Below, piece after piece: positions 1-64,000 of a stretch of DNA of 64,000 bases. The notes beneath the pieces were generated by a model that was not told the DNA's origin, ran no database searches, and was given only the letters and a program-made list of their open reading frames with translations. The stretch lies in NCBI GenBank assembly GCA_026390115.1, contig JAPLGO010000012.1, positions 310,001 through 374,000 on the forward strand, read 5' to 3'. This stretch comes from Campylobacterales bacterium. Its GTDB lineage: Bacteria > Campylobacterota > Campylobacteria > Campylobacterales > Sulfurimonadaceae. The position numbers were made by a program, and so were the translations under genes. Numbering within the stretch: position 1 is the first letter of the stretch; each line of letters starts with the position of its first letter.

Positions 1-608
1 GTCTCTATGTGCTGGTAAATTATGCCTACTTGCAAGTATTGACGCCTGCTGATTTTGCTCGCATAAGTACGCAAGGAGGAAGTATTGCCGCTGTTGAAGT
101 TGCAAGAGTCGCAATGGGTCCGATTGGCATCACTCTTCTTTCAATATTAATTATGGTGTCGACGTTCGGGGCAACACAGGCAAGTACCATGTCTGCGGCA
201 AGGGTCTATTATCAAATGTCCAAAGAGGGATATTTTTTTAAACCATTTTCGCATGTGCATAAACGCTTTAAAACACCGTATATTTCTTTGACTGGGCAGA
301 TGATTTGGGCATGTTTGCTTATTATCAGCGGTACCTTTGATCAACTTACGGACATGCTTGTATTTGCGGGATTTATATTTTATGGATTGGGTGCTATCGC
401 TGTAATACGTCTTAAAGTGATAGGAAAATTAGAGATAACCTTTGGTTATCCTGCAGTACCTCTCTTATTCCTTCTATGCTGTATTGTTATCGTTGTAAAC
501 GCTGTTTATACGCGTCCGCTTGAATCGCTCACGGGGCTTGGATTAATTATTCTGGGTGTACCGTTTTATTTCTATTTTCGATTACAAAAGTCAAAAATAG
601 AAATATAA
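1..608 (+). CDS. APC-family amino acid permease, C-terminal part
   Basis: This is the last ~200 residues of an amino acid/polyamine transporter of the APC (LAT-like) superfamily. The frame is open to the left edge, so the start lies outside the window; an internal GTG at base 9 is not a credible start because the upstream codons read straight in. Visible are the motif 'TFGATQASTMSAARVYYQMS', typical of the TM8/loop region of this family, and then four hydrophobic segments (roughly residues 90-190) ending in a short charged tail. The substrate cannot be told from this part. It stands apart from the next gene by about 160 bases. Confidence 0.8.
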   Translation, partial: LYVLVNYAYLQVLTPADFARISTQGGSIAAVEVARVAMGPIGITLLSILIMVSTFGATQASTMSAARVYYQMSKEGYFFKPFSHVHKRFKTPYISLTGQMIWACLLIISGTFDQLTDMLVFAGFIFYGLGAIAVIRLKVIGKLEITFGYPAVPLLFLLCCIVIVVNAVYTRPLESLTGLGLIILGVPFYFYFRLQKSKIEI

Positions 609-725
609 AGAGCGCACCACACAATTCCAAATTTCTATATATCAATTTCTCTTCTTATCGAAGAGTATTTATTTGAACTGCTTGGCAAGTGGAATACTTT
701 ATATAAAAATTTGTTTTATTCTCTT

Positions 726-734
726 TGCTATACT
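726..734 (+). promoter_or_regulatory. Extended -10 promoter element for the DUF167 gene
   Basis: TGCTATACT matches the extended -10 form TGnTATAnT used by the housekeeping sigma factor of Campylobacterota, which relies little on a -35 box. It sits ~34 bases before the ATG at 768, which has an AGGAAT ribosome site just upstream. The remaining bases between 609 and 725 show nothing I can name. Confidence 0.45.
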
Positions 735-767
735 TCCGTAAAAACTTTACTTTTCGCCTAGGAATCA

Positions 768-1076
768 ATGATGAAATCCAAAAAACTTGCACACACTTTT
801 TACCAATGGGAAGGCGATATCCTTGTTCTTAATATTTTGGGAACTCCCAGTGCTAAACGAGATGCAATTGGAAAAGTTAAAGCACATCAACTCAAAGTGA
901 GCGTTACCGCTGCACCTGTCGCAGGGAAGGCAACGGATCATATGGTAAAATTTTTAGCCAAAGAGTTTGGAGTGTCCGCTTCTGATTTTGAGGTCGTTTA
1001 CGGTCGCATGAACATCAACAAGCAACTCAGAATCAAAGCTCCAAAAAAACTTCCTTCCTGCATAGATTACGAATAA
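768..1076 (+). CDS. DUF167 (YggU-like) family protein
   Basis: A 102-residue protein of the DUF167/YggU family, small alpha/beta proteins of unknown cellular role found in bacteria and eukaryotes. The family signature is clear: 'PSAKRDAIG' near residue 28, 'LKVSVTAAPVAGKAT' around 43-57 and 'NINKQLRIKAP' near the end. Length is normal for the family. The start has two tandem ATG codons (768, 771), and AGGAAT upstream supports either. It converges on the EI24 gene with 8 bases between the stops and forms a single-gene unit with its own promoter. Confidence 0.85.
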   Translation: MMKSKKLAHTFYQWEGDILVLNILGTPSAKRDAIGKVKAHQLKVSVTAAPVAGKATDHMVKFLAKEFGVSASDFEVVYGRMNINKQLRIKAPKKLPSCIDYE

Positions 1077-1084
1077 AAAATTGG

Positions 1085-1894
1085 CTATAAACCCTGAATG
1101 CGAATTTTTCTAACCTCGACGAAGTAAGTGTGTCCTAAATAAATCACATAAAAAATAGCTCCGAAAAATATTGTAAATGGTATAAGTGAGACTAAATAGA
1201 TGGCTAGAGTTTTCATTCTTATGGCATTGCCGTTGAAATATTTTATCTTTTTATTTTCCTCTTTTGTACAGATATTTGAAGCTATATCGTAAGTCATCGC
1301 TTTGTGAAAAAAATAGTAGAGAGGGAAGTTGAGAGCTATGATATTTACAAGCGGTATAAAATAGAGCGGAATCAGAACTAGAAAGAGTAAAAGCATGATA
1401 AATGCCCACTTTATCATGTTGAATATTCCCTCAAGAATATTTGAATCTCCCATCATTGCAACATCTGAATAATGTCTCTGCTGAAGTTCTCTGAGGACGG
1501 GTTCGGTTAAAAAGCCTATGACTAAAACAGCTACAAAGATGGAGACATAAAGCACCAGAAATCCGCCAATCGAATAAACCAAAAAGCTCACTATCCACGA
1601 GGTGATGGCATGGGTCATAAGAAATTGGATTATGGAAGAACCTTGAAGCAGTGCTGATGTTGTTTCACTGTTTGCTATGCCGTTATGCATCGTGGTCTGT
1701 GAGCTTTGAATGCTCAGAGTGCCGAGCTGTTCAAGCCCCATGCCTGCTATGACAAAAAAGATTATATACAGTGCAACCATTGTTATGATAAAAGGCATTA
1801 GTGCGTATTTGAGCATCTTCGGTGTAAAAAAGTCGCGGATACTCAGAAGAAGTAAGTTACTGTTTTTTGTTATTTTTGTTAAATTATTTGCCAT
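1085..1894 (-). CDS. EI24 domain-containing integral membrane protein
   Basis: A 269-residue inner-membrane protein of the EI24 family (Pfam EI24, which also includes the CysZ sulfate permease). Hydrophobic segments lie around residues 30-52, 95-130, 155-185 and 230-255, with a short cytoplasmic N-terminus containing 'IRDFFTPKMLKYALMPF', a typical EI24 entry motif. CysZ-like sulfate transport is possible but cannot be claimed from sequence alone. The ATG at 1894 is preceded by AAGGAT at a good distance. It is divergent from the GH17 gene, with a ~165-base shared upstream region. Confidence 0.75.
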   Translation of the reverse strand: MANNLTKITKNSNLLLLSIRDFFTPKMLKYALMPFIITMVALYIIFFVIAGMGLEQLGTLSIQSSQTTMHNGIANSETTSALLQGSSIIQFLMTHAITSWIVSFLVYSIGGFLVLYVSIFVAVLVIGFLTEPVLRELQQRHYSDVAMMGDSNILEGIFNMIKWAFIMLLLFLVLIPLYFIPLVNIIALNFPLYYFFHKAMTYDIASNICTKEENKKIKYFNGNAIRMKTLAIYLVSLIPFTIFFGAIFYVIYLGHTYFVEVRKIRIQGL

Positions 1895-2060
1895 AGTGAA
1901 ATCCTTTTTCTTAATTGCTTAGTCTATCACTGTTTTGTTTAAGTTTTAGTTATGGTAAAACCATAAAAACAGAGGAAATTATATTAAAATAGTGTATAAA
2001 TCTGCTATTAAAAATAGTTATCGTTTTATGAATTTTTATAAAACTGCACAAAGGAAAGTA

Positions 2061-3998
2061 ATGACAAAAAAAATATCGGTTATTCTGGCGGCTCTTGCCA
2101 TAGTAGCACTCTTTTGGTACCTAGTCGGAGAGGTTTTCATCTTAAAAAGCAGTGAAAATTCTATTTCAAAACTTCAGTGTGTTTCATACGCGCCCTTTTC
2201 AAAAGATCAATCTCCAATGTTGTTTGATCAAGGAATGGTAATTTCAGAGGAACAAGTAAGAGAAGATTTGACTCTGCTCTCAAAATACACGGATTGCATC
2301 AGAACATACTCTATTTTGGGGCTGGAGATGGTTCCTAAAATTGCAAGAGAGAATGGTCTTAAAATGCTTATGGGTGGCTGGGTAAGCAGTGACAAGATTG
2401 CGACAGAGAAGGAGATAAAAGCTCTTATTACTCTTGCAAGCCAGAACAGAGATATTGTAAAAGCGATTATTGTAGGCAACGAGGCTCTGCTCCGCGGAGA
2501 GGTGACGGACACAACTCTTATTGGGTACATCAAAGAGGTGAAAAAAGCGCTTCCTGATATTAAGGTTACATACGCAGACGTTTGGGAATTTTGGCTTAAA
2601 CATCCGCAAATAAGAGAGGTCACAGACTTTGTAACTATTCATATTCTACCATATTGGGAAGATGATCCGATGAATATCGATGCTTCTTTGAAGCATCTGG
2701 CAGAGGTGAGAGGAGAGGTTGAGGCGATTTTAAAAGAGAAAAATATTTTAATCGGTGAAACAGGCTGGCCTTCCGAGGGGAGAATGCGTGAAGACGCACT
2801 TCCTAGCAAGGTGAATCAGGCAATTTACATACGAGGCTTTGTAAAGCTGGCAGAGGAGAATGAATGGAGCTACAACATCATCGAGGCATTTGACCAGCCA
2901 TGGAAGAGAATGAGCGAGGGAGCCGTCGGCGGATTCTGGGGCTTGTTTGACAAAGATAGAGTGGATAAACATGTTTTTGCGGGGGATGTCTCAAACTTTC
3001 CAAACTATAAACCCTTGGCTTTTGGCTCACTTTTACTTCTTTTTGCATTCTCCTTTTTGCTAAGAGGTTCAAAGATAGCAACGAAAAAAGTAGTGTTGTT
3101 TGGAGCTATTAACTCTCTTTTCGCAATCTTATTTATGCTTCAAGCAGAGCAGTATATGATGACGGCAAGAACGGCTTTAGAATTCGGTTGGGCAGGTTTG
3201 GTTCTTGCAACACACTTCTTTATATACTACTTTTTACTTTACAATATCGCCAAAGATAAAAAGCCGGAGATTATAAATATTTCTGCAATTTTGAAACAAA
3301 AAATATTCAACGCAGACACATCTCTTATGGTTCTTTTTTATCTTTCTTTTGTTTTTCTTCTCATCTCAAATCTTGCTCTTGCCCTTGAGGGAAGGTATAA
3401 AAATTTCGATATTTATATATTTACTGTCTCGGCTATCTCCTTCTTGTGGCTTTACAGAGGCAGATTTGAGAGTATGCATTTTGGAAGATTTGAAAAAGCA
3501 TCCTCTTTAATTTTGGCAATAACGACGGTTGCGATTTTTGTAAATGAGAGCTACCTCAATCTTTTTTCGGATCTATGGGTTTTAATCTCGGTTGGATTTG
3601 CTTCTATCCTATACATGGGCAGCAAAAAAACAGCCTTGAGCGAGCTTAAAAATCTTGCACTTTTTATGATTCTGTTTTTTGGAATTTTTGCCTATTTAAG
3701 ATACGGAATTTTTATGAACGATGCTGTTGCAGCGCAGTGTAACGTATCGGCAGACTCTTTTCTTTGCACGCTAAGAGCTAAAATCGGTCTGTTTGCCTAC
3801 ATGCATGTTTTTGGAGAAGTTGCAGTTGCTGCTGCCGTGGTCGCACTTTTTGCAAACAAAAGAGTACTCTCAATTTTGGCTCTGTTTTTAAGCATCGGTG
3901 CATTAATGATGATGAATGCTTTTTTTGGTGCAATTGCTTTCGCAGTTGCAGTTTTTGTTATGACAAAAAATACTACACATAAAATAGCAGGCAATTAA
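2061..3998 (+). CDS. Membrane-anchored GH17-like beta-1,3-glucan enzyme
   Basis: A 645-residue protein with an N-terminal membrane anchor (residues ~5-25), a glycoside hydrolase family 17-like TIM barrel (~40-310) and about nine C-terminal transmembrane segments. The two catalytic acids of clan GH-A are in place: the acid/base Glu in 'VGNEALLR' (~residue 141) and the nucleophile Glu in 'IGETGWPSEG' (~233). 'CVSYAPF' opens the barrel as usual. Family members act on beta-1,3-glucans as hydrolases or transglycosylases; a role in a periplasmic or extracellular beta-glucan is inference. I chose ATG 2061 (AAGGA five bases upstream) over a GTG at 1992 without a ribosome site. The stop overlaps the convergent flavoprotein gene by 4 bases. 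Confidence 0.75.
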   Translation: MTKKISVILAALAIVALFWYLVGEVFILKSSENSISKLQCVSYAPFSKDQSPMLFDQGMVISEEQVREDLTLLSKYTDCIRTYSILGLEMVPKIARENGLKMLMGGWVSSDKIATEKEIKALITLASQNRDIVKAIIVGNEALLRGEVTDTTLIGYIKEVKKALPDIKVTYADVWEFWLKHPQIREVTDFVTIHILPYWEDDPMNIDASLKHLAEVRGEVEAILKEKNILIGETGWPSEGRMREDALPSKVNQAIYIRGFVKLAEENEWSYNIIEAFDQPWKRMSEGAVGGFWGLFDKDRVDKHVFAGDVSNFPNYKPLAFGSLLLLFAFSFLLRGSKIATKKVVLFGAINSLFAILFMLQAEQYMMTARTALEFGWAGLVLATHFFIYYFLLYNIAKDKKPEIINISAILKQKIFNADTSLMVLFYLSFVFLLISNLALALEGRYKNFDIYIFTVSAISFLWLYRGRFESMHFGRFEKASSLILAITTVAIFVNESYLNLFSDLWVLISVGFASILYMGSKKTALSELKNLALFMILFFGIFAYLRYGIFMNDAVAAQCNVSADSFLCTLRAKIGLFAYMHVFGEVAVAAAVVALFANKRVLSILALFLSIGALMMMNAFFGAIAFAVAVFVMTKNTTHKIAGN

Positions 3999-5185
3999 GA
4001 GGAGGTTATGCTTTTTGCGGCGGAGTATCCGCTTGCCCATGCAAAGGCAAAATTGTATCCTCCTCTACGTCCAACAATATCTAAAACCTCTCCGCAGAAG
4101 TAGAGGTTTTTTTGTTTGAGGGATTCCATCGTTTTTGGATTAATTTCGTTTGTATTTACCCCTCCGCCGCTCACCTCTGCATGCCTGAAACCATGCGTGT
4201 CACTTACCTCAAATTTCCAGTTTAAAATCTGATTGGCTATTCTTTTTGCTGCTTTTGTATCTATCTCTTTTGCTAATCTGAGATGTGGTATCTTTAAATC
4301 ATCGAGGAGTGAGGCGGCAATTTTGAGTGGAGTTAAGCCAATCAAAATATCCAAAACAGAAAATTTCGGCATGCTCTTTGCGATTTTGCTGATATGTTCC
4401 GAGAGCTGTTGCGCGTTCATGTTGGGAAGTAAATTGATAGATATTTCTACCTGCTTTGAACCCATGAGTGCCTCGCTTGCTCTTTGCGAAATGTCGAGAA
4501 CAGCAAAGCCTGAAACACCGTAGTCCGTGAAGAGAATATCGCCGCGGCATGCGGACTCTTTTTTGTTGTTTACAAGCAGCGTAACCTTTCCATCAGTTTT
4601 TGTACCAGACATTTTATGAACAATTTTAGAGTTTAGATGCAGCTGAACAAGAGAGGGATAGGTCGGGATAATACTGTGTCCAAACTCTTTGGCAAAACTC
4701 TGTCCGTCGCTGTTTCCGCCAAGGTGGCTCGCTGCCTCTGAGCCGGTTGCAATCACCACTTTGTCATGTGTTTGGAGCAGTTTTTTAACATCTGTAATCT
4801 TCATATCCATATGAAAAACAACGCCCAGATTTTCTGCAACCACTTGCAAAAGTTTAGCGACAGATTTTGCCTCATTGCTCAGTGGATAGACCCGTCCATC
4901 CTCTTTAACATCGAGTAGCAGACCTATCTCAAGAGCAAACTTTTCAAACTCTTTGAAACCGAAATTTTTGAGTGCGTCGTTTACAAAGGAGGGATTGGCA
5001 CCAAAGAAATCACTCTGGCTTAAATTTCTATTTGTAATGTTGCATCTGCCGTTTCCGGAGACTAAAATCTTTTTGGCACATTTGTTGTTCTGTTCATAAA
5101 TTTCCACATGTGCTTCGAATTTTGCACAAAAGATAGCGCACAAAAGCCCGGATGCTCCGCCGCCGATAATTGCAACTTTTAGCAT
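3995..5185 (-). CDS. HI0933-family FAD-dependent oxidoreductase
   Basis: A 396-residue flavoprotein of the HI0933/YhiN (BaiN-like) family. The N-terminus 'VAIIGGGASGLLCAI' is the dinucleotide-binding fold, followed by 'EQNNKCAKKILVSGNGRCNITN', the family hallmark, and near the end 'GGYNFAFAWASG', the second FAD contact. Members are predicted NAD(P)H-dependent reductases; most have no proven substrate, and some gut homologues act on bile acid intermediates. The length fits the family. The start is 1 base after the mutS2 stop, so it is probably translated from the mutS2 message. Confidence 0.85.
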   Translation of the reverse strand: MLKVAIIGGGASGLLCAIFCAKFEAHVEIYEQNNKCAKKILVSGNGRCNITNRNLSQSDFFGANPSFVNDALKNFGFKEFEKFALEIGLLLDVKEDGRVYPLSNEAKSVAKLLQVVAENLGVVFHMDMKITDVKKLLQTHDKVVIATGSEAASHLGGNSDGQSFAKEFGHSIIPTYPSLVQLHLNSKIVHKMSGTKTDGKVTLLVNNKKESACRGDILFTDYGVSGFAVLDISQRASEALMGSKQVEISINLLPNMNAQQLSEHISKIAKSMPKFSVLDILIGLTPLKIAASLLDDLKIPHLRLAKEIDTKAAKRIANQILNWKFEVSDTHGFRHAEVSGGGVNTNEINPKTMESLKQKNLYFCGEVLDIVGRRGGYNFAFAWASGYSAAKSITSS

Positions 5186-5186
5186 T

Positions 5187-7412
5187 TTAGAGTGTTACAA
5201 CTTTGGCGCCAAATCCGCCCATGTATTGGGGTGCATCTTCAAACTTTTTTACTTTTGGGTGGGATGCCAGAAAATTTTTAACCGCATAAGAGAGTTTGCC
5301 TGTACCGATTCCATGGTAGATTAAAACTTCATCCCAGCCGGAGATGAGCGCATCGGAGATAAATTTATCTAAAACCTCTTCCGCCTCTTCAGCTCGCATT
5401 CCATGCAAATCGCATTTGAGGCCTGCTCTTTTTTCAACGCTTATCTTGACATCGGTTTTGTATTTTGGTTGAATGATTTGGGTATGTTTTAGCTGCTTTG
5501 TTTTTACGCGGAGCTTCATCCCCTCTATCTCAATGAAGGCATCGTTGTTGCTTGAAAGAGAGATTATGACACCCTTTTTGCTGTGGTATTTTACTTTGTC
5601 GTCCACTTTGAACTCCACATGCCGAGCTTCTTGTTCTACTTTTGGCTGAGGAACTGCTTTTTTGGCTCTGTCCATGGCTCTGTGGATTGCTGCACTGTCT
5701 CCGGCTTTTGCTGCGTTTTTTGCTTCGTTGATTGCTGCATCATAAGTGAGTTTGAAGGAATCTTTTTGTTTTTGGGCTTCAAGAAAAAGTTTTTCTCTTT
5801 GTTCTTTCAAATCAAGCTCTTTTTGTCTTAAAGATTCCAGCTTCTCGTCCACCGCTTTGTGTTTTTGCTTGAGTTCGCGTTCGAGTTGCGAGCCTCTCTC
5901 GATGAGAATATTGAGTTTTTCGCTGTTGTCGCCGTAAACAATTTTTGCATCTTGTACAATTTTGTTTGAAATGCCGTATCTGCTTGCAGTCTCAAAAGCG
6001 TAACTCTTCCCGATAATTCCCTGCATAAACTCATAAGTCGGCGTTCGAGCCTCTTCGTCATAAATCGCCGCCATAAGCTCCACATCGTCACGGTCAGCCA
6101 TGAGAGCGGCAAGCCGTTTATGGTGGGTTGTCACGACTATTTTCTGATTTTTTGCAACAAGCTCTTCAAGTATCACTTTAAAAAGTGCCGCCGCTTCGTC
6201 GCTGTCTGTCCCGAGTTCTATCTCATCTACGCCCACAAGAGCCGATTTGTACTCAAAAATTTTAGAAAACTCCTGCATTCTTCCTGCAAAAGTTGAGATA
6301 TCGTTTTTTACATTTTGAGGGTCGTCAATAATTGCCAACACATTTTTAAAAGAGCCGATGTGCGATTTATGTTCATTCAAACGCATCGGAATAATATATT
6401 TCGCCATAAAAGCAGATGCCAAAATTGATTTGAGGAGCATCGTTTTACCACCGGCATTTACACCTGTAATCATGAGTATATTTTTAGAAAAATCCACATG
6501 GATGGGTTTGGCTTTGTGCAGAGCCGGGTGGATAAAGCTATCAAGAGCTATTTTAGAATCATTCTTTGATTTGATGATTTGCAGGTTTTTAGCCCTTGCA
6601 AAGAGAACTCTTGCCTGATAGTTGTCAAACTTATCAAACTCTTTGTCAATAAAGGCAATAAAAGGCTGAAGTTCGGCTAATTTTGCAGAAAAACTTTTTG
6701 CATAGGTGTAGAAGATGGTCTCCTGCTCTTGCTGAATGTAACGAATCTGCTCTTTTGTTTTTAAGATGATGTCGGGAGAGACATAAAAGAATCCGCCGCT
6801 GCTTCTTGCAATAACCGCACCTTTGAGTACATGGTTAAATCCGCCGCGCACCAAAAGACACTCCTCATCGTTTATAAAGTGAACCTGAGAATCCACCAAA
6901 TATCCTGAGAGTTTCGGGCTTGACATCATTCGCTTGAGTGAGCCGCTCATGTTGGCTTTATGCTCTTTTATTCTTGCACTCAAACCAAAAAGTGTCTCAT
7001 CAAGATTTTCGTTAAAATGTCCATCGGCACTGAAATACTCTTCAATTTCTACAAATCTATCGTCGATGATAAATTTTTCCATCCATTCGCCAATTATACC
7101 GCCCAGCTCACGGTTTTTGAAGTATCTAAAGTATCTTACTACCTTGATAATTTCAAATATCTGTTCAAAATTCAGAACACCTCGTTTGCTTAAATGCCCT
7201 TTGATATTTGCAAAGTTAGCAATTTTTGGAGGTGCTTTAAACTCTATTGCGTCAAGTGCTTTTATATAGCGAAAATGAAGCTCTTGATCCCCTTCGATGT
7301 AGAGGGAAGCCTCACGGGAGAAGAAATTTTTAAATGTATTGATATGCTCATCTAAGTCAAGTTGTGTAATCAGCAACTCGATTTTAGATTTGTTTGAAGT
7401 TTCTACTCGCAC
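5187..7412 (-). CDS. mutS2: MutS2-type endonuclease/ATPase with Smr domain
   Basis: A 741-residue MutS2 protein. It has the MutS lever/ATPase core with Walker A 'GVNAGGKTMLL' at ~residues 319-330 and the Walker B-like 'GVDEIELGTDSDEAA', a long charged coiled coil (~500-600), and a C-terminal Smr nuclease domain (~665-741) with 'CDLHGMRAEEA' and 'HGIGTGKLSYAV'. In Helicobacter pylori MutS2 suppresses homologous and homeologous recombination and repairs oxidative damage; other bacterial MutS2 proteins act in ribosome rescue. It starts with GTG at 7412, overlapping the upstream gene by 10 bases. The order murC, small membrane gene, mutS2 recurs in Campylobacter. Confidence 0.93.
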   Translation of the reverse strand: MRVETSNKSKIELLITQLDLDEHINTFKNFFSREASLYIEGDQELHFRYIKALDAIEFKAPPKIANFANIKGHLSKRGVLNFEQIFEIIKVVRYFRYFKNRELGGIIGEWMEKFIIDDRFVEIEEYFSADGHFNENLDETLFGLSARIKEHKANMSGSLKRMMSSPKLSGYLVDSQVHFINDEECLLVRGGFNHVLKGAVIARSSGGFFYVSPDIILKTKEQIRYIQQEQETIFYTYAKSFSAKLAELQPFIAFIDKEFDKFDNYQARVLFARAKNLQIIKSKNDSKIALDSFIHPALHKAKPIHVDFSKNILMITGVNAGGKTMLLKSILASAFMAKYIIPMRLNEHKSHIGSFKNVLAIIDDPQNVKNDISTFAGRMQEFSKIFEYKSALVGVDEIELGTDSDEAAALFKVILEELVAKNQKIVVTTHHKRLAALMADRDDVELMAAIYDEEARTPTYEFMQGIIGKSYAFETASRYGISNKIVQDAKIVYGDNSEKLNILIERGSQLERELKQKHKAVDEKLESLRQKELDLKEQREKLFLEAQKQKDSFKLTYDAAINEAKNAAKAGDSAAIHRAMDRAKKAVPQPKVEQEARHVEFKVDDKVKYHSKKGVIISLSSNNDAFIEIEGMKLRVKTKQLKHTQIIQPKYKTDVKISVEKRAGLKCDLHGMRAEEAEEVLDKFISDALISGWDEVLIYHGIGTGKLSYAVKNFLASHPKVKKFEDAPQYMGGFGAKVVTL

Positions 7413-7732
7413 TCTGAGACACTAATCATTTGGTTAAAATAGGGAGTATTATGTTTTCCTATAAAGGTATAAGTACCTATACTGAGGGTGTAGTTTGTGC
7501 TGTTTACATCTTCATTTTTACATTTTACAGTTTTGTTTTGCTCAAATTTTCTTACAGCTTCCAGCATTTTTTGGCTCTGTGCATTACTGTAGCTGTTGTA
7601 CAAAATTGCGCTAAGAATGATAGCTAATAGGATGGTTGTTACCGTTATTTTTTGAAGTTTTGTAAATTCCGTAAAGTAGTGCAGAGCTAAAAAGAAAAGC
7701 CCAGCGATTATAGCACTAAATATATATGCCAT
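7403..7732 (-). CDS. Small conserved membrane protein between murC and mutS2
   Basis: A 109-residue protein I do not recognise as a functional family. Two transmembrane segments fill residues ~3-20 and ~28-45, followed by a ~65-residue soluble tail with two Cys ('VKCKNED' and 'SVSECE' at the very end) that could pair in the periplasm. Its ATG shares a base with the murC stop (ATG/TAA at 7730-7734) and its end overlaps mutS2, so it is tightly coupled. I recall an integral membrane protein at the same spot in Campylobacter, which suggests a conserved small gene rather than a chance frame. Confidence 0.7.
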   Translation of the reverse strand: MAYIFSAIIAGLFFLALHYFTEFTKLQKITVTTILLAIILSAILYNSYSNAQSQKMLEAVRKFEQNKTVKCKNEDVNSTNYTLSIGTYTFIGKHNTPYFNQMISVSECE

Positions 7733-9051
7733 TACGCAATTCCTCTTATTTGATACGTAAGGTCTCCTGCACCAAAACCGATGATAAGACCTCTGTCTAA
7801 AATCTGTAAATCTTTTTTATTTTTTATAACAGTTATTTTGTTATTTGCTCTAGTGATGCTGTCTGCCATGGTGAGGTTGTATGCCTTGAACTTCTCTTTG
7901 AAATCAATCTCCCTAGGAGCTTCACCCGCAGACCAGACAGGCAGAATGATAAGTTCTTGCGCACCCTCAAAACATTTGATAAACTCCTCAAGATTATCGA
8001 TAGTTCGAGAGTATTTATGCGGCTGCCAGATAGCTGTTATTTTATCAAAACCTTTGAGGAGTGCGTACTCCTTTACAGATTGGAATGTTGCTTTTATCTC
8101 TGTCGGGTGGTGACCATAATCATCAATAATTACGCTGTCTTCTTCAGAGCCGACTATGTCAAATCGTTTTTTAATACCCTTGAATGTCAAGATGTTTGCG
8201 CGAATCTCTTCAATATCCATAGACTCATGTGCCGCTAAAATCGCTAAAGAGGCATCAAGAGCGATGTGTGCACCAAAACCCCAAACATCGAATGCTCCTA
8301 AATCTTTGAGCGTAAATCTTGTGTGGGGTTCATTGTCGATTAGAATGTACTCTAAATTTTTAATCTCTTTGCTAGGGTAGAGCCAGTGCGCTTCTATTTC
8401 ACCCTCATTTTTTAAAGTTTTTAGAAAGGGGTCTTCTGCATTTAAAACACGGCATGGAGCGGATTTTATAAAAGTGCGGTAGGAGTCGTAAAATCTATCA
8501 TAATTGTAGTCATAATACTCCATGTGCTCCGGTTCGGCGTTGATTACTATGGCGCAGTGAGGATTTGAGTTAATAAAACTTCCGTCGCTTTCATCCGCTT
8601 CAAAAACCATTACATCTGTTTTGTCATCGTATCTTACATTAGAGCCAAAAGCTTTGGACTCCGCACCGATGATAGCAGAACCGCTCATAATAGAGGTAAG
8701 TATGGCAGTTGTTGTACTTTTTCCATGTGCACCGGCAATCGCATATACTTTATTTTCATTTAAAATCTGTAAAAGTGCTTCTCTTCGTGCCAAAACTTCT
8801 ATGTCCTTGGCCTTCGCCGCTACAATTTCCGGATTGTCAGGTCGAATGATAGCGGAGTGAACGACTAAATCTTGGTCTGTGATAGCTTCTGCGGCATGTG
8901 GAACCGTCACCGTAATTCCTAAAGTTCGAAGTTTTTTTGTAATGGCTGAGTCGGAGATATCTGAACCGCTTACTTCATGCCCTTTAAAACGCATAAATTG
9001 TGCAAGTCCTGAGATACCTATGCCGCCGATTCCAATAAAATGTATTTTCAT
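7732..9051 (-). CDS. murC: UDP-N-acetylmuramate--L-alanine ligase
   Basis: A 439-residue Mur ligase that adds L-alanine to UDP-MurNAc in the cytoplasm with ATP, the first amino acid of the peptidoglycan stem peptide. The N-terminus has the UDP-binding 'IGIGGIGISGLA' and 'GHEVSGSD'; the ATP loop 'AGAHGKSTTTAIL' is at ~residues 105-118; 'EADESDGSF' and 'IIDDYGHHPTEI' are classic MurC motifs. Length is typical. It lies in a minus-strand run with the DapC-like aminotransferase, so two cell-wall precursor functions travel together. Confidence 0.96.
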   Translation of the reverse strand: MKIHFIGIGGIGISGLAQFMRFKGHEVSGSDISDSAITKKLRTLGITVTVPHAAEAITDQDLVVHSAIIRPDNPEIVAAKAKDIEVLARREALLQILNENKVYAIAGAHGKSTTTAILTSIMSGSAIIGAESKAFGSNVRYDDKTDVMVFEADESDGSFINSNPHCAIVINAEPEHMEYYDYNYDRFYDSYRTFIKSAPCRVLNAEDPFLKTLKNEGEIEAHWLYPSKEIKNLEYILIDNEPHTRFTLKDLGAFDVWGFGAHIALDASLAILAAHESMDIEEIRANILTFKGIKKRFDIVGSEEDSVIIDDYGHHPTEIKATFQSVKEYALLKGFDKITAIWQPHKYSRTIDNLEEFIKCFEGAQELIILPVWSAGEAPREIDFKEKFKAYNLTMADSITRANNKITVIKNKKDLQILDRGLIIGFGAGDLTYQIRGIA

Positions 9052-9054
9052 GTA

Positions 9055-9558
9055 TTACTCCGCAACTATTTTTGAGTTTTCTAGCAATTTTTGTGCCTCT
9101 TTGGTGAAGCAGCTTATATAAAAAGAGCTGGCACTTTCAGTTGCGTCTATGTCTGCAATATTTGATATAAAATCATCGAGAGTAATATTTTCTGCTGAAG
9201 CTATCCAGTGGAGTTTGAGAGCGGACGAGAACTTTGCATCATTTGTAAGCCCACTGAGAACTTCAAACAAAGCACTTGCATCTGCGATTTTACCTGCACT
9301 GTAATGCTCTATGGCATACTCATACAGGGCTCTAACCGTCGCAAAATCCTGCACCTCATTCATGTCCATTACTCTGTGAGACTCAAGGGCATCGGTCAAT
9401 CTCTCCAGCGCCAAATCAAGAATATTTGAATAAAAATCCATAAGTGTATCTTCATCAAAAGTGTCATGCGCTTTTTGCTCTAGCACATAAAGCGATGCAA
9501 TATCAGAGTTTTGTTGTGCTTTTAACACTTCCTCTTTAAGTTTTTCTACCTTGTTCAT
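9055..9558 (-). CDS. Small helical protein of unknown function
   Basis: A 167-residue acidic protein, predicted almost wholly alpha-helical, with no motif I recognise, no signal peptide and no membrane segment. The heptad-like N-terminus could be a coiled coil. I chose ATG 9558 because AAGGAG lies 8 bases upstream and the ATGA overlaps the stop of the aminotransferase gene; a GTG three codons earlier sits on top of that ribosome site. It lies between the dapC-like gene and murC (3-base gap to murC), so it is probably co-translated with cell-wall genes; a helper role there is only a guess. Confidence 0.65.
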   Translation of the reverse strand: MNKVEKLKEEVLKAQQNSDIASLYVLEQKAHDTFDEDTLMDFYSNILDLALERLTDALESHRVMDMNEVQDFATVRALYEYAIEHYSAGKIADASALFEVLSGLTNDAKFSSALKLHWIASAENITLDDFISNIADIDATESASSFYISCFTKEAQKLLENSKIVAE

Positions 9559-10691
9559 GCTAAACACTCCTTAATTCTAAGTAACGCACTTCTTGTCTGT
9601 TCCACGGCCTCAACGAGAGCAATACGGATAAAATCTTTTGCTGGATTGACTCCGTTTTTATCCTCTCTTGCTAAATATTCGCCGGGGAGCACTTTTACAT
9701 TATATTTTTCGTAGAGTCTTTTTGTGAACTCTATCGGTTGGGGAACTTTGAGCCAGAGGTAAAAGGTGGCTTGCGGAATTTCCACTCCGAGAATCTCTTT
9801 TGCCGCTTCAAAGTTTTTTTTGTAAATTTCTCTTGAAATTTCTACATGTTCTTCATCATTCCATGCAACCGCAGCCGCACTTTGAAGCGGAAGAGGTGAA
9901 GCACACCCTATGTAGGTTCTGTATTTCATGTACTCTTTCAAAATCGTCTCATCTCCTGCAATAAAACCGGAACGAAGCCCCGGAGCCGAGGAGCGTTTAG
10001 AGATGGAGTTGATAACTAAAATATTTTTAAATGTTGTGTTTCCCACATGCATCGAAGCTTCAAGAAGTGATGGAATTGGCTGAGCTGTATAAATTTCGCT
10101 GTAACACTCATCATTTATAAGAACAAAGTCATGTTTAAGAGCCAGATACACCCATTCGCCAAGCTCTTTGAGACTAAGAACCGAAGAGGTAGGATTGTTT
10201 GGGAAATTTAAAATTACCAAGTCGCAGCCGCTTAACTCCTCTTCATTGATAACAGGTTTAAAGTTGTTGCTCTCGTCCATGTTTAGGTGAATTACTTTGG
10301 CTCGTGAAGCGATAGCTGCACCCTCATAAATCTGATAAAAAGGGTTTGTATATGCCATAACAGGCTCTTTTTTGTCAAAAAGCAGAAATTGAGGAAAGTT
10401 GAAAAGCACTTCACGTGTACCAAAAGTAGGGATGATTTGTTCGCTTTTTAGTTCAGTATTGAATCTTTTTTTTACGAAATTTATTTGAGCATTGATTAGA
10501 TTCTCTTCGCCTGAAGTTTTCGGATATTTTCTAAGTAAGTCGCTAGAGTTACAGAGCTCTCTTTGTATAAAATCGGGTGTTTCAAACTGAGGCTCGCCTA
10601 TTGTTAAAACGGATGGCGTATAGTCGCTGTTGGGTGTGATATTTTTAAGTAAATTATGCAGTTTTTCAAACGGGTATGGTTCAAAATTCAT
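9555..10691 (-). CDS. dapC: Aminotransferase class I/II, probable N-succinyldiaminopimelate transaminase
   Basis: A 378-residue fold-type I PLP enzyme. Visible are 'NFPNNPTSS' (substrate/cofactor Asn), 'INDECYSEIY' (Asp to the pyridine nitrogen) and the Schiff-base Lys in 'NSISKRSSAPGLRSGF' at ~residue 233. In Helicobacter and Campylobacter the equivalent gene beside murC is assigned as the DapC step of lysine/meso-diaminopimelate synthesis (glutamate-dependent amination of N-succinyl-2-amino-6-ketopimelate). The murC neighbourhood agrees, since meso-DAP goes into the peptidoglycan stem. The substrate is inferred from context; a general aspartate-type aminotransferase is the alternative. Confidence 0.8.
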   Translation of the reverse strand: MNFEPYPFEKLHNLLKNITPNSDYTPSVLTIGEPQFETPDFIQRELCNSSDLLRKYPKTSGEENLINAQINFVKKRFNTELKSEQIIPTFGTREVLFNFPQFLLFDKKEPVMAYTNPFYQIYEGAAIASRAKVIHLNMDESNNFKPVINEEELSGCDLVILNFPNNPTSSVLSLKELGEWVYLALKHDFVLINDECYSEIYTAQPIPSLLEASMHVGNTTFKNILVINSISKRSSAPGLRSGFIAGDETILKEYMKYRTYIGCASPLPLQSAAAVAWNDEEHVEISREIYKKNFEAAKEILGVEIPQATFYLWLKVPQPIEFTKRLYEKYNVKVLPGEYLAREDKNGVNPAKDFIRIALVEAVEQTRSALLRIKECLA

Positions 10692-10782
10692 CTATTTGTT
10701 CCTTCTTCTTAATCGCGCAATTATAGCTTAACTTACTTTATCTCAGTTGATGCAAATAAGTCGGATAATGAGAATTGTTGTG

Positions 10783-10788
10783 TATAAT
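10783..10788 (+). promoter_or_regulatory. -10 promoter element for the cytochrome lipoprotein
   Basis: TATAAT within TTGTTGTGTATAATTC, about 30 bases before the ATG at 10820 and on the AT-rich side of a divergent intergenic region. T-rich sequence upstream replaces a -35 box, as is usual in this phylum. Confidence 0.5.
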
Positions 10789-10819
10789 TCTTGACTTTGT
10801 TAAAGTTAAGGATGAGATG

Positions 10820-11362
10820 ATGAAAATAGCAATTTCGATAGTAGCGGCACTTTTTTTAATCGGGTGCGGAGAGGGTGATAAAAAAGCAGTAGAAGCTAGT
10901 GCAACTCAGACAGAAACACCGATAGCAGCGGTAAAAAGTGAGCCGGCTCCCGTGAAGGATGAAGTGAAAAACGACACGGTAGATAAGGTTAAAACGGCAG
11001 TAAATGATGTAGCCGATAAATCAAAAGAGGTTACAAATAAAGCAGCAGATTCGGCAAAAGAGGTCGTTACTTCTATGACGGATACAATGACTTCCATGAT
11101 GCCGACAACGACTACGGCTACCGCTTCGGGAGAAAGTATCTTTAAGGTATGTGCAAGTTGCCATGGAACCAACGGTGAAAAAGCGGCATTAGGCAAATCT
11201 CAAATCATAAAAGGCTGGAGTGCTTCAAAAGTTTCGGATGCTCTTAAAGGTTACAAAGCAGATGGTTACGGCGCATCCATGAAAGCTATTATGAAAGGTC
11301 AAGTATCTAAGCTCAGCAATGATGATATAAAAGCTGTTTCGGAATATATTTCTAAGCTCTAA
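10820..11362 (+). CDS. Lipoprotein c-type cytochrome
   Basis: A 180-residue lipoprotein: signal peptide with lipobox 'LIGC' (Cys at ~residue 16), then a ~85-residue linker rich in Ala, Lys, Val and Thr, then a class I cytochrome c domain with one haem site 'CASCH' at ~111-115 and candidate axial Met residues in 'GASMKAIMKGQ'. It probably shuttles electrons in the periplasm while tethered to the membrane by the long flexible linker. Paired ATGs at 10817/10820 follow AAGGA; 10820 has the better spacing. A partner oxidase or reductase is not adjacent. Confidence 0.85.
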   Translation: MKIAISIVAALFLIGCGEGDKKAVEASATQTETPIAAVKSEPAPVKDEVKNDTVDKVKTAVNDVADKSKEVTNKAADSAKEVVTSMTDTMTSMMPTTTTATASGESIFKVCASCHGTNGEKAALGKSQIIKGWSASKVSDALKGYKADGYGASMKAIMKGQVSKLSNDDIKAVSEYISKL

Positions 11363-11369
11363 ATAAACT

Positions 11370-11450
11370 TTTGCCACTCAGAGGGCATTTTTCCTCTAGG
11401 GGCACCTCGTCGCAGCTGCGCATGTGGAAAATTCCATATGCCCAAAGTTA
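11370..11450. other. GC-rich structured intergenic element
   Basis: Between the cytochrome and SDR genes lies an unusually GC-rich block with nested inverted repeats: AGAGG/CCTCT (11380-11384 with 11393-11397), the perfect palindrome CGCAGCTGCG (11411-11420), TGGAA/TTCCA (11425-11436), and an outer GGGCAT/ATGCCC pair (11383-11388 with 11438-11443). It could be a terminator-like structure, a small RNA or a copy of a dispersed repeat; there is no clear U-tract. Nothing else is visible in 11363-11531. Confidence 0.4.
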
Positions 11451-11531
11451 TATCAAATCCAACAAAATTCTGCTCAAATATAATCATACAAAAAGTGCGA
11501 TATAATCATCTATTAAATGCGGGGGTATGGG

Positions 11532-12953
11532 ATGAAAGTTTTACTGACTGGTGCGAACGGATATATAGGAAGAAGGTTGAAAAATGTACTCAAAAATCAA
11601 GAGGGGATAGAGCTAAGGGTTTTTGTAAGAAATAAAAACAGTATATCGAAGGATAAAGCTGAGAATTTTGAGGTTTTTGAGGGGGATACCTTTGACAAAG
11701 ACGCCCTAAGAAAAGCTCTTAATGGCGTCGATACCGCGTATTATCTTATCCATTCGCTCAACAAAGAAAACTATAAAGACCTTGATAAAATCTCAGCTCA
11801 AAATTTTATTGACATGGCTGAGGAGTGCGGGGTAAAAAGAGTGATTTATCTTGGAGGTCTGGGCGTAAAAAACTCCGACACAAGTAACCATCTCCTCAGC
11901 AGAATCGAAACAGGTGAGATTTTAAGCGCATCTAAAAGCGTGCAAACCATCTGGGTACGCGCAGGTGTTATCATCGGCTCAGGAAGTGCAAGTTTTGAAA
12001 TCATCAGAAATCTTGTAGAAAAATTGCCTTTTTTGATAACTCCAAAATGGGTGGACACCTACGCCCAGCCAATAGCTGTAGAAGATGTTATAAACTATCT
12101 CTCTTCCTCTTTGCATCTTTCTTATGAGAAGAATCTCATCGTAGATATTGGCACCACAAAAATGATGTATAAAGAGATGATGCAAGAGACTGCTTTGGCT
12201 TTGGGGCTCAAAAGATATCTAATACCTGTCCCTTTCATGAGCATAAATATTTCCTCTTATTGGCTCAACCTTTTTACTCCGGTACCTTTTAGAGTTGCAA
12301 AAGCGCTCATTGAAGGGCTGCGCTCCGAGGTCGTTATGCAAAATGAGAATGCAAAAATATATTTTCCTCTCATCACTCCTTTAAGCTACATAGATGCGGT
12401 CAAAAAAGCGGTGCAAGAGATAGCGCAAAATCAGGTAATAAGCAGATGGAGTGATGCCGAAGGCTCTTCATGGGACAAAATTCACTTAAAAGAGATAAAT
12501 GATGCTATCTTTGTGGATAGAAAGGAGTCTGACATCAGCGCTTACGACAAAGAGAAGGTTTTTAAGGCGATTAAATCTATAGGTGGGGAAAACGGCTGGT
12601 TCGATTATGATTTTTTGTGGGAAATACGCGGTGTTATTGACAAAGCTTTAGGCGGTGTGGGACTCAACCGTGGAAGAAGAGACAGCTGTGATTTAAGGCT
12701 TGGAGAGTGTCTTGACTTTTGGAGAGTTGAAGATATACAAGAGAATGAGAGGTTGCTTCTTTTTGCTCAGATGAAAATCCCCGGTCATGCATGGCTTGAG
12801 TTTAAAATAGAGGGCGACAAACTTATCCAGTCCGCATATTTTTATCCAAAAGGTGTTTGGGGCAGGGTGTATTGGTATGCACTTCTTCCTATGCACTATT
12901 TTATATTTAACAACATGATGAAGTGTGTTTTGAAAAATAGCTTGAAACTTTGA
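11532..12953 (+). CDS. NAD(P)-binding SDR-like protein with C-terminal DUF2867
   Basis: A 473-residue protein: an N-terminal atypical short-chain dehydrogenase/NmrA-like Rossmann domain with 'VLLTGANGYIGRRL' at residues 3-16 and 'VIYLGGLG' at ~108, then a C-terminal DUF2867 domain (~315-473). This two-domain architecture is common and annotated as SDR family oxidoreductase; the biochemical role is not established. ATG 11532 (GGGGG seven bases before) is preferred over ATG 11517, which adds five residues and has no ribosome site. The gene is monocistronic by position. Confidence 0.8.
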   Translation: MKVLLTGANGYIGRRLKNVLKNQEGIELRVFVRNKNSISKDKAENFEVFEGDTFDKDALRKALNGVDTAYYLIHSLNKENYKDLDKISAQNFIDMAEECGVKRVIYLGGLGVKNSDTSNHLLSRIETGEILSASKSVQTIWVRAGVIIGSGSASFEIIRNLVEKLPFLITPKWVDTYAQPIAVEDVINYLSSSLHLSYEKNLIVDIGTTKMMYKEMMQETALALGLKRYLIPVPFMSINISSYWLNLFTPVPFRVAKALIEGLRSEVVMQNENAKIYFPLITPLSYIDAVKKAVQEIAQNQVISRWSDAEGSSWDKIHLKEINDAIFVDRKESDISAYDKEKVFKAIKSIGGENGWFDYDFLWEIRGVIDKALGGVGLNRGRRDSCDLRLGECLDFWRVEDIQENERLLLFAQMKIPGHAWLEFKIEGDKLIQSAYFYPKGVWGRVYWYALLPMHYFIFNNMMKCVLKNSLKL

Positions 12954-13088
12954 TTTTTGAGCCTACATTTGTATCTAATAATATAGAAGCAAAGGAAAAG
13001 AGTTATGAGAAGGATAGAAAGTTGGAGGGAAAATATAAAAAAGCAAGTAAAACGGTCTAATTGTATTTTTTCTAGAGGTTAGATTCAC

Positions 13089-13154
13089 TTGGAGCAAGAC
13101 GATATTAAAATATTTTTAGTTGACGAAGTAAAAAAGTTGATAACACTTTATTGA
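13089..13154 (+). pseudogene. Possible response-regulator start, fragment
   Basis: A 21-codon frame beginning with TTG reads LEQDDIKIFLVDEVKKLI and then stops at 13152. 'DIKIFLVDE' looks like the first strand and acidic pocket of a receiver (REC) domain, which usually begins '-IKILLVDDE-'. It sits directly before the truncated histidine kinase and may be the left edge of a deletion. The match is short, so chance is a real alternative. The rest of 12954-13088 holds a 25-codon frame (13004-13081) of no recognisable kind. Confidence 0.3.
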
Positions 13155-13170
13155 TAGAGAAGAATTTAAA

Positions 13171-14820
13171 TTGTATGTTAAGACTTTAATGCTTGATAAA
13201 ATATTCCCCGGTATTCAAGGTGTCGGCTATTCTATAATTATTCCTGCTGATAAAAAAGATGAATTCATAAAAAAAGTTCGCCTAGAAGGCTTTGATTCTT
13301 ATAATATTACTCCAACAACTCCTCGTGATTTTTATACCACAATTTTATATCTTGAACCATTTAATTTGAGAAACCAAAAAGCCTTCGGTTATGACATGTT
13401 TTCAAATCCGGAGAGGCGAATAGCTATGGAAGAGTCACGAGATAATGATACAGCTACTATTTCTGCAAAAGTAACTCTTATACAAGAGTATGAGGCAAGT
13501 GTACAATCCGGATTTTTAATGTATTTACCAATATATGAAAAAAGTACAAATAATGAAACAGTAGATGAGAGAAGAGAGCATATATTGGGATGGATTTATG
13601 CCGCTTTTAGAGTCGATGATTTTATGAGAGGATTGTTAGGTTACGAAGATAAAAATTTTGATATTGAGATTTATGATAGTGACATCATAAGTCAAGAATC
13701 ACTCATGTATGATAGTTATGAAAGTAATAGAGTTAATAAAATTGAGATGACTATTTCCGGGCGATATTGGACTATTTTAGTTAAATCAACGCCAGCTTTT
13801 GAAACAATGCTAGATGTGAGTAAGGCAGAATTAGTGCTGGCATTTGGACTTATATTTAGTCTTATTTTGGTCTATATTATTTTACAGCTTATAAATACTA
13901 AAGAATACGCTCAAAAGAAAGCTAAAGAGATGAATAAAGAGTTGGTCATAAAAAGAAATGAACTTACAAATTTAAACACAACTCTCGAAAGCCGAGTAGA
14001 AGAAAAAACAGAAGAGTTGCAAAAATCGAATGAATTACTAGAGGCACATATAGCAGATTTAGAGCTTTTGAATTCTAAACTTACAAAAGCAAAAAAAGAA
14101 GCACTCCAAGCTGCACAGGCAAGGTCAAACTTTATAAGCGGTATTTCGCATGAACTGAGAACACCCCTCAATTCAATTATAAATTTTACAGATCAGATAA
14201 TAGAAGATTTTGATGAGATTTTAGTAGATAAAGAGTTGCAGACGGATACAAAAGGCTTTTTACAAAGAGTACTAATAAATTCAAGACACCTGCTTCAACT
14301 CATAAATGACCTGTTGGAGTTTACAAAAGCAGAGGCAGGGAAGATGGATTATAAATTGGAAAAGAAAAATATAAATGAAAGTTTAGCTGTGGCATATAAC
14401 AATACATGCTCACTTCTCAATGGAACAAATGTAGAGTTTAATCTGACACTCTACCAGGAACCGCTCATAGGATTGGTAGATTCGAGAAGATTTTTGCAGG
14501 TTCTTTTAAATCTGCTCTCAAACGCAATTAAATTCACAGATAAAGGCTTGATAGAACTAAGAAGTTTTGAAGAAGATAATTTTATAGTCGTAGAGATAAA
14601 AGATACGGGGAAAGGGATTCCATTTGAAAAATATAATGTTATATTTGAACCGTTTATGCAGGTAAACAGTACAGACAATGGAACAGGATTAGGACTGGGG
14701 CTGGCAAAAAAGATGTGTGATGACATGGGAATAGAAATTTCATTTACTTCTGTTGAAGGCAGCGGCACTGTTTTTCGTTTAATGATAAAAAAATTGGCAG
14801 GTGCGGTGATAGAAGCGTAG
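13171..14820 (+). CDS. Sensor histidine kinase with 5'-truncated CHASE domain
   Basis: The last ~550 residues of a sensor kinase: part of a CHASE sensory domain ('IFPGIQGVGYSI' onward), one transmembrane segment (~215-240), a coiled coil, a HisKA domain with 'FISGISHELRTPLNS' (phospho-His ~residue 327) and a HATPase_c domain with 'NLLSNAIKFTD', 'DTGKGIPF' and 'GTGLGLGLAKKM'. An intact family member should have an N-terminal membrane helix and the first CHASE helix. In-frame CHASE-like sequence reaches back to 13144 and then meets TAA at 13141, with no ATG before 13189. Start TTG 13171 is nominal. As it stands the sensor would not be exported, so this is probably a decaying gene. No response regulator follows. 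Confidence 0.7.
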   Translation: MYVKTLMLDKIFPGIQGVGYSIIIPADKKDEFIKKVRLEGFDSYNITPTTPRDFYTTILYLEPFNLRNQKAFGYDMFSNPERRIAMEESRDNDTATISAKVTLIQEYEASVQSGFLMYLPIYEKSTNNETVDERREHILGWIYAAFRVDDFMRGLLGYEDKNFDIEIYDSDIISQESLMYDSYESNRVNKIEMTISGRYWTILVKSTPAFETMLDVSKAELVLAFGLIFSLILVYIILQLINTKEYAQKKAKEMNKELVIKRNELTNLNTTLESRVEEKTEELQKSNELLEAHIADLELLNSKLTKAKKEALQAAQARSNFISGISHELRTPLNSIINFTDQIIEDFDEILVDKELQTDTKGFLQRVLINSRHLLQLINDLLEFTKAEAGKMDYKLEKKNINESLAVAYNNTCSLLNGTNVEFNLTLYQEPLIGLVDSRRFLQVLLNLLSNAIKFTDKGLIELRSFEEDNFIVVEIKDTGKGIPFEKYNVIFEPFMQVNSTDNGTGLGLGLAKKMCDDMGIEISFTSVEGSGTVFRLMIKKLAGAVIEA

Positions 14821-14861
14821 TATCCAGAGTTGAAACTCTAGATACCTCACAGTACATGAGG
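14821..14861. terminator. Two back-to-back stem-loops between convergent genes
   Basis: Stem 1 is AGAGT-TGAA-ACTCT, extended by TATC/GATA across a C/A mismatch (14821-14844). Stem 2 is CCTCA-CAGTACA-TGAGG (14845-14861). They fill the gap between the histidine kinase stop and the stop of the ferritin-like gene, so a bidirectional terminator or 3' end is likely. A U-tract is missing on both strands. Confidence 0.45.
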
Positions 14862-14864
14862 AAA

Positions 14865-15674
14865 TTAAAGCAGCCGCTTCATCAGCTCTATATGATAACT
14901 TTCTTGGTAGTTGATGAAATCAAAAAATTTAGATAACTCCTCATCTTTGATTGCTCCGCTTAACTCTTTACACATTACTTTTGCAGCTTCTTCTTCTGCT
15001 ATGCCGTCATGTACAAATTTTTCTAAATCTTTTATAACGTATGTAAGTTCATGCAGCTCTCTTGGAAGAGCTAATATTCCTAATTTTGCCATCATGTTGC
15101 CAAAAGATTTGAGATGAAAGTGCGATTCGTCTATCAGGTCTTGGAAGACGCTGAACTGTATCGCACTGTCTGTTCTTGCCTGCATAAACGCATAGACCAA
15201 AATCAGCTCATATTCTTTGTAGGACTCTTCAAACAAGAACATGGTAAGTGCGTCTATCTGCTCTTGTGCGAGGTTTTTGTCTAGCCAATGTCTTTGCATG
15301 TTAAAGGCAGTCACCTCTTGGTTTTTTGTACTATCTCTTAAAATTTGTGCCAGATATTCTAAAAGATAGCTGTCATCCGTTTTCAACCTCTCACCCAAAA
15401 TAGTATTGGAATAAAGAGTCTGAGCATCAATAACAGTTTCGACTAAGTCCTCTATCACTTCAAAAACGGACTCTTTTTTATATAAAATCATTTTTCTGTC
15501 ATAGTTGTAGTTATCTCCGGCAGAGAGAATGTCCGTGCCGAGCCACTTCATGTGGCGAAATGCAATTTGGGAAAAATCATATAATCTTGATTTTATCTCC
15601 TCATCATTAATTGCAAAGGATGCAAAAACGATACTTAACCATAACTCATGTTTTGCCTGATATATTTTATTCAC
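14865..15674 (-). CDS. Ferritin-like helical protein, function unknown
   Basis: A 269-residue, all-helical soluble protein. It carries repeated acidic/His helices that look like di-iron or ferritin-like ligand sets: 'AKHELWL', 'AFRHMKW', 'FEESYKEYEL', 'IDESHFHLKSF' and, at the C-terminus, 'YQESYHIELM' (an ExxH). This is my reading of the pattern, not a firm family match. It overlaps the end of the IscU-like gene by 8 bases, so iron handling or Fe-S cluster metabolism is a reasonable context guess. I chose GTG 15674 (GAGGGAG six bases before); an upstream GTG at 15695 is the alternative. Confidence 0.6.
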   Translation of the reverse strand: MNKIYQAKHELWLSIVFASFAINDEEIKSRLYDFSQIAFRHMKWLGTDILSAGDNYNYDRKMILYKKESVFEVIEDLVETVIDAQTLYSNTILGERLKTDDSYLLEYLAQILRDSTKNQEVTAFNMQRHWLDKNLAQEQIDALTMFLFEESYKEYELILVYAFMQARTDSAIQFSVFQDLIDESHFHLKSFGNMMAKLGILALPRELHELTYVIKDLEKFVHDGIAEEEAAKVMCKELSGAIKDEELSKFFDFINYQESYHIELMKRLL

Positions 15675-16125
15675 CGGTTTCTCCCTCAGTTTCACAACTC
15701 TCTTTCATTTTTAGCACATGCATCTCTTCAACTTTTCCGTTTTGCAGGTTCTCATAGTTCATCATGGAAGCTACAAATGAGCTTAAAACCATGTCGGAAC
15801 AAATCTGTTGTTGAGGCGTGGCACCGCCTAGTTTCTTATTCATTTTTTTAATCGCATCATTCGCATATTCTGTGTCATGGTCTATAATCATCTCTGTAAA
15901 CATCGAACCCACTACAACCGTATCTTGGCAGCCGTTTGTTGCAAATTTTGCACTTTTTATGGCGTCGCCATCAAGAAGAGTGTAAAAAATAACATACTCC
16001 CCCGTTTTTTCATCCACTGCTACACCGACTCCGCTCGGATTCTCTAGCTTTCCGTAGTTTTTTGGGTTCATCAAGTGTTCGAGTGTTTCAGGATTCATCC
16101 CTTTTGGTAATTCTATATTTTGCAT
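15667..16125 (-). CDS. IscU/NifU-N-like iron-sulfur scaffold protein
   Basis: A 152-residue protein of the NifU N-terminal/IscU family, on which Fe-S clusters are built before transfer. 'LMNPKNYGKLENPSGVGV' near residue 15 and 'FATNGCQDTVVVGSMF' with the second cluster Cys are clear, and 'QICSDMVLSSF' supplies the third. The first cluster Cys of classic IscU ('GxGxCGD') is absent: the position reads 'GVGVAVDEKTGE'. I recall the same form in other Campylobacterota. ATG 16125 gives the family N-terminus; the frame extends to 16176 without support. It is translationally coupled to the ferritin-like gene. Confidence 0.8.
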   Translation of the reverse strand: MQNIELPKGMNPETLEHLMNPKNYGKLENPSGVGVAVDEKTGEYVIFYTLLDGDAIKSAKFATNGCQDTVVVGSMFTEMIIDHDTEYANDAIKKMNKKLGGATPQQQICSDMVLSSFVASMMNYENLQNGKVEEMHVLKMKESCETEGETGE

Positions 16126-16231
16126 AATTAGCCACTTTTTTACTAAGATAAGTGAGCATTTTAGTATTCTTAACATAAGACAAACTAAAAAACAGTAAAA
16201 TTACATTCTGAAATTTGAAAAAAGAGAATAT

Positions 16232-18259
16232 ATGAACACACTTTTAAAACTTCCAAAGCTTTTAAGATTTTTACTACTCTTTATTACATCGCTTACTCTA
16301 CTCTTTGTTCTTATGAGAGTTGCTTTTTTTATCGCTTTTAATGATCCATCTTCACCACTCACTTTGCATGACCTGTTTAAATCTATGTGGCTTGGACTTA
16401 GATTTGATTTGCGAATGGTTGTTTTTATGATTTTGCCTCTCTTCTTTCTGGGCTGGATAAAGGGGCTTTCACCTTTTAAATATAGAGCGGCTCACTACTT
16501 TTGGCTTGCATATTTGTCCCTTGTTTTTGCAGCGTATGTTATGTTTTATGTATTCGATTTTGGGCATTACTCTTACCTTCGGACAAGATTAGATTTTACG
16601 GCTTTGAGATTTTTAGAAAATTTAGATATTTCGGCAGAGATGGTTTGGCAAAGTTACCATGTTCTCTGGATTGTCTTAGGGATACTTTTGGCAAATCTTG
16701 TTTTCATATTTTTAACAAGCAGACTTTTTAAAATTATTACAGATCAGAAAAATGTGAATCTGACTCCTCTAAGCGGTTTGATTTTTTCTTTTATTGCTTT
16801 TGTGGCTCTTTTTATAGCAGGATACTCAAAATTTTCTCAGTATCCGCTTCGCTGGAGCGATGCCGCATTCTCAAAACACCCCTTTGCAACGCAGCTCACC
16901 TACAATCCAATTCACTATTTCTTAGACACAGTTAAAAATGGCCGTGTTGCATACGATGAAGCAAAAGTGAGAGAGTATTATCCGGTTATTGCCGATTTTT
17001 TGGGTGTTGCTGATAAAAATGTAAAAACTCTTAATTTCCAGAGAAGAGTGCTTCCAGCCCATCCGGTAGGTAAACAGCCGAATATCGTCATTATTATTAT
17101 GGAATCTTTTGCATCCTATAAATCAAGTGTTTCAGGAAATCCGCTCAACCCTTCCCCGAATGTAAAATATCTTGCAGACAACGGACTTTACTTCAAAAAT
17201 TACTTCTCTCCTGCTACGGGAACAGCCCGTTCTATATATTGTACCCTCACAAGTTTGCCCGATGTGGAGCTTCAAGGAACATCCAGCCGTAATCCTCTTA
17301 TTGTCAATCAGCACTCTATTGCACATGACTTTAACAGTTGTGAAAAGTCCTATTTTATAGGCGGTTCGGCTTCGTGGGGCAATATAAGGGGAATGCTGAG
17401 TCAATCTTTGGATAATCTGGCTCTCTATGAAGAGGAGTCCTATTCGGCTCCTAGAACAGATGTTTGGGGTATTTCAGATATTGACTTGGCACGCGAGGCA
17501 AATGGATACTTATCCAAAATGAAAGAGCCCTTCTTTAGTGTGATTCAGACTTCAGGAAACCATAGACCCTACACGATTCCAAAAGAGAGTTATGGATTTC
17601 AAGAGAAACTTAATATAGACGAAAATGAGATTAAGAAGTATGGTTTTGAGTCTTTGAATGAGTATAACTCTTTTAGATTTATGGATTACTCGATTGGGCA
17701 TTTTATGGAAGAGGCGAAAAAAAGCGGCTACTATAAAAACACGATTTTCGTCTTTTACGGAGACCATGGAATTTCAGGAAATACCGGAGAGCATGTAACA
17801 AAGGGTGAAAACAGCAGTGCTTTAGATTTGGGGGCTTTGCGCGTTCCTTTTATCATCTATTCACCCCTTATAACAGAGCCAAAAGTGTATGAGAGGGTTG
17901 TAAGTGAAGCCGATGTTCTTCCTACAATTGCTTCCATGCTCAATATCTCTTATGTCGCAACAACCATGGGACGCGATATGTTTGATGCACAGTTCGACGA
18001 CAAAAGATATGCTTTTACCATAACACACTCTTCAAATCCTTTTATAGGGCTTGTTGGCGATAAATATTATTTCAAAAGCAGATATGATGGAACTATGAGC
18101 GGGCTTTACGATATATATAGCAGCGAACCGCTTAAAAATTACGCTTCAGAGCAACCGGAACTTTTCAAAAAGATGAAAGATTTAACTTATGGAATTTATG
18201 AAACTTCTAAATATATTCCCTACTTTAACAAGCGAGAAGATGTGAAAAATATAAAATGA
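16232..18259 (+). CDS. LTA synthase/sulfatase-family membrane phosphotransferase
   Basis: A 675-residue inner-membrane protein with five N-terminal transmembrane segments (~residues 8-200) and a periplasmic alkaline-phosphatase-superfamily domain. Metal and catalytic motifs are present: 'IIIMESFAS' (metal Glu ~288), 'SPATGTARSIYCTLTSLP' (catalytic Thr ~330) and 'YGDHGISG' (~508). Relatives transfer phosphoglycerol or phosphoethanolamine to envelope polymers; in a Gram-negative of this phylum modification of lipid A, LOS or a periplasmic glucan is more likely than lipoteichoic acid. I recall a similar gene beside murC in Campylobacter. The stop overlaps the ABC ATPase start (ATGA). Confidence 0.85.
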   Translation: MNTLLKLPKLLRFLLLFITSLTLLFVLMRVAFFIAFNDPSSPLTLHDLFKSMWLGLRFDLRMVVFMILPLFFLGWIKGLSPFKYRAAHYFWLAYLSLVFAAYVMFYVFDFGHYSYLRTRLDFTALRFLENLDISAEMVWQSYHVLWIVLGILLANLVFIFLTSRLFKIITDQKNVNLTPLSGLIFSFIAFVALFIAGYSKFSQYPLRWSDAAFSKHPFATQLTYNPIHYFLDTVKNGRVAYDEAKVREYYPVIADFLGVADKNVKTLNFQRRVLPAHPVGKQPNIVIIIMESFASYKSSVSGNPLNPSPNVKYLADNGLYFKNYFSPATGTARSIYCTLTSLPDVELQGTSSRNPLIVNQHSIAHDFNSCEKSYFIGGSASWGNIRGMLSQSLDNLALYEEESYSAPRTDVWGISDIDLAREANGYLSKMKEPFFSVIQTSGNHRPYTIPKESYGFQEKLNIDENEIKKYGFESLNEYNSFRFMDYSIGHFMEEAKKSGYYKNTIFVFYGDHGISGNTGEHVTKGENSSALDLGALRVPFIIYSPLITEPKVYERVVSEADVLPTIASMLNISYVATTMGRDMFDAQFDDKRYAFTITHSSNPFIGLVGDKYYFKSRYDGTMSGLYDIYSSEPLKNYASEQPELFKKMKDLTYGIYETSKYIPYFNKREDVKNIK

Positions 18260-18909
18260 TAACGATTTCCGCATGTAAGTTTGGATATGAGAAAAAGAGT
18301 GTTTTAGATATAGAATCTTTTCATATAAAAGAGGGCGAACACATCTTTTTACATGGAAAAAGCGGAAGTGCAAAGAGTACATTTTTAAATCTTTTGTGCG
18401 CTGTTTTAGATCCGACATTCGGAGATATTGAAGTTTTAGGGACAAAACTAGCATCTCTTAGCTCTTCTCAAAAAGATAGATTTCGGGCAGATAATTACGG
18501 AATTATCTTTCAGCAGTTTAATCTTCTGCCCTATCTGAGTGTTGAAGAGAATATATCCTTGTCTTACAGATTTTCAAAATCTAAAAGTGCTGCGAAAGAG
18601 GAAATAGAGAATCTGCTTGATTCTTTACAACTCTTTGTCGATTTAAAAACACCTGCCATGAAGCTGAGTCTGGGACAACAACAGAGGGTTGCAGCAGCAC
18701 GGGCGTTAATAGGAAAACCAAAAATTATCTTAGCCGATGAGCCAACCTCGGCGCTTGATGGCGATACAAAAGAGAGTTTTATGAGAGTTCTTTTTAATCA
18801 AATCGAGGCTCAAAATGCAACTCTTATTTTTGTCAGTCATGATAAATCACTCGCATCCAATTTTAACACGGTTTACGACTTTGCAAAGCTTAACAGAGCT
18901 TTTGTATGA
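18256..18909 (+). CDS. ABC transporter ATP-binding protein (LolD/MacB type)
   Basis: A 217-residue ATPase subunit. Walker A reads 'GKSGSAKSTFLNLL' (~residues 34-47), the Q-loop is 'IIFQQFNLLPYLSVEEN', the signature is 'LSLGQQQRVAAARAL' (Leu in place of the first Gly of LSGGQ, a common variant in this subfamily), Walker B is 'IILADEPTSALD', and the H-loop is 'FVSHD'. The type pairs with FtsX-like (MacB/LolC) permeases, and one follows directly, overlapping by 4 bases. With the permease broken, the ATPase may have lost its partner. Confidence 0.9.
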   Translation: MITISACKFGYEKKSVLDIESFHIKEGEHIFLHGKSGSAKSTFLNLLCAVLDPTFGDIEVLGTKLASLSSSQKDRFRADNYGIIFQQFNLLPYLSVEENISLSYRFSKSKSAAKEEIENLLDSLQLFVDLKTPAMKLSLGQQQRVAAARALIGKPKIILADEPTSALDGDTKESFMRVLFNQIEAQNATLIFVSHDKSLASNFNTVYDFAKLNRAFV

Positions 18910-20112
18910 TTTTTAATCTAATCTATAAAAGTATTTTAAACCGCAAAACAGCTTTTTTTCTCTCTGTATTTTCAATAGCCATTAGTGTGGTTTTACTTTT
19001 GGGGATAGAGAGAGTTGCAAAGAGTTCTAAAGAGCATTTTTTAAATACCATACATGAAACAGATATTATAGTCGCTGCTTCGGAGGGTTCAATCGATATT
19101 CTGCTGAATCTTGTGTTTCATAATGGTGACTTACGGCTCCTATGAAGAGATAGCGAAGTTTGAGGAAGTTGCATGGGCGGTGCCTCTAAGTTTGGGAGAC
19201 AGTTTTAAAGGTTTTGGAGTTATGGCGACGAATGAAGATTTTTTTAAACATTATAAATACGGTTCAGGAGAGCTTTTAGAGTTTAAAGAGGGCGGTAATT
19301 TTAGCGGTTTTTATGATTTGATTGTTGGGTCTAATGTAGCTAAAAAAGTCGGTTTAAATCTTTCTGATAAAGTGCATCTTTCGCACGCAGAAGAGCATTA
19401 CAAACATACAAATAGAGAGTTCAGAGTGAGCGGAGTTTTAAAAGAGAGTAAAACCCCGAACGATGATTTGGTTTTTATGCAGTTAAAAACTGATGAAGCG
19501 ATACATTGGGAGTGGCAAAGCGGGCACTTTGTGGATATGAAGATAGAGAGTGAGAGATTGTCACATATGGGTATAAAACCAAAGCATTTAAGCGGAATGT
19601 TGCTTGGGTTGAAAAACCCTTCACAAATTCTGTATGTGGAAGAGAAAATCAACCGTTATAAAGGCGAAAATCTGGGAGCAGCAGTTCCGGCAAAAGTTTT
19701 GAGTAAACTTTTTAAACTGATGAAGAATTTTCAAGATATTTTATTTTTTATTTCAACAGCAGTATTTATAACCGCACTCTTTACAATGCTCTCCTCTATG
19801 TTTTCAACTCTAAATGAAAGAAGAAGAGAGATAGCAATTTTGAGAAGTTTGGGAGCGGGTGCAAAGATAATATTTCTACTTTTTGCAGCCGAATCGCTCT
19901 TGATAGTTTCAAGTGGAATAGTTCTTGGAAACACTTTATTGACGCTGTTGATAGTACTTATTCCATTCACGATATCGATAAGTGCCATGCCGGACATGCA
20001 CGAAATAATTATGCTTTTGTTTATGGTGGCAGTTTCGCTGATAGCAGCTTTTATCCCTGCAATAAGCTCCTATAAACAGAGTCTTCAAGATGGGCTTATA
20101 GTAAGAATATGA
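18906..20112 (+). pseudogene. FtsX/MacB-like ABC permease, split by a frameshift
   Basis: Two overlapping frames together make one permease. Frame 1 (18906-19145) encodes the N-terminus: one transmembrane segment, then the periplasmic start 'HETDIIVAASEGSIDILL' and 'NLVFHNG'. Frame 2 (19111-20112) resumes with 'YGSYEEIAKFEEVAWAVPLS' and continues through the periplasmic domain and three C-terminal transmembrane segments (FtsX domain, ~residues 205-330 of the second piece). In intact relatives 'VFHIGNATNN-S-SY' is continuous, so a few codons are missing and the frame is shifted near 19120-19130. Neither frame alone has both halves. The alternatives are a sequencing error, or a slipped product, for which I see no slippery run. 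Confidence 0.8.
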
Positions 20113-20636
20113 AAAAAATAGTTACACTTTTATTCAATGCACTTTTTTTCATCGCATGTTTAGATGAGCCAAAATATGAGATTGATAACTGGAGTGTTTT
20201 AATCGACCCGAGCTTTAATCAAGAAAAAGTTGTTGCATTTTATAAAGAGAAAATAGCAAAGGTAAAAGAAAACTCAAATGAAGAGAGTCACATTTATGCC
20301 CAGCTTCAAGAGGAGCTTAAAAAAGCCGGAAACAACAGAGCTGTGGATGGAAAAAGAGTTAAATTAGAAGGTTATTTGGTTCCCATTGAGACGGAGGGTG
20401 AGAGAGTAAGCAAGTTTTTATTTTTCCCAAATCAGGCAGCATGTATCCATGTTCCGGCTTCACCTGCAAATCAAACGATATTAGTTACTGCAAAAAAAGA
20501 TGAAGGTATTTTGATGGAAGATGCTTACGAAAAAATAACCCTATATGGCACAATATATTTAGAAACCGTAAAAGCAGCAACGGGAACAGCCTCTTTTATT
20601 GTAAAAGAGGGGATAACGCATTTAGCTTCTTTGTAA
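20109..20636 (+). CDS. DUF3299 lipoprotein
   Basis: A 175-residue lipoprotein with lipobox 'FFIAC' (Cys ~residue 17). The C-terminal half is a DUF3299 domain: 'VKLEGYLVPIE' (~85-95) and 'FFPNQAACIHVPASPANQ' (~117-134), the family's most conserved stretch. DUF3299 genes often sit with MacB-like ABC genes of unknown or metal-related cargo (for example zinc-regulated clusters in Vibrio, from memory). It overlaps the permease stop by 4 bases and ends the sulfatase/ABC/DUF3299 operon. Confidence 0.8.
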   Translation: MKKIVTLLFNALFFIACLDEPKYEIDNWSVLIDPSFNQEKVVAFYKEKIAKVKENSNEESHIYAQLQEELKKAGNNRAVDGKRVKLEGYLVPIETEGERVSKFLFFPNQAACIHVPASPANQTILVTAKKDEGILMEDAYEKITLYGTIYLETVKAATGTASFIVKEGITHLASL

Positions 20637-20643
20637 TTCAGTT

Positions 20644-21354
20644 TTAGTATTTAATTTTACTCAAATAAAGCCCATTACTTGGCGCAGGTTTTATCTTATA
20701 ATTTTTTATACATGTCAGCTGTTCTTCTATCTCTTGAGCATTTAATTTTAAAAGTGCTCCGACCATGAGACGGATTTGTGAGCGCAAGAAACCATTTGCT
20801 TCAAAATTTAAAACTATGTAATCCTTATGTCTGTAGGCAAAAGCCTTGTAGACAATTCGTACCGTACTCTTGACATCACTTCCTGTTTTCATAAAAAATT
20901 TAAAGTCATGTTCACCTTCAAAGAGTTTGATATTTTGCTGCACTCTAAGAAAATCTACATCTTCCATAAAAGTGATAAAATCATCTAAAAATGGATTGCT
21001 CTGTGCCTCTTTGATAATGTAGCGGTAAACCCTTTTTTTTGCTCCGTATCTTGCATGAAAATCATCACTTACGGCTTTTATTTTTTTGACCTGTATTGTA
21101 TTTGGAAGCATTTGATTTAAAACTCTTTGCAGTTTTTTCAAATCGCTCCAAAAAGTAGGCAAATCCACATGGCAGAGCTGTCCTGTGGCATGAACACCTT
21201 TGTCTGTTCTCCCGCTGGCAACAACTTTGGAATTTATGGAGAGCTGGAATAAAACATGTTCAAAGTTACCTAAAACAGTGTTTTTGGACTCCGTTTGCGT
21301 TTGAGAGCCCAAATAGGAAGTTCCGTTATAGAGAAGTGTTATTGCGCATCGCAT
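20644..21354 (-). CDS. truA: tRNA pseudouridine(38-40) synthase
   Basis: A 236-residue TruA, which isomerises uridines 38-40 in the anticodon stem of tRNA. The catalytic Asp lies in 'ASGRTDKGVHATGQ' (~residues 41-54); 'FLRSQIRLMVGALL' near the C-terminus is the other family signature. Length is slightly short but normal for the phylum. Its ATG directly abuts the stop of the upstream lptF/G-like gene. Confidence 0.95.
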   Translation of the reverse strand: MRCAITLLYNGTSYLGSQTQTESKNTVLGNFEHVLFQLSINSKVVASGRTDKGVHATGQLCHVDLPTFWSDLKKLQRVLNQMLPNTIQVKKIKAVSDDFHARYGAKKRVYRYIIKEAQSNPFLDDFITFMEDVDFLRVQQNIKLFEGEHDFKFFMKTGSDVKSTVRIVYKAFAYRHKDYIVLNFEANGFLRSQIRLMVGALLKLNAQEIEEQLTCIKNYKIKPAPSNGLYLSKIKY

Positions 21355-22374
21355 CTAAAATCTGGCTACTATTGTCTTTTGGTACATGGCGTAAGTTACA
21401 CCGAGCCAGATAAGGGCTACAACGGGAATTGTATAATAAAATATGAGTTCTTGAAGTCCTAAGGTAGCCACATAAAAAATCAAAATCCCTGAAAAGAGAT
21501 AGAGGTAAATGCGACCTTTTTGATGCCTTGCATGCACTATACTAATGCTTGCGACCAAAAAGAGACTCAAAATCGGAAAAAGTGCTAGCAAAGTATCTGT
21601 TATTAACATATGTCTTTTGCTCTCTTTTCTGTCATCCGATAACCAATACTCAATCGGAGTTCTATACTGCGTCAGGTTGCTGCTCATTGTATCGTTTATG
21701 TTCATACTCTTAAACTCTATTTGTGAAAATTTTTCTTTGGAGTAGCTGTAGCCCTCTCCGTTTGTCAGCTTAAGTCGAAGTATTCCGGAGTCGTTAGTAA
21801 TTTCACCTTTTTTGGCACTGATAAGAATCTCCTCTTTTTTGTTTTTATTGAATAAAAAAAGATTCTCATAACCTCCATCGGGGCTGTTTTTTCCGATATA
21901 AAGGAGCCAATCTCCAAAACTATGCCCAAATTCAGAAGCAGAGAGGTTGAATTTTGCCGCGCTCTTTTTGTATGAAACAAAGTTACTGGATAAAACCGTA
22001 GCATGCGGGAAAAGAACTAAAAAGTCAAATGCTAAGAGAGCTGAAAGAAGAAGGGCAGGCTTGAGGAGAGTTTTTAAAATAAATTTTGGATGAATACCAA
22101 GAGCAAAAAGTACAATAATTTCATTGTCTGTCGAGAGTCTGAAAAGTGTGAGTGCTGCTGCTATAAAAAAAGTTACAGGCATTGTGTAAAATAAAATTTC
22201 AGGTAAAACAAAGAGATAGAGTTGCGTCATTTCCCAAATTGTGAGCTGAATTACAGCCGTATAAGTCGCCAGTTTAATTAAAAAAATTACAGATGCTATC
22301 GAAAAGAGCGGAAAAAATATTGATAAAAAGAGTATGGATAAGGTGTTTATTATATATTTTTGAAGTCTGAACAT
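21355..22374 (-). CDS. lptF: LptF/LptG-family LPS export permease
   Basis: A 339-residue YjgP/YjgQ-family permease. It has the expected six transmembrane helices (three at ~10-120, three at ~255-335) flanking a periplasmic beta-jellyroll domain. 'YFVLPEIL'-like and 'RLSTDNEIIVLFALGI' sequences after TM2 are the coupling-helix motif for LptB. It moves lipopolysaccharide out of the inner membrane toward the Lpt bridge. F versus G cannot be decided from one copy; the symbol is tentative. It is followed by truA with no gap, as I recall from Campylobacter. Confidence 0.85.
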   Translation of the reverse strand: MFRLQKYIINTLSILFLSIFFPLFSIASVIFLIKLATYTAVIQLTIWEMTQLYLFVLPEILFYTMPVTFFIAAALTLFRLSTDNEIIVLFALGIHPKFILKTLLKPALLLSALLAFDFLVLFPHATVLSSNFVSYKKSAAKFNLSASEFGHSFGDWLLYIGKNSPDGGYENLFLFNKNKKEEILISAKKGEITNDSGILRLKLTNGEGYSYSKEKFSQIEFKSMNINDTMSSNLTQYRTPIEYWLSDDRKESKRHMLITDTLLALFPILSLFLVASISIVHARHQKGRIYLYLFSGILIFYVATLGLQELIFYYTIPVVALIWLGVTYAMYQKTIVARF

Positions 22375-22376
22375 GC

Positions 22377-23195
22377 TTAGTAATTAGCCTCAATATATGC
22401 TAAAATAGGGCTGTCAAGCAAATATACAATAAAAGTGGCTATTGCCAAAAATGGAACAAAGGGAACTCTCTGCTCTTCGGTCGAACGACCTCTGAGTGCG
22501 AGCATTACAGGAAGTGCTAAAAGAGCCGACAAGAAGATTGCCACAAGAGTGAGTTTAGCTCCGAGCAAGGCTCCCATGGCAGCAGCAACCATAATGTCAC
22601 CTTCTCCCATAGCTTCAATAAACGGGTAGGTGTGGTAATGTTTTGTCCATGGGGTTTGCGTTTTTTTTGCCTCTCTTTGAGCTGAGGCTGTCAAAATGTA
22701 GGAGAGGGTAAATCTAAGAAGTGTAAATCCACCTGCAAAAAGAAGTGCGTTTTGCAGGTTTAGAAGAATTCCGCCGATACTCCATGCACCTAAAACTGCG
22801 AAGAGAATAGCTAAAAGATTGAGGCTGTCAGGAACCATTTTGTATTTAAAATCTATCATGGAGAGAGCCAAAAGCATCAAAAAACTAAGAGCAATTGAGA
22901 ATATTGGAAAACTGATACCGAATTTATAGGCTAACACTAAAAATATAAGTCCTGATAAAAACTCTATAACAGGGTATTGCATAGAGATTTTAGAGTCGCA
23001 AAAGTAGCATTTTCCTTTTAAAATAATCCATGAAACTATAGGAATATTGTGCCAAGCTCTTAGTTTGTTTCCACATGCCGTGCAGTGGGATGATGGAAAA
23101 ATAACGCTTTCATCTTTTGGAATTCTAAAAATAAGAACATTTAAAAACGAGCCGAGAAGTGTTCCAAATATAAAAGCAAAAAGTAGCTGTTCCAT
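22377..23195 (-). CDS. Prepilin peptidase (A24 family, PilD/GspO type)
   Basis: A 272-residue polytopic membrane aspartyl protease and N-methylase that cleaves prepilin leaders. The cytoplasmic zinc loop has paired Cys 'CTACGNKL' and 'CYFCDSKI' (~residues 36-64); the catalytic Asps are in 'MIDFKYKMVPD' (~114) and 'GEGDIMVAAAMG' (~198). About seven hydrophobic helices follow. It should process the pseudopilins of the secretion operon at 47.7-57.9 kb, which itself lacks a peptidase gene. Its ATG shares one base with the uppS stop. Confidence 0.92.
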   Translation of the reverse strand: MEQLLFAFIFGTLLGSFLNVLIFRIPKDESVIFPSSHCTACGNKLRAWHNIPIVSWIILKGKCYFCDSKISMQYPVIEFLSGLIFLVLAYKFGISFPIFSIALSFLMLLALSMIDFKYKMVPDSLNLLAILFAVLGAWSIGGILLNLQNALLFAGGFTLLRFTLSYILTASAQREAKKTQTPWTKHYHTYPFIEAMGEGDIMVAAAMGALLGAKLTLVAIFLSALLALPVMLALRGRSTEEQRVPFVPFLAIATFIVYLLDSPILAYIEANY

Positions 23196-23872
23196 TATTT
23201 TAAGCCTCCAAAACGGCGTTCAATTTTTGTAAAGTCTTTTATGATTTCTTCTAACTCATGTGATGTGAAATCTGGCCATAAAGTATCACAAAAGAAGAGT
23301 TCCGCATAGGCTGCCTGCCATAGTAAAAAGTTTGAAAGTCTGTGGTCGCCGCCTGTGCGGATAAGCAAATCTACATCATGCGGACAATCAAGTGCATTGG
23401 AGAGCATCGCTTCTGTAATGTCATTTTCATATTCTTTTATCTTGTTTACAGCTCTTAAAATTTCATCTTGCGCGCCATAGTTGAGTGCTAATGACTGTAC
23501 AAGTCCATCACAATGGATAGTTTTTTCTTTTACATCTTTTATGGTGTTTTGGAGTGACGCAGAGAAGGCTCGAATATCACCGATAGGCTCAAAGCGAACA
23601 TTATTTTCTAGGTAAATGGGGAGCTCATTTTTGAGATAATTTTCTAAAAGTTTCATCAAAAATTCAACTTCTAATCTAGGTCTTTTCCAGTTTTCGGTAG
23701 AAAAAGCGTAGAGTGTTAACCTCTCAATATCTTTATGTTTTGAGCAATAGGTCGTTATTTCTTTGACAACTTTTGCTCCCGCTTCATGTCCTTTAACTCT
23801 TTTTTTGCCCTGAATCTCAGCCCAACGACCATTTCCATCCATTATAATAGCTATGTGTTTAGCCTGATTCAT
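23195..23872 (-). CDS. uppS: Undecaprenyl diphosphate synthase
   Basis: A 225-residue cis-prenyltransferase that extends farnesyl diphosphate with isopentenyl units to C55-PP, the lipid carrier for peptidoglycan and LPS sugars. 'IIMDGNGRWAE' (~residues 9-19) holds the catalytic Asp, 'STENWKRP' follows, and 'DLLIRTGGDHRLSNFLLWQ' is the C-terminal signature. Length is typical. It heads the uppS/prepilin peptidase/lptF/truA run. Confidence 0.96.
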   Translation of the reverse strand: MNQAKHIAIIMDGNGRWAEIQGKKRVKGHEAGAKVVKEITTYCSKHKDIERLTLYAFSTENWKRPRLEVEFLMKLLENYLKNELPIYLENNVRFEPIGDIRAFSASLQNTIKDVKEKTIHCDGLVQSLALNYGAQDEILRAVNKIKEYENDITEAMLSNALDCPHDVDLLIRTGGDHRLSNFLLWQAAYAELFFCDTLWPDFTSHELEEIIKDFTKIERRFGGLK

Positions 23873-23930
23873 CTATTTTGCCTAAAAATAATTTTTTTGT
23901 ATTATATCTTTTATAACTCTTTTAGTAAAA

Positions 23931-24677
23931 TCAGTTAGAGCAGGGAATGAGTTTATACCCTATACCATAGGTGCATTCAAGGCAGTTTTCTGGTAATTTT
24001 TTTCTAAATTTTGATACTAGTTTTCTTATGTTTTTTGCATCAATAGCTTCATCCACAGAAGTAAAGTAGTTGACTATTTCATCATTGGAGTATATTTTTC
24101 CTACATTTGAAGTAAGTAACTGCATAAAATAAATCTCATATTTAGTTAAGTATATATTTGTATCAACATTTACAAGGGATTGGTTTTCTCTATCATATAA
24201 AAAATGATTTTGCAACTCTATTTTTGTTGGTATTTTTGTGTTTAACGAAACAGAAGAACTTAATATTTTTTTTGAAACATTTTGAAGTACTTTTAACAAT
24301 TCTTGATAATCTATTGGTTTTTTTATAAATTGTTCAATGCCCATATTTATAAGATTTATAAGATACTCTGAGTCATCAAATGCTGAGAGTATAATAATCG
24401 GCTGGGATGGATTAATACTGTATATGAGTTTTGTAAACTCTACTCCATCCATAATAGGCATTTTAATATCTGAGATAACTATGTCATAATGTACGGAATT
24501 CTCTTCATGGTATGCTATATATTTTTCCATGGCATATTCACCGTTTTGGCTGTTATCTACTACTTTGAAAAATTTTTTTAAAATTTCTGCCGTATTCTCT
24601 CTGAGGTCATCATTGTCTTCTACAAATAAAACAGAAAGGTCTTTTGTGGCTGCCGTAACATCTTGAGAATTTATCAT
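23931..24677 (-). CDS. OmpR-type response regulator
   Basis: A 248-residue two-domain regulator: a receiver with the acidic pair 'FVEDNDDLRENTAEIL' and phospho-Asp in 'IVISDIKMPIMDG' (~residue 68), the switch Thr/Ser region 'IILSAFD' and Lys in 'FIKKPID'; then a winged-helix DNA-binding domain (~160-248). The N-terminus has a ~12-residue extension before the receiver. No histidine kinase is adjacent, so the partner is unknown. The C-terminal domain is rather divergent from OmpR/PhoB. Confidence 0.88.
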   Translation of the reverse strand: MINSQDVTAATKDLSVLFVEDNDDLRENTAEILKKFFKVVDNSQNGEYAMEKYIAYHEENSVHYDIVISDIKMPIMDGVEFTKLIYSINPSQPIIILSAFDDSEYLINLINMGIEQFIKKPIDYQELLKVLQNVSKKILSSSVSLNTKIPTKIELQNHFLYDRENQSLVNVDTNIYLTKYEIYFMQLLTSNVGKIYSNDEIVNYFTSVDEAIDAKNIRKLVSKFRKKLPENCLECTYGIGYKLIPCSN

Positions 24678-24872
24678 ATTTAATACTTTATAATTATTTT
24701 AGCGCTTGAGAAGTATATCAATAAATAATAATTTTTTTATTAAAAATAGATAGAATTCGGCACTTACTTAAATAAAAATCAAATTCAGAGTAAAGCTCAT
24801 TTGATTTTGCAGTTGCTAAAAGGTACCTTGAAAGTAAGAGATGTCTAAAAACTATATGAAAAAGAGAAAAAA

Positions 24873-25073
24873 ATGAATCTAATAATAAATGGACATGTAA
24901 GAGAATTTAGTGCTTCCAAAACACTGGAAGATGTGCTAAAAGAGTTATCGCTAGCTGGCAAAGTAATGGCTGCCGCAGTTAATATGGATATTGTAAAACA
25001 AGATAGCTGGAGTACATATTATTTAAAGGACGGTGATAAATTAGAGTTACTTGATTTTGTCGGTGGCGGTTGA
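24873..25073 (+). CDS. thiS: ThiS sulfur carrier protein
   Basis: A 66-residue ubiquitin-like protein ending in Gly-Gly-Gly ('LDFVGGG'), the tail that is adenylated and thiocarboxylated to donate sulfur for the thiazole ring of thiamine. Length and the 'NMDIVKQDSW' middle fit ThiS. It is monocistronic here, and its 3' end overlaps the convergent acpS by 27 bases. An 11-codon Lys-rich frame at 24841-24876 overlaps its ATG. No thiamine riboswitch motif is visible upstream. thiE lies 34 kb away in the same window. Confidence 0.9.
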   Translation: MNLIINGHVREFSASKTLEDVLKELSLAGKVMAAAVNMDIVKQDSWSTYYLKDGDKLELLDFVGGG

Positions 25074-25418
25074 AAACTCTATCACAACGACTGCTATAGC
25101 ATACTCGCCGTCATGTGTGATAGATAAACTACTGTCTTGAATCTTGAATTTTTTTATTAGCTTACTAGAAAGTCTTAGTTTTGGAGCACCTTTGGCTGTT
25201 TTGTAGATTGTGATATCGTGAAAATTGCACTCACTGCCTATACCAACACCTAATGCTTTAGAAAAAGCCTCTTTGGCTGCCCAAAAACCTGAGGCTGTTT
25301 TGTAGTTTTTAACGAGTAAAATTTCATTTTCGGAAAGAAACTTGAGAAGTATCTTATCACCAAATCGCTCAATTAAGCGATTCATGCGGGAAGTTTTTAT
25401 TAGGTCTATACCAATCAT
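25047..25418 (-). CDS. acpS: Holo-[acyl-carrier-protein] synthase
   Basis: A 123-residue AcpS that moves phosphopantetheine from CoA onto ACP. Metal/CoA residues are seen in 'MIGIDLIKTSR' (Asp5) and 'WAAKEAFSKALGVGI' (Glu ~52). Length is typical for the trimeric AcpS class. Its ATG shares one base with the fliL stop (25418). The fliL-acpS pair is also present in Campylobacter as I recall. Confidence 0.94.
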   Translation of the reverse strand: MIGIDLIKTSRMNRLIERFGDKILLKFLSENEILLVKNYKTASGFWAAKEAFSKALGVGIGSECNFHDITIYKTAKGAPKLRLSSKLIKKFKIQDSSLSITHDGEYAIAVVVIEFSTATDKIK

Positions 25419-26014
25419 TATTGGATAACAAACTCCGTAAAATAGATGCCTTTTATTTTGCCGTCTTTTATCTTTGCATTAAGCGTACCCATAATTTCGT
25501 CAGCAATTTTTTTTGTACCTTTTTTAGAAGATATCTCTTCAACTGTCTTAGATTTCAGAACTTTAATAATTATGTCTCTTAATACCGGAGCTGTTTTTTC
25601 TAGCTCATGTGCGAGTTCTTTGCCCTCAAGTTCTAGAGACATGGTGACTTTCAGGTAGCGACGTCCACCATCACTTTTAAGGTTGACCGTAAATGTTTCA
25701 AGGGGATATAAAACACCGATTTCATGTAAGTCTCTTGTATCATCTGCTTCATCCTCTGCGCTGACTACGCTTTTATGGATTTTTTCAACAGCTTTTTCTG
25801 CAGGTTTCTCTTGTGCTTGAGGTTCCGCTTCACCGTGTGCAGCCTTTTTTTCATCTCCTCCCATCAACAGGACAGCAACAACACCGCCAATCACAATAAT
25901 TAGTATTAATACAACTATAATTATAATCATCAACATATTACTGGATTTTTTTTCTTTTATCTCTTCATGATGTTCAGGTTTTTCTTTACTTTCAGTTTTT
26001 TCTTTAGTAGCCAT
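25418..26014 (-). CDS. fliL: Flagellar basal body-associated protein FliL
   Basis: A 198-residue single-pass inner-membrane protein: a charged cytoplasmic N-terminus (~25 residues rich in Glu and Lys), one transmembrane helix of Ile/Val/Leu (~25-50), a linker rich in Ala, Glu and Lys, and a periplasmic FliL domain (~100-198) ending 'IYFTEFVIQ', the characteristic FliL C-terminus. It rings the stator near MotB and supports torque. No flagellar sigma-28 or sigma-54 promoter is obvious upstream. Confidence 0.9.
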   Translation of the reverse strand: MATKEKTESKEKPEHHEEIKEKKSSNMLMIIIIVVLILIIVIGGVVAVLLMGGDEKKAAHGEAEPQAQEKPAEKAVEKIHKSVVSAEDEADDTRDLHEIGVLYPLETFTVNLKSDGGRRYLKVTMSLELEGKELAHELEKTAPVLRDIIIKVLKSKTVEEISSKKGTKKIADEIMGTLNAKIKDGKIKGIYFTEFVIQ

Positions 26015-26063
26015 TCCGTACCCTTACTTTATATTTTTATTAGTATATCAAAATTTGAAAATA

Positions 26064-26723
26064 TTACAGTGAACTACTGTTTTCAAGCAGATCACTGAGT
26101 GGTAAAAATTCATATGTTTCTGCATTATAGTAGTCTATATTTCCGGTTTCTATATCATAGTACCATCCATGAATACTCAAATCTTCATCTTCAAAGCGTT
26201 TTTTTACATTTGGATATGTCAATAAATTTTCTATCTGTTTTATAATAGATAATTTTTCCGTAAGCCTTAAAAGTTCTTCGCGTGGAGCATTTACACCCAG
26301 GCTTAGTATTGCTGAAGTTTTTGCACTTTCTCCCAGCTCAAGCCATTTTTTAGTATGAATCAGTGATGGGTCTTCAATTTTTTCATAGAGATGCAAACAT
26401 GCACCACAGTGAGAGTGTCCACATATTATAATTTCTTTAACATTCAAGACACTTACTGCATACTCTATACCGGAGGCAGTAGCATGAAAATCTTCGTCAG
26501 GTTTATAGGGAGGCACAAAATTTCCTACATTTCTGATTACAAAAAGGTCTCCAGGATTTGATTGTACCATTAAATCTGGAATAACTCTTGAATCAGAACA
26601 ACCAATAAAAAGAGCTTTTGGAGCCTGTCCTGTTTTTACTAATTTTAGAAGGGATTCTTTGTTTTTTTTAAAGTATGCTCTAAAGAGTTCATTGCCCTCG
26701 GCATATTGTTCTAAATTTATCAT
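26064..26723 (-). CDS. Beta-class carbonic anhydrase
   Basis: A 219-residue cytoplasmic zinc enzyme interconverting CO2 and bicarbonate. The zinc and dyad residues are all present: Cys and Asp-Arg in 'FIGCSDSRV' (~residues 40-48) and His/Cys in 'ICGHSHCGAC' (~98-107). Length suits the plant/E. coli Can type. In a chemolithoautotroph it would feed carboxylation reactions; that is inference. Its ATG lies 23 bases after the stop of the small gene upstream, so the two are probably one unit. Confidence 0.94.
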   Translation of the reverse strand: MINLEQYAEGNELFRAYFKKNKESLLKLVKTGQAPKALFIGCSDSRVIPDLMVQSNPGDLFVIRNVGNFVPPYKPDEDFHATASGIEYAVSVLNVKEIIICGHSHCGACLHLYEKIEDPSLIHTKKWLELGESAKTSAILSLGVNAPREELLRLTEKLSIIKQIENLLTYPNVKKRFEDEDLSIHGWYYDIETGNIDYYNAETYEFLPLSDLLENSSSL

Positions 26724-26746
26724 ATATATTCCAATTTTATGTAAAA

Positions 26747-27007
26747 TTAATCACACAGTTTGATACCTAAAGTTTTTAATATCTCTTCAAATATTTCACC
26801 GGCTTCTCTATCCATATCTTCGTGATATTCTATCACAAGTACATCTTTGACATCTGAAATATTGCATTTATATGTTTCAGGCTGTATTTCATACTTTGCA
26901 ATAATTTTATCTACATTTGAGCAAACAAACTCCTCTTCCTCTTTCCCCTCATATGCTATTGATAATTTTGCGTATCTCTCTTCACTTCTAAATTGAGCAT
27001 CAATCAT
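26747..27007 (-). CDS. Small acidic protein of unknown function
   Basis: An 86-residue soluble, acidic protein (many Glu and Asp) with three Cys ('FVCSNV', 'YKCNIS', 'KLCD' at the end). I do not recognise a family. It has a ribosome site AAAAGGCAC and a promoter-like TATAAT upstream, and precedes the carbonic anhydrase gene by 23 bases. It has the codon use of its neighbours, so it is probably a real gene. Confidence 0.6.
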   Translation of the reverse strand: MIDAQFRSEERYAKLSIAYEGKEEEEFVCSNVDKIIAKYEIQPETYKCNISDVKDVLVIEYHEDMDREAGEIFEEILKTLGIKLCD

Positions 27008-27037
27008 TTAGTGCCTTTTTTTTAAAATAATGGAATT

Positions 27038-27043
27038 ATTATA
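27038..27043 (-). promoter_or_regulatory. -10 promoter element for the small acidic protein/carbonic anhydrase unit
   Basis: On the minus strand this reads TATAAT, 31 bases before the ATG at 27007, just beyond the radA terminator hairpin. This spacing fits a short leader with the AAAAGG ribosome site. Confidence 0.45.
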
Positions 27044-27049
27044 TAATAA

Positions 27050-27069
27050 AAGTGCTTTGATTGGCACTT
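27050..27069 (-). terminator. Intrinsic terminator after radA
   Basis: On the minus strand AAGTGC-CAATCAAA-GCACTT is a perfect 6-bp stem followed by TTATTATA. It begins just past the radA stop at 27073, as expected for a weak intrinsic terminator. Confidence 0.5.
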
Positions 27070-27072
27070 AAA

Positions 27073-28419
27073 TCAATACCACTCTAATAGTTTTGTAACT
27101 TCATCTACTATAAAAACTTTCATTTTTGTTTTTTCTAAAGGCTTTTTTGCTACCAGCGCTTTGGAAATATTTTGCATCATTGCTTCTTTGAGCCTAGCAT
27201 CAAGAGCATATACTTCTCTGACATCTCCAACAAGTGAAACCTCACCTATAAAAACGGTCTCTTTTGAGATGGCACGGTCTCTAAAACTGCTTATTATGGC
27301 TGCAAGTATTGCCAAATCTGCAGCAGTTTCTGTTATTTTTATTCCGCCAGTGATATTTATAAAAACATCATATCCGGAGAGTGGAATTTCTAGCTTTCTC
27401 TCCAACAGTGCCAATAACATGTTAAGTCTATTGTTGTCAAAGCCGGTTGCTTGTCTCTTTGAGTTTGAAGTGTGAGACTCCGAAACAAGCGCTTGAACTT
27501 CCAAAATAATGGGGCGAGAACCCTCCATGATCACCGTCAAAGCTGAACCTGATTGCTCAGAATTGCGGCTGAAAAAGCGTGAAGCGACATCAGTTGCAGA
27601 TATTAAACCCTCAGCTCTCATCTCAAATACACCTATCTCACTTGTGGGTCCAAAACGGTTTTTGAAGCCTCGCAAAATTCTAAGTTCTTGGGATGAATCG
27701 CCCTCAAAATAGAGTACGGTATCGACCATGTGTTCAAGAACTCTAGGACCTGCAATAGAACCCTCTTTTGTAATGTGCCCGATAATAAAAATAGCTATCT
27801 CCTTTTCTTTTGCTATTCGCATAAGCTCAAAAGTGATTTGCCTTACCTGCGTTACAGAACCTGCGGCTGAAGTGATGTTCTCTGAATACATTGTTTGAAT
27901 TGAATCAATTATAATAAACTCATATTGGCGATGTTCCAGTTCAATTAAAACCTGTTCCAATCTGATTTCGCTTAAAAGATAGAGAGAATCTTTATTTGAG
28001 TTGAGTCTATTTGCTCGAAGTTTTATCTGTCCGGCTGACTCTTCGCCTGTTACATAAAGTACATTTTTGCCTAAGGATGCTATGTTTGAACCAACCTTTA
28101 GGAGCAGAGTTGACTTTCCAACACCGGGGCTTCCGCCGATAAGGGTGAGTGAACCAGGTACAATACCACCGCCGAGAACCCCATCTAACTCTTTATCTAA
28201 CGAAGAGTATCTAAAAACTTCATTCTCTTTTATCTCATTGATACTTATGGCTTTAGAAGCTGAGGAGGAGGCTGATTTTGTCTGTTTTGCTACTTCTTGT
28301 TGATGGTCATTTAGCTCTATAAATGAATCCCAAGCTCCGCAGTTAGTACACTTTCCCATCCATCGAGGAGTAGTAAAACCACAATGTTGACATTCAAAAA
28401 GTGTTGTTTTTTTAGCCAT
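27073..28419 (-). CDS. radA: DNA repair protein RadA/Sms
   Basis: A 448-residue RadA, a RecA-like branch-migration helicase in recombination and repair. It has the N-terminal C4 zinc finger 'CQHCGF...CTNCGAW' (residues 9-29), Walker A 'GGSPGVGKSTLLL' (~94-106), the RadA-specific 'KNRFG' motif (~252), Walker B-like 'FIIIDSIQTMYSE', and a C-terminal Lon-protease-like domain. Length is typical. A 28-bp palindrome lies 26 bases before its ATG. Confidence 0.96.
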   Translation of the reverse strand: MAKKTTLFECQHCGFTTPRWMGKCTNCGAWDSFIELNDHQQEVAKQTKSASSSASKAISINEIKENEVFRYSSLDKELDGVLGGGIVPGSLTLIGGSPGVGKSTLLLKVGSNIASLGKNVLYVTGEESAGQIKLRANRLNSNKDSLYLLSEIRLEQVLIELEHRQYEFIIIDSIQTMYSENITSAAGSVTQVRQITFELMRIAKEKEIAIFIIGHITKEGSIAGPRVLEHMVDTVLYFEGDSSQELRILRGFKNRFGPTSEIGVFEMRAEGLISATDVASRFFSRNSEQSGSALTVIMEGSRPIILEVQALVSESHTSNSKRQATGFDNNRLNMLLALLERKLEIPLSGYDVFINITGGIKITETAADLAILAAIISSFRDRAISKETVFIGEVSLVGDVREVYALDARLKEAMMQNISKALVAKKPLEKTKMKVFIVDEVTKLLEWY

Positions 28420-28444
28420 AATTTTGCCTTTTACTAATGTTACT

Positions 28445-28472
28445 CATTTAAACGAACGCGTCCGTTTAAATG
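28445..28472. promoter_or_regulatory. 28-bp palindrome, candidate operator
   Basis: CATTTAAACG/CGTTTAAATG arms of 10 bp surround AACGCGTC, whose core ACGCGT is itself palindromic; only one symmetric base pair in 14 fails. The symmetry and spacing look like a site for a dimeric repressor such as a TetR-type regulator. It is upstream of radA on the minus strand. No T-run follows on either strand, so it is not a typical terminator. The rest of 28473-28700 shows nothing I can name. Confidence 0.5.
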
Positions 28473-28719
28473 GCAGGAACAAATATTCCAACATTCAGTT
28501 ATTATTTTTGTGTAATTGTACTCTATTCGGCATGTGGGAAGTATAAAGTATGACAAATTGCAATGCAAGATAGTGTTTAAACCTAATTTTCTTCTATGGA
28601 GATTTCCAGCACAATTGTAATTATGAAACATGTATTCCAAATATAAGACAAATTTACATTATTATAAGATAGCAACAGATATACTGAACATTGTATATAA
28701 ACAAAAAAAGGAGTTATGA

Positions 28720-28980
28720 ATGAGTCATAAACATAAAGCAAAAATAGAGAAGTTATTTGAACATCCGGCATCTGGGAATATTGATGAGAAGAGGGTGTTA
28801 TCAGCGATGGAACATTATGGTGTTCATGTAGATGTTTCAAAGCAGAATAAGGCTAAATTGTCTATGAATGGGCATGAGTATGTTTTAACTCTTTCTCATG
28901 GAAATGATTTGTCAAAAGATTCTATTGTACATCTTCGTCATTTTTTAGAATCAGTAGATTTAACACCAGATAAATTATAA
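28720..28980 (+). CDS. Solitary HicA-like small protein
   Basis: An 86-residue protein that resembles the HicA-fold (dsRBD-like) small proteins: 'IEKLFEHPASGNIDEKRVLSAMEHYG' start, a central beta-hairpin 'AKLSMNGHEYVLTLSHG', and 'SIVHLRHFLESVDLTP' at the end. Such proteins are related to HicA mRNA-cleaving toxins, but most stand-alone versions are unproven and often mis-annotated. No HicB antitoxin is adjacent. AAAGGAG six bases before the ATG is one of the best ribosome sites in the window. Confidence 0.65.
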   Translation: MSHKHKAKIEKLFEHPASGNIDEKRVLSAMEHYGVHVDVSKQNKAKLSMNGHEYVLTLSHGNDLSKDSIVHLRHFLESVDLTPDKL

Positions 28981-28991
28981 TAGTTTTTTCA

Positions 28992-29021
28992 CTTTAGAAC
29001 TTAATATAATTGGTTCTAAAG
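28992..29021. repeat. Perfect 9-bp inverted repeat downstream of the HicA-like gene
   Basis: CTTTAGAAC and GTTCTAAAG are separated by 12 bases. A TTTTTT run precedes it on the plus strand and no U-tract follows, so it is either a 3' stabilising hairpin of the HicA-like message or a regulator site; it is 12 bases past the stop codon. Confidence 0.45.
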
Positions 29022-29137
29022 CTGATGAAAAGTTATGAAGACAAAATTTCAAACTTTCCGCATTCCTTCCAAAGAAATTTTCAATAATTTTTATATTTTT
29101 AAGGTAATTAAGTGATTAAAAAGGATTGTTTTTTGTG

Positions 29138-29143
29138 TATAAT
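29138..29143 (+). promoter_or_regulatory. -10 promoter element for gap
   Basis: TATAAT within TTTTTTGTGTATAATGTAGC, about 68 bases upstream of the gap ATG, preceded by A/T-rich waves instead of a -35 box. The leader is long for this window. It would drive the gap/GT35/pgk run. Confidence 0.5.
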
Positions 29144-29211
29144 GTAGCTAAATGGAAATTTTTTACAGTTAAGATTGTAAATTAAATTTTTATCAACAAA
29201 AGGAGAAACAG

Positions 29212-30207
29212 ATGGCACTAAAAGTTGCAATTAACGGTACGGGTAGAATAGGTATTATAGTTACAAAAATAGTAATGGCTAGAGAAGATATGGAGTTGGT
29301 GGCTCTTAATACTACTACGAAGCCTGACATGCTTGCTTACTTGCTCAAGTATGATTCTGTTCATAAGGGGATTGATGCAAAAGTTATTGATGCAAATTCA
29401 ATAGAAATTGCAGGAAAAGCCGTAAAACTTTTTAGTCACAGAGATCCGGCTATGATAGATTTTGGTTCATGTGGTGCAGAGGTTGTAATAGAGTGTACTG
29501 GTGCTTTCTTAACAACTGAGAAGTGTCAAGCATATCTAAAAAATGGTGTGAAAAAAGTTGTTATGAGTGCACCGGCTAAAGATGAGACACCAACATATGT
29601 GATAAATATTAATACAGATGATTACAAAGGTGAAGCCATTATCTCAAATGCAAGCTGTACAACAAACTGTCTGGCTCCGATTTGTAAAGTTTTAGATGAA
29701 GAGTTCGGCATAAAAAATGGTCTGATGACTACGATTCACTCCTATACAAACGACCAAAATATTTTGGACGTAAAACATGCTTCAGATTTCAGAAGAGCTA
29801 GAGCTGCAGCAATCAATATGATTCCAACAACAACGGGTGCTGCGAAAGCTATTGGAAAAGTTATGCCGAATCTTTTAGGCAAACTCAATGGATATGCCAT
29901 GAGAGTTCCGACTGCCGATGTTTCTGTTGTAGATTTAACTGTAAACTTGAATCAGTCCGTAACAAAAGAGCAGGTAAATGCAGCAATGGACAGAGCTGCG
30001 AAGGAAAGCTTTAAGGGTTTACTAGAGATTGATTATGATCAAAGAGTTTCTAGTGACTTTATCGGAAGTACTTACAGTTCAACATTTGTGCCGGACATGA
30101 CAAGTGTTGTGGATGGAACTACGGTAAAAGTTCTTGCATGGTATGACAATGAATGGGGTTATAGCAGTCGGCTTGTTGACATGGTTAAATTTGTTGGCAC
30201 AAAATAA
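29212..30207 (+). CDS. gap: Type I glyceraldehyde-3-phosphate dehydrogenase
   Basis: A 331-residue GAPDH, interconverting glyceraldehyde-3-phosphate and 1,3-bisphosphoglycerate. 'INGTGRIG' opens the NAD(P) fold, the catalytic Cys is in 'NASCTTNCLAP' (~residue 149), and 'WYDNEWGYSSR' closes the protein. After beta-strand 2 the sequence is 'LVALNTTTKPD': the Asp that favours NAD is Thr, so NADP use is possible. AAAGGAG precedes the ATG. It is followed by the GT35 gene and pgk, a carbon-storage and triose-phosphate block. Confidence 0.95.
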   Translation: MALKVAINGTGRIGIIVTKIVMAREDMELVALNTTTKPDMLAYLLKYDSVHKGIDAKVIDANSIEIAGKAVKLFSHRDPAMIDFGSCGAEVVIECTGAFLTTEKCQAYLKNGVKKVVMSAPAKDETPTYVININTDDYKGEAIISNASCTTNCLAPICKVLDEEFGIKNGLMTTIHSYTNDQNILDVKHASDFRRARAAAINMIPTTTGAAKAIGKVMPNLLGKLNGYAMRVPTADVSVVDLTVNLNQSVTKEQVNAAMDRAAKESFKGLLEIDYDQRVSSDFIGSTYSSTFVPDMTSVVDGTTVKVLAWYDNEWGYSSRLVDMVKFVGTK

Positions 30208-30321
30208 TAGTAACATAAAATAGTTCTTGCATTTTGAGGTTATTTGCAAGTGCCAAGGGCTATATGATTATTACGCAACTGTTGATACAATATTAGAAAT
30301 AAACTATAGGATAATAACATT

Positions 30322-31965
30322 ATGCAGATACAACAATATGAGTTTAGTAAAGATTATGAGAAAAGTGTCGCATATTTCTCTATGGAGTTTGCTATACATC
30401 AAGCACTGAAGATTTATTCCGGTGGGCTTGGTTTTTTGGCTGGCTCGCACATGAGAAGTGCTTATGATTTAAAGCAAAATACAGTTGGAATAGGCATTTT
30501 GTGGAGTTATGGCTATTATGACCAAGCAAGAGACCATGAAAGAAATTTAAAAGTAGAATTTCGCAGAAAATATTATTATATTATAGAAGATTTGAATGTT
30601 AAAGTAACGGTGAATATAGATTCAAAATCTGTCGTTGTTCAGGCATATCTGGTGCCATCAGAGCTGTTTGGTTCTGCTCCGCTTATTTTATTATCAACAG
30701 ATATTGAAGAAAATGATTATCTATCAAGAACTATTACACATAAACTTTATGACAACCACGAACATACAAGAATTGCCCAGGAGATTGTCCTTGGAATTGG
30801 TGGGGTGAAGGTGCTTGAAGCACTTCAGCATAAAGTGGATGTTTACCATATGAACGAGGGGCACTCTTTACCGTTAATATTTGAGTTGTACGGTAATAGA
30901 TGCCAAAATACAGAAGAGTTGAAAGAGTTGGTGAGATTTACAACACATACACCGGAAGCCGCAGGAAATGAAGTACATGATATATATTTGCTTGAAAGAA
31001 TGGGATTCTTCGGTTCTGTGGATTTAGCAAAAGCAAGAGAGATTACACAAATATATGGCGATGAATTCAGTTTAACAATTGGAGCACTGCGAGTCGCAAA
31101 AATTGCCAACGGTGTTTCAAAGATGCATGCACAGGTTGCTACTGAGATGTGGAGCGGTTATGAAAATATTTGCAAAATCATACCTATTACAAATTCGCAA
31201 AATAAGAGATATTGGGCGGATAAGACCATGATAAAAGCTCTTGATGAGCATGAAGATTATGAACTCACGGCTCAAAAAAAGCATCTTAAAAAAATATTGT
31301 TTAATGAAATAGCGAATCAGACCGGAAAGATGTTTGATCCCGAAGTTCTTACAATTGTCTGGGCGAGAAGGTTTGCCGAATACAAGCGACCGGGACTGCT
31401 GAAGTATGATTTTGAAAGATTTGAAAAACTCATTACAAGAACCGAGCAAAAGATTCAAATTGTTTGGGCGGGAAAACCGTACCCGCATGACATGAATTCA
31501 ATCAATATTTTTAATGAATTGATTCAAATGGCAAAAAATTATAAATCTATAGCTGTTCTTATAGGCTATGAACTTGACCTCTCAATGATGATTAAAAAAG
31601 GGGCGGATATTTGGTTAAATACCCCAAGAATCACGAGAGAAGCAAGCGGCACAAGCGGCATGAGCGCTGCCATGAACGGTGCGGTTAACTTTTCAGTAGC
31701 CGATGGCTGGCATCCGGAATTTTGTAAAGAGGGAGTGAATAGCTTTACAATACTCGGTGCAGATCCAACGCTCTCAATTGAGGAGCAGGATTTTAACGAT
31801 AATAAAATGATGATGGATATTATTGAAGAAAAAATCATTCCAATGTATTATGATGACCAGCAAGGGTGGTTAAATCTTATGAAATGTTCAATGAATGATG
31901 TGTTGTTTGAATTTGATTCAGGTCCGATGGTTCATAAATATTATACAAAAATGTATAACTATTAG
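30322..31965 (+). CDS. GT35 alpha-glucan phosphorylase homologue without the PLP lysine
   Basis: A 547-residue short-form member of the GT35 (glycogen/maltodextrin phosphorylase) family. 'VAYFSMEFAIHQALKIYSGGLG' start, 'VYHMNEGHS' (~residue 176), 'RRFAEYKRPGLL', 'IVWAGKPYPHD' and 'WLNTPRITREASGTSGMS' are all family motifs. In active phosphorylases the last motif continues '-SGMKAALNG-' and its Lys binds PLP; here it is 'SGMSAAMNG', with Ser. It may be a non-PLP variant with altered chemistry or a regulatory protein. It lies 114 bases after gap and 9 before pgk (AGGAGG between), so it is probably one operon. Confidence 0.8.
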   Translation: MQIQQYEFSKDYEKSVAYFSMEFAIHQALKIYSGGLGFLAGSHMRSAYDLKQNTVGIGILWSYGYYDQARDHERNLKVEFRRKYYYIIEDLNVKVTVNIDSKSVVVQAYLVPSELFGSAPLILLSTDIEENDYLSRTITHKLYDNHEHTRIAQEIVLGIGGVKVLEALQHKVDVYHMNEGHSLPLIFELYGNRCQNTEELKELVRFTTHTPEAAGNEVHDIYLLERMGFFGSVDLAKAREITQIYGDEFSLTIGALRVAKIANGVSKMHAQVATEMWSGYENICKIIPITNSQNKRYWADKTMIKALDEHEDYELTAQKKHLKKILFNEIANQTGKMFDPEVLTIVWARRFAEYKRPGLLKYDFERFEKLITRTEQKIQIVWAGKPYPHDMNSINIFNELIQMAKNYKSIAVLIGYELDLSMMIKKGADIWLNTPRITREASGTSGMSAAMNGAVNFSVADGWHPEFCKEGVNSFTILGADPTLSIEEQDFNDNKMMMDIIEEKIIPMYYDDQQGWLNLMKCSMNDVLFEFDSGPMVHKYYTKMYNY

Positions 31966-31974
31966 GAGGAAAAA

Positions 31975-33189
31975 ATGCTTAGTAATATAGAATTGATGCA
32001 AAATGTAAAATCTTTAAAACAGATTGATGTAAAAGACAAAAGAGTTTTGATTAGGGTAGATTTTAATGTACCTATGGATTCTCATCACAATATTACGGAT
32101 GATTCAAGAATTAAAGAAGCGATTCACACTATCAACTACTGTGTTGACCATGAGGCTAAATATATAGTTTTGGTTACGCATTTAGGTCGTCCAGACGGGG
32201 AGATTGACCCAGATTACTCTCTGAAACATATAATAAAAAGATTAGAGAGACTGCTTGACAAAAAAGTTGATTTTGTAGAGGATTTTATAAATAACAAAGA
32301 TGTTATTTTAAATTCCGGCAATTCAAAAATAATTTTGCTAGAAAATATAAGATTTTATGTGGGTGAGACAAAAAATGATGAAACGCTTTCAAAAGAGCTG
32401 GCATCGTTGTGTGATGTTTTCGTAAATGATGCTTTTGGAACAAGCCACAGAGCGCACAGTTCAACGGTAGGAATTACAGCTTTTGTTGAGACAAAAGTGG
32501 CCGGATTTTTACTCAAAAGAGAGATAGATGCATTTGCTAAAGCACTCTTTAAACCTGTTGCCCCAATCTGCCTAGTCGTCGGCGGAGCGAAAGTATCATC
32601 GAAAATTACCCTTTTAAATAATATTATTCCTAAAGTGAATAAGATTGTAATCGGCGGAGCTATGAGCAACACATTTTTAAAAGCTCTTGGCTATGATATG
32701 CAAAAATCGCTCGTCGAAGATGCATATTTGGATGAAGCCGTCAAAATTTTAAAGAATGCCAAAGAGGCTAAAGTAAATGTTTATCTTCCTGTGGATGTTG
32801 TAATTACCGATGATATAAAACACCCGATAGATGTAAAAATAGTTCCCGTTCAGGACGTCCTTGAAAGTTTTAGTGCAGTAGATATAGGTCCTGCAACGGT
32901 AAAGCTTTTTGAAGAGGTTATTGGGATGTCAAACACAATTATTTGGAATGGTCCAATGGGTATTTTTGAAATTGATAAATTTTCAAAAGGTACATACAGA
33001 ATTGCACATGCTATAGCCGATACTTATGCTTACAGTATAGTTGGTGGCGGAGATACGGCAAATGCTGCGGAGATGGCGGGCGAAAAAGAGAATATCAGTT
33101 TTATCTCAACAGGAGGCGGAGCAAGTTTAGAACTTCTTGAGGGCAAGGTACTTCCTGGATTTGTATATCTTGAAAAATCCAATTTATAA
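31975..33189 (+). CDS. pgk: Phosphoglycerate kinase
   Basis: A 404-residue PGK, transferring phosphate between 1,3-bisphosphoglycerate and ADP. 'KRVLIRVDFNVPMD' (~residues 22-35) holds substrate-binding Arg/Asp/Asn, 'LVTHLGRPDG' follows, 'VVGGAKVSSKI' is the hinge/nucleotide region, and 'IVGGGDTANAAE' with 'FISTGGGASLELLEG' ends the protein. AGGAGG seven bases before the ATG decides the start. A ~13-residue N-terminal extension relative to many PGKs is present. Confidence 0.96.
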   Translation: MLSNIELMQNVKSLKQIDVKDKRVLIRVDFNVPMDSHHNITDDSRIKEAIHTINYCVDHEAKYIVLVTHLGRPDGEIDPDYSLKHIIKRLERLLDKKVDFVEDFINNKDVILNSGNSKIILLENIRFYVGETKNDETLSKELASLCDVFVNDAFGTSHRAHSSTVGITAFVETKVAGFLLKREIDAFAKALFKPVAPICLVVGGAKVSSKITLLNNIIPKVNKIVIGGAMSNTFLKALGYDMQKSLVEDAYLDEAVKILKNAKEAKVNVYLPVDVVITDDIKHPIDVKIVPVQDVLESFSAVDIGPATVKLFEEVIGMSNTIIWNGPMGIFEIDKFSKGTYRIAHAIADTYAYSIVGGGDTANAAEMAGEKENISFISTGGGASLELLEGKVLPGFVYLEKSNL

Positions 33190-33191
33190 AG

Positions 33192-34310
33192 TTATGCTCC
33201 AGAGATGGTTATCTCAGTGATTTCTGAGGTAGCCCCTAGTCTCATTGGTGGTCCCCAAAAACCTGTTCCTTTGTTGACATATATTTGCAAATTTTCATTG
33301 TGCTGGTGCAACCCGTCTATGTAGGGTTGCTGAAGTTTTACCAAAAATTTGAATGGATAAAGTTGTCCGCCATGCGTATGACCGCTCAGAATTAAATCTA
33401 CCCCTTCTTTTACCTCTTCTATATATTTTGGTTGATGCGCTAAAAGAATGGTTGGTGAGTTTTTTTTGTTGAAGAGAGCTTTTTGTAAGTCTGGCATGTG
33501 AGAATTTATTCTGTACCCAAAAACATCATATACCCCAGCCAAATTAAAACCCACTCCTTCCTCCCCAATATAAACATTTTCATTTTCAAGAACTCTAATA
33601 CCCAAAGATTTTACACTGTTTATAATTTTATCAATACCATGGAAATACTCATGATTTCCCACGATATAGTAGGTTCCGTATCTTGATTGTAAGCCTTTTA
33701 GCTCATTGAGCGTATCTTTTGCGCTTGATACATCTATATCCACCAAATCGCCTGTAATTACAACCAAATCTGGATTAAGCATATTAATTCTTTGGACTAT
33801 ACCTCTTATAAAATCTGCATCTATTAGTCCACCGATGTGTAAATCACTCATTTGCACTATTTTGTAAGGCTTTTTTAAATTTTTTATTTTTATAGTTACT
33901 TTTTCTAATTTTACAAATCTAGCCTCGTACATGGCTCTTGCACTCAGCGTAGTTGCTACTAGCAAAGATGATAAATCTAAAGATTTTTTAAAAAAGTTTC
34001 TTCACGATTTTGAGATTGGAATATTTGAGAGTAAAACCCTTGAAGCGTCATAGATAATTGCAGTGCAAAAAAGTAAAAAGAGTATGCCAATGGGAAGAGA
34101 GAGTAAAAAGTAGAGCCAGTTTGGTATATTCAGATAATATCTTGCGAGAATATAACCAATAAGACCAATAAAATTAATAATCAAAAAGATAGTTAAGTAG
34201 TCTTTTACCCTCTTCTTTACATCAAGTTTTAAAATCAACCTTTTATATATATAAAAATTCAGAAGAAAAAAAATGGCTAAAAAGATTAGTCCAAATATAA
34301 GCGGATTCAT
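33192..34310 (-). pseudogene. Membrane metallophosphoesterase interrupted by in-frame TGA
   Basis: One gene read in one frame with a TGA at 34002-34004. Before it: ~100 residues with four transmembrane helices ('MNPLIFGLIFLAIFF' onward). After it: 12 codons reading RNFFKKSLDLSS, then a calcineurin-like phosphoesterase with 'QMSDLHIGG', 'VVITGDLVD', 'GNHEYFHG' and 'LSGHTHGGQ', the full metal-ligand set. Relatives (YkuE-like, ~370-380 residues) have both parts in one chain, with a basic stretch exactly where TGA is, so a CGA-to-TGA change fits. The catalytic piece (33192-33965) could start only at TTG with no ribosome site. It follows the porin on the same strand. Confidence 0.8.
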
Positions 34311-34314
34311 AATC

Positions 34315-35628
34315 TTACTGTGCACCTACTGAGAATTTATAATCGTAGATAATTCTCAGGTTGTTCTCATCAAACTCATTTTTATGAGTTGATTCATAAT
34401 CTATCTTGGCAAAACGGACTCTCGCTTTGCTGAAGGCATCGATTTTGTATTTTACATCAAGATTCCATTCGTTAGAACTTGGTCTGATGTTTCCTGTAAA
34501 GGTGCTGGCAGCCTCCTTTTCCAAGTTTTGATCTATACGGACAAATTTAATCGCCGGATTTAAACCGTTTTCAAACGCATAATCGACTACACCACCATAG
34601 GAAATTGCACCGGCATTCAATGCCTCACCATCTATTTGAATATCTGTAAAGTTTATAAATTTAGACCATCCAAGCGATGAATAACTTGTACCGGAGCCAA
34701 TAATAGTATCATCGCCCACTTGGTCATACATGCCGCTGATTTTAAAATTTTTAAATTTTACTCCAAGTTCTGCGCCTCCTAGATAGGTATCCAACTTGCC
34801 GTACAAGGAATCGCCTCCATCTTTTTGAGTTAAATACTGCGCCGCTCCAAAAACTTCTGCTCCGCCGACTTCTAAAAGTTTTGAATTATCTGCCTGAATA
34901 TAGATTGAATTGGCAACATCCGGCACTGCATAGAGATACGCCTGCAGTTTACTATTTGGAACACTCTTGTTGATAACTCCGAGCATCATTACATCTTTGT
35001 CAATTTTTGGATTTCCTAGACCTTCTGTCATTCCTATAAATTCATCTTTTGCCTTATACTTCCATCCATATATATAGGCAACTACAAGCGTAGTGTCTTT
35101 CAAATCCCTATTTTCGACGACCGCTGCTTCAAAGCTATTTGGCAGAAATCTATTGTAATAATCATTTGCCAATGGCGTATCTAGCCTTTGGCGACCAACC
35201 TTTACAGTTGTTTTGTCGGTGTTATATTGCACATATACCTCGCCAAGTGATTCAATAGAACTACCATCGCTATTTACCAAATCACTGTTTCCGGCGAGAT
35301 TGTTAGTCTCAATGTTTACAGCTCCGCCATTGGCAATAGAACCTTTTTGTGCCGTTTGGTTGCCCTTTTGCAATATGTCATGACTTAGATAAAATGCTGT
35401 GCCGAACTTAAAACCATTGTATGAATCCGATTCATACTTTAATATTCCTCCAACTGCCAAAGCAACTCTATCAGTACGGTTTTTTCTGTCGCCGTCCATA
35501 TAAAATGCTCCTAAATCAGCTGTAAACTTTTCATTTTTTAAAGAATTCTGCATCTCATCGGCTGATGTAGCAGATGTTCCAAGAGTAAGTGCAACTATAA
35601 TGACCAAATTAAATTTTGTAATTCTCAT
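34315..35628 (-). CDS. OprD-family outer-membrane porin
   Basis: A 437-residue precursor with a signal peptide ('MRITKFNLVIIVALTLGTSA', cleavage ~22) and an 18-strand-type OprD-like barrel: 'FTADLGAFYMDGD' start, 'VKVGRQRLDTPLANDYYNRF' in the middle and 'LRIIYDYKF' at the end. Such porins take up small solutes; which one is unknown. The C-terminus continues four residues (VGAQ after Ser) beyond the aromatic residue that normally ends barrels and serves as the Bam signal. A promoter-like TATAAT and AGAGGG ribosome site lie upstream. Confidence 0.85.
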   Translation of the reverse strand: MRITKFNLVIIVALTLGTSATSADEMQNSLKNEKFTADLGAFYMDGDRKNRTDRVALAVGGILKYESDSYNGFKFGTAFYLSHDILQKGNQTAQKGSIANGGAVNIETNNLAGNSDLVNSDGSSIESLGEVYVQYNTDKTTVKVGRQRLDTPLANDYYNRFLPNSFEAAVVENRDLKDTTLVVAYIYGWKYKAKDEFIGMTEGLGNPKIDKDVMMLGVINKSVPNSKLQAYLYAVPDVANSIYIQADNSKLLEVGGAEVFGAAQYLTQKDGGDSLYGKLDTYLGGAELGVKFKNFKISGMYDQVGDDTIIGSGTSYSSLGWSKFINFTDIQIDGEALNAGAISYGGVVDYAFENGLNPAIKFVRIDQNLEKEAASTFTGNIRPSSNEWNLDVKYKIDAFSKARVRFAKIDYESTHKNEFDENNLRIIYDYKFSVGAQ

Positions 35629-35656
35629 TTATACCCTCTAATAATTTATAAAAAAT

Positions 35657-35662
35657 ATTATA
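35657..35662 (-). promoter_or_regulatory. -10 promoter element for the porin
   Basis: Minus strand TTGTATAATATT, 29 bases before the porin ATG (35628), with AGAGGG between. Good spacing for a short 5' leader. Confidence 0.5.
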
Positions 35663-35762
35663 CAAGAAGGATTTTAACTAATTAAAGCTATGTCTAAACG
35701 CTTTTCTTTATTCAGAGGTATCATTAATTACATTTATCAAGATGTTATAAATACCCTCATGA

Positions 35763-35768
35763 TATAAT
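35763..35768 (+). promoter_or_regulatory. -10 element directly before the PAS-GGDEF gene
   Basis: GATATAATCC ends only 6 bases before the ATG at 35775. A start site ~7 bases downstream would fall on the ATG itself, giving a leaderless message; there is no ribosome site between. Low certainty on use. Confidence 0.4.
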
Positions 35769-35774
35769 CCGTAC

Positions 35775-37703
35775 ATGTTTAAAAAGAACCTTTATTATAA
35801 ATTGCTATTTTTGTCACTGTTTTTATCGTTCGGTTTAATGATATCTATCATCTCCTATTTTGTTGCACAGAAATATCAACTATCTGAACTCAACAGTGAA
35901 ATTAAAACTAGAGCATACGAGGCGATAGCACATAAATCGGGTGCGATATTGGGATACATTAATGATAGAGAGCAGTTAATAAAAACCCTAAACAATGATG
36001 TGCTTCATGAATATATCAATGACAACACAAACAGAGAATTATTGAAAAATTTAAATAATCTGTTTTTATCCCATGCCCAGAGCAGAAATGATATTTTTCA
36101 ATTGCGATATATTAATGAAAATGGCGATGAAATCATCAGAGTTGATAGAGTAGATTATGGAGGGAACGCATATTTAGTTTCAAACGACAAACTGCAAAAC
36201 AAGAGAGACAGATATTATTTTGAGGAAGTTTCAAAATTGCAAGAGGGTTCAATTTGGAACTCTAAAATTGATTTAAATATAGAACATGGGGAAATCGAAA
36301 TTCCTATAAAACCGACCTTCAGGGTAGCATCTCCTGTCTATATAAATAGTGTTTTCAGAGGAATGGTCATAGTAAATCTTTTTTCAGAGAATTTTTTAAA
36401 ATCCATAGATGACACTTTATCATTTCATGTCTCCATCATAGATCATGCGGGAGAGTTTATTATTGATAGCAGATACAAAGAAGATAAAACTATCGATAAC
36501 TCTTGGAGCAGATATTTAAAGGGCAGGGAATCTTTTGCAAAACAAGAGCCTGAAAAAATAAAAGATATTCTAAACAATGACACCTATCTGGATGATAAAA
36601 TATTCTCTAAAAAAATCGACTCAATAATAAAAACAAAAGATGGACTCATTCTCATTTTTGAGCCAAAAGTTGAATTTATAGATAAAATGATAGCATCCGA
36701 AAAAGAGTATGTCATCACTCTTACAATTTTAGTTTTTTTAATATCGGTGCCGATTGCTTTTTTACTATCCATAATACCGGTAAAATTAAATCAACAGTTG
36801 TCATTGTCAAAACAAAAACTTCAAATGCAACTGGATATTATTGATAAAAATGTACTTATCAGTGAAACAGATTTGGACGGTAAGATTACATATATCTCTT
36901 CAAAATTTTTAGATTTGATTGGTTACAGTAAAAATGAGATGCTTGGAAAAACACATTCGATGTTAAAAGATCCGGAACTTTCAGATAAAGTATATAAATC
37001 TATGTGGCAAAATATTTTAAAAGGAAGTTTTTGGAATGCGACATTCAAAAACTTTACAAAAGATAAAAAAGTTTTTTATGTTGAAACAACAATAACACCA
37101 AAAATTAATGAGAATGGCAAACTAGTAGGGTTTGTATCTATCAGAGCAGATATAACGGACAAAAAAAGGTTAGAAGAGCTTTCTATAACAGATGAACTTA
37201 CAACCTTATACAATAGAAGATATTTTAATAAAATAATTTCTCAAGAATTATATAGACTAAAAAGAGACAAAAAGCTTATATCATTGGCAATTATAGATAT
37301 TGATTATTTTAAAAAATATAATGATTATTACGGACATCAAGAGGGGGATAGCACTCTCAAACAAGTTGCAAAAGTGATTAAAGAGAGTTTTAAGCGCCAC
37401 GGTGATTATATTTTCAGAGTCGGCGGTGAAGAGTTTGCAATCATTTTTTCTACTACTTCGGCGGATGATGTCAAAAAAATCTCACAAGATATTGTTGATA
37501 GCGTACGAGCACTCAATATAAGTCATGAAAAAAGCGAAGTGTATAAAGTAGTCACGATATCGCTGGGTGTCGTCTCTATTGATTTATCTAGTCATGCCGA
37601 CATTGATGAAAGTCAAATATATAAAATGGCAGATGAACAGTTATATAAAGCAAAAGAGAGAGGTAGAGATAGAATTTGTTTTATGGACCCTTTAACTTTA
37701 TAA
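35775..37703 (+). CDS. Membrane PAS-GGDEF diguanylate cyclase
   Basis: A 642-residue c-di-GMP synthase: transmembrane segment (~8-28), a periplasmic Cache-like sensor (~30-310), a second transmembrane segment (~315-338), a PAS domain (~355-465, 'ETDLDGKITYISSKFLDLIGYS') and a GGDEF domain (~475-640). The active site is GGEEF ('FRVGGEEFAII', ~residue 549), and an inhibitory RxxD site is placed exactly five residues before it ('RHGDYIFRV'), so product inhibition is likely. No EAL domain. ATG 35775 lacks a ribosome site. It converges with the second diguanylate cyclase gene. Confidence 0.92.
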   Translation: MFKKNLYYKLLFLSLFLSFGLMISIISYFVAQKYQLSELNSEIKTRAYEAIAHKSGAILGYINDREQLIKTLNNDVLHEYINDNTNRELLKNLNNLFLSHAQSRNDIFQLRYINENGDEIIRVDRVDYGGNAYLVSNDKLQNKRDRYYFEEVSKLQEGSIWNSKIDLNIEHGEIEIPIKPTFRVASPVYINSVFRGMVIVNLFSENFLKSIDDTLSFHVSIIDHAGEFIIDSRYKEDKTIDNSWSRYLKGRESFAKQEPEKIKDILNNDTYLDDKIFSKKIDSIIKTKDGLILIFEPKVEFIDKMIASEKEYVITLTILVFLISVPIAFLLSIIPVKLNQQLSLSKQKLQMQLDIIDKNVLISETDLDGKITYISSKFLDLIGYSKNEMLGKTHSMLKDPELSDKVYKSMWQNILKGSFWNATFKNFTKDKKVFYVETTITPKINENGKLVGFVSIRADITDKKRLEELSITDELTTLYNRRYFNKIISQELYRLKRDKKLISLAIIDIDYFKKYNDYYGHQEGDSTLKQVAKVIKESFKRHGDYIFRVGGEEFAIIFSTTSADDVKKISQDIVDSVRALNISHEKSEVYKVVTISLGVVSIDLSSHADIDESQIYKMADEQLYKAKERGRDRICFMDPLTL

Positions 37704-37708
37704 TGCAA

Positions 37709-38869
37709 TTACTCTTCTTTGTAAATAGAGTAGTTATTTTTCCCCATTTTTTTAATATTGTACATAGCTTTGTCCGCCCTTTGCATTAAATCTTCGATGT
37801 TATCCCCATGTTGTGGATAAAAACTGATGCCGATGCTTACCCCGACATGACATCTGTGATCTTTGTAGGGGCAAAACTCATTGACCTCTTTGATAAGTAT
37901 TTTTGCTATCTCTTTTATATGTTCGGCATCCGTTATATCACCGATAGCTATAGCAAACTCATCTCCTCCGATTCGTGCAACCGTGTCACTCGCTCTTACA
38001 ACAGATTTAAGCCTTTGACCGACTGTTTTTAAAATCAAATCTCCGGCATCATGCCCTAGCGTGTCATTTACAGATTTAAAGCCGTCTAAATCTAAAAATA
38101 AAATAGCTACGATTTTATCATTTGCATTTGCTCTCTTGAATAAGTCATACACTATATCTTGAAAGTAGAGTCTATTGGGAAGTTCTGTTACCGTGTCACA
38201 TGTTGCTATCTGCTCTAACTCTTTGTTTGCGCTTCTTAAATTATGTGTGAGGAGAAAAAGAGATTCTCGCTCTTTTTTTAACTCTTCAGAAATAAATCTT
38301 ATGTTTCTTATAAATTGACTCATAAGAAAAAATATGCCGCCAAAGCCGGCACCAATATTTAAAAATACAAAAGTTTTCAGTGCCAGCGGCGGGAGTTGAT
38401 TTTGCATGTTCTCTGAGAGATGGGTGTCAAAAAGCATAGAGATAAATACAAGAAGTAAAAAAAGAGCAAACCACTTCGCTCCATGTCTTACATTTTCACT
38501 ATACATAAGAGCAGCAACAGGAGCATAAAAAGACCATATTAAAACAAAGCTGCCCCCGTAAAATCCGCCAAGCACCCACATAAGGATAAAGGGTAAAAAA
38601 AGTATCAAAAGCAGTTGAATGATTTCAAAAAAAAGAAAGTTTTTGGTTTTATAGAGTAATAAAGTGGATAAAAGCGATATGAAAACATAGGAGAGAGGCA
38701 CCAAAGAAGCCCCTATATTATCTAAAACTAAATAGATAAAGCTCCATATTAATGCCGGTAAAAATACATAAAAGGGAAGTAATGTTAGTGCAACTTTTTT
38801 TGATATTAAATCTTCACTATCGGTTGGTAAAATACCAACTTGTGATAGTTTATGAAAAAGTTTTTTCAC
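37709..38869 (-). CDS. Membrane GGDEF diguanylate cyclase
   Basis: A 386-residue protein: a MASE-like N-terminal membrane domain of about six helices (~28-195), a short coiled linker, and a GGDEF domain (~215-386) with the active site 'VARIGGDEFAIAIGD' (~residue 305) and an RxxD inhibitory site ('RASD') five residues earlier. It should make c-di-GMP in response to a membrane-sensed cue. It begins 11 bases after the chemoreceptor stop, so they may be co-transcribed. Confidence 0.93.
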   Translation of the reverse strand: MKKLFHKLSQVGILPTDSEDLISKKVALTLLPFYVFLPALIWSFIYLVLDNIGASLVPLSYVFISLLSTLLLYKTKNFLFFEIIQLLLILFLPFILMWVLGGFYGGSFVLIWSFYAPVAALMYSENVRHGAKWFALFLLLVFISMLFDTHLSENMQNQLPPLALKTFVFLNIGAGFGGIFFLMSQFIRNIRFISEELKKERESLFLLTHNLRSANKELEQIATCDTVTELPNRLYFQDIVYDLFKRANANDKIVAILFLDLDGFKSVNDTLGHDAGDLILKTVGQRLKSVVRASDTVARIGGDEFAIAIGDITDAEHIKEIAKILIKEVNEFCPYKDHRCHVGVSIGISFYPQHGDNIEDLMQRADKAMYNIKKMGKNNYSIYKEE

Positions 38870-38880
38870 AACTTTTAAAC

Positions 38881-39975
38881 TCAGTCTTTGTCATGTAAGA
38901 TTTGATCTAAAGTAGCGAATACTTCTGTACTTCCTTTTTCCATCTCTTCAAATGCACTTACCATCTGTCTTAAATCAACATTTTCATGCACCATCAAGTC
39001 AAAAACTTTATGAGTTCCGTTGTGAACAGTGGCATGCGAAGATTCTAGTTTAGAATAGTGAGAAGTATGAGAGAAACTTTCTTTTCCATCACCCTCATAG
39101 TACCATTTACCTAGGCGGCAGTTATGATGGTCAACAAATTTGAACTGTTCCTCTTTAGTAACGGCTGAGTAGTAAGTATTCACTTTCCATAAAATATGGT
39201 CTAGTTTTGCAAGCGACATAAATATACGGTCGTTAGTGAAGCCTATTGTTTTAAAAGAGTCCTTCATCTCAACCGCGTCATGTGAGAGACACCCATTCAG
39301 CTGCATAATCATCTCATTTGAATTACCAATGCCACTCTTAATCTCTGAAAACTGCTCTGACATGCTGTCAACATCTTGCTTCATTGATTGCAGAGAGATA
39401 TTTATTTCACTTACTGCCTTATCTGTTCTATCTGCCAGTTTTCTGACTTCATCGGCAACCACGGCAAACCCCCGTCCATGCTCACCTGCACGGGCTGCTT
39501 CGATTGCCGCGTTGAGAGCTAGCAGATTTGTTTGGTCTGATATATCTTTTATAAGAGATAAAATGCTTGATATGTCATTCGTTCTTTGTGAAAGGCCTTG
39601 CACCGTATGCATTGAATTGTCAGAGAGTTCATTTAAATCATCAAGAGTTTTGACAACATGTTTTGATTTTTCGGCAATCTGAGCGATGCTTGTAACTAAT
39701 TCGTTTGTCTTTGTTAAGCTACTTTTGGAAGCAGAAACAGATTCTGCCATATTCCCCTGAATATCCATAATATTGGCTTTTAGATTCAAATTTTGCATTT
39801 TAGTAAGAACTTCCGGCACACTCTCTTTTGGTTTAGAATTGAATACCTTTAGTTCACCTTCTAACTGAATAATGCGTGCATTCAGCTCACTATTCCTATT
39901 TTCAAGTGCTTCACTCTCATATTTTAGTTTATTATAATCAGCTAGAGGTATTCCAGAGTTTCCAAACAGTCCCAT
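38881..39975 (-). CDS. Soluble methyl-accepting chemotaxis protein with CZB zinc domain
   Basis: A 364-residue cytoplasmic chemoreceptor without transmembrane helices. The N-terminal coiled coil (~8-60) leads into a receptor signalling hairpin with the near-invariant tip '[20 protein letters not shown]' (~residues 144-163), followed by a C-terminal CZB domain: '[15 protein letters not shown]' (~270) and '[15 protein letters not shown]' supply the His/Cys zinc ligands. CZB receptors sense zinc or oxidants such as hypochlorite via the Cys. It lies beside two c-di-GMP enzymes, a plausible motility-biofilm module. Confidence 0.92.
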
Positions 39976-40330
39976 GATAAATCCTTTTTTTTTGTATTAA
40001 ATTTATTTATAATTGCATTCTAGCCAACTTTTATTCTAATTCACTTAAAATCCAATAGATTTTTTATAAACTTAAAATCTATTGCCTTTAAAAGAGGCAA
40101 CCTTCTACTAAGAAATCATTTAGTGATTTTTGTGTATTGGGTTTTACCGCAGAAGTGCCATAGCAGAATAGTGTAGCAAAATGGGTTTTGAAGAAACATC
40201 GCTTCGCCAGCGATTCTCTTGTTTATTTTACGCTTAAAATAAGTTCTGCAAGAACTTTAATTAAGTATATGCAAAGATAGGATTATTTTTTACTTTGTTA
40301 CTAGTATTCTGTACAGTTTTTTTTTAATTT
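39976..40330. other. 355-base intergenic region with four perfect small hairpins
   Basis: No gene is visible. Four stem-loops are evenly spread: TTGCCT/AGGCAA (40082-40100), AAATCA/TGATTT (40113-40129), ATCGCT/AGCGAT (40198-40214) and AAGTTCT-GCA-AGAACTT (40241-40257). The left part should contain the chemoreceptor promoter (minus strand). The hairpins could be a small RNA, a decayed repeat element or 3' structures of the MEMO-AMMECR1 message. Confidence 0.4.
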
Positions 40331-41773
40331 TTAAAAAACAATGGCTTCGAATGTGTAAATTTCTGCATCTTTGTAGCCATCAAAGCCTATCTTTGCTTTT
40401 TCTTTTGCACAATTTCCTACAAATTCTTCCACGTTCCAATTCATCTGAGAGGCTACTTGAGGCAAAAAAGTTCCATTCTTTGACCCCTTTTTTATGTAGA
40501 TTCCATGCCTACCCAAAACAATCTCATCTAAAAAGTTTATTCTTTTTCTAGGAGTTAAAACTGAAATTTCTATCTCAATATCTTTAAGTTCATCTGGAAT
40601 GACTTCTTGAAATCTGTTGTCAAATTTAGCCGAGGCAACTGCCATTTTCATAACAACTTTGTAGAGAGGCTCATCTGCTTCAAATGTGCCAATGCATCCT
40701 CGCAATTTTCCATTTTTGTAGAGCGTTACAAAAGCACCTAAAGGCTCTTTTAGTTTTGATGATATCCTGCTTTCATCAATTGAGATTTTGTTGTTGTTGA
40801 TAGTAGCCTCATAAAGAGAGAGTCTTGCAATTTCTCGCAGCTCCTTTTTTTCTTTATCGTTCAAAAAAAAGTCACTGTTTTGTTTGAAAATTCTGAGCGC
40901 AGAGTAGCCGACAACCCTTTTTTTGTCCCCAAAAGAAGTGTCACCGGAATTTTTGTATTTTAAAAGTTCATATTTGTAATGAGCGTTTTGAGTGAGATAT
41001 AAAAGTGTCAAAATAGAACTCCAACCGCATGCCGAAGTTTGCAGCTGTGCAATGTTTAAATCTTCATTCTTTGCAAGTGTTTTTACAAATTCTTTCGGGG
41101 AACCGCTCTTAATGGAGTCAATTGTCTGTTTATCAATAGCATTGGCATCTGAGTAGGAGGGATAGTGGGATAAATCGCTGCTGATTATAAAGAGATTCTT
41201 TTCGTTAAAATAGGGTTTAAGTCTCTTAGCAATCTCTTGAATTGTCTCTAAGTTTGAAGTTGCAATTACGATTGGAACTATACCCAGCGCATCGCCGTAA
41301 ATGGTTTGTAAAAAGGGAAGTTGTACCTCTATCGTATGCTCTTTTTTATGAGCCTCAGGGTTGAAACTAAAATATTTTGAATCTTTTATAAGCTCAGATA
41401 CTATTGTTTGGTTTACCTTTATCTCTCCGAGCGGAGTTGCGTAATTTCCTGCGGAGTAGATGGAGGCAGCGTTAAAATTCATAGAGTGGCTTGAGCCTAT
41501 AATAAATATGTTTTCGTATTTTCTGTGAAGTGTTGCATACGCCTCTGCTGCGATATCTCCTGAGAAAATGTAGCCGGCATGTGGAACTATCAGGGCATTT
41601 ATATTCTCTTTGGGAAAGCTTTTAGAGTTTTGAAGAGCTGTTTTAATTGAAGTAGAGAGTTCCTCTTTGTTGCTGCTATAAAATGAGCCTGCTACCGCTG
41701 CGGGTCTCGGTAAAGCGTGAAGGAGTTGAGAAAAGAGCAGTAAAAAGATTACTGCTTTGTGCTTTTTACACAT
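40331..41773 (-). CDS. Secreted MEMO1-AMMECR1 fusion (AmmeMemoRadiSam proteins B and A)
   Basis: A 480-residue fusion. Residues 1-20 form a signal peptide (basic start, 'VIFLLLFSQLL', cleavage near 'LHA-LP'). Residues ~21-285 are a MEMO domain ('RPAAVAGSFY', 'IVPHAGYIFSGDIAAEA', 'GSSHSMNF', 'ISSDLSHYPS', 'ACGWSSI'); ~310-480 are AMMECR1 ('LGAFVTLYKNGKLRGCIGTF', 'SVLTPRKRI'). The three-part AmmeMemoRadiSam set has no established function; the radical-SAM member is not in this window. Export of the fusion is unusual. The start overlaps the DUF1566 gene by 25 bases. Confidence 0.88.
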   Translation of the reverse strand: MCKKHKAVIFLLLFSQLLHALPRPAAVAGSFYSSNKEELSTSIKTALQNSKSFPKENINALIVPHAGYIFSGDIAAEAYATLHRKYENIFIIGSSHSMNFNAASIYSAGNYATPLGEIKVNQTIVSELIKDSKYFSFNPEAHKKEHTIEVQLPFLQTIYGDALGIVPIVIATSNLETIQEIAKRLKPYFNEKNLFIISSDLSHYPSYSDANAIDKQTIDSIKSGSPKEFVKTLAKNEDLNIAQLQTSACGWSSILTLLYLTQNAHYKYELLKYKNSGDTSFGDKKRVVGYSALRIFKQNSDFFLNDKEKKELREIARLSLYEATINNNKISIDESRISSKLKEPLGAFVTLYKNGKLRGCIGTFEADEPLYKVVMKMAVASAKFDNRFQEVIPDELKDIEIEISVLTPRKRINFLDEIVLGRHGIYIKKGSKNGTFLPQVASQMNWNVEEFVGNCAKEKAKIGFDGYKDAEIYTFEAIVF

Positions 41774-42162
41774 CTCACGCGTCTATCGTAGCTTTTTACT
41801 ATGATGTCGGTTTTTCCGTCTCTAAAATTAATTGCCCACATTCTATCTGCATCATCTACAAAGGGAGTGGATGACCAATATACTTCGTTCGCCACAGAGG
41901 TAAATCCCTCTATCATAGCAGGTTTGAAGTGCTTATAATCGACCAAAGTGTGTAGTTCAGTCAATGTTGGAATACGAAAATCTTTCTGAGAGCCAACTAC
42001 GAGTTTAGCACAGTAATCCTGAGCCTTATAATAGTTTATCTGCAACTCTTTAGAATCAATATTGTCTTGCCAAAGCAGTGAAGTTGACTTATCTTTTATC
42101 AGCTCTGTTGCGCTGATAGAAGTAACAAAAAGTACTCCCAAACTTAAAAGTAGTTTTCTCAT
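41749..42162 (-). CDS. Exported DUF1566 (Lcl-like) protein
   Basis: A 137-residue exported protein: signal peptide (~1-18, 'LLLSLGVLFVTSISA'), then a DUF1566 domain with 'LLWQD', 'YYKAQDYCAKL', 'FRIPTLTELHTLVDY', 'YWSSTPF' and the terminal 'DRRVRCVK'. Two Cys (~50 and ~131) probably form a disulfide. The family includes adhesin-like and fibronectin/collagen-binding domains; function here is unknown. It is coupled by overlap to the secreted MEMO-AMMECR1 fusion, so the two may act in the same compartment. Confidence 0.8.
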   Translation of the reverse strand: MRKLLLSLGVLFVTSISATELIKDKSTSLLWQDNIDSKELQINYYKAQDYCAKLVVGSQKDFRIPTLTELHTLVDYKHFKPAMIEGFTSVANEVYWSSTPFVDDADRMWAINFRDGKTDIIVKSYDRRVRCVKSTKQ

Positions 42163-42198
42163 ATATCCACCCCCCCTGAAGTTGTTTTTTGAATTATA

Positions 42199-43431
42199 CT
42201 ATAAATTTTTATTATTTATATGGCTGATCGTTTCACCTTGAAAACTCATAATTACACATCCGTTTAGCTCTTCATTATTGTAAAGTGATTGAGAATTTTG
42301 CACAGTTGTCGTAGCATGCGGATTAAAAAGGATGGCATCTGCTTTTTGTCCGACTTCTATAGTGCCTGCTTTTTTATTTATGCAGGAGGCAGGATTTTTT
42401 ACGGTGAGCTTTATAAGTTCGCTCATGCTGATAAGGCCGGATTTTACCAGTTTCGTATAGTAGAGAGGAAGTGCATCGCCAAGAGCTTCACAGCCGTAGT
42501 GTGCATCATAAAAAGCAACCTCTTTATTGACGGGGGAAGAGGGTTGATGAAGCATTGTTAACATGTCAATTTGATGATTTTTCAGAGCTTCTTGAAGAAG
42601 TTTTACATCACTTGCACATGCCAGAGGCGGATTGAGTTTTGCAGTCGTGTTAAAGTTTTCACAAGCAATGTCAGAGTGCAACAGGTGGTGAATTGAGACT
42701 TCACATCGCACATCGACACCCTCTTTTTTTGCCTTGTCTATAAGGTAAATTGAACGGGGAGAAGCGATAGCTTTGAAGAGTATCTTTATCTTAAAATGTC
42801 TTGCTATCTCTATCATTCGTGAGACATGTAACACTTCACTTAAATCAGGAATTCCGGCGAGTCCTAATTGCGAACTGATATCACCCTCAAGCATAACACC
42901 GCTTTGAATCATGGAGTTATCCTCAGCCTTGCAAAAGAGTGTAACTCCATACATCTGCACATATTCGGCTATTTTGATAGCGATATTGTTTTTTGCAATG
43001 GTGCTCATGTAGGGAACAATTGCCCCTTTTTTTAATAAAATAGCTATATTGCTGAGCGAAGCATCCTCTTTGAGAGTGTTAAGCATCATATCAACTTTCG
43101 CTCCGCTCAAATCATGCAAACCGTTTTGTGCAAACTCCAAAACAACTTCATTATCAATGGCAGGCGTAGAGTCGGCATTGAGAACCATGTGCCCGATTCC
43201 ACCTTTGAGAGCTTCCTGTGAAATAGCTTTAATATTTTTTGAGTTTAAAATTCCATCTTGAAGTCTTACATTTGTATCAACCAAAAGAGGCATAAAATAG
43301 AAGCCGGTTGCATCTATTATCTCATCGCTTATTAAGCCAGAACCCATCTCTGTTATAATTCCGTTTTCTATGCGAACATCCGCTTTTCTCTCTCCGTTTG
43401 TATCACAAACTATTGCATTTGACAGTACCAT
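42199..43431 (-). CDS. Dihydroorotase-like protein lacking metal ligands
   Basis: A 410-residue amidohydrolase-fold protein of the dihydroorotase (multifunctional-complex type) family, the third step of pyrimidine synthesis. The family frame is clear ('DVRIENGIITEMG', 'KLNPPLACASDVKLL', 'NPASCINKKAGTIEVGQKAD'), but the HxH metal motif (normally D-x-H-x-H) reads 'VDTNVRLQDG' and the usual 'TDHAPH' region reads 'TMLHQPSSPV'. It is probably a non-catalytic PyrC-like subunit, as found in other bacteria where it supports aspartate transcarbamoylase. GAAGGTGG precedes the ATG. Confidence 0.85.
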   Translation of the reverse strand: MVLSNAIVCDTNGERKADVRIENGIITEMGSGLISDEIIDATGFYFMPLLVDTNVRLQDGILNSKNIKAISQEALKGGIGHMVLNADSTPAIDNEVVLEFAQNGLHDLSGAKVDMMLNTLKEDASLSNIAILLKKGAIVPYMSTIAKNNIAIKIAEYVQMYGVTLFCKAEDNSMIQSGVMLEGDISSQLGLAGIPDLSEVLHVSRMIEIARHFKIKILFKAIASPRSIYLIDKAKKEGVDVRCEVSIHHLLHSDIACENFNTTAKLNPPLACASDVKLLQEALKNHQIDMLTMLHQPSSPVNKEVAFYDAHYGCEALGDALPLYYTKLVKSGLISMSELIKLTVKNPASCINKKAGTIEVGQKADAILFNPHATTTVQNSQSLYNNEELNGCVIMSFQGETISHINNKNL

Positions 43432-43447
43432 TTCAGACCACCTTCGA

Positions 43448-43468
43448 TATAATGACGCTAATTATAAT
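43448..43468. promoter_or_regulatory. Divergent promoter region
   Basis: Plus-strand TATAAT at 43448-43453 suits the cytochrome gene (TTG 43485, AAGG at 43474). The 8-mer ATTATAAT at 43461-43468 contains TATAAT on both strands; on the minus strand it is well placed for the dihydroorotase-like gene (ATG 43431). The two units thus share about 50 bases. Confidence 0.5.
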
Positions 43469-43484
43469 AGACTAAGGCTTAGAA

Positions 43485-43883
43485 TTGCGTTTGATATTTC
43501 TGCTATTTTTCATAATTTCATTAACACACTCCGAGAGTATTTCCTCGCATTCGCTCACAGCATATGCCAAAACTTCTTATGAAACTGGAAAGAGTCTCTA
43601 TATGGAACGAGGGTGTTACAGTTGTCATGGTAATAATGCTGAGGGAATGCATGTCTATCCAAAACTCTCAAATCGTGCAAAAGGTTTTTTGACCTATAAA
43701 CTCAAACGATTTCGCGATAAAATTTCTGATAATCAGCAGCAAGAAATGATGATAGCTTTTGCTGTTGGACTGAGTGATGAAAATATAGATAATCTGACAA
43801 CTTTCTTGTATGAGTTTGTGGAAGAGAAAAACGGTAAAAAGTATGACGATAGTTTTAAAAGTCAAGGAGACGGCGGTTCATGA
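43485..43883 (+). CDS. Small exported c-type cytochrome
   Basis: A 132-residue monohaem cytochrome c: signal peptide (~1-16), then the haem site 'RGCYSCHGNNAEG' (~residue 44) and a possible Met ligand in 'QQEMMIAFAVGLSDENI', in which the 'hxxxLsdeni' helix is typical of class I cytochromes. It is a periplasmic electron carrier, partner unknown. It starts with TTG at 43485 with AAGG eight bases before. Its last codons overlap lpxB (ATGA), a curious pairing of a cytochrome with lipid A genes. Confidence 0.85.
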   Translation: MRLIFLLFFIISLTHSESISSHSLTAYAKTSYETGKSLYMERGCYSCHGNNAEGMHVYPKLSNRAKGFLTYKLKRFRDKISDNQQQEMMIAFAVGLSDENIDNLTTFLYEFVEEKNGKKYDDSFKSQGDGGS

Positions 43884-44935
43884 AAATATTGGTAAGTGCC
43901 TTGGAACACTCTGCAAATTTGCACCTGAAATCTCTCAAAAAAGAGTTAAGTGACGATGTGAAATTTGTGGGAATTTTCGATGAAGAGCTTGGCAATCCTA
44001 TCGTTGATTTGCGTTCACTTGCCATAATGGGTTTTGTGGATGCACTCAAAAAATTGAGATACTTTTTTAAGCTCAATACTCAAATGGTAGAGTTGGCTCA
44101 CGGGGTTGATAAAGTTTTGCTTATCGACTCATCGGGATTTAACCTCCCTCTTGCAAAAAAAATCAAAAAAAAATATCCTGATAAAGAGATAATCTACTAT
44201 ATTTTACCTCAATCATGGGCATGGAAAAAGAAGCGGATTCCTGTATTGGAAAAAACATGCGACCACTTGGCTTCAATTTTACCTTTTGAGAAGGAATACT
44301 ACTCCAAAAATGCGCCCATTACTTATGTCGGACATCCTCTTCTTGACCAAATAGAAGAGTTTAAAGAGAGTCTGAAAAACGAAGTTAAAAATATAGTTTT
44401 TATGCCGGGAAGCCGTAAAGGAGAGATAAAAAAGCTTATGCCAATCTTCAAAGAAGTACGGGAAAAACTAGGAATTGAGGGGACAATTATTATCCCAAAA
44501 CACTTCTCTAAAGAAGATATAAATGAACTTTACGATACCCTATCGGGTTTTAAAATCTCACATGAAGCACACAAAGCGCTCTATGAGGCAGATTTTGCAT
44601 TTATATGTAGTGGAACGGCAACGCTCGAAGCGGCACTTATAGGAACTCCATTTGTGCTTAGCTATATTGCAAAACCGCTCGACTATTTTTTGGCGAGCAG
44701 ACTTGTAAAACTGAGTCATATAGGGCTTGGTAATATTATGTTCAGCAAGTTTAAGGGGAGAGATTTACATCCTGAATTTATTCAAAAGGGTGTAACGGCG
44801 GATAATCTGATAAGAGCTTTTAAAGAGTTTAAAAGAAGTACATTTTTAGAGGATTCAAAAGAGTTGAGAGCTTATCTGCAACATGGAAGCTCAAAAAAAG
44901 TGGCATCAATAATAGAGGGAAGAAATGAAGATTAA
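43880..44935 (+). CDS. lpxB: Lipid A disaccharide synthase
   Basis: A 351-residue GT19 glycosyltransferase joining UDP-2,3-diacyl-hexosamine and lipid X. 'LVSALEHSANLHLKSL' start (usually 'GExSGD' at this place), 'YILPQSWAWKKKR', 'VGHPLLD' and 'CSGTATLEAALIGTPFVLSY' are LpxB motifs. The start motif differs from the usual 'AGEASGD'. Coupled to the cytochrome upstream and overlapping gnnB downstream by 11 bases. Together with gnnB and gnnA it suggests lipid A with amide-linked acyl chains. Confidence 0.93.
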   Translation: MKILVSALEHSANLHLKSLKKELSDDVKFVGIFDEELGNPIVDLRSLAIMGFVDALKKLRYFFKLNTQMVELAHGVDKVLLIDSSGFNLPLAKKIKKKYPDKEIIYYILPQSWAWKKKRIPVLEKTCDHLASILPFEKEYYSKNAPITYVGHPLLDQIEEFKESLKNEVKNIVFMPGSRKGEIKKLMPIFKEVREKLGIEGTIIIPKHFSKEDINELYDTLSGFKISHEAHKALYEADFAFICSGTATLEAALIGTPFVLSYIAKPLDYFLASRLVKLSHIGLGNIMFSKFKGRDLHPEFIQKGVTADNLIRAFKEFKRSTFLEDSKELRAYLQHGSSKKVASIIEGRNED

Positions 44936-46019
44936 TTTTATAGATTTACAAGCACAATATTTGGCATACAAATCAGAGATAGACAGTGAAGTTTTAGAGG
45001 TTTTTAATTCGGCCATGTTCATTGGCGGAGAGAAGTTAAACAGACTTGAAAAATCTCTTGCAGAATATACAGGTGCCAAACATGCAATTGGTTGCAGCAG
45101 CGGAACAGACGCTCTTTTGCTTGCTCTTATGGCTTTAGATATTGGTGTGGGGGATGAGGTAATCACGACTCCTTTTACTTTTATCGCGACGGCTGAGGTT
45201 ATTGCACTTTTGGGTGCTACTTCTGTTTTTGTTGACATAGAAGAGGATACATATAACATAGATCCGACTAAAATCGAGAGTGCGATTACGAGCAAAACAA
45301 AAGCGATTATCCCCGTTTCACTTTATGGTCAATGTGCTGACATGGATGCTATCAATGCAATCGCCTCAAAACATAATATCGTAGTAATAGAAGACTCATG
45401 CCAGAGTTTTGGTGCGTCCTACAAAGGCAAAAAATCTTGTAACCTCTCAACAATCGCATGTACAAGTTTCTTCCCATCAAAACCTCTTGGTGCCTATGGC
45501 GATGGCGGAGCGATTTTTACGAGCAGTGACGAGCTTGCAACAAAAATGAGAATGCTTCTAAACCATGGACAAAACGAGAGATATAAACATAAATATATCG
45601 GTATAAACGGTCGTCTTGATGCTGTTCAAGCAGCGGTTTTGAATGTAAAACTCAAACATTTTGATGGTGAAGTCTCACAAAGAGAAGCGATTGGTGCGAG
45701 ATATTTTCATTTACTAGAAGATGCAGATGTTATCACTCCAAAAATCAAAGAGGGTAACACAAGCGTTTATGCGCAGTATTCAATCCGAGTAAAAAATAGA
45801 GAATCGATGGTTGCAAAACTCACGGCAAAAGAGATTCCGACTGCAGTTCATTATCCTGTGCCATTGCATCTTCAAGAAGCTTTTGCTCCTCTTGGCTATA
45901 AAATAGGGGATTTCCCAATCAGCGAATTGGTTGCAACTGAGATTATGTCGCTTCCTATGAGTCCTTATCTTACACAAGAACAACAAGACTTTATAGCAGA
46001 TGCTATCAAAGGGAACTAA
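44925..46019 (+). CDS. gnnB: DegT/DnrJ-family aminotransferase, probable GnnB
   Basis: A 364-residue PLP sugar aminotransferase of the DegT/DnrJ/EryC1/StrS family. '[13 protein letters not shown]' (~residues 55-67), '[13 protein letters not shown]' and the Schiff-base Lys in '[15 protein letters not shown]' (~residue 185) are all there. With the Gfo/Idh oxidoreductase that follows (1-base overlap) and lpxB before, the likely job is UDP-GlcNAc 3-ketone to UDP-GlcNAc3N (GnnB), as in Campylobacter jejuni and Acidithiobacillus. The alternative is a WbpE-like enzyme for another 3-amino sugar. Confidence 0.85.
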
Positions 46020-46927
46020 TGCATAAAATCGCAATTGTCGGCTTGGGTGCAATGGGGAAAAACCATTACCGTATTTTAAAAAGTATGAAGAGTGTAGAGA
46101 TTGTCGGGCTTTGTGATGTTGTAAAAAGCGGCGAATTTGACGAACCGTTTTATACAAATTTGGAGATGATGCTTGATGAAGTGAATCCACATTCAGTAAT
46201 CATTGTAACACCTACTTTTTTACATAAAGAGGTTGCCTTAGAGTGTGCCTCCAGAGATATAAATATCTTTATAGAAAAACCTGCTGCTTCAAGTGTGAAA
46301 GATGCGCAAGAGATGCTTGTTGCGGTAAATGCAAGGGGTGTGAAGAGTTGTGTCGGACATGTAGAAAGGTTCAACCCCGTAGTCAAAGCTCTGAAAAAGG
46401 AGATAGCAAACCATGAGATTCTCTCTATCTCCATTACAAGAAGCGGCTCGTTTCCATCTCGCATTGCCGATGTCGGAATTTTGACTGATTTGTCTGTGCA
46501 TGACAGCGATTTGATACGATTTATTACCCAAAAAGAGATAGTTAAAAGTGCAGTTTTTAAATCTCAGAAAATCCATAAAACACATGAAGATAACGCAATT
46601 TTAGCTTTTGAACTAGAGGGTGAAGTTGTGGGGGATATAACTACAAACTGGTTTACACCTTTTAGAAAAAGAAGTATTATCGTTGCATGCAGAGAGACAA
46701 AAGAGTCAGTAATAAAGTATTTTGAAGCAGATTTAATCTCTCAATCACTGAATGAATACATCAACATAGACGGCAACTCTCACACTGCAAGAGCTTGTTT
46801 TATACAAAGAAGCGATGCTCTGCTTGATGAGTTGGAGGCTTTTGTAAACTACTTAGAAACGAATAACAGAGGCTCTTTGGCTTCGATAGAAGATAGCATA
46901 ATCACACTAGAAATAGCGAGTAAATAA
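46019..46927 (+). CDS. gnnA: Gfo/Idh/MocA oxidoreductase, probable GnnA
   Basis: A 302-residue NAD-dependent sugar dehydrogenase. The Rossmann motif is '[13 protein letters not shown]' (residues 3-15) and 'FIEKPAA' (~82-88) holds the catalytic/substrate Lys of the family; '[12 protein letters not shown]' (~155) is the second family motif. It likely oxidises UDP-GlcNAc at C3 for the aminotransferase next door. Its ATG overlaps the gnnB stop by one base and the LpxA-like gene starts one base after its stop. Confidence 0.87.
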
Positions 46928-46928
46928 A

Positions 46929-47678
46929 ATGCAAAAGGAGAATAGTTTGATTCACAAATCCGTAACAATAGAAGAGGGCGCTAAAATTGCCAAGGATGTA
47001 GTGATTGGTCCATTTTGTTTCATCGGAAAAAATGTTACGATTGAGAGCGGATGCACTTTAGAGTCAAATATTATCTTAAAAGGGAATCTTCTCATCAATA
47101 AGGGCGTAAAAATTTTTAGTTTCGCGATTATAGGAGCTGAAAATTCAGAGATAACAGTGGGCGAAAAAACACATATCCGAGAGTTCACGCAAATCGGCTC
47201 TCAGGAAGATGAAAATGAAGTGCCAAAAAAAATAACGATCGGTGCGAATAACTTTCTCATGGGATATGTGCAGATATTGAGCGGCGTTGTACTCGGTGAT
47301 TCCTGCATCCTTACAAACGCTGTAAGACTTTATGAAAATGTAAAGTGTGAGGAGAGGGTTATTATCGGTGGGTTTAGCAGCATCGAGGCAAATAATACCC
47401 TTGGAACGGGAACTATGATAGGCGGTGCATCGTATGTAACGCATGATATTCCACCTTTTACTTTAGTTGAAGGCAACCATGCAACCATCAAAGGCTTAAA
47501 TGTTATAGGGTTGAGAAGAAGAGTCGAAAATAAAGATGATATTGAAGAGATAAAAGCAGTCTATAAAAAAATCTTAGGTGAGGGAGTTGATAAAGAGCTG
47601 GCAAAAGAGATAGGACAAACGCATGAGAACGATTATGTAAAAAGGTTTGCCTCGTTTGTTGCCGGCAGTAATATCTAA
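46929..47678 (+). CDS. LpxA-like left-handed beta-helix acyltransferase without the LpxA histidines
   Basis: A 249-residue hexapeptide-repeat protein with the LpxA C-terminal domain ('DIPPFTLVEGNHATIKGLNVIGLRRR'). It should be an acyl-ACP-dependent transferase at the first step of lipid A synthesis. By my alignment to E. coli LpxA, however, the catalytic His125 and its companions are replaced: 'INAHIAHDC' is 'GYVQILSGV', 'LAGHVSV' is 'LYENVKC' and 'TAVHQFC' is 'SSIEANN'. It may N-acylate the 3-amino sugar by a different mechanism, or act on another sugar. It is the last gene of the lipid A cluster. Confidence 0.75.
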   Translation: MQKENSLIHKSVTIEEGAKIAKDVVIGPFCFIGKNVTIESGCTLESNIILKGNLLINKGVKIFSFAIIGAENSEITVGEKTHIREFTQIGSQEDENEVPKKITIGANNFLMGYVQILSGVVLGDSCILTNAVRLYENVKCEERVIIGGFSSIEANNTLGTGTMIGGASYVTHDIPPFTLVEGNHATIKGLNVIGLRRRVENKDDIEEIKAVYKKILGEGVDKELAKEIGQTHENDYVKRFASFVAGSNI

Positions 47679-47730
47679 AAAACAGAGTTCTTTTTTTATA
47701 AAACAGATTTCTGAAATGTATATAATCGTG

Positions 47731-47739
47731 TGCTATACT
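47731..47739 (+). promoter_or_regulatory. Extended -10 promoter for the secretion operon
   Basis: TGCTATACT fits TGnTATAnT and lies ~35 bases before the gspG ATG at 47774. A second TATAAT at 47721-47726 is an alternative. Upstream, 47680-47700 is A/T-rich with a T7 run that may serve as terminator for the lipid A cluster. Confidence 0.5.
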
Positions 47740-47773
47740 ACAAAAATAAATTAAAATATAAAGGTTGGTTTTT

Positions 47774-48229
47774 ATGCAAATTCTAATAAAACGACAAAAA
47801 ATGCGCTTTTTTAAAAAAGCATTCTCTTTAATTGAGCTGATGATAGTTATAGTTATTCTTGGACTTTTAGCGGCTATGGTTATGCCTAGTTTAACGGGCA
47901 AAGGTGAAGAAGCTAAGAGAAACTTGGTTTGTGTTCAGATGAAGAGCGTTTATAACGGTGCTTTGGACATGTTTAAGATAAATAATAGCATTTATCCAAC
48001 AACGGAAGAAGGTCTTGAAGCGCTTGTGAAAAATCCAAGTGAAGAGAAGTACCCTAACTACTCAACGAGCGGCTATTTTAAAGATGGCAAAATGCCAAAA
48101 GATTCATGGGGTAATAACTTTATCTATCTTAACGATGATGGCAAAATAGAGCTTATCTCACTTGGTGCGGATAAAAAAGAGGGCGGAAAAGACGAAGCTG
48201 CCGATATTAAGATGAGCGGGTGTAAATAG
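47774..48229 (+). CDS. gspG: Type II secretion major pseudopilin GspG
   Basis: A 151-residue pseudopilin that builds the periplasmic piston. The class III leader ends 'RFFKKA' and is followed by 'FSLIELMIVIVILGLLAAMV' (mature Phe1, Glu5). The GspG signature follows: 'YPTTEEGLEALVKNP', 'GYFKDGKMPKDSWGN' and 'IELISLGADKKEGG', the calcium-site region. Ala rather than Gly sits at -1. ATG 47774 has AAGG nine bases before; TTG 47765 and ATG 47801 are weaker. Confidence 0.93.
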   Translation: MQILIKRQKMRFFKKAFSLIELMIVIVILGLLAAMVMPSLTGKGEEAKRNLVCVQMKSVYNGALDMFKINNSIYPTTEEGLEALVKNPSEEKYPNYSTSGYFKDGKMPKDSWGNNFIYLNDDGKIELISLGADKKEGGKDEAADIKMSGCK

Positions 48230-48235
48230 AGTTTT

Positions 48236-48751
48236 ATGCGCAGAGCCTTCACTCTTATTGAACTTTTGATTGTTATTATGATTATCGGCGTGGTTTATAC
48301 GCTTGCCATTAGTAGCTTTCAAAAAATAGGTGATGAGTCAAAGAAGGTCAATATAGAGAATTTAAAAGAGTATCTTCAGAACTTTCCGCATGCCAAGAGC
48401 TCAAAAATTTTATGTTTAGATGATTGCTCCAAGTGTGATATTTTGGTGGATGGAGAGGTCGAAAAAACTCTTGATAACTTTTTGGATAAGAACGTAAAAG
48501 TTTATAGATATAACTTTTTGCAAGGCATGTTTGAACAGAAAAAAGAAGTCTATTTTAACAAAGAGGGTATTGAAAAAGATGTTTGCTTCTCCTATGAAGT
48601 TGACAAAAAGGGTGTGGGAGGACAGGTCTTTGTAGTGTTGAATCAATCGGTATATGATTTTTCTACTTACTTTGAGCCTGTAGTCATTTATAAATCTCTG
48701 CAAGAAGCGATAAATGCCAAAGAGAAGCTCATTCAAGAGGTGCTAAAGTGA
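48236..48751 (+). CDS. gspH: Pseudopilin, GspH-like
   Basis: A 171-residue pseudopilin with a 4-residue leader 'MRRA' before 'FTLIELLIVIMIIGVVY' (Glu5 kept, Ala at -1). The rest is a divergent globular head with two Cys in 'CLDDCSKCDI' (three close Cys, ~60-67). The H assignment comes from its place after gspG and the general pattern, not from a clear domain match. The stop overlaps gspF (GTGA). Confidence 0.75.
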   Translation: MRRAFTLIELLIVIMIIGVVYTLAISSFQKIGDESKKVNIENLKEYLQNFPHAKSSKILCLDDCSKCDILVDGEVEKTLDNFLDKNVKVYRYNFLQGMFEQKKEVYFNKEGIEKDVCFSYEVDKKGVGGQVFVVLNQSVYDFSTYFEPVVIYKSLQEAINAKEKLIQEVLK

Positions 48752-49962
48752 TTTTTAAATACCGTGGCATAGACTCAGAGGGTAAAAAGGTAAGAGATAA
48801 AGTAGAAGCCGCATCTATTGAAGAAGCAAAAAGTAAACTAAAATCTAAAAAAATAATTTATCAAAGTATAGATGAAGATTCTCTAGCCTTTTATGAAAGA
48901 TTTAATTTTAGCAGAAAATATAAAATCCCTGCAAAAGAGCTCTCCAGCTTGTCAAGAGAGTTGGCTATGTATATCCGTTCCGGTATCAGTATAGTTTCAG
49001 CTCTTAAAATAGTTCAATCGCACTATGAAAATAACAAAAAAATGAAGCTCTTTTTAAATACCGTCAGTACATATTTGGATGAGGGAAAAGATTTTTATAC
49101 AGCGTTAGAATCTCAAAGCATAGTTACGCTTCCGGAATTTTTTAAGCAGTCCATTAAGGTGAGCGAGAGTGGCGGAATTTTAGATGAAGTGCTCATGGAA
49201 CTCTCCAGATTTTTAAAAGAGCAGGATAAAATAAATAAAGAGATTAAAGCTGCTTTTGCCTATCCATCCTTTATGATTGTTATTTCACTTCTTATGATTT
49301 CTTTTATGCTTGCCTTTGTTGTACCTCAAATAACAGGCATATTTGCTAGCATGCACCAAGAACTTCCGACACCTACAAAAGTTGTAATTGCATTGGGTGA
49401 TTTTTTTAATCAAAACTTTACAACGATACTTGCATTGATATTTCTGTTTGTAGCAGGCTTTATGTTTTTTATGAAGAAAAGTTACGGCTTTGCATATGCG
49501 GTTCACAAATTAATACTTAAGCTTCCTCTTTTTGGTGAAATTGCCCAAAAGAGCGAGTTGGCACGCTTTTCTTATATTGCTTCTCTGCTCACCCGTTCAG
49601 GTGTTCCTTTTGTTCAGACTATTAAACTGAGTGCAAATATTCTAAATAATTTGGTTTTAAGAGAGCTTTTTAGCGGTGCTGCAAAAAAAGTTGTTGAGGG
49701 CAAACTACTCTCAAATGCCTTGCATGATTCTAAAACTAAGATAGATTACGCTTTCGTCCAATCCGTTGCTCTTGGCGAGGAGACTTCGCAGATTCAAAAT
49801 GTGCTTACAAATATCTCAGAACTTTATTTTGAAGAGAACCGCGACAAAATAAGTATGCTTCTGACACTGCTTGAACCCGCTCTTATGCTTTTTGTCGGCG
49901 GAAGTATAGGCTTTATTGTTGCTGCTATGCTTCTGCCGATTTTTTCTATGAGTGTAGGTTAA
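48748..49962 (+). CDS. gspF: Type II secretion inner-membrane platform protein GspF
   Basis: A 404-residue platform protein with the N-terminal 'FKYRGIDSEGKKVRDKVEA' (typical GspF opening) and two T2SSF domains (~60-190 and ~265-395), each followed by membrane helices (three in all). 'ELAMYIRSGISIVSALKIV' and 'VSESGGILDEVL' are family motifs. GTG start at 48748, coupled to gspH. Confidence 0.93.
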   Translation: MIFKYRGIDSEGKKVRDKVEAASIEEAKSKLKSKKIIYQSIDEDSLAFYERFNFSRKYKIPAKELSSLSRELAMYIRSGISIVSALKIVQSHYENNKKMKLFLNTVSTYLDEGKDFYTALESQSIVTLPEFFKQSIKVSESGGILDEVLMELSRFLKEQDKINKEIKAAFAYPSFMIVISLLMISFMLAFVVPQITGIFASMHQELPTPTKVVIALGDFFNQNFTTILALIFLFVAGFMFFMKKSYGFAYAVHKLILKLPLFGEIAQKSELARFSYIASLLTRSGVPFVQTIKLSANILNNLVLRELFSGAAKKVVEGKLLSNALHDSKTKIDYAFVQSVALGEETSQIQNVLTNISELYFEENRDKISMLLTLLEPALMLFVGGSIGFIVAAMLLPIFSMSVG

Positions 49963-49967
49963 TCTGC

Positions 49968-50876
49968 ATGAAAAAGAGAAATGCGATAGCACTGCTCATA
50001 ACCGTTTTCTTTGTTATGGCAATTACCGTTGCTATCGGTATCGGTTTAAGGCAGGTTAAAGAGGCATCTATGCATGTAGAGGGTGAGAGATTTATGCTTC
50101 AAACAAGTATGATTTTGGATGATGTATTAACCATATTGCAAACTTCCAAAGAGATAGATCAGGTAATAGCAAAAAAATCCAGTGAAGTTTTTTTTGTTTT
50201 TTTATCCAGTGTCTCTTTTATTCCATTTCAAACTTCTAATCTTAAAGTAAGCATAGAAATAAAAAGTGCAAGGTCAAAATTCAATCCAAACTCTTTAATG
50301 GACGGGAATAACACTATGGCTAGACGAGATGTTTTAAGAGAGTATGTGAGTAAAAATATGGTCAATAGAGAATATGTAAACATTTTACTCGATGTAATGG
50401 GTAAAATTAAAGAAGATGAATCCTATAATAGCGCGATATTTAGTGAAAAACCTTCTCTATTTAGAGATTATGTAGTCTCACAAAAACATTTAAACGAAGT
50501 CAATGATTTTTATATGAAAAGTTATCATGACAACAATTTGAAAAATATAGATTTCAAAAATCTTTTTTACTTCTCAAAAAATAGAGATGAAAAGATAGAT
50601 CTCAATTATGCAACGCCACAAGTATGGGAGATGATGCTAGGATGTGACAGGGTAAGAGCCCAGCAGCTTACTCTTCGTGGCGGAACTTATAACTCTTTGG
50701 CAAATGTGGATTTGAACGATGGAGAAAAAATAGCACTGAGCAAGTTTAACACAAGTTTTTTTGAGCCCTATTTGGATGTTTTAGTAGAGATTTCACAAGA
50801 GTCTCAAAGTGCAAAGATAAAGTTTGAATATGATATATCTACAAAAAAAGGTTCCAATTTTGTTTACGAAATTTAA
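49968..50876 (+). CDS. gspK: Minor pseudopilin, GspK-like
   Basis: A 302-residue protein with a GspK-type N-terminus, 'MKKRNAIALLITVFFVMAIT': short basic leader ending Asn-Ala, no Glu5, as in GspK. The size (large head of ~270 residues) and the 'DLNYATPQVWEMMLG'-like helix-hairpin-helix region near residue 206 also fit GspK, which caps the pseudopilus tip. It starts 5 bases after gspF. Confidence 0.75.
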   Translation: MKKRNAIALLITVFFVMAITVAIGIGLRQVKEASMHVEGERFMLQTSMILDDVLTILQTSKEIDQVIAKKSSEVFFVFLSSVSFIPFQTSNLKVSIEIKSARSKFNPNSLMDGNNTMARRDVLREYVSKNMVNREYVNILLDVMGKIKEDESYNSAIFSEKPSLFRDYVVSQKHLNEVNDFYMKSYHDNNLKNIDFKNLFYFSKNRDEKIDLNYATPQVWEMMLGCDRVRAQQLTLRGGTYNSLANVDLNDGEKIALSKFNTSFFEPYLDVLVEISQESQSAKIKFEYDISTKKGSNFVYEI

Positions 50877-51822
50877 AAAAAAATATAAGAGTATATTTTT
50901 AGACCCAGACTCGGACCCAGACTCGGAGGTTCTGCATGTTAGAGGTCTGACCGGACAAGCCAATGAGAAAATAAATATAATTCTTTCTCCTACTCTTTAC
51001 TGGGTAAAAAAGCTCTATTTGCCCCTCAAAAATGTAAGAGATGTAAAAAAGCTTCTTCCCTCTCTTTTTGAAGATACTCTGCCTAGTGGGAATTACAGCT
51101 ATAGTGCTTATAAGAGCGGCAGTGAATTTTATATATTTGCTTATGAAGATAAAAAGATATTGGATCTATTGTTGCAAAAAGGTATCTCTCTATCAAATGT
51201 TGCAGCACTTTTTTTTGCTCAAAGTGAGTTTGGTACTTGTGAGAGTGCGATAAGAATTAATGAGTTCCAATGCATCTATGTCAAAGATGAAATTGTTATC
51301 GTAATTCCCTCCTCTTGGATTCAAGATAGCAAAACATTGGATTTAACCTATATTAAACCCTTAAAACACTCTATAACACTGAAGCAGTTTGGGCATGTGG
51401 TAGATAGTAAAAGTTTGTACAAAATAGGTGTAATTATGACTCTTTTAATCTCTCTTATAGCTACAGAATATTTTATTACAGCCAAAAAAACAGCAGATAT
51501 GTTGAAGCTAAAAGAGGAACTGTTTACAAAATACAATCTGCAATCCACAATGCTCCAAAACAGTGCAACGCTGAAAAAATATGACTCAATGTACATAACT
51601 CAAATGAAGATAAGAGAGTATATCTCCTATCTTTTGGCTTTGAAACTTAACGATAAAGAGGAGCTTGTATCTATAAGCTTAAAAAATAATATTTTACAAG
51701 CTGAATTTAGCGGGATTACAGAGGGTAAAGAGTTGCCAATAACTCAAATTTTAAGAGATAATAAAGTTAACTTTAAATCCTTCTTTAAAGATAAATTTTG
51801 GCATGTAGAGCTTTCAATATGA
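50860..51822 (+). CDS. gspL: GspL-like assembly platform protein
   Basis: A 320-residue protein with an N-terminal cytoplasmic domain (~1-190), one transmembrane helix ('IGVIMTLLISLIATEYFI', ~195-215) and a small periplasmic ferredoxin-like domain. This is the GspL layout (PilM-like plus PilN-like); sequence identity is low, so the call rests on order and topology. TTG 50860 (AAAAAGG eight bases upstream) decides the start; it overlaps gspK by 17 bases. A 12-bp tandem duplication encodes DPDSDPDS at ~residues 15-22. Confidence 0.7.
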   Translation: MFTKFKKKYKSIFLDPDSDPDSEVLHVRGLTGQANEKINIILSPTLYWVKKLYLPLKNVRDVKKLLPSLFEDTLPSGNYSYSAYKSGSEFYIFAYEDKKILDLLLQKGISLSNVAALFFAQSEFGTCESAIRINEFQCIYVKDEIVIVIPSSWIQDSKTLDLTYIKPLKHSITLKQFGHVVDSKSLYKIGVIMTLLISLIATEYFITAKKTADMLKLKEELFTKYNLQSTMLQNSATLKKYDSMYITQMKIREYISYLLALKLNDKEELVSISLKNNILQAEFSGITEGKELPITQILRDNKVNFKSFFKDKFWHVELSI

Positions 51823-52226
51823 ACCGTATAAATCCGCTGCACATAGGAGTACTCTTAGTCGTTATTCTGATATTTTTTGCGTATAAGCTCAGCGGTGCAA
51901 AAAGCGAACTCTCTGAAGCTAAAAACTCCTACAAAGAGACTAAAGAGATTTCACTTCGACTAAGTGGGCTTAAAGAGGTGTATGAAGATAAAGATAAGGT
52001 TGAAAAAGCTCTGAAGCGAATTTTAGAGCAACCTTCTCTCAGTGCTGCAAAAATAGAGCAGGATAAAAAATCAACAGGCATCATAATCAGCTCTAAGGAT
52101 ATGGATTTGGATGCCATAAACTCTCTTATGAGCAAGCTTTTAAATGGTCTGTACAGTATAAAAACAGTTGAAATAAAAAAGCTAAGTCCAACAAGTGCTA
52201 GTCTTGTGATGGAGATAACATGGTAA
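51819..52226 (+). CDS. gspM: GspM-like secretion protein
   Basis: A 135-residue bitopic protein: membrane helix at ~9-28 ('HIGVLLVVILIFFAYKL'), coiled coil (~30-75), and a small periplasmic ferredoxin-like domain (~80-135). The topology and place after gspL fit GspM, which pairs with GspL. Start ATG 51819 forms an ATGA overlap with the gspL stop; upstream in-frame codons lack a ribosome site. Confidence 0.65.
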   Translation: MNRINPLHIGVLLVVILIFFAYKLSGAKSELSEAKNSYKETKEISLRLSGLKEVYEDKDKVEKALKRILEQPSLSAAKIEQDKKSTGIIISSKDMDLDAINSLMSKLLNGLYSIKTVEIKKLSPTSASLVMEITW

Positions 52227-52753
52227 AAAAAGTAACAAAATTTTTAGGCTACTTTGTATTTTTTATCTTGGCGCTTATGTATTTTGCCCCAAAGGTGAGT
52301 CTCTACTATTTTTTAGAGAGCCGGTTAGCTCCGTTTGGAATTATTATTAGTACAGAAGATGCAATCGACAGAGGTTTTACTCTTGATGTAAATAATGCAA
52401 ATGTCTCTTTTAAATCGATTGAAAGCGCGAATATTGCAGAAATAAATGTAAAAATATTTGCTCTTTATAATGCGATAGATTTTAAAAATATTACACTCTC
52501 AGCTGCTGTAAAATCATTTGTACCACTGCATGTGGAGAGTGCAAATGTAAAGTACACAATTTTAAACCCGTTAAATCTCAAAGCAACGCTTAAAGGAGAG
52601 TTTGGAGAAGCAGAAGCCGAGTTTAATATATCTAAATATGCACTCCATCTTGAGCTTTTACCGTCAGATTTTATGTTAAAAGAGTATAAAACAACGCTTC
52701 AAACTATGAAAAAAAATGAGAGCGGGAGGTATCTTTATGATCAAAATATCTAA
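52220..52753 (+). CDS. gspN: GspN-like protein
   Basis: A 177-residue protein with an N-terminal membrane anchor (~8-28, 'FLGYFVFFILALMYFAP') and a periplasmic beta-rich domain of repeating amphipathic strands ('LDVNNANVSF', 'KNITLSAAVK', 'LHVESANVKY'), as in GspN/AsmA-like proteins. GspN is optional in type II systems. The call rests on position and the strand pattern. Overlaps gspM by 7 bases and gspC by 17. Confidence 0.6.
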   Translation: MVKKVTKFLGYFVFFILALMYFAPKVSLYYFLESRLAPFGIIISTEDAIDRGFTLDVNNANVSFKSIESANIAEINVKIFALYNAIDFKNITLSAAVKSFVPLHVESANVKYTILNPLNLKATLKGEFGEAEAEFNISKYALHLELLPSDFMLKEYKTTLQTMKKNESGRYLYDQNI

Positions 52754-53534
52754 CTCAAAACTACTTATTGTTTTTACAAGAGTGCTTATACTTTTGGCTG
52801 TAGCAAAGATTATCTCTCTTGGCATGTGGTGGTATCTTCCAAGTGATGGAATTGAACTGAATGTGAAAAAAAATTACGAGCCCAAATACCAAAAAGTAGA
52901 TTTTAAAAATATGTTATCTAAACCTAAAGAGAAGGGCGGTGCGTCTAACTCTGCTGCTGCTGAGACTGTCAGCATTACCAACATGATTTTAAAAGGTCTC
53001 TATGCAAGAGACGATATGGGTTATATAATCATCGCACTTAAATCTGACCCTGCAAAGACATCCATAGTCGCGATTGGAGAAGTTTATCAAGGATTCACTC
53101 TGAAATCTATAGAACTTTTAAGCGTCATATTTGAAAAAAACGGTAAAGATTTTGTATTAGAATTAGAAAAGAGTGCAAATCTTCCTTTGCTTCCAGCTCT
53201 GCAAAGCGATAAAGTTGTTTCGAGTGAAGTTTCTCGCGCTGATATCTCTCTTTTTGCTAAAGACCCTAAAACGATATGGAATGATATCTCAATAAATGAG
53301 GTAAAAAATGGGGATAAAATTGCAGGCTTTAAAGTAACAAAAATAAATCCGAAATCAAAATTTGCCACCTTGGGTTTAATGGAGAATGATTTGATAGTAA
53401 AGTTAAATAATGTTCAATTGGAATCTTACAAAGATGCCATAGAGGTATATAAAAATATAGACAAAATAGATACGATACAAATTGTAGTCGTAAGAGATAA
53501 CCAAGAGAAGGAATTAGTATATGAGATTCATTAG
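52737..53534 (+). CDS. gspC: GspC-like inner-membrane protein with PDZ domain
   Basis: A 265-residue bitopic protein: membrane helix (~10-30), a Pro/Lys/Ala linker, the GspC homology region ('ILKGLYARDDMGYIIIALKS', ~78-130) that binds the secretin, and a C-terminal PDZ domain (~180-265, 'VTKINPKSKFATLGLMENDLI'), as in classic GspC. It links the inner platform to GspD. ATG 52737 has GGGAGG seven bases before. The related Campylobacter competence protein at this position lacks a clear PDZ, as far as I recall. Confidence 0.8.
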   Translation: MIKISNSKLLIVFTRVLILLAVAKIISLGMWWYLPSDGIELNVKKNYEPKYQKVDFKNMLSKPKEKGGASNSAAAETVSITNMILKGLYARDDMGYIIIALKSDPAKTSIVAIGEVYQGFTLKSIELLSVIFEKNGKDFVLELEKSANLPLLPALQSDKVVSSEVSRADISLFAKDPKTIWNDISINEVKNGDKIAGFKVTKINPKSKFATLGLMENDLIVKLNNVQLESYKDAIEVYKNIDKIDTIQIVVVRDNQEKELVYEIH

Positions 53535-55410
53535 ATTTATGTTTTTAACACTTAGTTTAGTGTTAGTTTTATCGGCAAGAGAGCAGGTTAATGTCAACTT
53601 TTCTAATTTGGAGATAGATGATTTTATAAAGTTGGTATCAAAAATTACAAAGAAAAATATTTTGATTAGCAACAAAATACCCGGTACGGTTGACTTTGTG
53701 AGCTCAACAGCTGTTTATGATGACGAACTTATGGGTATTTTAATATCTGTTTTAGAGTCTAAGGGCTTTACTCTTGTGCAAAATGGTTCACTCTATGAGA
53801 TAGTCCGCTCAGCCGATGCTGCCCAAAGCAATCTAAAAGTAGTAAAACAGGGAGAGAATCCTGATGGCTCGCTTATGGTTACACAAGCCATAACCGTGAC
53901 CGGCGAAAATGTTGATATAGTAGCAGCAAAAATCCGTTATCTTATCTCTAAAACCGCCAAGCTTATGACCATGAAAGAGAGTAATATGATTCTCATTACG
54001 GACTATCCTAAAAATATAGAGACCATCAAAAAGGTAATGAAAGATATAGAAACAAATAATCAAGCAACAGTAAAAATAGTGCCTATTAAATTTGCAGAGG
54101 GCAAAAAACTTTTGGCAAAGCTTGTTGATATATCAAAATCACTTTTTAATGAACAGGTGGTCTCAGAGGTCGTTAAAATTATTTTGGATGAGAACACAAA
54201 CTCTATTCTAATTGTGGCAAATCAAGAGAATGTAAAAAAGGTAGAGGCTTTAATCAAAAAACTTGATGTAGAATCAAATATAAGCCATACGGTACAAATT
54301 TTCAATCTTAAAAATTCGGATGTGAAAGATGTTTTGAAAAGTTTAACTGATATTATTTCCAAGCAGACTTTTGCAGATCCGACACTCAAACCAAATGTCT
54401 CCTCAAGCGAAGAGATAAATGCCATTATTGCAGTGGGCGAACCCGAGATTGTCAAAGGTATAAAATATATTATTGATGAACTGGACACGGAAAAATTTCA
54501 AGTTTATGTACAGGCTAGGGTTATTGAGATAAATAAAAATAACACTGAAGCTCTGGGTGCGAAATGGGGATTTGATGGTGCATTGGTAAGTTCAAGCGGA
54601 GGACTCTACTCGTTAGCAACCAACTTCGGAGGTACTTCTATCTCTCCGGCAGCATCAAAATTAATATCTTTACCGGGAAACCTAAGCTCCGGTTTTGCTT
54701 TAGGCGCAGCTATAGAATTTTTACAAACAAACGGTGCCTCAAAAGCACTCTCAAATCCATCCATACTTTGTGTAAATAATAAAGAGTCATCTATTTATGT
54801 CGGTAAAACAATTTCAATTTCGACCGGTACTATATCCAACTCAGTTGCAGGTGCTGGGCTTACAAGCAGCTATAAAAGAGAGGAAGTTGGTTTGACCCTA
54901 AAAATCAAACCTCGTGTTTCATCCACCGATAAAGTAACCCTTGATGTTGAGACTAAATTAGAAAACATTTTGGATGACGGCTCAAACAACGCAACAAAAC
55001 AGCCGGTTACCTCAAAGCAAGAGGTAAAAACTCAGGCGATACTTCGCCATGGCGAGAGCATAATCATAGGGGGTCTCGTAAAAAGCTATGATGTAACTGC
55101 CACAAGTAAAGTCCCACTTTTAGGAGACATTCCATTTCTTGGCAATTATCTTTTTTCATCAGAGTCAACAACAAATCAAAAAGATAATTTAGTAGTGATT
55201 TTGACACCCTATGTCATAGATAAAAGTGAAAAATTATCTCAACTTCAAAAAGATTTGGGTGTTTTGGCAAATCTTCAAAAAGAATATAATGAAAAGATTT
55301 TCAAAAAAATAGAGGAAAAAGGCAAAATAAATGCACTTGATATTGAAACAGGTGAGGCTGTAAATAGAGATAAAAATAGTTCAGCAGATACTATTTCCGA
55401 GGAGAAATAG
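53521..55410 (+). CDS. gspD: Type II secretin GspD
   Basis: A 629-residue outer-membrane secretin: signal peptide (~1-19, 'FLTLSLVLVLSA'), N0 domain (~22-100, 'VNVNFSNLEIDDFIKLVSKI'), three N-domains (~115-350) and the secretin beta-barrel domain (~360-585, with 'VGLTLKIKPRVS', 'HGESIIIGGLVKS' and 'VPLLGDIPFLGNYLF'). A C-terminal helical tail follows. It forms the outer-membrane gate of the system. Overlaps gspC by 14 bases. Confidence 0.95.
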   Translation: MRFIRFMFLTLSLVLVLSAREQVNVNFSNLEIDDFIKLVSKITKKNILISNKIPGTVDFVSSTAVYDDELMGILISVLESKGFTLVQNGSLYEIVRSADAAQSNLKVVKQGENPDGSLMVTQAITVTGENVDIVAAKIRYLISKTAKLMTMKESNMILITDYPKNIETIKKVMKDIETNNQATVKIVPIKFAEGKKLLAKLVDISKSLFNEQVVSEVVKIILDENTNSILIVANQENVKKVEALIKKLDVESNISHTVQIFNLKNSDVKDVLKSLTDIISKQTFADPTLKPNVSSSEEINAIIAVGEPEIVKGIKYIIDELDTEKFQVYVQARVIEINKNNTEALGAKWGFDGALVSSSGGLYSLATNFGGTSISPAASKLISLPGNLSSGFALGAAIEFLQTNGASKALSNPSILCVNNKESSIYVGKTISISTGTISNSVAGAGLTSSYKREEVGLTLKIKPRVSSTDKVTLDVETKLENILDDGSNNATKQPVTSKQEVKTQAILRHGESIIIGGLVKSYDVTATSKVPLLGDIPFLGNYLFSSESTTNQKDNLVVILTPYVIDKSEKLSQLQKDLGVLANLQKEYNEKIFKKIEEKGKINALDIETGEAVNRDKNSSADTISEEK

Positions 55411-56925
55411 ATGCTTGTCTTGGAACCTCTTCACAACCTAAAACTCGAAGTATATGAGCCACAAGAGATTAAAACTGATATGAGTGTAAAAAATTATCTT
55501 CTTTTTAGTGAGCTTCATGGAGAAATTTGTGCTTTTATGTGTGAACAATATTTGGTTCAGGCAAGTAACTTTTATTCAAAACTACAAAACAGATATCCTC
55601 TCTACATGTTGGACGAGGATTCATATGATAGGCTTTACAACCGTTTCTTAGAGCTTCGTACCGATAAAGCTATAGAGAACATGCAAGAAGATTCAAACGA
55701 AGAGGGCGAAGATGAACTCTCTTTAACAGATTTTTTGAGAACATCCTCAGATATTTTAACAAGTGAAGAGTCCGCTCCGATTATAAAATTTGTAAATGCT
55801 CTCTTCTATCAGGCTATTAAAAAAAGAGCTTCGGATATTCATATTGAGGTTCAGGAAAAACGTGGTGAAGTCAGATTTAGAATAGACGGGATGCTTATTA
55901 AAAATGCGGATTTGGACAAAAAAGTAATCAATCTTATTGTCAGCCGTATAAAAGTTATATCTAATCTTGATATTTCAGAAAAGAGAATTCCTCAAGATGG
56001 GCGAACGCAGATAAAAATTGCCGGTGAAAGTTTAGATGTCCGTGTCTCTATCTTGCCAACTTTTTATGGAGAGAGAGTCGTTATGAGACTCCTCATGCAG
56101 AGTTCTCAGATACCTCAAATTGATGAGCTTGGCTTTGACAATGAAATTATTGATGATGTAAAAAAACTGCTCCGCTCATCGCATGGAATTATACTTGTAA
56201 CAGGTCCGACGGGAAGCGGTAAAACAACCTCTCTTCACTCATTTTTAAGAGAAGTTGAAGAGCCGCATAAAAATCTTTTGACCGTTGAAGATCCGGTGGA
56301 GTATAAGTCTGATAATATTGCTCAGATTCAGGTAAATGAAAAGGTCGGACTTACCTTTGCCGCAGCTCTTCGCTCGATTTTGCGACAAGACCCTGATGTT
56401 ATTATGATTGGTGAAATTCGTGATGAAGAGACGGCAGCAATCGCTGTTCGTGCTGCCCTTACGGGTCACTTGGTTTTTTCAACACTCCATACAAACTCAG
56501 CGGCTGCTACAATCTCAAGACTCGCTGACATGAAGATACAGCCCTTTTTAATCTCTTCTTCACTTCTTGGGATTTTGGCTCAAAGACTTGTTCGTGTTTT
56601 ATGTGATGATTGTAAGGAAGAGGATGTTATTGCAGAAGAGTTCTCAGAATATTATAATCTTGACAGAAGTGCTAAAATATATAAATCAGTTGGTTGTAAG
56701 GCATGTAACTATAGCGGCTATAGCGGTCGCCGTTCGATTGGCGAGCTTTTAGTTATGAATGACAGAGTGAGAGATTTGCTAGTGACTTCAACGGATGAAC
56801 ATACAATAAAAACTGCTCTAGAAAAGGATGGACTAAAAACAATAGCTTATCAGCTTTCGCAAATGCTGTTAAATGCTGAAACATCCCTTGATGAAGCGAT
56901 TAGAATCGGTTTAGGGCATGCATAA
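55411..56925 (+). CDS. gspE: Type II secretion ATPase GspE
   Basis: A 504-residue hexameric ATPase that drives pseudopilus assembly. Walker A 'GPTGSGKTTSLHSF' (~residue 265), the Asp box 'LTVEDPVEYK', Walker B 'DPDVIMIGEIRDEETAAIA', the His box 'TGHLVFSTLHTNSA', and a Cys4 zinc module 'CDDC' with 'CKAC' (~405 and ~430). The N1E-like region is short. Starts on the base after the gspD stop. It overlaps the next gene by 8 bases. Confidence 0.96.
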   Translation: MLVLEPLHNLKLEVYEPQEIKTDMSVKNYLLFSELHGEICAFMCEQYLVQASNFYSKLQNRYPLYMLDEDSYDRLYNRFLELRTDKAIENMQEDSNEEGEDELSLTDFLRTSSDILTSEESAPIIKFVNALFYQAIKKRASDIHIEVQEKRGEVRFRIDGMLIKNADLDKKVINLIVSRIKVISNLDISEKRIPQDGRTQIKIAGESLDVRVSILPTFYGERVVMRLLMQSSQIPQIDELGFDNEIIDDVKKLLRSSHGIILVTGPTGSGKTTSLHSFLREVEEPHKNLLTVEDPVEYKSDNIAQIQVNEKVGLTFAAALRSILRQDPDVIMIGEIRDEETAAIAVRAALTGHLVFSTLHTNSAAATISRLADMKIQPFLISSSLLGILAQRLVRVLCDDCKEEDVIAEEFSEYYNLDRSAKIYKSVGCKACNYSGYSGRRSIGELLVMNDRVRDLLVTSTDEHTIKTALEKDGLKTIAYQLSQMLLNAETSLDEAIRIGLGHA

Positions 56926-57385
56926 AAAAGCTAAACGAGCTTTTACTCTTATAGAGGTTATGGTTGCCGTTATGATTATTTCAGTGGTAATCTTGGCACT
57001 GATAGAGATGTTTGCAAATAATATACACATATTTTCCGGACTAAAAAAACAGATACATATTAATCCATATTCCTCATTTTTTATATCAAATCCTGATTAT
57101 GGTTTGGAAACAAAAAATGCTGTTTTATATGATTTGGTGAGTGATTTTAAATTAGAGGATGATTTGCAAAGAGAGCTCAAAAATAATAAAATTGAAGTGG
57201 TTTATCAGGTGGTTGAACAGATAGATTTGAGTGAATATGATAATACGAATAAAGATGAAAGTAAGCAGAGTAATGGAGAAACAGCTAGAGAAGTAAAGTC
57301 AAATGTGGTTTTTGAAATAGGAAAAACTGTCATTAAAACAAAAGACGCATCTACCGCTCTTCTTAGACTTAGGATTAAACAGTGA
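56918..57385 (+). CDS. gspI: Minor pseudopilin, GspI-like
   Basis: A 155-residue pseudopilin: leader 'MHKKAKRA', then 'FTLIEVMVAVMIISVVILAL' (Glu5 kept; '-FTLIEVMVA-' is the GspI form). Ala sits at -1. The head is short and divergent. It forms the tip trimer I-J-K with the next gene and gspK. Coupled to gspJ by an ATGA-like overlap. Confidence 0.8.
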   Translation: MHKKAKRAFTLIEVMVAVMIISVVILALIEMFANNIHIFSGLKKQIHINPYSSFFISNPDYGLETKNAVLYDLVSDFKLEDDLQRELKNNKIEVVYQVVEQIDLSEYDNTNKDESKQSNGETAREVKSNVVFEIGKTVIKTKDASTALLRLRIKQ

Positions 57386-57903
57386 AAAGAGGATTTACAC
57401 TCATTGAACTACTCATCTCAATAACCATTTTATCCATTATGATGCTCTATTTATATAAAAGTTACGCTTCGCTCAACTACTCAAACAATTTTTACAAAAA
57501 AGAGGTAAAAGATATAAAAGAGGAGGAGTCTCTAAAAAAAGTTATCTTTCTGGATTTTTCTTTAGCTCTTAGTAAATCAACAACAATCTTAAATCAAGAT
57601 AAAAAAGAGGATGTTATACTTATGCAAAGCTCAAATTCTTTGCATAATATGTACAATCCGTATGTTGCTTATTTAGTAAAAGATAAAAAACTTTATAGAT
57701 TAGAGTCCCTAAGACCACTCTTTTACCCTCTAAATGTCGATAGTGAATTTAGTGTGGATATTATTGGCGAAGTGAATAGTTTTAGAGTTTATAAGTCTGA
57801 TAGAAAGATAGGAGACACTGTTCCGGAACTTTTTTTACTGTATGTGGATTTTAAAGAGAAAAAGGATATTTTGCTTAAAATAAAGGTACTAAACTCAAAA
57901 TAA
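57382..57903 (+). CDS. gspJ: Minor pseudopilin, GspJ-like
   Basis: A 173-residue pseudopilin with leader 'MKRG' and 'FTLIELLISITILSIMMLYL'; this is the only pseudopilin of the operon with the usual Gly at -1. The head domain is divergent. Position after gspI supports GspJ. It is the last gene of the operon; ~50 bases later accD begins. Confidence 0.78.
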   Translation: MKRGFTLIELLISITILSIMMLYLYKSYASLNYSNNFYKKEVKDIKEEESLKKVIFLDFSLALSKSTTILNQDKKEDVILMQSSNSLHNMYNPYVAYLVKDKKLYRLESLRPLFYPLNVDSEFSVDIIGEVNSFRVYKSDRKIGDTVPELFLLYVDFKEKKDILLKIKVLNSK

Positions 57904-57952
57904 AGTATAGATTTGATACAATATCCGCCATTTATATAAATAAGGATTATTT

Positions 57953-58795
57953 TTGAACTTATTAAACCTTTTTTCGAGATCAGATACAAAGCAGCAAGCT
58001 ACAAAAAGTGAAGCTCCTACACACTGGATTAAGTGTAAATCATGTCAATCGTTGATGTACTACAAAGAAGTGGAAAATCAAAATTATGTGTGCCCAAAAT
58101 GTGGATTCCACCTTCGTATAGGGGTTAAAGAGAGATTGGCATTATTGGTGGATGAAGGGACATTTGTAGAATTTGATGAGAAGTTAAAACCTATTGACCC
58201 ATTAAAATTTGTAGATAAAATATCATATGTAAAAAGAATAGAAGAAGGTGTTAAAAAGAGTGGCAGAAGTTCCTCTGTTGTGAGCGGTGAGTGTAAAATA
58301 AACGGTGTGGATGCTCAGCTTGTTGTATTTGATTTCAGTTTTATGGGTGGCTCTTTGGGTTCCGTAGAGGGTGAAAAAATTGTTCGTGCAGTAAACCGTG
58401 CCATAGAAAAAAGAGAAGGGTTGATAATTATAAGTGCAAGCGGCGGAGCAAGAATGCAAGAAAGTACATTTTCTCTTATGCAGATGAGTAAAACTTCTGC
58501 AGCATTGGCAAAACTTGCAAATCACAACTTGCCGTATATCTCTGTTTTAACAGATCCTACCATGGGTGGAGTAAGTGCTTCTTTTGCAACTTTGGGAGAT
58601 ATTATTATTGCAGAACCGGGAGCACTCATAGGCTTTGCAGGTCAAAGAGTAATCGAGCAGACTATCGGTTCTAGTCTTCCTGATGGTTTTCAGCGAGCAG
58701 AATTTTTACTTGAAAAAGGTTCTGTTGATATGGTAGTCAATAGAAATGAGTTGAAAAATACCCTTTCAGATTTGTTGACACTTCTTAAAGTTTAA
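57953..58795 (+). CDS. accD: Acetyl-CoA carboxylase carboxyltransferase subunit beta
   Basis: A 280-residue AccD, half of the carboxyltransferase that makes malonyl-CoA for fatty acids. N-terminal Cys4 zinc ribbon '[10 protein letters not shown]...CPKCGFH' (~28-51), then the crotonase-like domain with '[20 protein letters not shown]', '[17 protein letters not shown]' and '[16 protein letters not shown]'. Starts with TTG at 57953, AAGGA six bases upstream. It heads the accD/thiE/rlmH/dksA run also known from Campylobacter. Confidence 0.95.
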
Positions 58796-58796
58796 T

Positions 58797-59357
58797 ATGC
58801 GTTTATATGCTCTTTGCGACCAAGAGTTACTTGATTCTAAAGGTGTTTCTATTGAAGAGTTTATAGATATTGCCAAACAAAATAGTGCTGAGATAATTCA
58901 GTATAGAAATAAAACCGCTGACACTGCATTTATAAAACAACAGCTCATTAAAATTAGAAAAATTTATGACGGCTTTTTAATCGTAAATGATGCGTATGAA
59001 CTGATAGAGTTTTGCGACGGTGTTCATCTCGGTCAAGAAGATTTAAAGTCGATAGATTCTGACATAAAAAGCGCGGTTAAAATACTAAGAATGGCCATCA
59101 CAAAAGATAAAATATTAGGCATCTCGACGCATAACAAAGAAGAGGTGTTTGAAGCAAATGAGTGTGATCTAAATTACATTGGACTGGGCGCATACAGAGA
59201 TACAAACACAAAAAACGTAAGTGTAGTTTTGGGTGATACATTGGATGCAATAGCTTCGGAATCAAAACATTTTGTAGCAGCTATCGGCGGGGTTAAAAAA
59301 AGTGATGTTTTTACTTATGTAACTTACCATGTAATTGGAAGCGGATTGGTCTTATAA
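58797..59357 (+). CDS. thiE: Thiamine phosphate synthase, ThiE-like
   Basis: A 186-residue TIM-barrel protein that probably joins the thiazole and pyrimidine phosphates of thiamine. '[10 protein letters not shown]' (~residues 34-43), 'LIVNDAYEL', 'GVHLGQEDL' and 'ISTHNKEEV' are ThiE motifs, and 'YRDTNTKNV' corresponds to the 'FPTxTK' loop. It is 20-30 residues shorter than most ThiE, so TenI-like thiazole tautomerase is the alternative. Starts one base after accD. Confidence 0.82.
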
Positions 59358-59358
59358 A

Positions 59359-59817
59359 GTGAATATTGATATTATCTCCATAGCAAAAAAAGAGAAAACC
59401 ATTTATGATCCACTCTATAAAGAGCTGAGTAAAATGATTTCTCGCTTTGCAAAAATAGAAGATATAGAACTTTTTGATAAAGATGTAGCAAAATCACACA
59501 CTATTTCACCAACTGCGTCACAGCAGGCATATACAAGAGCTTTGGCTCCCTATATTGGCAAGGATTTTTGTGTATGTTTGCACCCTGATGGAAAAGTAAT
59601 CGATAGTTTTGAATTTAGTAAGCTTTTAAATGATAGAATGGCGGTTAAATTTTTCATAGGCGGAGCGTATGGTTTCGAAGATGATTTTTTTAAAAAATGC
59701 GATGCTGTTATAAGCTTAGGAAATATCACTATGAGCCATAAAATAGCAAAAGCTGTTTTGCTAGAGCAAATTTATAGAGGTTTTTCTATTTTGAGTAACC
59801 ACCCATACCATAAGTGA
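59359..59817 (+). CDS. rlmH: 23S rRNA (pseudouridine1915-N3)-methyltransferase
   Basis: A 152-residue SPOUT methyltransferase that methylates pseudouridine 1915 in helix 69 of 23S rRNA. '[18 protein letters not shown]' (~104-121) and '[27 protein letters not shown]' form the SAM knot, and 'NHPYHK' is the invariant C-terminus. Start GTG 59359 gives the family length; an in-frame codon at 59335 lies inside thiE. Confidence 0.93.
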
Positions 59818-59841
59818 TATACAATACAATAAGGATGTCAA

Positions 59842-60195
59842 TTGCAAGCTAGTGAGTTAAATTATTTTAAAGAGATTTTAGAAAGTCGTAAAAAGCAGAT
59901 AACCAAAAATATTGTAGGCGTTAATGCCGAGTTAGAACAGCTAAGTGGTTTAGAGCTCAATGATGAGGGTGATTATGCATCCGTAAATAATAACTCTATG
60001 ATTGAGAGTGCAATTGTTCATCAGCAGGAACAAGAGTTAAGAGAGATTAATGTAACTCTTGGGAAAATAGTAAGTGGTGATTATGGTATATGTGAAATGT
60101 GTGAAGATCCTATAAGCTTTCAAAGATTGAAAGTAAAACCACATGCCATTTATTGTATCGATTGTAGAGAAATAGTAGAAAAATCTAAAAAATAG
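59842..60195 (+). CDS. dksA: DksA/TraR-family zinc finger transcription factor
   Basis: A 117-residue regulator that binds in the RNA polymerase secondary channel with ppGpp. N-terminal coiled coil with Asp/Glu tip ('LSGLELNDEGDYA', ~36-48), then the C4 zinc finger 'CEMCEDPI...YCIDCRE' (~87-111). Starts with TTG at 59842, AAGGA six bases before. It is shorter than E. coli DksA, as usual in this phylum. Confidence 0.92.
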   Translation: MQASELNYFKEILESRKKQITKNIVGVNAELEQLSGLELNDEGDYASVNNNSMIESAIVHQQEQELREINVTLGKIVSGDYGICEMCEDPISFQRLKVKPHAIYCIDCREIVEKSKK

Positions 60196-60204
60196 GAATT
60201 TATT

Positions 60205-61221
60205 ATGCAGTTGAAAAAATATACGATAGCCTCATTTATATTTATTGGCATAATTGGATGGTATATATATGCGTATGTAAGCCAAAGTAGTATAGCAATA
60301 GATCTGTTTGGTCTTCCCCTCCCGTCACTCTCTGTTGCTATTTGGGCGATTGTCCCTCTTGTAATTTATTATATTGCAACTCTTGTACATATCTCTTTTT
60401 ACTCTCTTTTGGGTAGTTTTAAGCTTCGTAAAGATGAAAAAGATTATGAAAAATTGATAGATTCCATTGTCGATGCGTATTTAGGCAAAGTAAATAGAAA
60501 CTATGATTTTAAAACGCCTAAATATAAATTACTTGGAACTCTTATAGAAAACTCAACCCTTTTTCCAGCTAAAAACATGAGTTTTGATATAGATAATGAA
60601 AAAATAAAAACCGTTTTAAAACTTATAGAAGATATAAAAAATGGAGAGGTTGTTGAACTCAAAAAATATTCACTTCCATCTACAAATGCTTTAGTTATTC
60701 AAAATGAAAAAAATCGCTATAAAAAAGGTGATATATCGGCAGAAGAAATCTTATCTCGCGCAGATAAATTTGATAGTAGCCTTTGTGCAGAAGCGTATGT
60801 TGATCTTTGCAAAACAGCTTCTTTATCTATCATTGAAAAATATAAATTATTCTTGACAAAAGATGCACTTTTTGAAATTTTAGCTAGAATAAACGCTGAT
60901 GAAAATGTTCTGACAATCTCAAATGAAGCTCTCATCAATTTATTGTCTGCAATGGAGTTGTTAGAAGCAGATTATGTAAGAATAGCAACTATTTTATCAG
61001 TCGGTATGGTACCGGAACAGAGGATAAATCTATTTAGCACTTTGAGTGACTCTCATGAAGAAGCTATGAGTGCATATCTGTTTACTCTGTTTGATTTAGA
61101 GATGTTAGAACCTGCAGACGAAATTTTGCAAAATTCACAACCTTTAGAATATTTGAACTTTAAGTCTTATCGTGCGCTCAAAGAGTGTAATAAAAACTTT
61201 AATATAAACTTGTTTGTTTAA
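60205..61221 (+). CDS. Conserved membrane protein of unknown function
   Basis: A 338-residue protein with two N-terminal transmembrane helices (~8-27 and ~45-72, the latter 'LSVAIWAIVPLVIYYIATL') and a ~260-residue cytoplasmic, mostly helical domain. I recognise no catalytic motif. I recall a membrane protein in the same place, between dksA and the dihydrouridine synthase gene, in Campylobacter, so it is a conserved gene of the phylum. It starts 9 bases after dksA and is followed closely by dus. Confidence 0.7.
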   Translation: MQLKKYTIASFIFIGIIGWYIYAYVSQSSIAIDLFGLPLPSLSVAIWAIVPLVIYYIATLVHISFYSLLGSFKLRKDEKDYEKLIDSIVDAYLGKVNRNYDFKTPKYKLLGTLIENSTLFPAKNMSFDIDNEKIKTVLKLIEDIKNGEVVELKKYSLPSTNALVIQNEKNRYKKGDISAEEILSRADKFDSSLCAEAYVDLCKTASLSIIEKYKLFLTKDALFEILARINADENVLTISNEALINLLSAMELLEADYVRIATILSVGMVPEQRINLFSTLSDSHEEAMSAYLFTLFDLEMLEPADEILQNSQPLEYLNFKSYRALKECNKNFNINLFV

Positions 61222-61230
61222 CCTTTGCGT

Positions 61231-62193
61231 ATGCCCGGAAATTTAAAAATTTTATCCTTTGAAAAACCTATATTCGTTTTAGCTCCTCTTGCGGGCTATA
61301 CGGATCTTCCATTTAGAAGTGTTGTAAAAAAGTTTGGAGCAGATCTTACTGTGAGTGAGATGCTAAGTTCTAACGCTCTCTCTTACGGCTCAGCCAAAAC
61401 ATACCACATGTTAAAGAAATCCCCTATAGAGAATCCATACTCTGTTCAAATAGCCGGTGCAGAGGTGGATGTTATAAAAAAAGCTGTTGAAATACTTAAT
61501 ACGCAAGAGGGAATAGATATAATTGATCTCAACTGCGGCTGCCCGGTTCCTAAAATAGTGGGACATGGAAGCGGAAGTTCACTTTTGCTGAACCTGCCTC
61601 TTATGGGAGAAATTATAAGAACAATTAAAGATACCTCCAACAAAAATTTGACAAGTGTAAAAATCAGACTTGGATTTGAAAAGAAAAATCATATAGATAT
61701 TGCAAAAATGGTAGAAGATAGCGGAGCTGATTTTTTAGCAGTGCATGGGCGAACCCGTGCCGGTAGATTTAAAGCCGCTGTCGATTATGATGCAATTAAA
61801 GAGATTAAAGAGGCTGTATCAATTCCTGTAATTGCAAACGGCGACATAGACTCCTATGAGAAAGCTCAGTGGGTATTGGAACATACCGGAGCTGACGGCG
61901 TTATGATAGGTCGCGGAGCTATCGGTGCTCCATGGATTTTTCATCAATTAAAGAGCGGTAGTGCCGATATAGATATATCTTTAAAACATGCAATCATCAT
62001 GGAACATTTTGACAGTATGATAGAATTTTATGGAGAGAGAGGAGTTCCTATGTTTAGAAAACATGTACATACCTACTCTAAGGGGTACAGGGGTGCATCA
62101 CTCTTAAGAAATGATGTAAATAGAATAAATGACAGTTTAGAATTTAGGAGCGTTATAGATGAATTTTTCAAAAACAGCGAGATATTAATATAA
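61231..62193 (+). CDS. dusB: tRNA-dihydrouridine synthase
   Basis: A 320-residue FMN-dependent reductase of tRNA uridines. 'VLAPLAGYTDLPFRSV' (~15-30) binds FMN, 'DLNCGCPVPKIVGHGSGSSLL' has the catalytic Cys (~residue 103; 'NxGCP' in most, 'NCGCP' here), and 'VIANGDI' with 'GVMIGRGAIGAPWIF' are FMN phosphate motifs. DusB is the likely subgroup from length and motif set. ATG 61231 is preferred to TTG 61225, which abuts the previous stop. Confidence 0.92.
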   Translation: MPGNLKILSFEKPIFVLAPLAGYTDLPFRSVVKKFGADLTVSEMLSSNALSYGSAKTYHMLKKSPIENPYSVQIAGAEVDVIKKAVEILNTQEGIDIIDLNCGCPVPKIVGHGSGSSLLLNLPLMGEIIRTIKDTSNKNLTSVKIRLGFEKKNHIDIAKMVEDSGADFLAVHGRTRAGRFKAAVDYDAIKEIKEAVSIPVIANGDIDSYEKAQWVLEHTGADGVMIGRGAIGAPWIFHQLKSGSADIDISLKHAIIMEHFDSMIEFYGERGVPMFRKHVHTYSKGYRGASLLRNDVNRINDSLEFRSVIDEFFKNSEILI

Positions 62194-63335
62194 TGTTAAA
62201 TATTTCTCAGTCTATTAAAACACTAAACGATGTGGATATAGCTGACAACCTATTTCATTATGATTACAATACAAAACATCTTTTATCTCTTTTGGCAAAA
62301 GATATAGATGAGGAAGATGTCCTCTACTTAAGCTCATACCGCTCTTTTGAGGGTGAGGTTTTTGAGAACTATATTTATGAAAAACTCTTAAGATATGCTC
62401 AAAAAAGTGATGATATAGAAAAGTTTATCTTAAAAGGTTTTCATCAAAACAAAGAAAAGTCAAATCCAAATACCCTCTCCATAAGTGAAAAACAGCAGAT
62501 AGTTTATAGAACAAAAAGCAGAGAAATCAGTGAATTTGATGCCATGTTAATCACGAAAGACAAAGAGCTCTATTTTGTAGAAATGACGCTTGTTAAATCT
62601 GTTCTAAAACTCAAAAAAAGATTGAGAAAGAAAAAGGCACTTTTGGAAATTATATTCCCACAGTATGAAATAAAAGCACTTATTATCTTAAATGAAGGTG
62701 CAACAGGAACAAAACAGTTGCCGGATTATTGCAAAGTTTGGTTTACGAAAGAGTTCTCTGCAAAAAATATTTTAGCACATATAAAAAATCCGCATGCTAA
62801 AAAGTTAGAGCCAAAAGAGAAGATACACTCAGAAAAAATGTTAGAAGCACACTCTTTGAAGCTTCATCCATTTAGATATTACAACACAATGACATGGCTT
62901 ACAAAAACATTAAGAGCTCATAAAAAGCATATTCTTGATATGACATTTTTAATGAGTGAGAGTGTTCAAAGGTATCATGATTTGTATAATAAGTTTTACA
63001 TTGGATACATGAGTGTTAGTGAAGCAAAAAATTTACTTAACTTAGATGAAACGCTCTACGATGCAAATCAAAGGGTTGTAGTTGCTATAGAAAAGAAGCA
63101 CTCTGACGAGATAGTTTTAACCTATTATATACAGACGGCTCGTAAAAAACTCTTTCTCTACTCTTTTGAGAATGATGTAATGAGCAAAGAGAAGAAAGAC
63201 CCCTACGGCATTACTGTTACAGAAGTTTATCACATAGATAAAATTATGGATGAGAGCTACAAACTCAATATGGCAAATATAAACATGATTAAAAAACTTT
63301 TAAAAGATAAATTTGACGAAGGAAGTAAAAAGTAG
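62193..63335 (+). CDS. Unknown protein with a possible PD-(D/E)XK-like core
   Basis: A 380-residue soluble protein I cannot assign. In the middle, 'SEFDAMLITKDKELYFVEMTLVKS' (~residues 113-136) has the Asp ... Glu-x-x spacing and strand pattern of PD-(D/E)XK nuclease-like cores, but the usual Lys is Thr ('EMT'). An upstream helix with Glu ('FEGEVFENYIYEKL', ~50-63) is where such folds place the first acidic residue. The C-terminal half is basic. The ATG shares one base with the dus stop (62193). Confidence 0.6.
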   Translation: MLNISQSIKTLNDVDIADNLFHYDYNTKHLLSLLAKDIDEEDVLYLSSYRSFEGEVFENYIYEKLLRYAQKSDDIEKFILKGFHQNKEKSNPNTLSISEKQQIVYRTKSREISEFDAMLITKDKELYFVEMTLVKSVLKLKKRLRKKKALLEIIFPQYEIKALIILNEGATGTKQLPDYCKVWFTKEFSAKNILAHIKNPHAKKLEPKEKIHSEKMLEAHSLKLHPFRYYNTMTWLTKTLRAHKKHILDMTFLMSESVQRYHDLYNKFYIGYMSVSEAKNLLNLDETLYDANQRVVVAIEKKHSDEIVLTYYIQTARKKLFLYSFENDVMSKEKKDPYGITVTEVYHIDKIMDESYKLNMANINMIKKLLKDKFDEGSKK

Positions 63336-63343
63336 CTTTTTAC
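63325..63343. terminator. Bidirectional terminator hairpin
   Basis: GTAAAAAG-TAG-CTTTTTAC is a perfect 8-bp stem whose loop contains the TAG stop of the upstream gene. The A5/T5 runs inside the stem give U-rich ends on both strands, fitting two convergent genes 4 bases apart. Confidence 0.55.
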
Positions 63344-64000
63344 GCCTCATACATTATACTGGCCGCTTTTTCTTTGTAGATTTGCAAAGGCTCTTTCTCT
63401 TCAATAAATTCTGTTAACTCTTTACGTCTATTCTGTAAAATTGTTTCAAAATCATCTTGTGTAACGGGTTTGTTATCTGTAAATTTATCTAGTAAAACAT
63501 TGTTCGTTCCCATCACAACAAGATAGCTTTGCTCAGCAAAATCAAGCATTACGACACTGTTCTGCTCATTTATACTTTTTTGGAATCTAATAGTTACATT
63601 TTCACCTGCAACTGAAGTAGGCTCTTTATTCTCTTTAAATAACCAAGATTTATAATTAGGTTTTTCCTTATTCTGAGCAATTTTTTTGTTAAGTAAAAAT
63701 AAAATAACAATACCTATAACTAAAATTCCTACAACAATATAGTAGCTTGAAGACAACTCATTCCCTTGCTTTGTAGGTAGTGAGCTAAGTGAAGATGTGT
63801 TATTTTGCTCATTTGTAGAATTTTCTTTAGTTGGAGCCTCGTTTGTAAATCGTAATCGCAATCCATAAGAGTCAGATGTTTTGGAAGCTTTTAAAACTAC
63901 TGATGGCGGTACAGAAGCCTCTATTTGAGTATATCCTGCAATGGGTGTTATGTTGAGTGAATTTAAAAATTTTGAGGAAATTTCTTTGGATTTTGATGCT
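63340..64000 (-). CDS. fliO: FliO-like flagellar membrane protein, 5' end beyond the window
   Basis: The last ~220 residues of a protein whose frame is open to the right edge. A periplasmic part of ~90 residues or more is followed by one transmembrane helix ('YYIVVGILVIGIVILFLLN') and a cytoplasmic domain with 'VTIRFQKSINEQNSVVMLDF' and 'QSYLVVMGTNNVLLDKF', the FliO-type beta domain ('-vLvevgd-yLlg-tn-i-LL-'). FliO helps FliP assemble in the flagellar export gate. An internal TTG at 63861 is not the start. Call rests on topology and the beta domain. Confidence 0.7.
   Translation of the reverse strand, partial: ASKSKEISSKFLNSLNITPIAGYTQIEASVPPSVVLKASKTSDSYGLRLRFTNEAPTKENSTNEQNNTSSLSSLPTKQGNELSSSYYIVVGILVIGIVILFLLNKKIAQNKEKPNYKSWLFKENKEPTSVAGENVTIRFQKSINEQNSVVMLDFAEQSYLVVMGTNNVLLDKFTDNKPVTQDDFETILQNRRKELTEFIEEKEPLQIYKEKAASIMYEA

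Follow-up and report, generated by a model that had tools for sequence, protein, structure and literature searches.

An exported MEMO-AMMECR1 fusion protein in the Sulfurimonadaceae, a putative orphan of a candidate extracytoplasmic AmmeMemoRadiSam branch

Introduction

The AmmeMemoRadiSam system comprises three protein families, AMMECR1 (A, TIGR04335), MEMO (B, TIGR04336), and a radical SAM enzyme (TIGR04337), and a description of Memo-Ammecr1 systems dates from 2019 (cited in PMC7159879). According to a study of human MEMO1, MEMO is conserved up to humans and its reaction is unknown, the human protein binds both iron and copper through H49, H81, and C244, and no dioxygenase activity was obtained with the substrates tried (PMC11081632). 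AMMECR1, like MEMO, is uncharacterised. A second paper reportedly deals with copper (PMC9477392). Neither exported AmmeMemoRadiSam proteins nor an exported radical SAM enzyme are named in the titles or abstract openings among the literature matches listed, which did not cover the Memo superfamily paper of 2019 in JBC.

The structures closest to the protein described here are of single domains. Human MEMO1 (PDB 7kq8, 3bcz) was solved as MEMO alone, and the archaeal AMMECR1 proteins PH0010, MM0484, and ST0229 were solved as separate proteins. The class III extradiol dioxygenases, such as 4,5-DOPA dioxygenase and aminophenol dioxygenase, have the MEMO fold and use Glu or Asp as the third metal ligand. 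In the following, we describe a leader-bearing MEMO-AMMECR1 fusion from a member of the Sulfurimonadaceae and its relatives within this family and in other phyla.

Results

The fusion protein and its leader

The window, a stretch of 64,000 nucleotides from contig JAPLGO010000012.1 of a Campylobacterales bacterium (assembly GCA_026390115.1), encodes on its reverse strand a fusion protein of 480 residues (positions 40331-41773), which was characterized from its open reading frame by NCBIfam and Pfam domain models, AlphaFold2, and Foldseek. In a single chain, a Sec-type signal peptide (residues 1-20, MCKKHKAVIFLLLFSQLLHA; 41714-41773, reverse strand) is followed by a MEMO domain (residues 23-293; 40895-41707, reverse strand; TIGR04336, 253 bits, cut-off 26) and an AMMECR1 domain with the RGCIG motif (C360; residues 311-480; 40334-40843, reverse strand; TIGR04335, 156 bits, cut-off 99). 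The Pfam Memo and AMMECR1 models agree with this placement, and the initial annotation of this DNA, which had proposed the two domains to be fused in one chain behind an export leader, is borne out by the reading frame, the domain models, and the leader. The signal peptide was called by the leader rule described below, and its cleavage after LHA was placed by eye. Start codons occur in the frame at residues 1, 98, 255, and later positions. Because a start at residue 98, the next one in frame, would delete H65 and H96, the leader is unavoidable, and there is no usable start downstream of the hydrophobic segment, a possibility for which the annotation had allowed.

The AlphaFold2 model, built from a 40-row alignment, had a mean pLDDT of 93.7, with low values for residues 1-20 and a helix spanning residues 3-16. 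Foldseek matched the model to human MEMO1 (7kq8, E 1.2e-24) and to AMMECR1 (1zq7, E 4.1e-19), and the C-terminal domain shares the fold of the archaeal AMMECR1 proteins. The window protein thus has the fold of human MEMO1 and, in H65, H96, and C249, counterparts of its iron ligands H49, H81, and C244, and differs from it in being leader-bearing and fused to AMMECR1. With its metal ligands intact, it is, at the ligand level, a putative member of the iron-binding MEMO proteins. The class III extradiol dioxygenases were matched with the same fold at a lower score (E about 1e-7), but the window protein has Cys in place of their Glu or Asp and falls outside this class by its ligands. The three ligands are kept in 77/77 leader-bearing fused rows, 15/15 leaderless fused rows, and 50/50 separate rows.

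Between the window protein and the fusion at locus L039, the leader is 41% identical and still hydrophobic, compared with 67% identity over the whole protein. Ratios of dN/dS were 0.10-0.17 in MEMO and in AMMECR1 for three B-A pairs, with dS near saturation in one; an A-B pair (L049, L050) was left out, as the domain limits applied were those of B-A proteins. Judged by these substitution patterns, both domains are under purifying selection.

AmmeMemoRadiSam genes in the window genome

The window genome (G000; 2.64 Mb in 39 contigs) contains all three families, TIGR04335, TIGR04336, and TIGR04337, and both fusion domains score over the curated cut-offs, as in the described AmmeMemoRadiSam system. 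It departs from that system in that A and B are fused behind a leader in the window, that the radical SAM gene lies on another contig, and that a second, leaderless A and B pair is present. The radical SAM member, proposed earlier as something to look for, was found as one leaderless match (369.5 bits, cut-off 220) on contig C16, and hence not beside A and B, a linkage that is usual but not demanded by the models. The separate pair, AMMECR1 (190 aa) and MEMO (261 aa), is encoded by adjacent genes on contig C27, and the exported fusion is therefore an extra copy (paralogue) beside a leaderless set. A profile search of the genome found neither a second TIGR04337 gene nor a radical SAM protein with a Tat or Sec leader, and a search with one query protein gave no match to the membrane spermidine-synthase-like protein described below. 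As the sole radical SAM protein is leaderless, the folded, exported fusion could not touch it. The earlier claim that export bars contact with a cytoplasmic radical SAM enzyme thus holds for this genome. Export alone need not keep the two apart, however: in other phyla the radical SAM enzyme often bears a Tat or Sec leader of its own or forms part of the chain that has the leader.

Two further features of contig C16 were observed. At L007:9936-11578 (forward strand), a gene that resembles protein-L-isoaspartate methyltransferase by eye comes after the lone radical SAM gene. In addition, a 117-aa AMMECR1-like protein has RGSYS replacing RGCIG (L009:7802-8155, forward strand), and similar short AMMECR1 matches (frames of 121-130 aa, over cut-off) occur in nine of the 16 fusion genomes, G000 included.

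Relatives in the family

Among 151 genomes of the window's family, 129 have TIGR04336, and a MEMO frame longer than 430 aa was found in G000 and 15 others. These 16 fusions comprise 11 of the order MEMO-AMMECR1 (B-A, window included) and five of the order AMMECR1-MEMO (A-B). By our own rule, leaders were called in 10/11 B-A and 5/5 A-B fusions, that is, in 15/16 family fusions. Homologues lacking the hydrophobic segment had been named as what would speak against export; ten of the B-A fusions have it and one, L043 (genome G083), does not. In the single-contig genome G129, the AMMECR1 end of the fusion lies in a second reading frame (L044:5667-7110, forward strand), which may reflect a broken gene or a sequence error.

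The radical SAM gene was sought in 36 of the 151 genomes, chosen by class. It was over cut-off in 10/15 fusion genomes other than G000, in 9/10 genomes with separate MEMO only, and in 0/11 without MEMO (two weak matches; tallied by hand). Of the five fusion genomes without it, three are 56-86% complete, one of them (G043) with a partial match, and two (G011 and G007) are 99-100% complete. In G107, G143, and G083, the fusion is the only MEMO match, no other full-length AMMECR1 was found, and a radical SAM gene is present; fusion and radical SAM are leader-bearing and leaderless, respectively, in G107 and G143, and both leaderless in G083. We also considered whether the radical SAM clade of the G000 type is a dedicated partner of the exported fusion. 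As a strict rule this was rejected, its membership being mixed: fusion genomes account for seven of its ten rows (one of these genomes, G056, has an A-B fusion) and genomes without a fusion for three (G053, G140, and G088), while the fusion genomes G097, G103, and G001 carry the other radical SAM clade of the family (G129 left out).

The Lcl_C gene

The start of the fusion gene is overlapped by 25 nt by the end of a gene for a 137-aa protein with an Lcl_C/DUF1566 match in Pfam (41749-42162, reverse strand), in which a leader was recognized by eye. It is one of two PF07603 (Lcl_C) matches in G000. Directly upstream on the same strand lies a dihydroorotase-like gene (42199-43431, reverse strand; nearest model PRK08417, 474 bits, under the cut-off of 499), a possible member of the same operon, which is also found upstream in L039-L041. 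Of the 11 B-A loci of the family, eight show an overlap of 22-25 nt between the Lcl_C gene and the start of the fusion, and L043, L044, and L046 have the fusion without it. Wherever the two genes adjoin (8/8 loci), the overlap is kept, in more than one chromosomal neighbourhood: the pair has dihydroorotase-like and lpxB-like neighbours (the latter by eye) in the window and L039-L041 (n = 4), pdxA-like neighbours (by eye) in L042, L047, and L048, and another neighbourhood in L045. On account of this conservation, we consider the Lcl_C and fusion genes to stay paired in the family. The overlap with an exported DUF1566 protein reported in the initial annotation is confirmed as to the 25 nt and the Lcl_C match, while export of that protein is judged by eye only; co-occurrence with the DUF1566 gene across genomes, also proposed there, is seen within the window's bacterial family in these 8/11 loci. 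Among gene clusters common to at least three of the named loci (the best 80 of 592, see below), a comparison made at the level of such clusters, Lcl_C did not appear.

On the other side of the fusion, the window encodes a protein with a chemoreceptor-type signalling domain and a CZB zinc-binding domain (38881-39975, reverse strand), and a gene of the same cluster lies beside or near the fusion in L040 and L041.

Leader-bearing fusions and radical SAM enzymes in other phyla

Similarity to the window fusion identified 592 matched stretches, the best 80 of which are the named loci; picked in this way, they are uninformative on prevalence. The phyla named among these best 80 of 592 loci include Bacteroidota, Omnitrophota, Armatimonadota, Acidobacteriota, and Nitrospirota. 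L054 comes from the same genome as G107 and repeats L039. Fused proteins are encoded by 77 of the 80 loci, and A and B are separate genes in L108, L111, and L114. Leader prediction across homologues, which had been suggested, was positive in 62/77 fused proteins (36 Sec, 25 lipoprotein, one Tat), 13 having none and two being cut off. In controls, the same rule called a leader in 2/47 distinct scored separate MEMO genes (one more cut off) and in 1/22 scored separate AMMECR1 rows (seven more cut off), the 22 including one second-frame piece and two short rows. Five cut fusion pieces (L176, L231-L234) were dropped before the separate-MEMO count, and three separate-MEMO genes and four radical SAM sequences occurring twice among the rows were each counted once. 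All leader calls were made by a rule of our own and not by SignalP. The rule was loosened twice after misses, first by adding a rule for Tat motifs and resetting the start point for proteins that begin with AMMECR1, then by lowering the net charge threshold from 1 to 0, and its counts are therefore descriptive. Compared with inspection by eye, it scored none for the L105 fusion and the L119 radical SAM protein, which look leader-bearing, and Tat for L039/L054, which look Sec, while L027 and L217 look like false alarms.

Among the best 80 of 592 loci, the fetched stretch of 54 contains a stand-alone radical SAM gene, leader-bearing in 28. Over all distinct scored stand-alone radical SAM proteins, 40/134 have a leader, 27 of the 40 being Tat by rule with typical motifs such as KREFLK and RRDFIK. 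The CxxxCxxC[QH]N motif is intact in 42/42 leader-bearing radical SAM domains, three triple fusions included, and in 97/97 leaderless ones. These triple fusions (L056, L058, and L097, from three Bacteroidales) are single frames of 831-856 aa comprising a leader, MEMO, AMMECR1, and the radical SAM domain. Each has a Met just before the MEMO domain, where a leaderless start is possible.

When genomes were searched for 55 of the best 80 of 592 loci, 53 had TIGR04337 over cut-off. The stand-alone radical SAM proteins were read in 51 of these 53: 29 genomes have a leader-bearing one and 24 of the 29 also a leaderless one, which suggests parallel sets inside and outside. In Prevotella-type operons, the fusion has a leader and the accompanying radical SAM gene has none. 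Over 82 rows, a leader was present on both fusion and radical SAM in 37, on the fusion only in 30, on the radical SAM only in five, and on neither in 10; this association was not significant (Fisher p 0.16), and a tree-aware test had too few independent pairs.

Among 99 Bacteroidota genomes sampled irrespective of the fusion, 30 have TIGR04337 over cut-off. The best match was read in 29 genomes (the centre genome and four further matches were left out); 27 have no leader, and the two with a Tat leader are L282, which lies next to a B-A fusion of the lipoprotein type, and L284. The exported radical SAM form is a minority in this sample. The L282 protein (1507-2751, reverse strand) carries an extra N-terminal stretch with CSTCH, a possible heme motif, and its gene overlaps that of the fusion.

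Membrane proteins linked to leader-bearing radical SAM enzymes

In 22 of the best 80 of 592 loci, we identified a membrane protein with a spermidine synthase domain (PF01564 in all four tested), about 680-840 aa long where complete. The gene orders include B-A, membrane protein, radical SAM. At L064, the membrane protein lies at 1905-4064 on the forward strand. In the named strain Mangrovibacterium marinum DSM 28823 (L089), a single locus holds the fusion, which is truncated by the contig end, together with the membrane protein and a radical SAM with a Tat leader. In the same best 80 of 592 loci, it adjoins 17/28 leader-bearing and 3/26 leaderless radical SAM genes (Fisher p 2e-4, a statistic that ignores kinship). 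Among 34 whole genomes searched with one membrane protein, it was present in 10/10 with a leader-bearing stand-alone radical SAM and in 2/24 others, the two exceptions being G153, with the radical SAM gene at a contig end, and G163, with internal stops in the gene. This one-query search did not find it in two triple-fusion genomes or in 11 family genomes. A mixed table of 46 genomes, in which presence was taken from adjacency or from the one-query search and unsearched genomes were left out, had 24 with both features, 16 with neither, four with the membrane protein only, and two, both with triple fusions, with the radical SAM leader only.

The AlphaFold2 model of the membrane protein (pLDDT 86, pTM 0.87) has seven helices, a synthase-like domain, and seven further helices; simple hydropathy gave seven and six. 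Counted on the seven-plus-seven arrangement, loops on the N-terminal side have a mean of 16.7 Lys and Arg compared with 2.2 on the other side, with more in 18/18 sequences, and by the positive-inside rule the synthase-like domain is predicted to lie outside. Foldseek matched this domain to spermidine synthases. In 10 of the 18 sequences, a pattern caught the position that we take to be the usual catalytic Asp of spermidine synthase, and it holds N in six, D in two, S in one, and A in one; with the Asp mostly replaced, the protein may not be a true aminopropyltransferase.

A different membrane protein, of the DsbD_2 type, is encoded directly after radical SAM and the B-A fusion in the Omnitrophota loci L102, L103, L105, L110, L113, L121, and L124, all seven with a leader-bearing radical SAM (Pfam was run on two of the seven).

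Phylogeny

Both trees were quick searches with many weak branches, 51 to 55 inner branches being open. The family's 12 B-A rows (11 distinct) form one group (99*) in the MEMO tree of 144 rows; it is nested in a group of 54 rows (99*) that is otherwise mostly Bacteroidota, and the separate MEMO of G000 (L008) falls in a distant native clade. The exported A-B fusions form one clade (96*) within this native clade. The window fusion is 44-51% identical to the nearest Bacteroidota and Chlorobiota rows of the alignment. It looks to have been acquired horizontally from exported B-A fusions of the Bacteroidota type, without a radical SAM partner, and we read the A-B fusions as having arisen separately, home-made, within the family. 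The radical SAM tree (139 rows, 136 different) places 40 of the 42 leader-bearing rows together in a 69-row group with an unstarred support of 87, and the leader label is explained by seven changes compared with 36 in shuffles. The family's own radical SAM rows lie outside this group in two leaderless clades.

Discussion

The fusion, leader, ligands, constraint, lineage, and Lcl_C overlap could be read directly from the sequences. Starting from these, we consider it rather probable that the window protein resides in the periplasm and belongs to an exported AmmeMemoRadiSam branch, in which an iron-binding MEMO site performs redox chemistry on an envelope molecule with AMMECR1 as partner domain, and that it arrived without radical SAM enzyme and membrane protein and was coupled to Lcl_C. 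The chain would be exported by Sec and fold in the periplasm, iron would be bound in the two-His, one-Cys site of the folded MEMO domain, and the AMMECR1 domain (RGCIG) would assist the redox reaction as a partner. In this cell, the fusion may work either without a radical SAM enzyme or on a product of the cytoplasmic set. Of the proposed branch, the window has the B-A fusion with a Sec or lipoprotein leader. It resembles the Bacteroidota-type exported B-A fusion, often accompanied by a Tat-leader radical SAM and the membrane spermidine-synthase-like protein, in domain order and leader, and differs in that no such radical SAM or membrane protein was found in G000 by the searches above, an Lcl_C gene taking their place.

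The alternative that survives best, although we think it unlikely, is that the exported fusion no longer takes part in the radical SAM pathway and acts on its own in the periplasm as a metal-binding or redox protein, handling iron or copper, for instance. Binding of both metals by human MEMO1 at the same ligands (PMC11081632) is consistent with such a role, as are the five of 15 other family fusion genomes without radical SAM over cut-off. Three of these five are incomplete, however, one with a partial match, leaving the near-complete G011 and G007; AMMECR1 is about as constrained as MEMO in the three pairs compared; and 53 of the 55 genomes searched among the best 80 of 592 loci have a radical SAM over cut-off.

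Clearly less probable is a modification of the AMMECR1 or MEMO part by a cytoplasmic radical SAM enzyme before Sec export, the finished protein then working outside. The leaderless radical SAM in G107 and G143, where the leader-bearing fusion is the only MEMO and the only full-length AMMECR1 match, would fit this, and so would the Prevotella-type operons. Sec substrates cross the membrane unfolded, so that only a stable covalent change would survive export; moreover, no modification site is known, and G143 is 92% complete. We give little credence to an uncleaved membrane anchor holding the domains to either face of the membrane. The MEMO domain does begin about three residues after the predicted cleavage site, but a positive n-region puts the rest of the chain outside, and the lipoboxes found by rule in 25/77 fused proteins of the best 80 of 592 loci again mean outside. 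Least probable of all is a decaying acquired paralogue without function, for although the distribution is patchy (G000 and 15/150 other family genomes, A-B fusions included), L044 is in two frames, and L043 lacks a leader, the low dN/dS in both domains of the three B-A pairs (dS near saturation in one), the retained metal ligands, and the overlap with Lcl_C kept in eight loci all stand against it.

On the preferred reading, we regard the window protein as an orphan piece of a candidate exported branch, and the exported fusions and leader-bearing radical SAM enzymes of other phyla as candidates for an extracytoplasmic AmmeMemoRadiSam pathway. More widely in the branch, transport by Tat in the folded state would let a radical SAM enzyme retain its cluster, and S-adenosylmethionine and electrons would have to be supplied outside, possibly by the spermidine-synthase-like or DsbD_2-type membrane proteins. 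Only tentatively do we propose the fullest version, in which the complete pathway would operate outside the cytoplasm in many bacteria. Tat would export the radical SAM enzyme together with its cluster, the MEMO-AMMECR1 protein would be exported as well, and S-adenosylmethionine would be provided or handled there by the 14 helices and the outward spermidine-synthase-like domain of the membrane protein. In this version, the window protein would be a piece that moved to another phylum and gained a new partner.

An exported fusion narrows the substrate to something of the cell envelope and offers a fused, purifiable MEMO-AMMECR1 pair. A radical SAM enzyme working outside the cytoplasm would depend on S-adenosylmethionine and electrons at an unexpected site, and the linked membrane proteins, spermidine-synthase-like and, in Omnitrophota, of the DsbD_2 type, are concrete and testable candidates for that supply.
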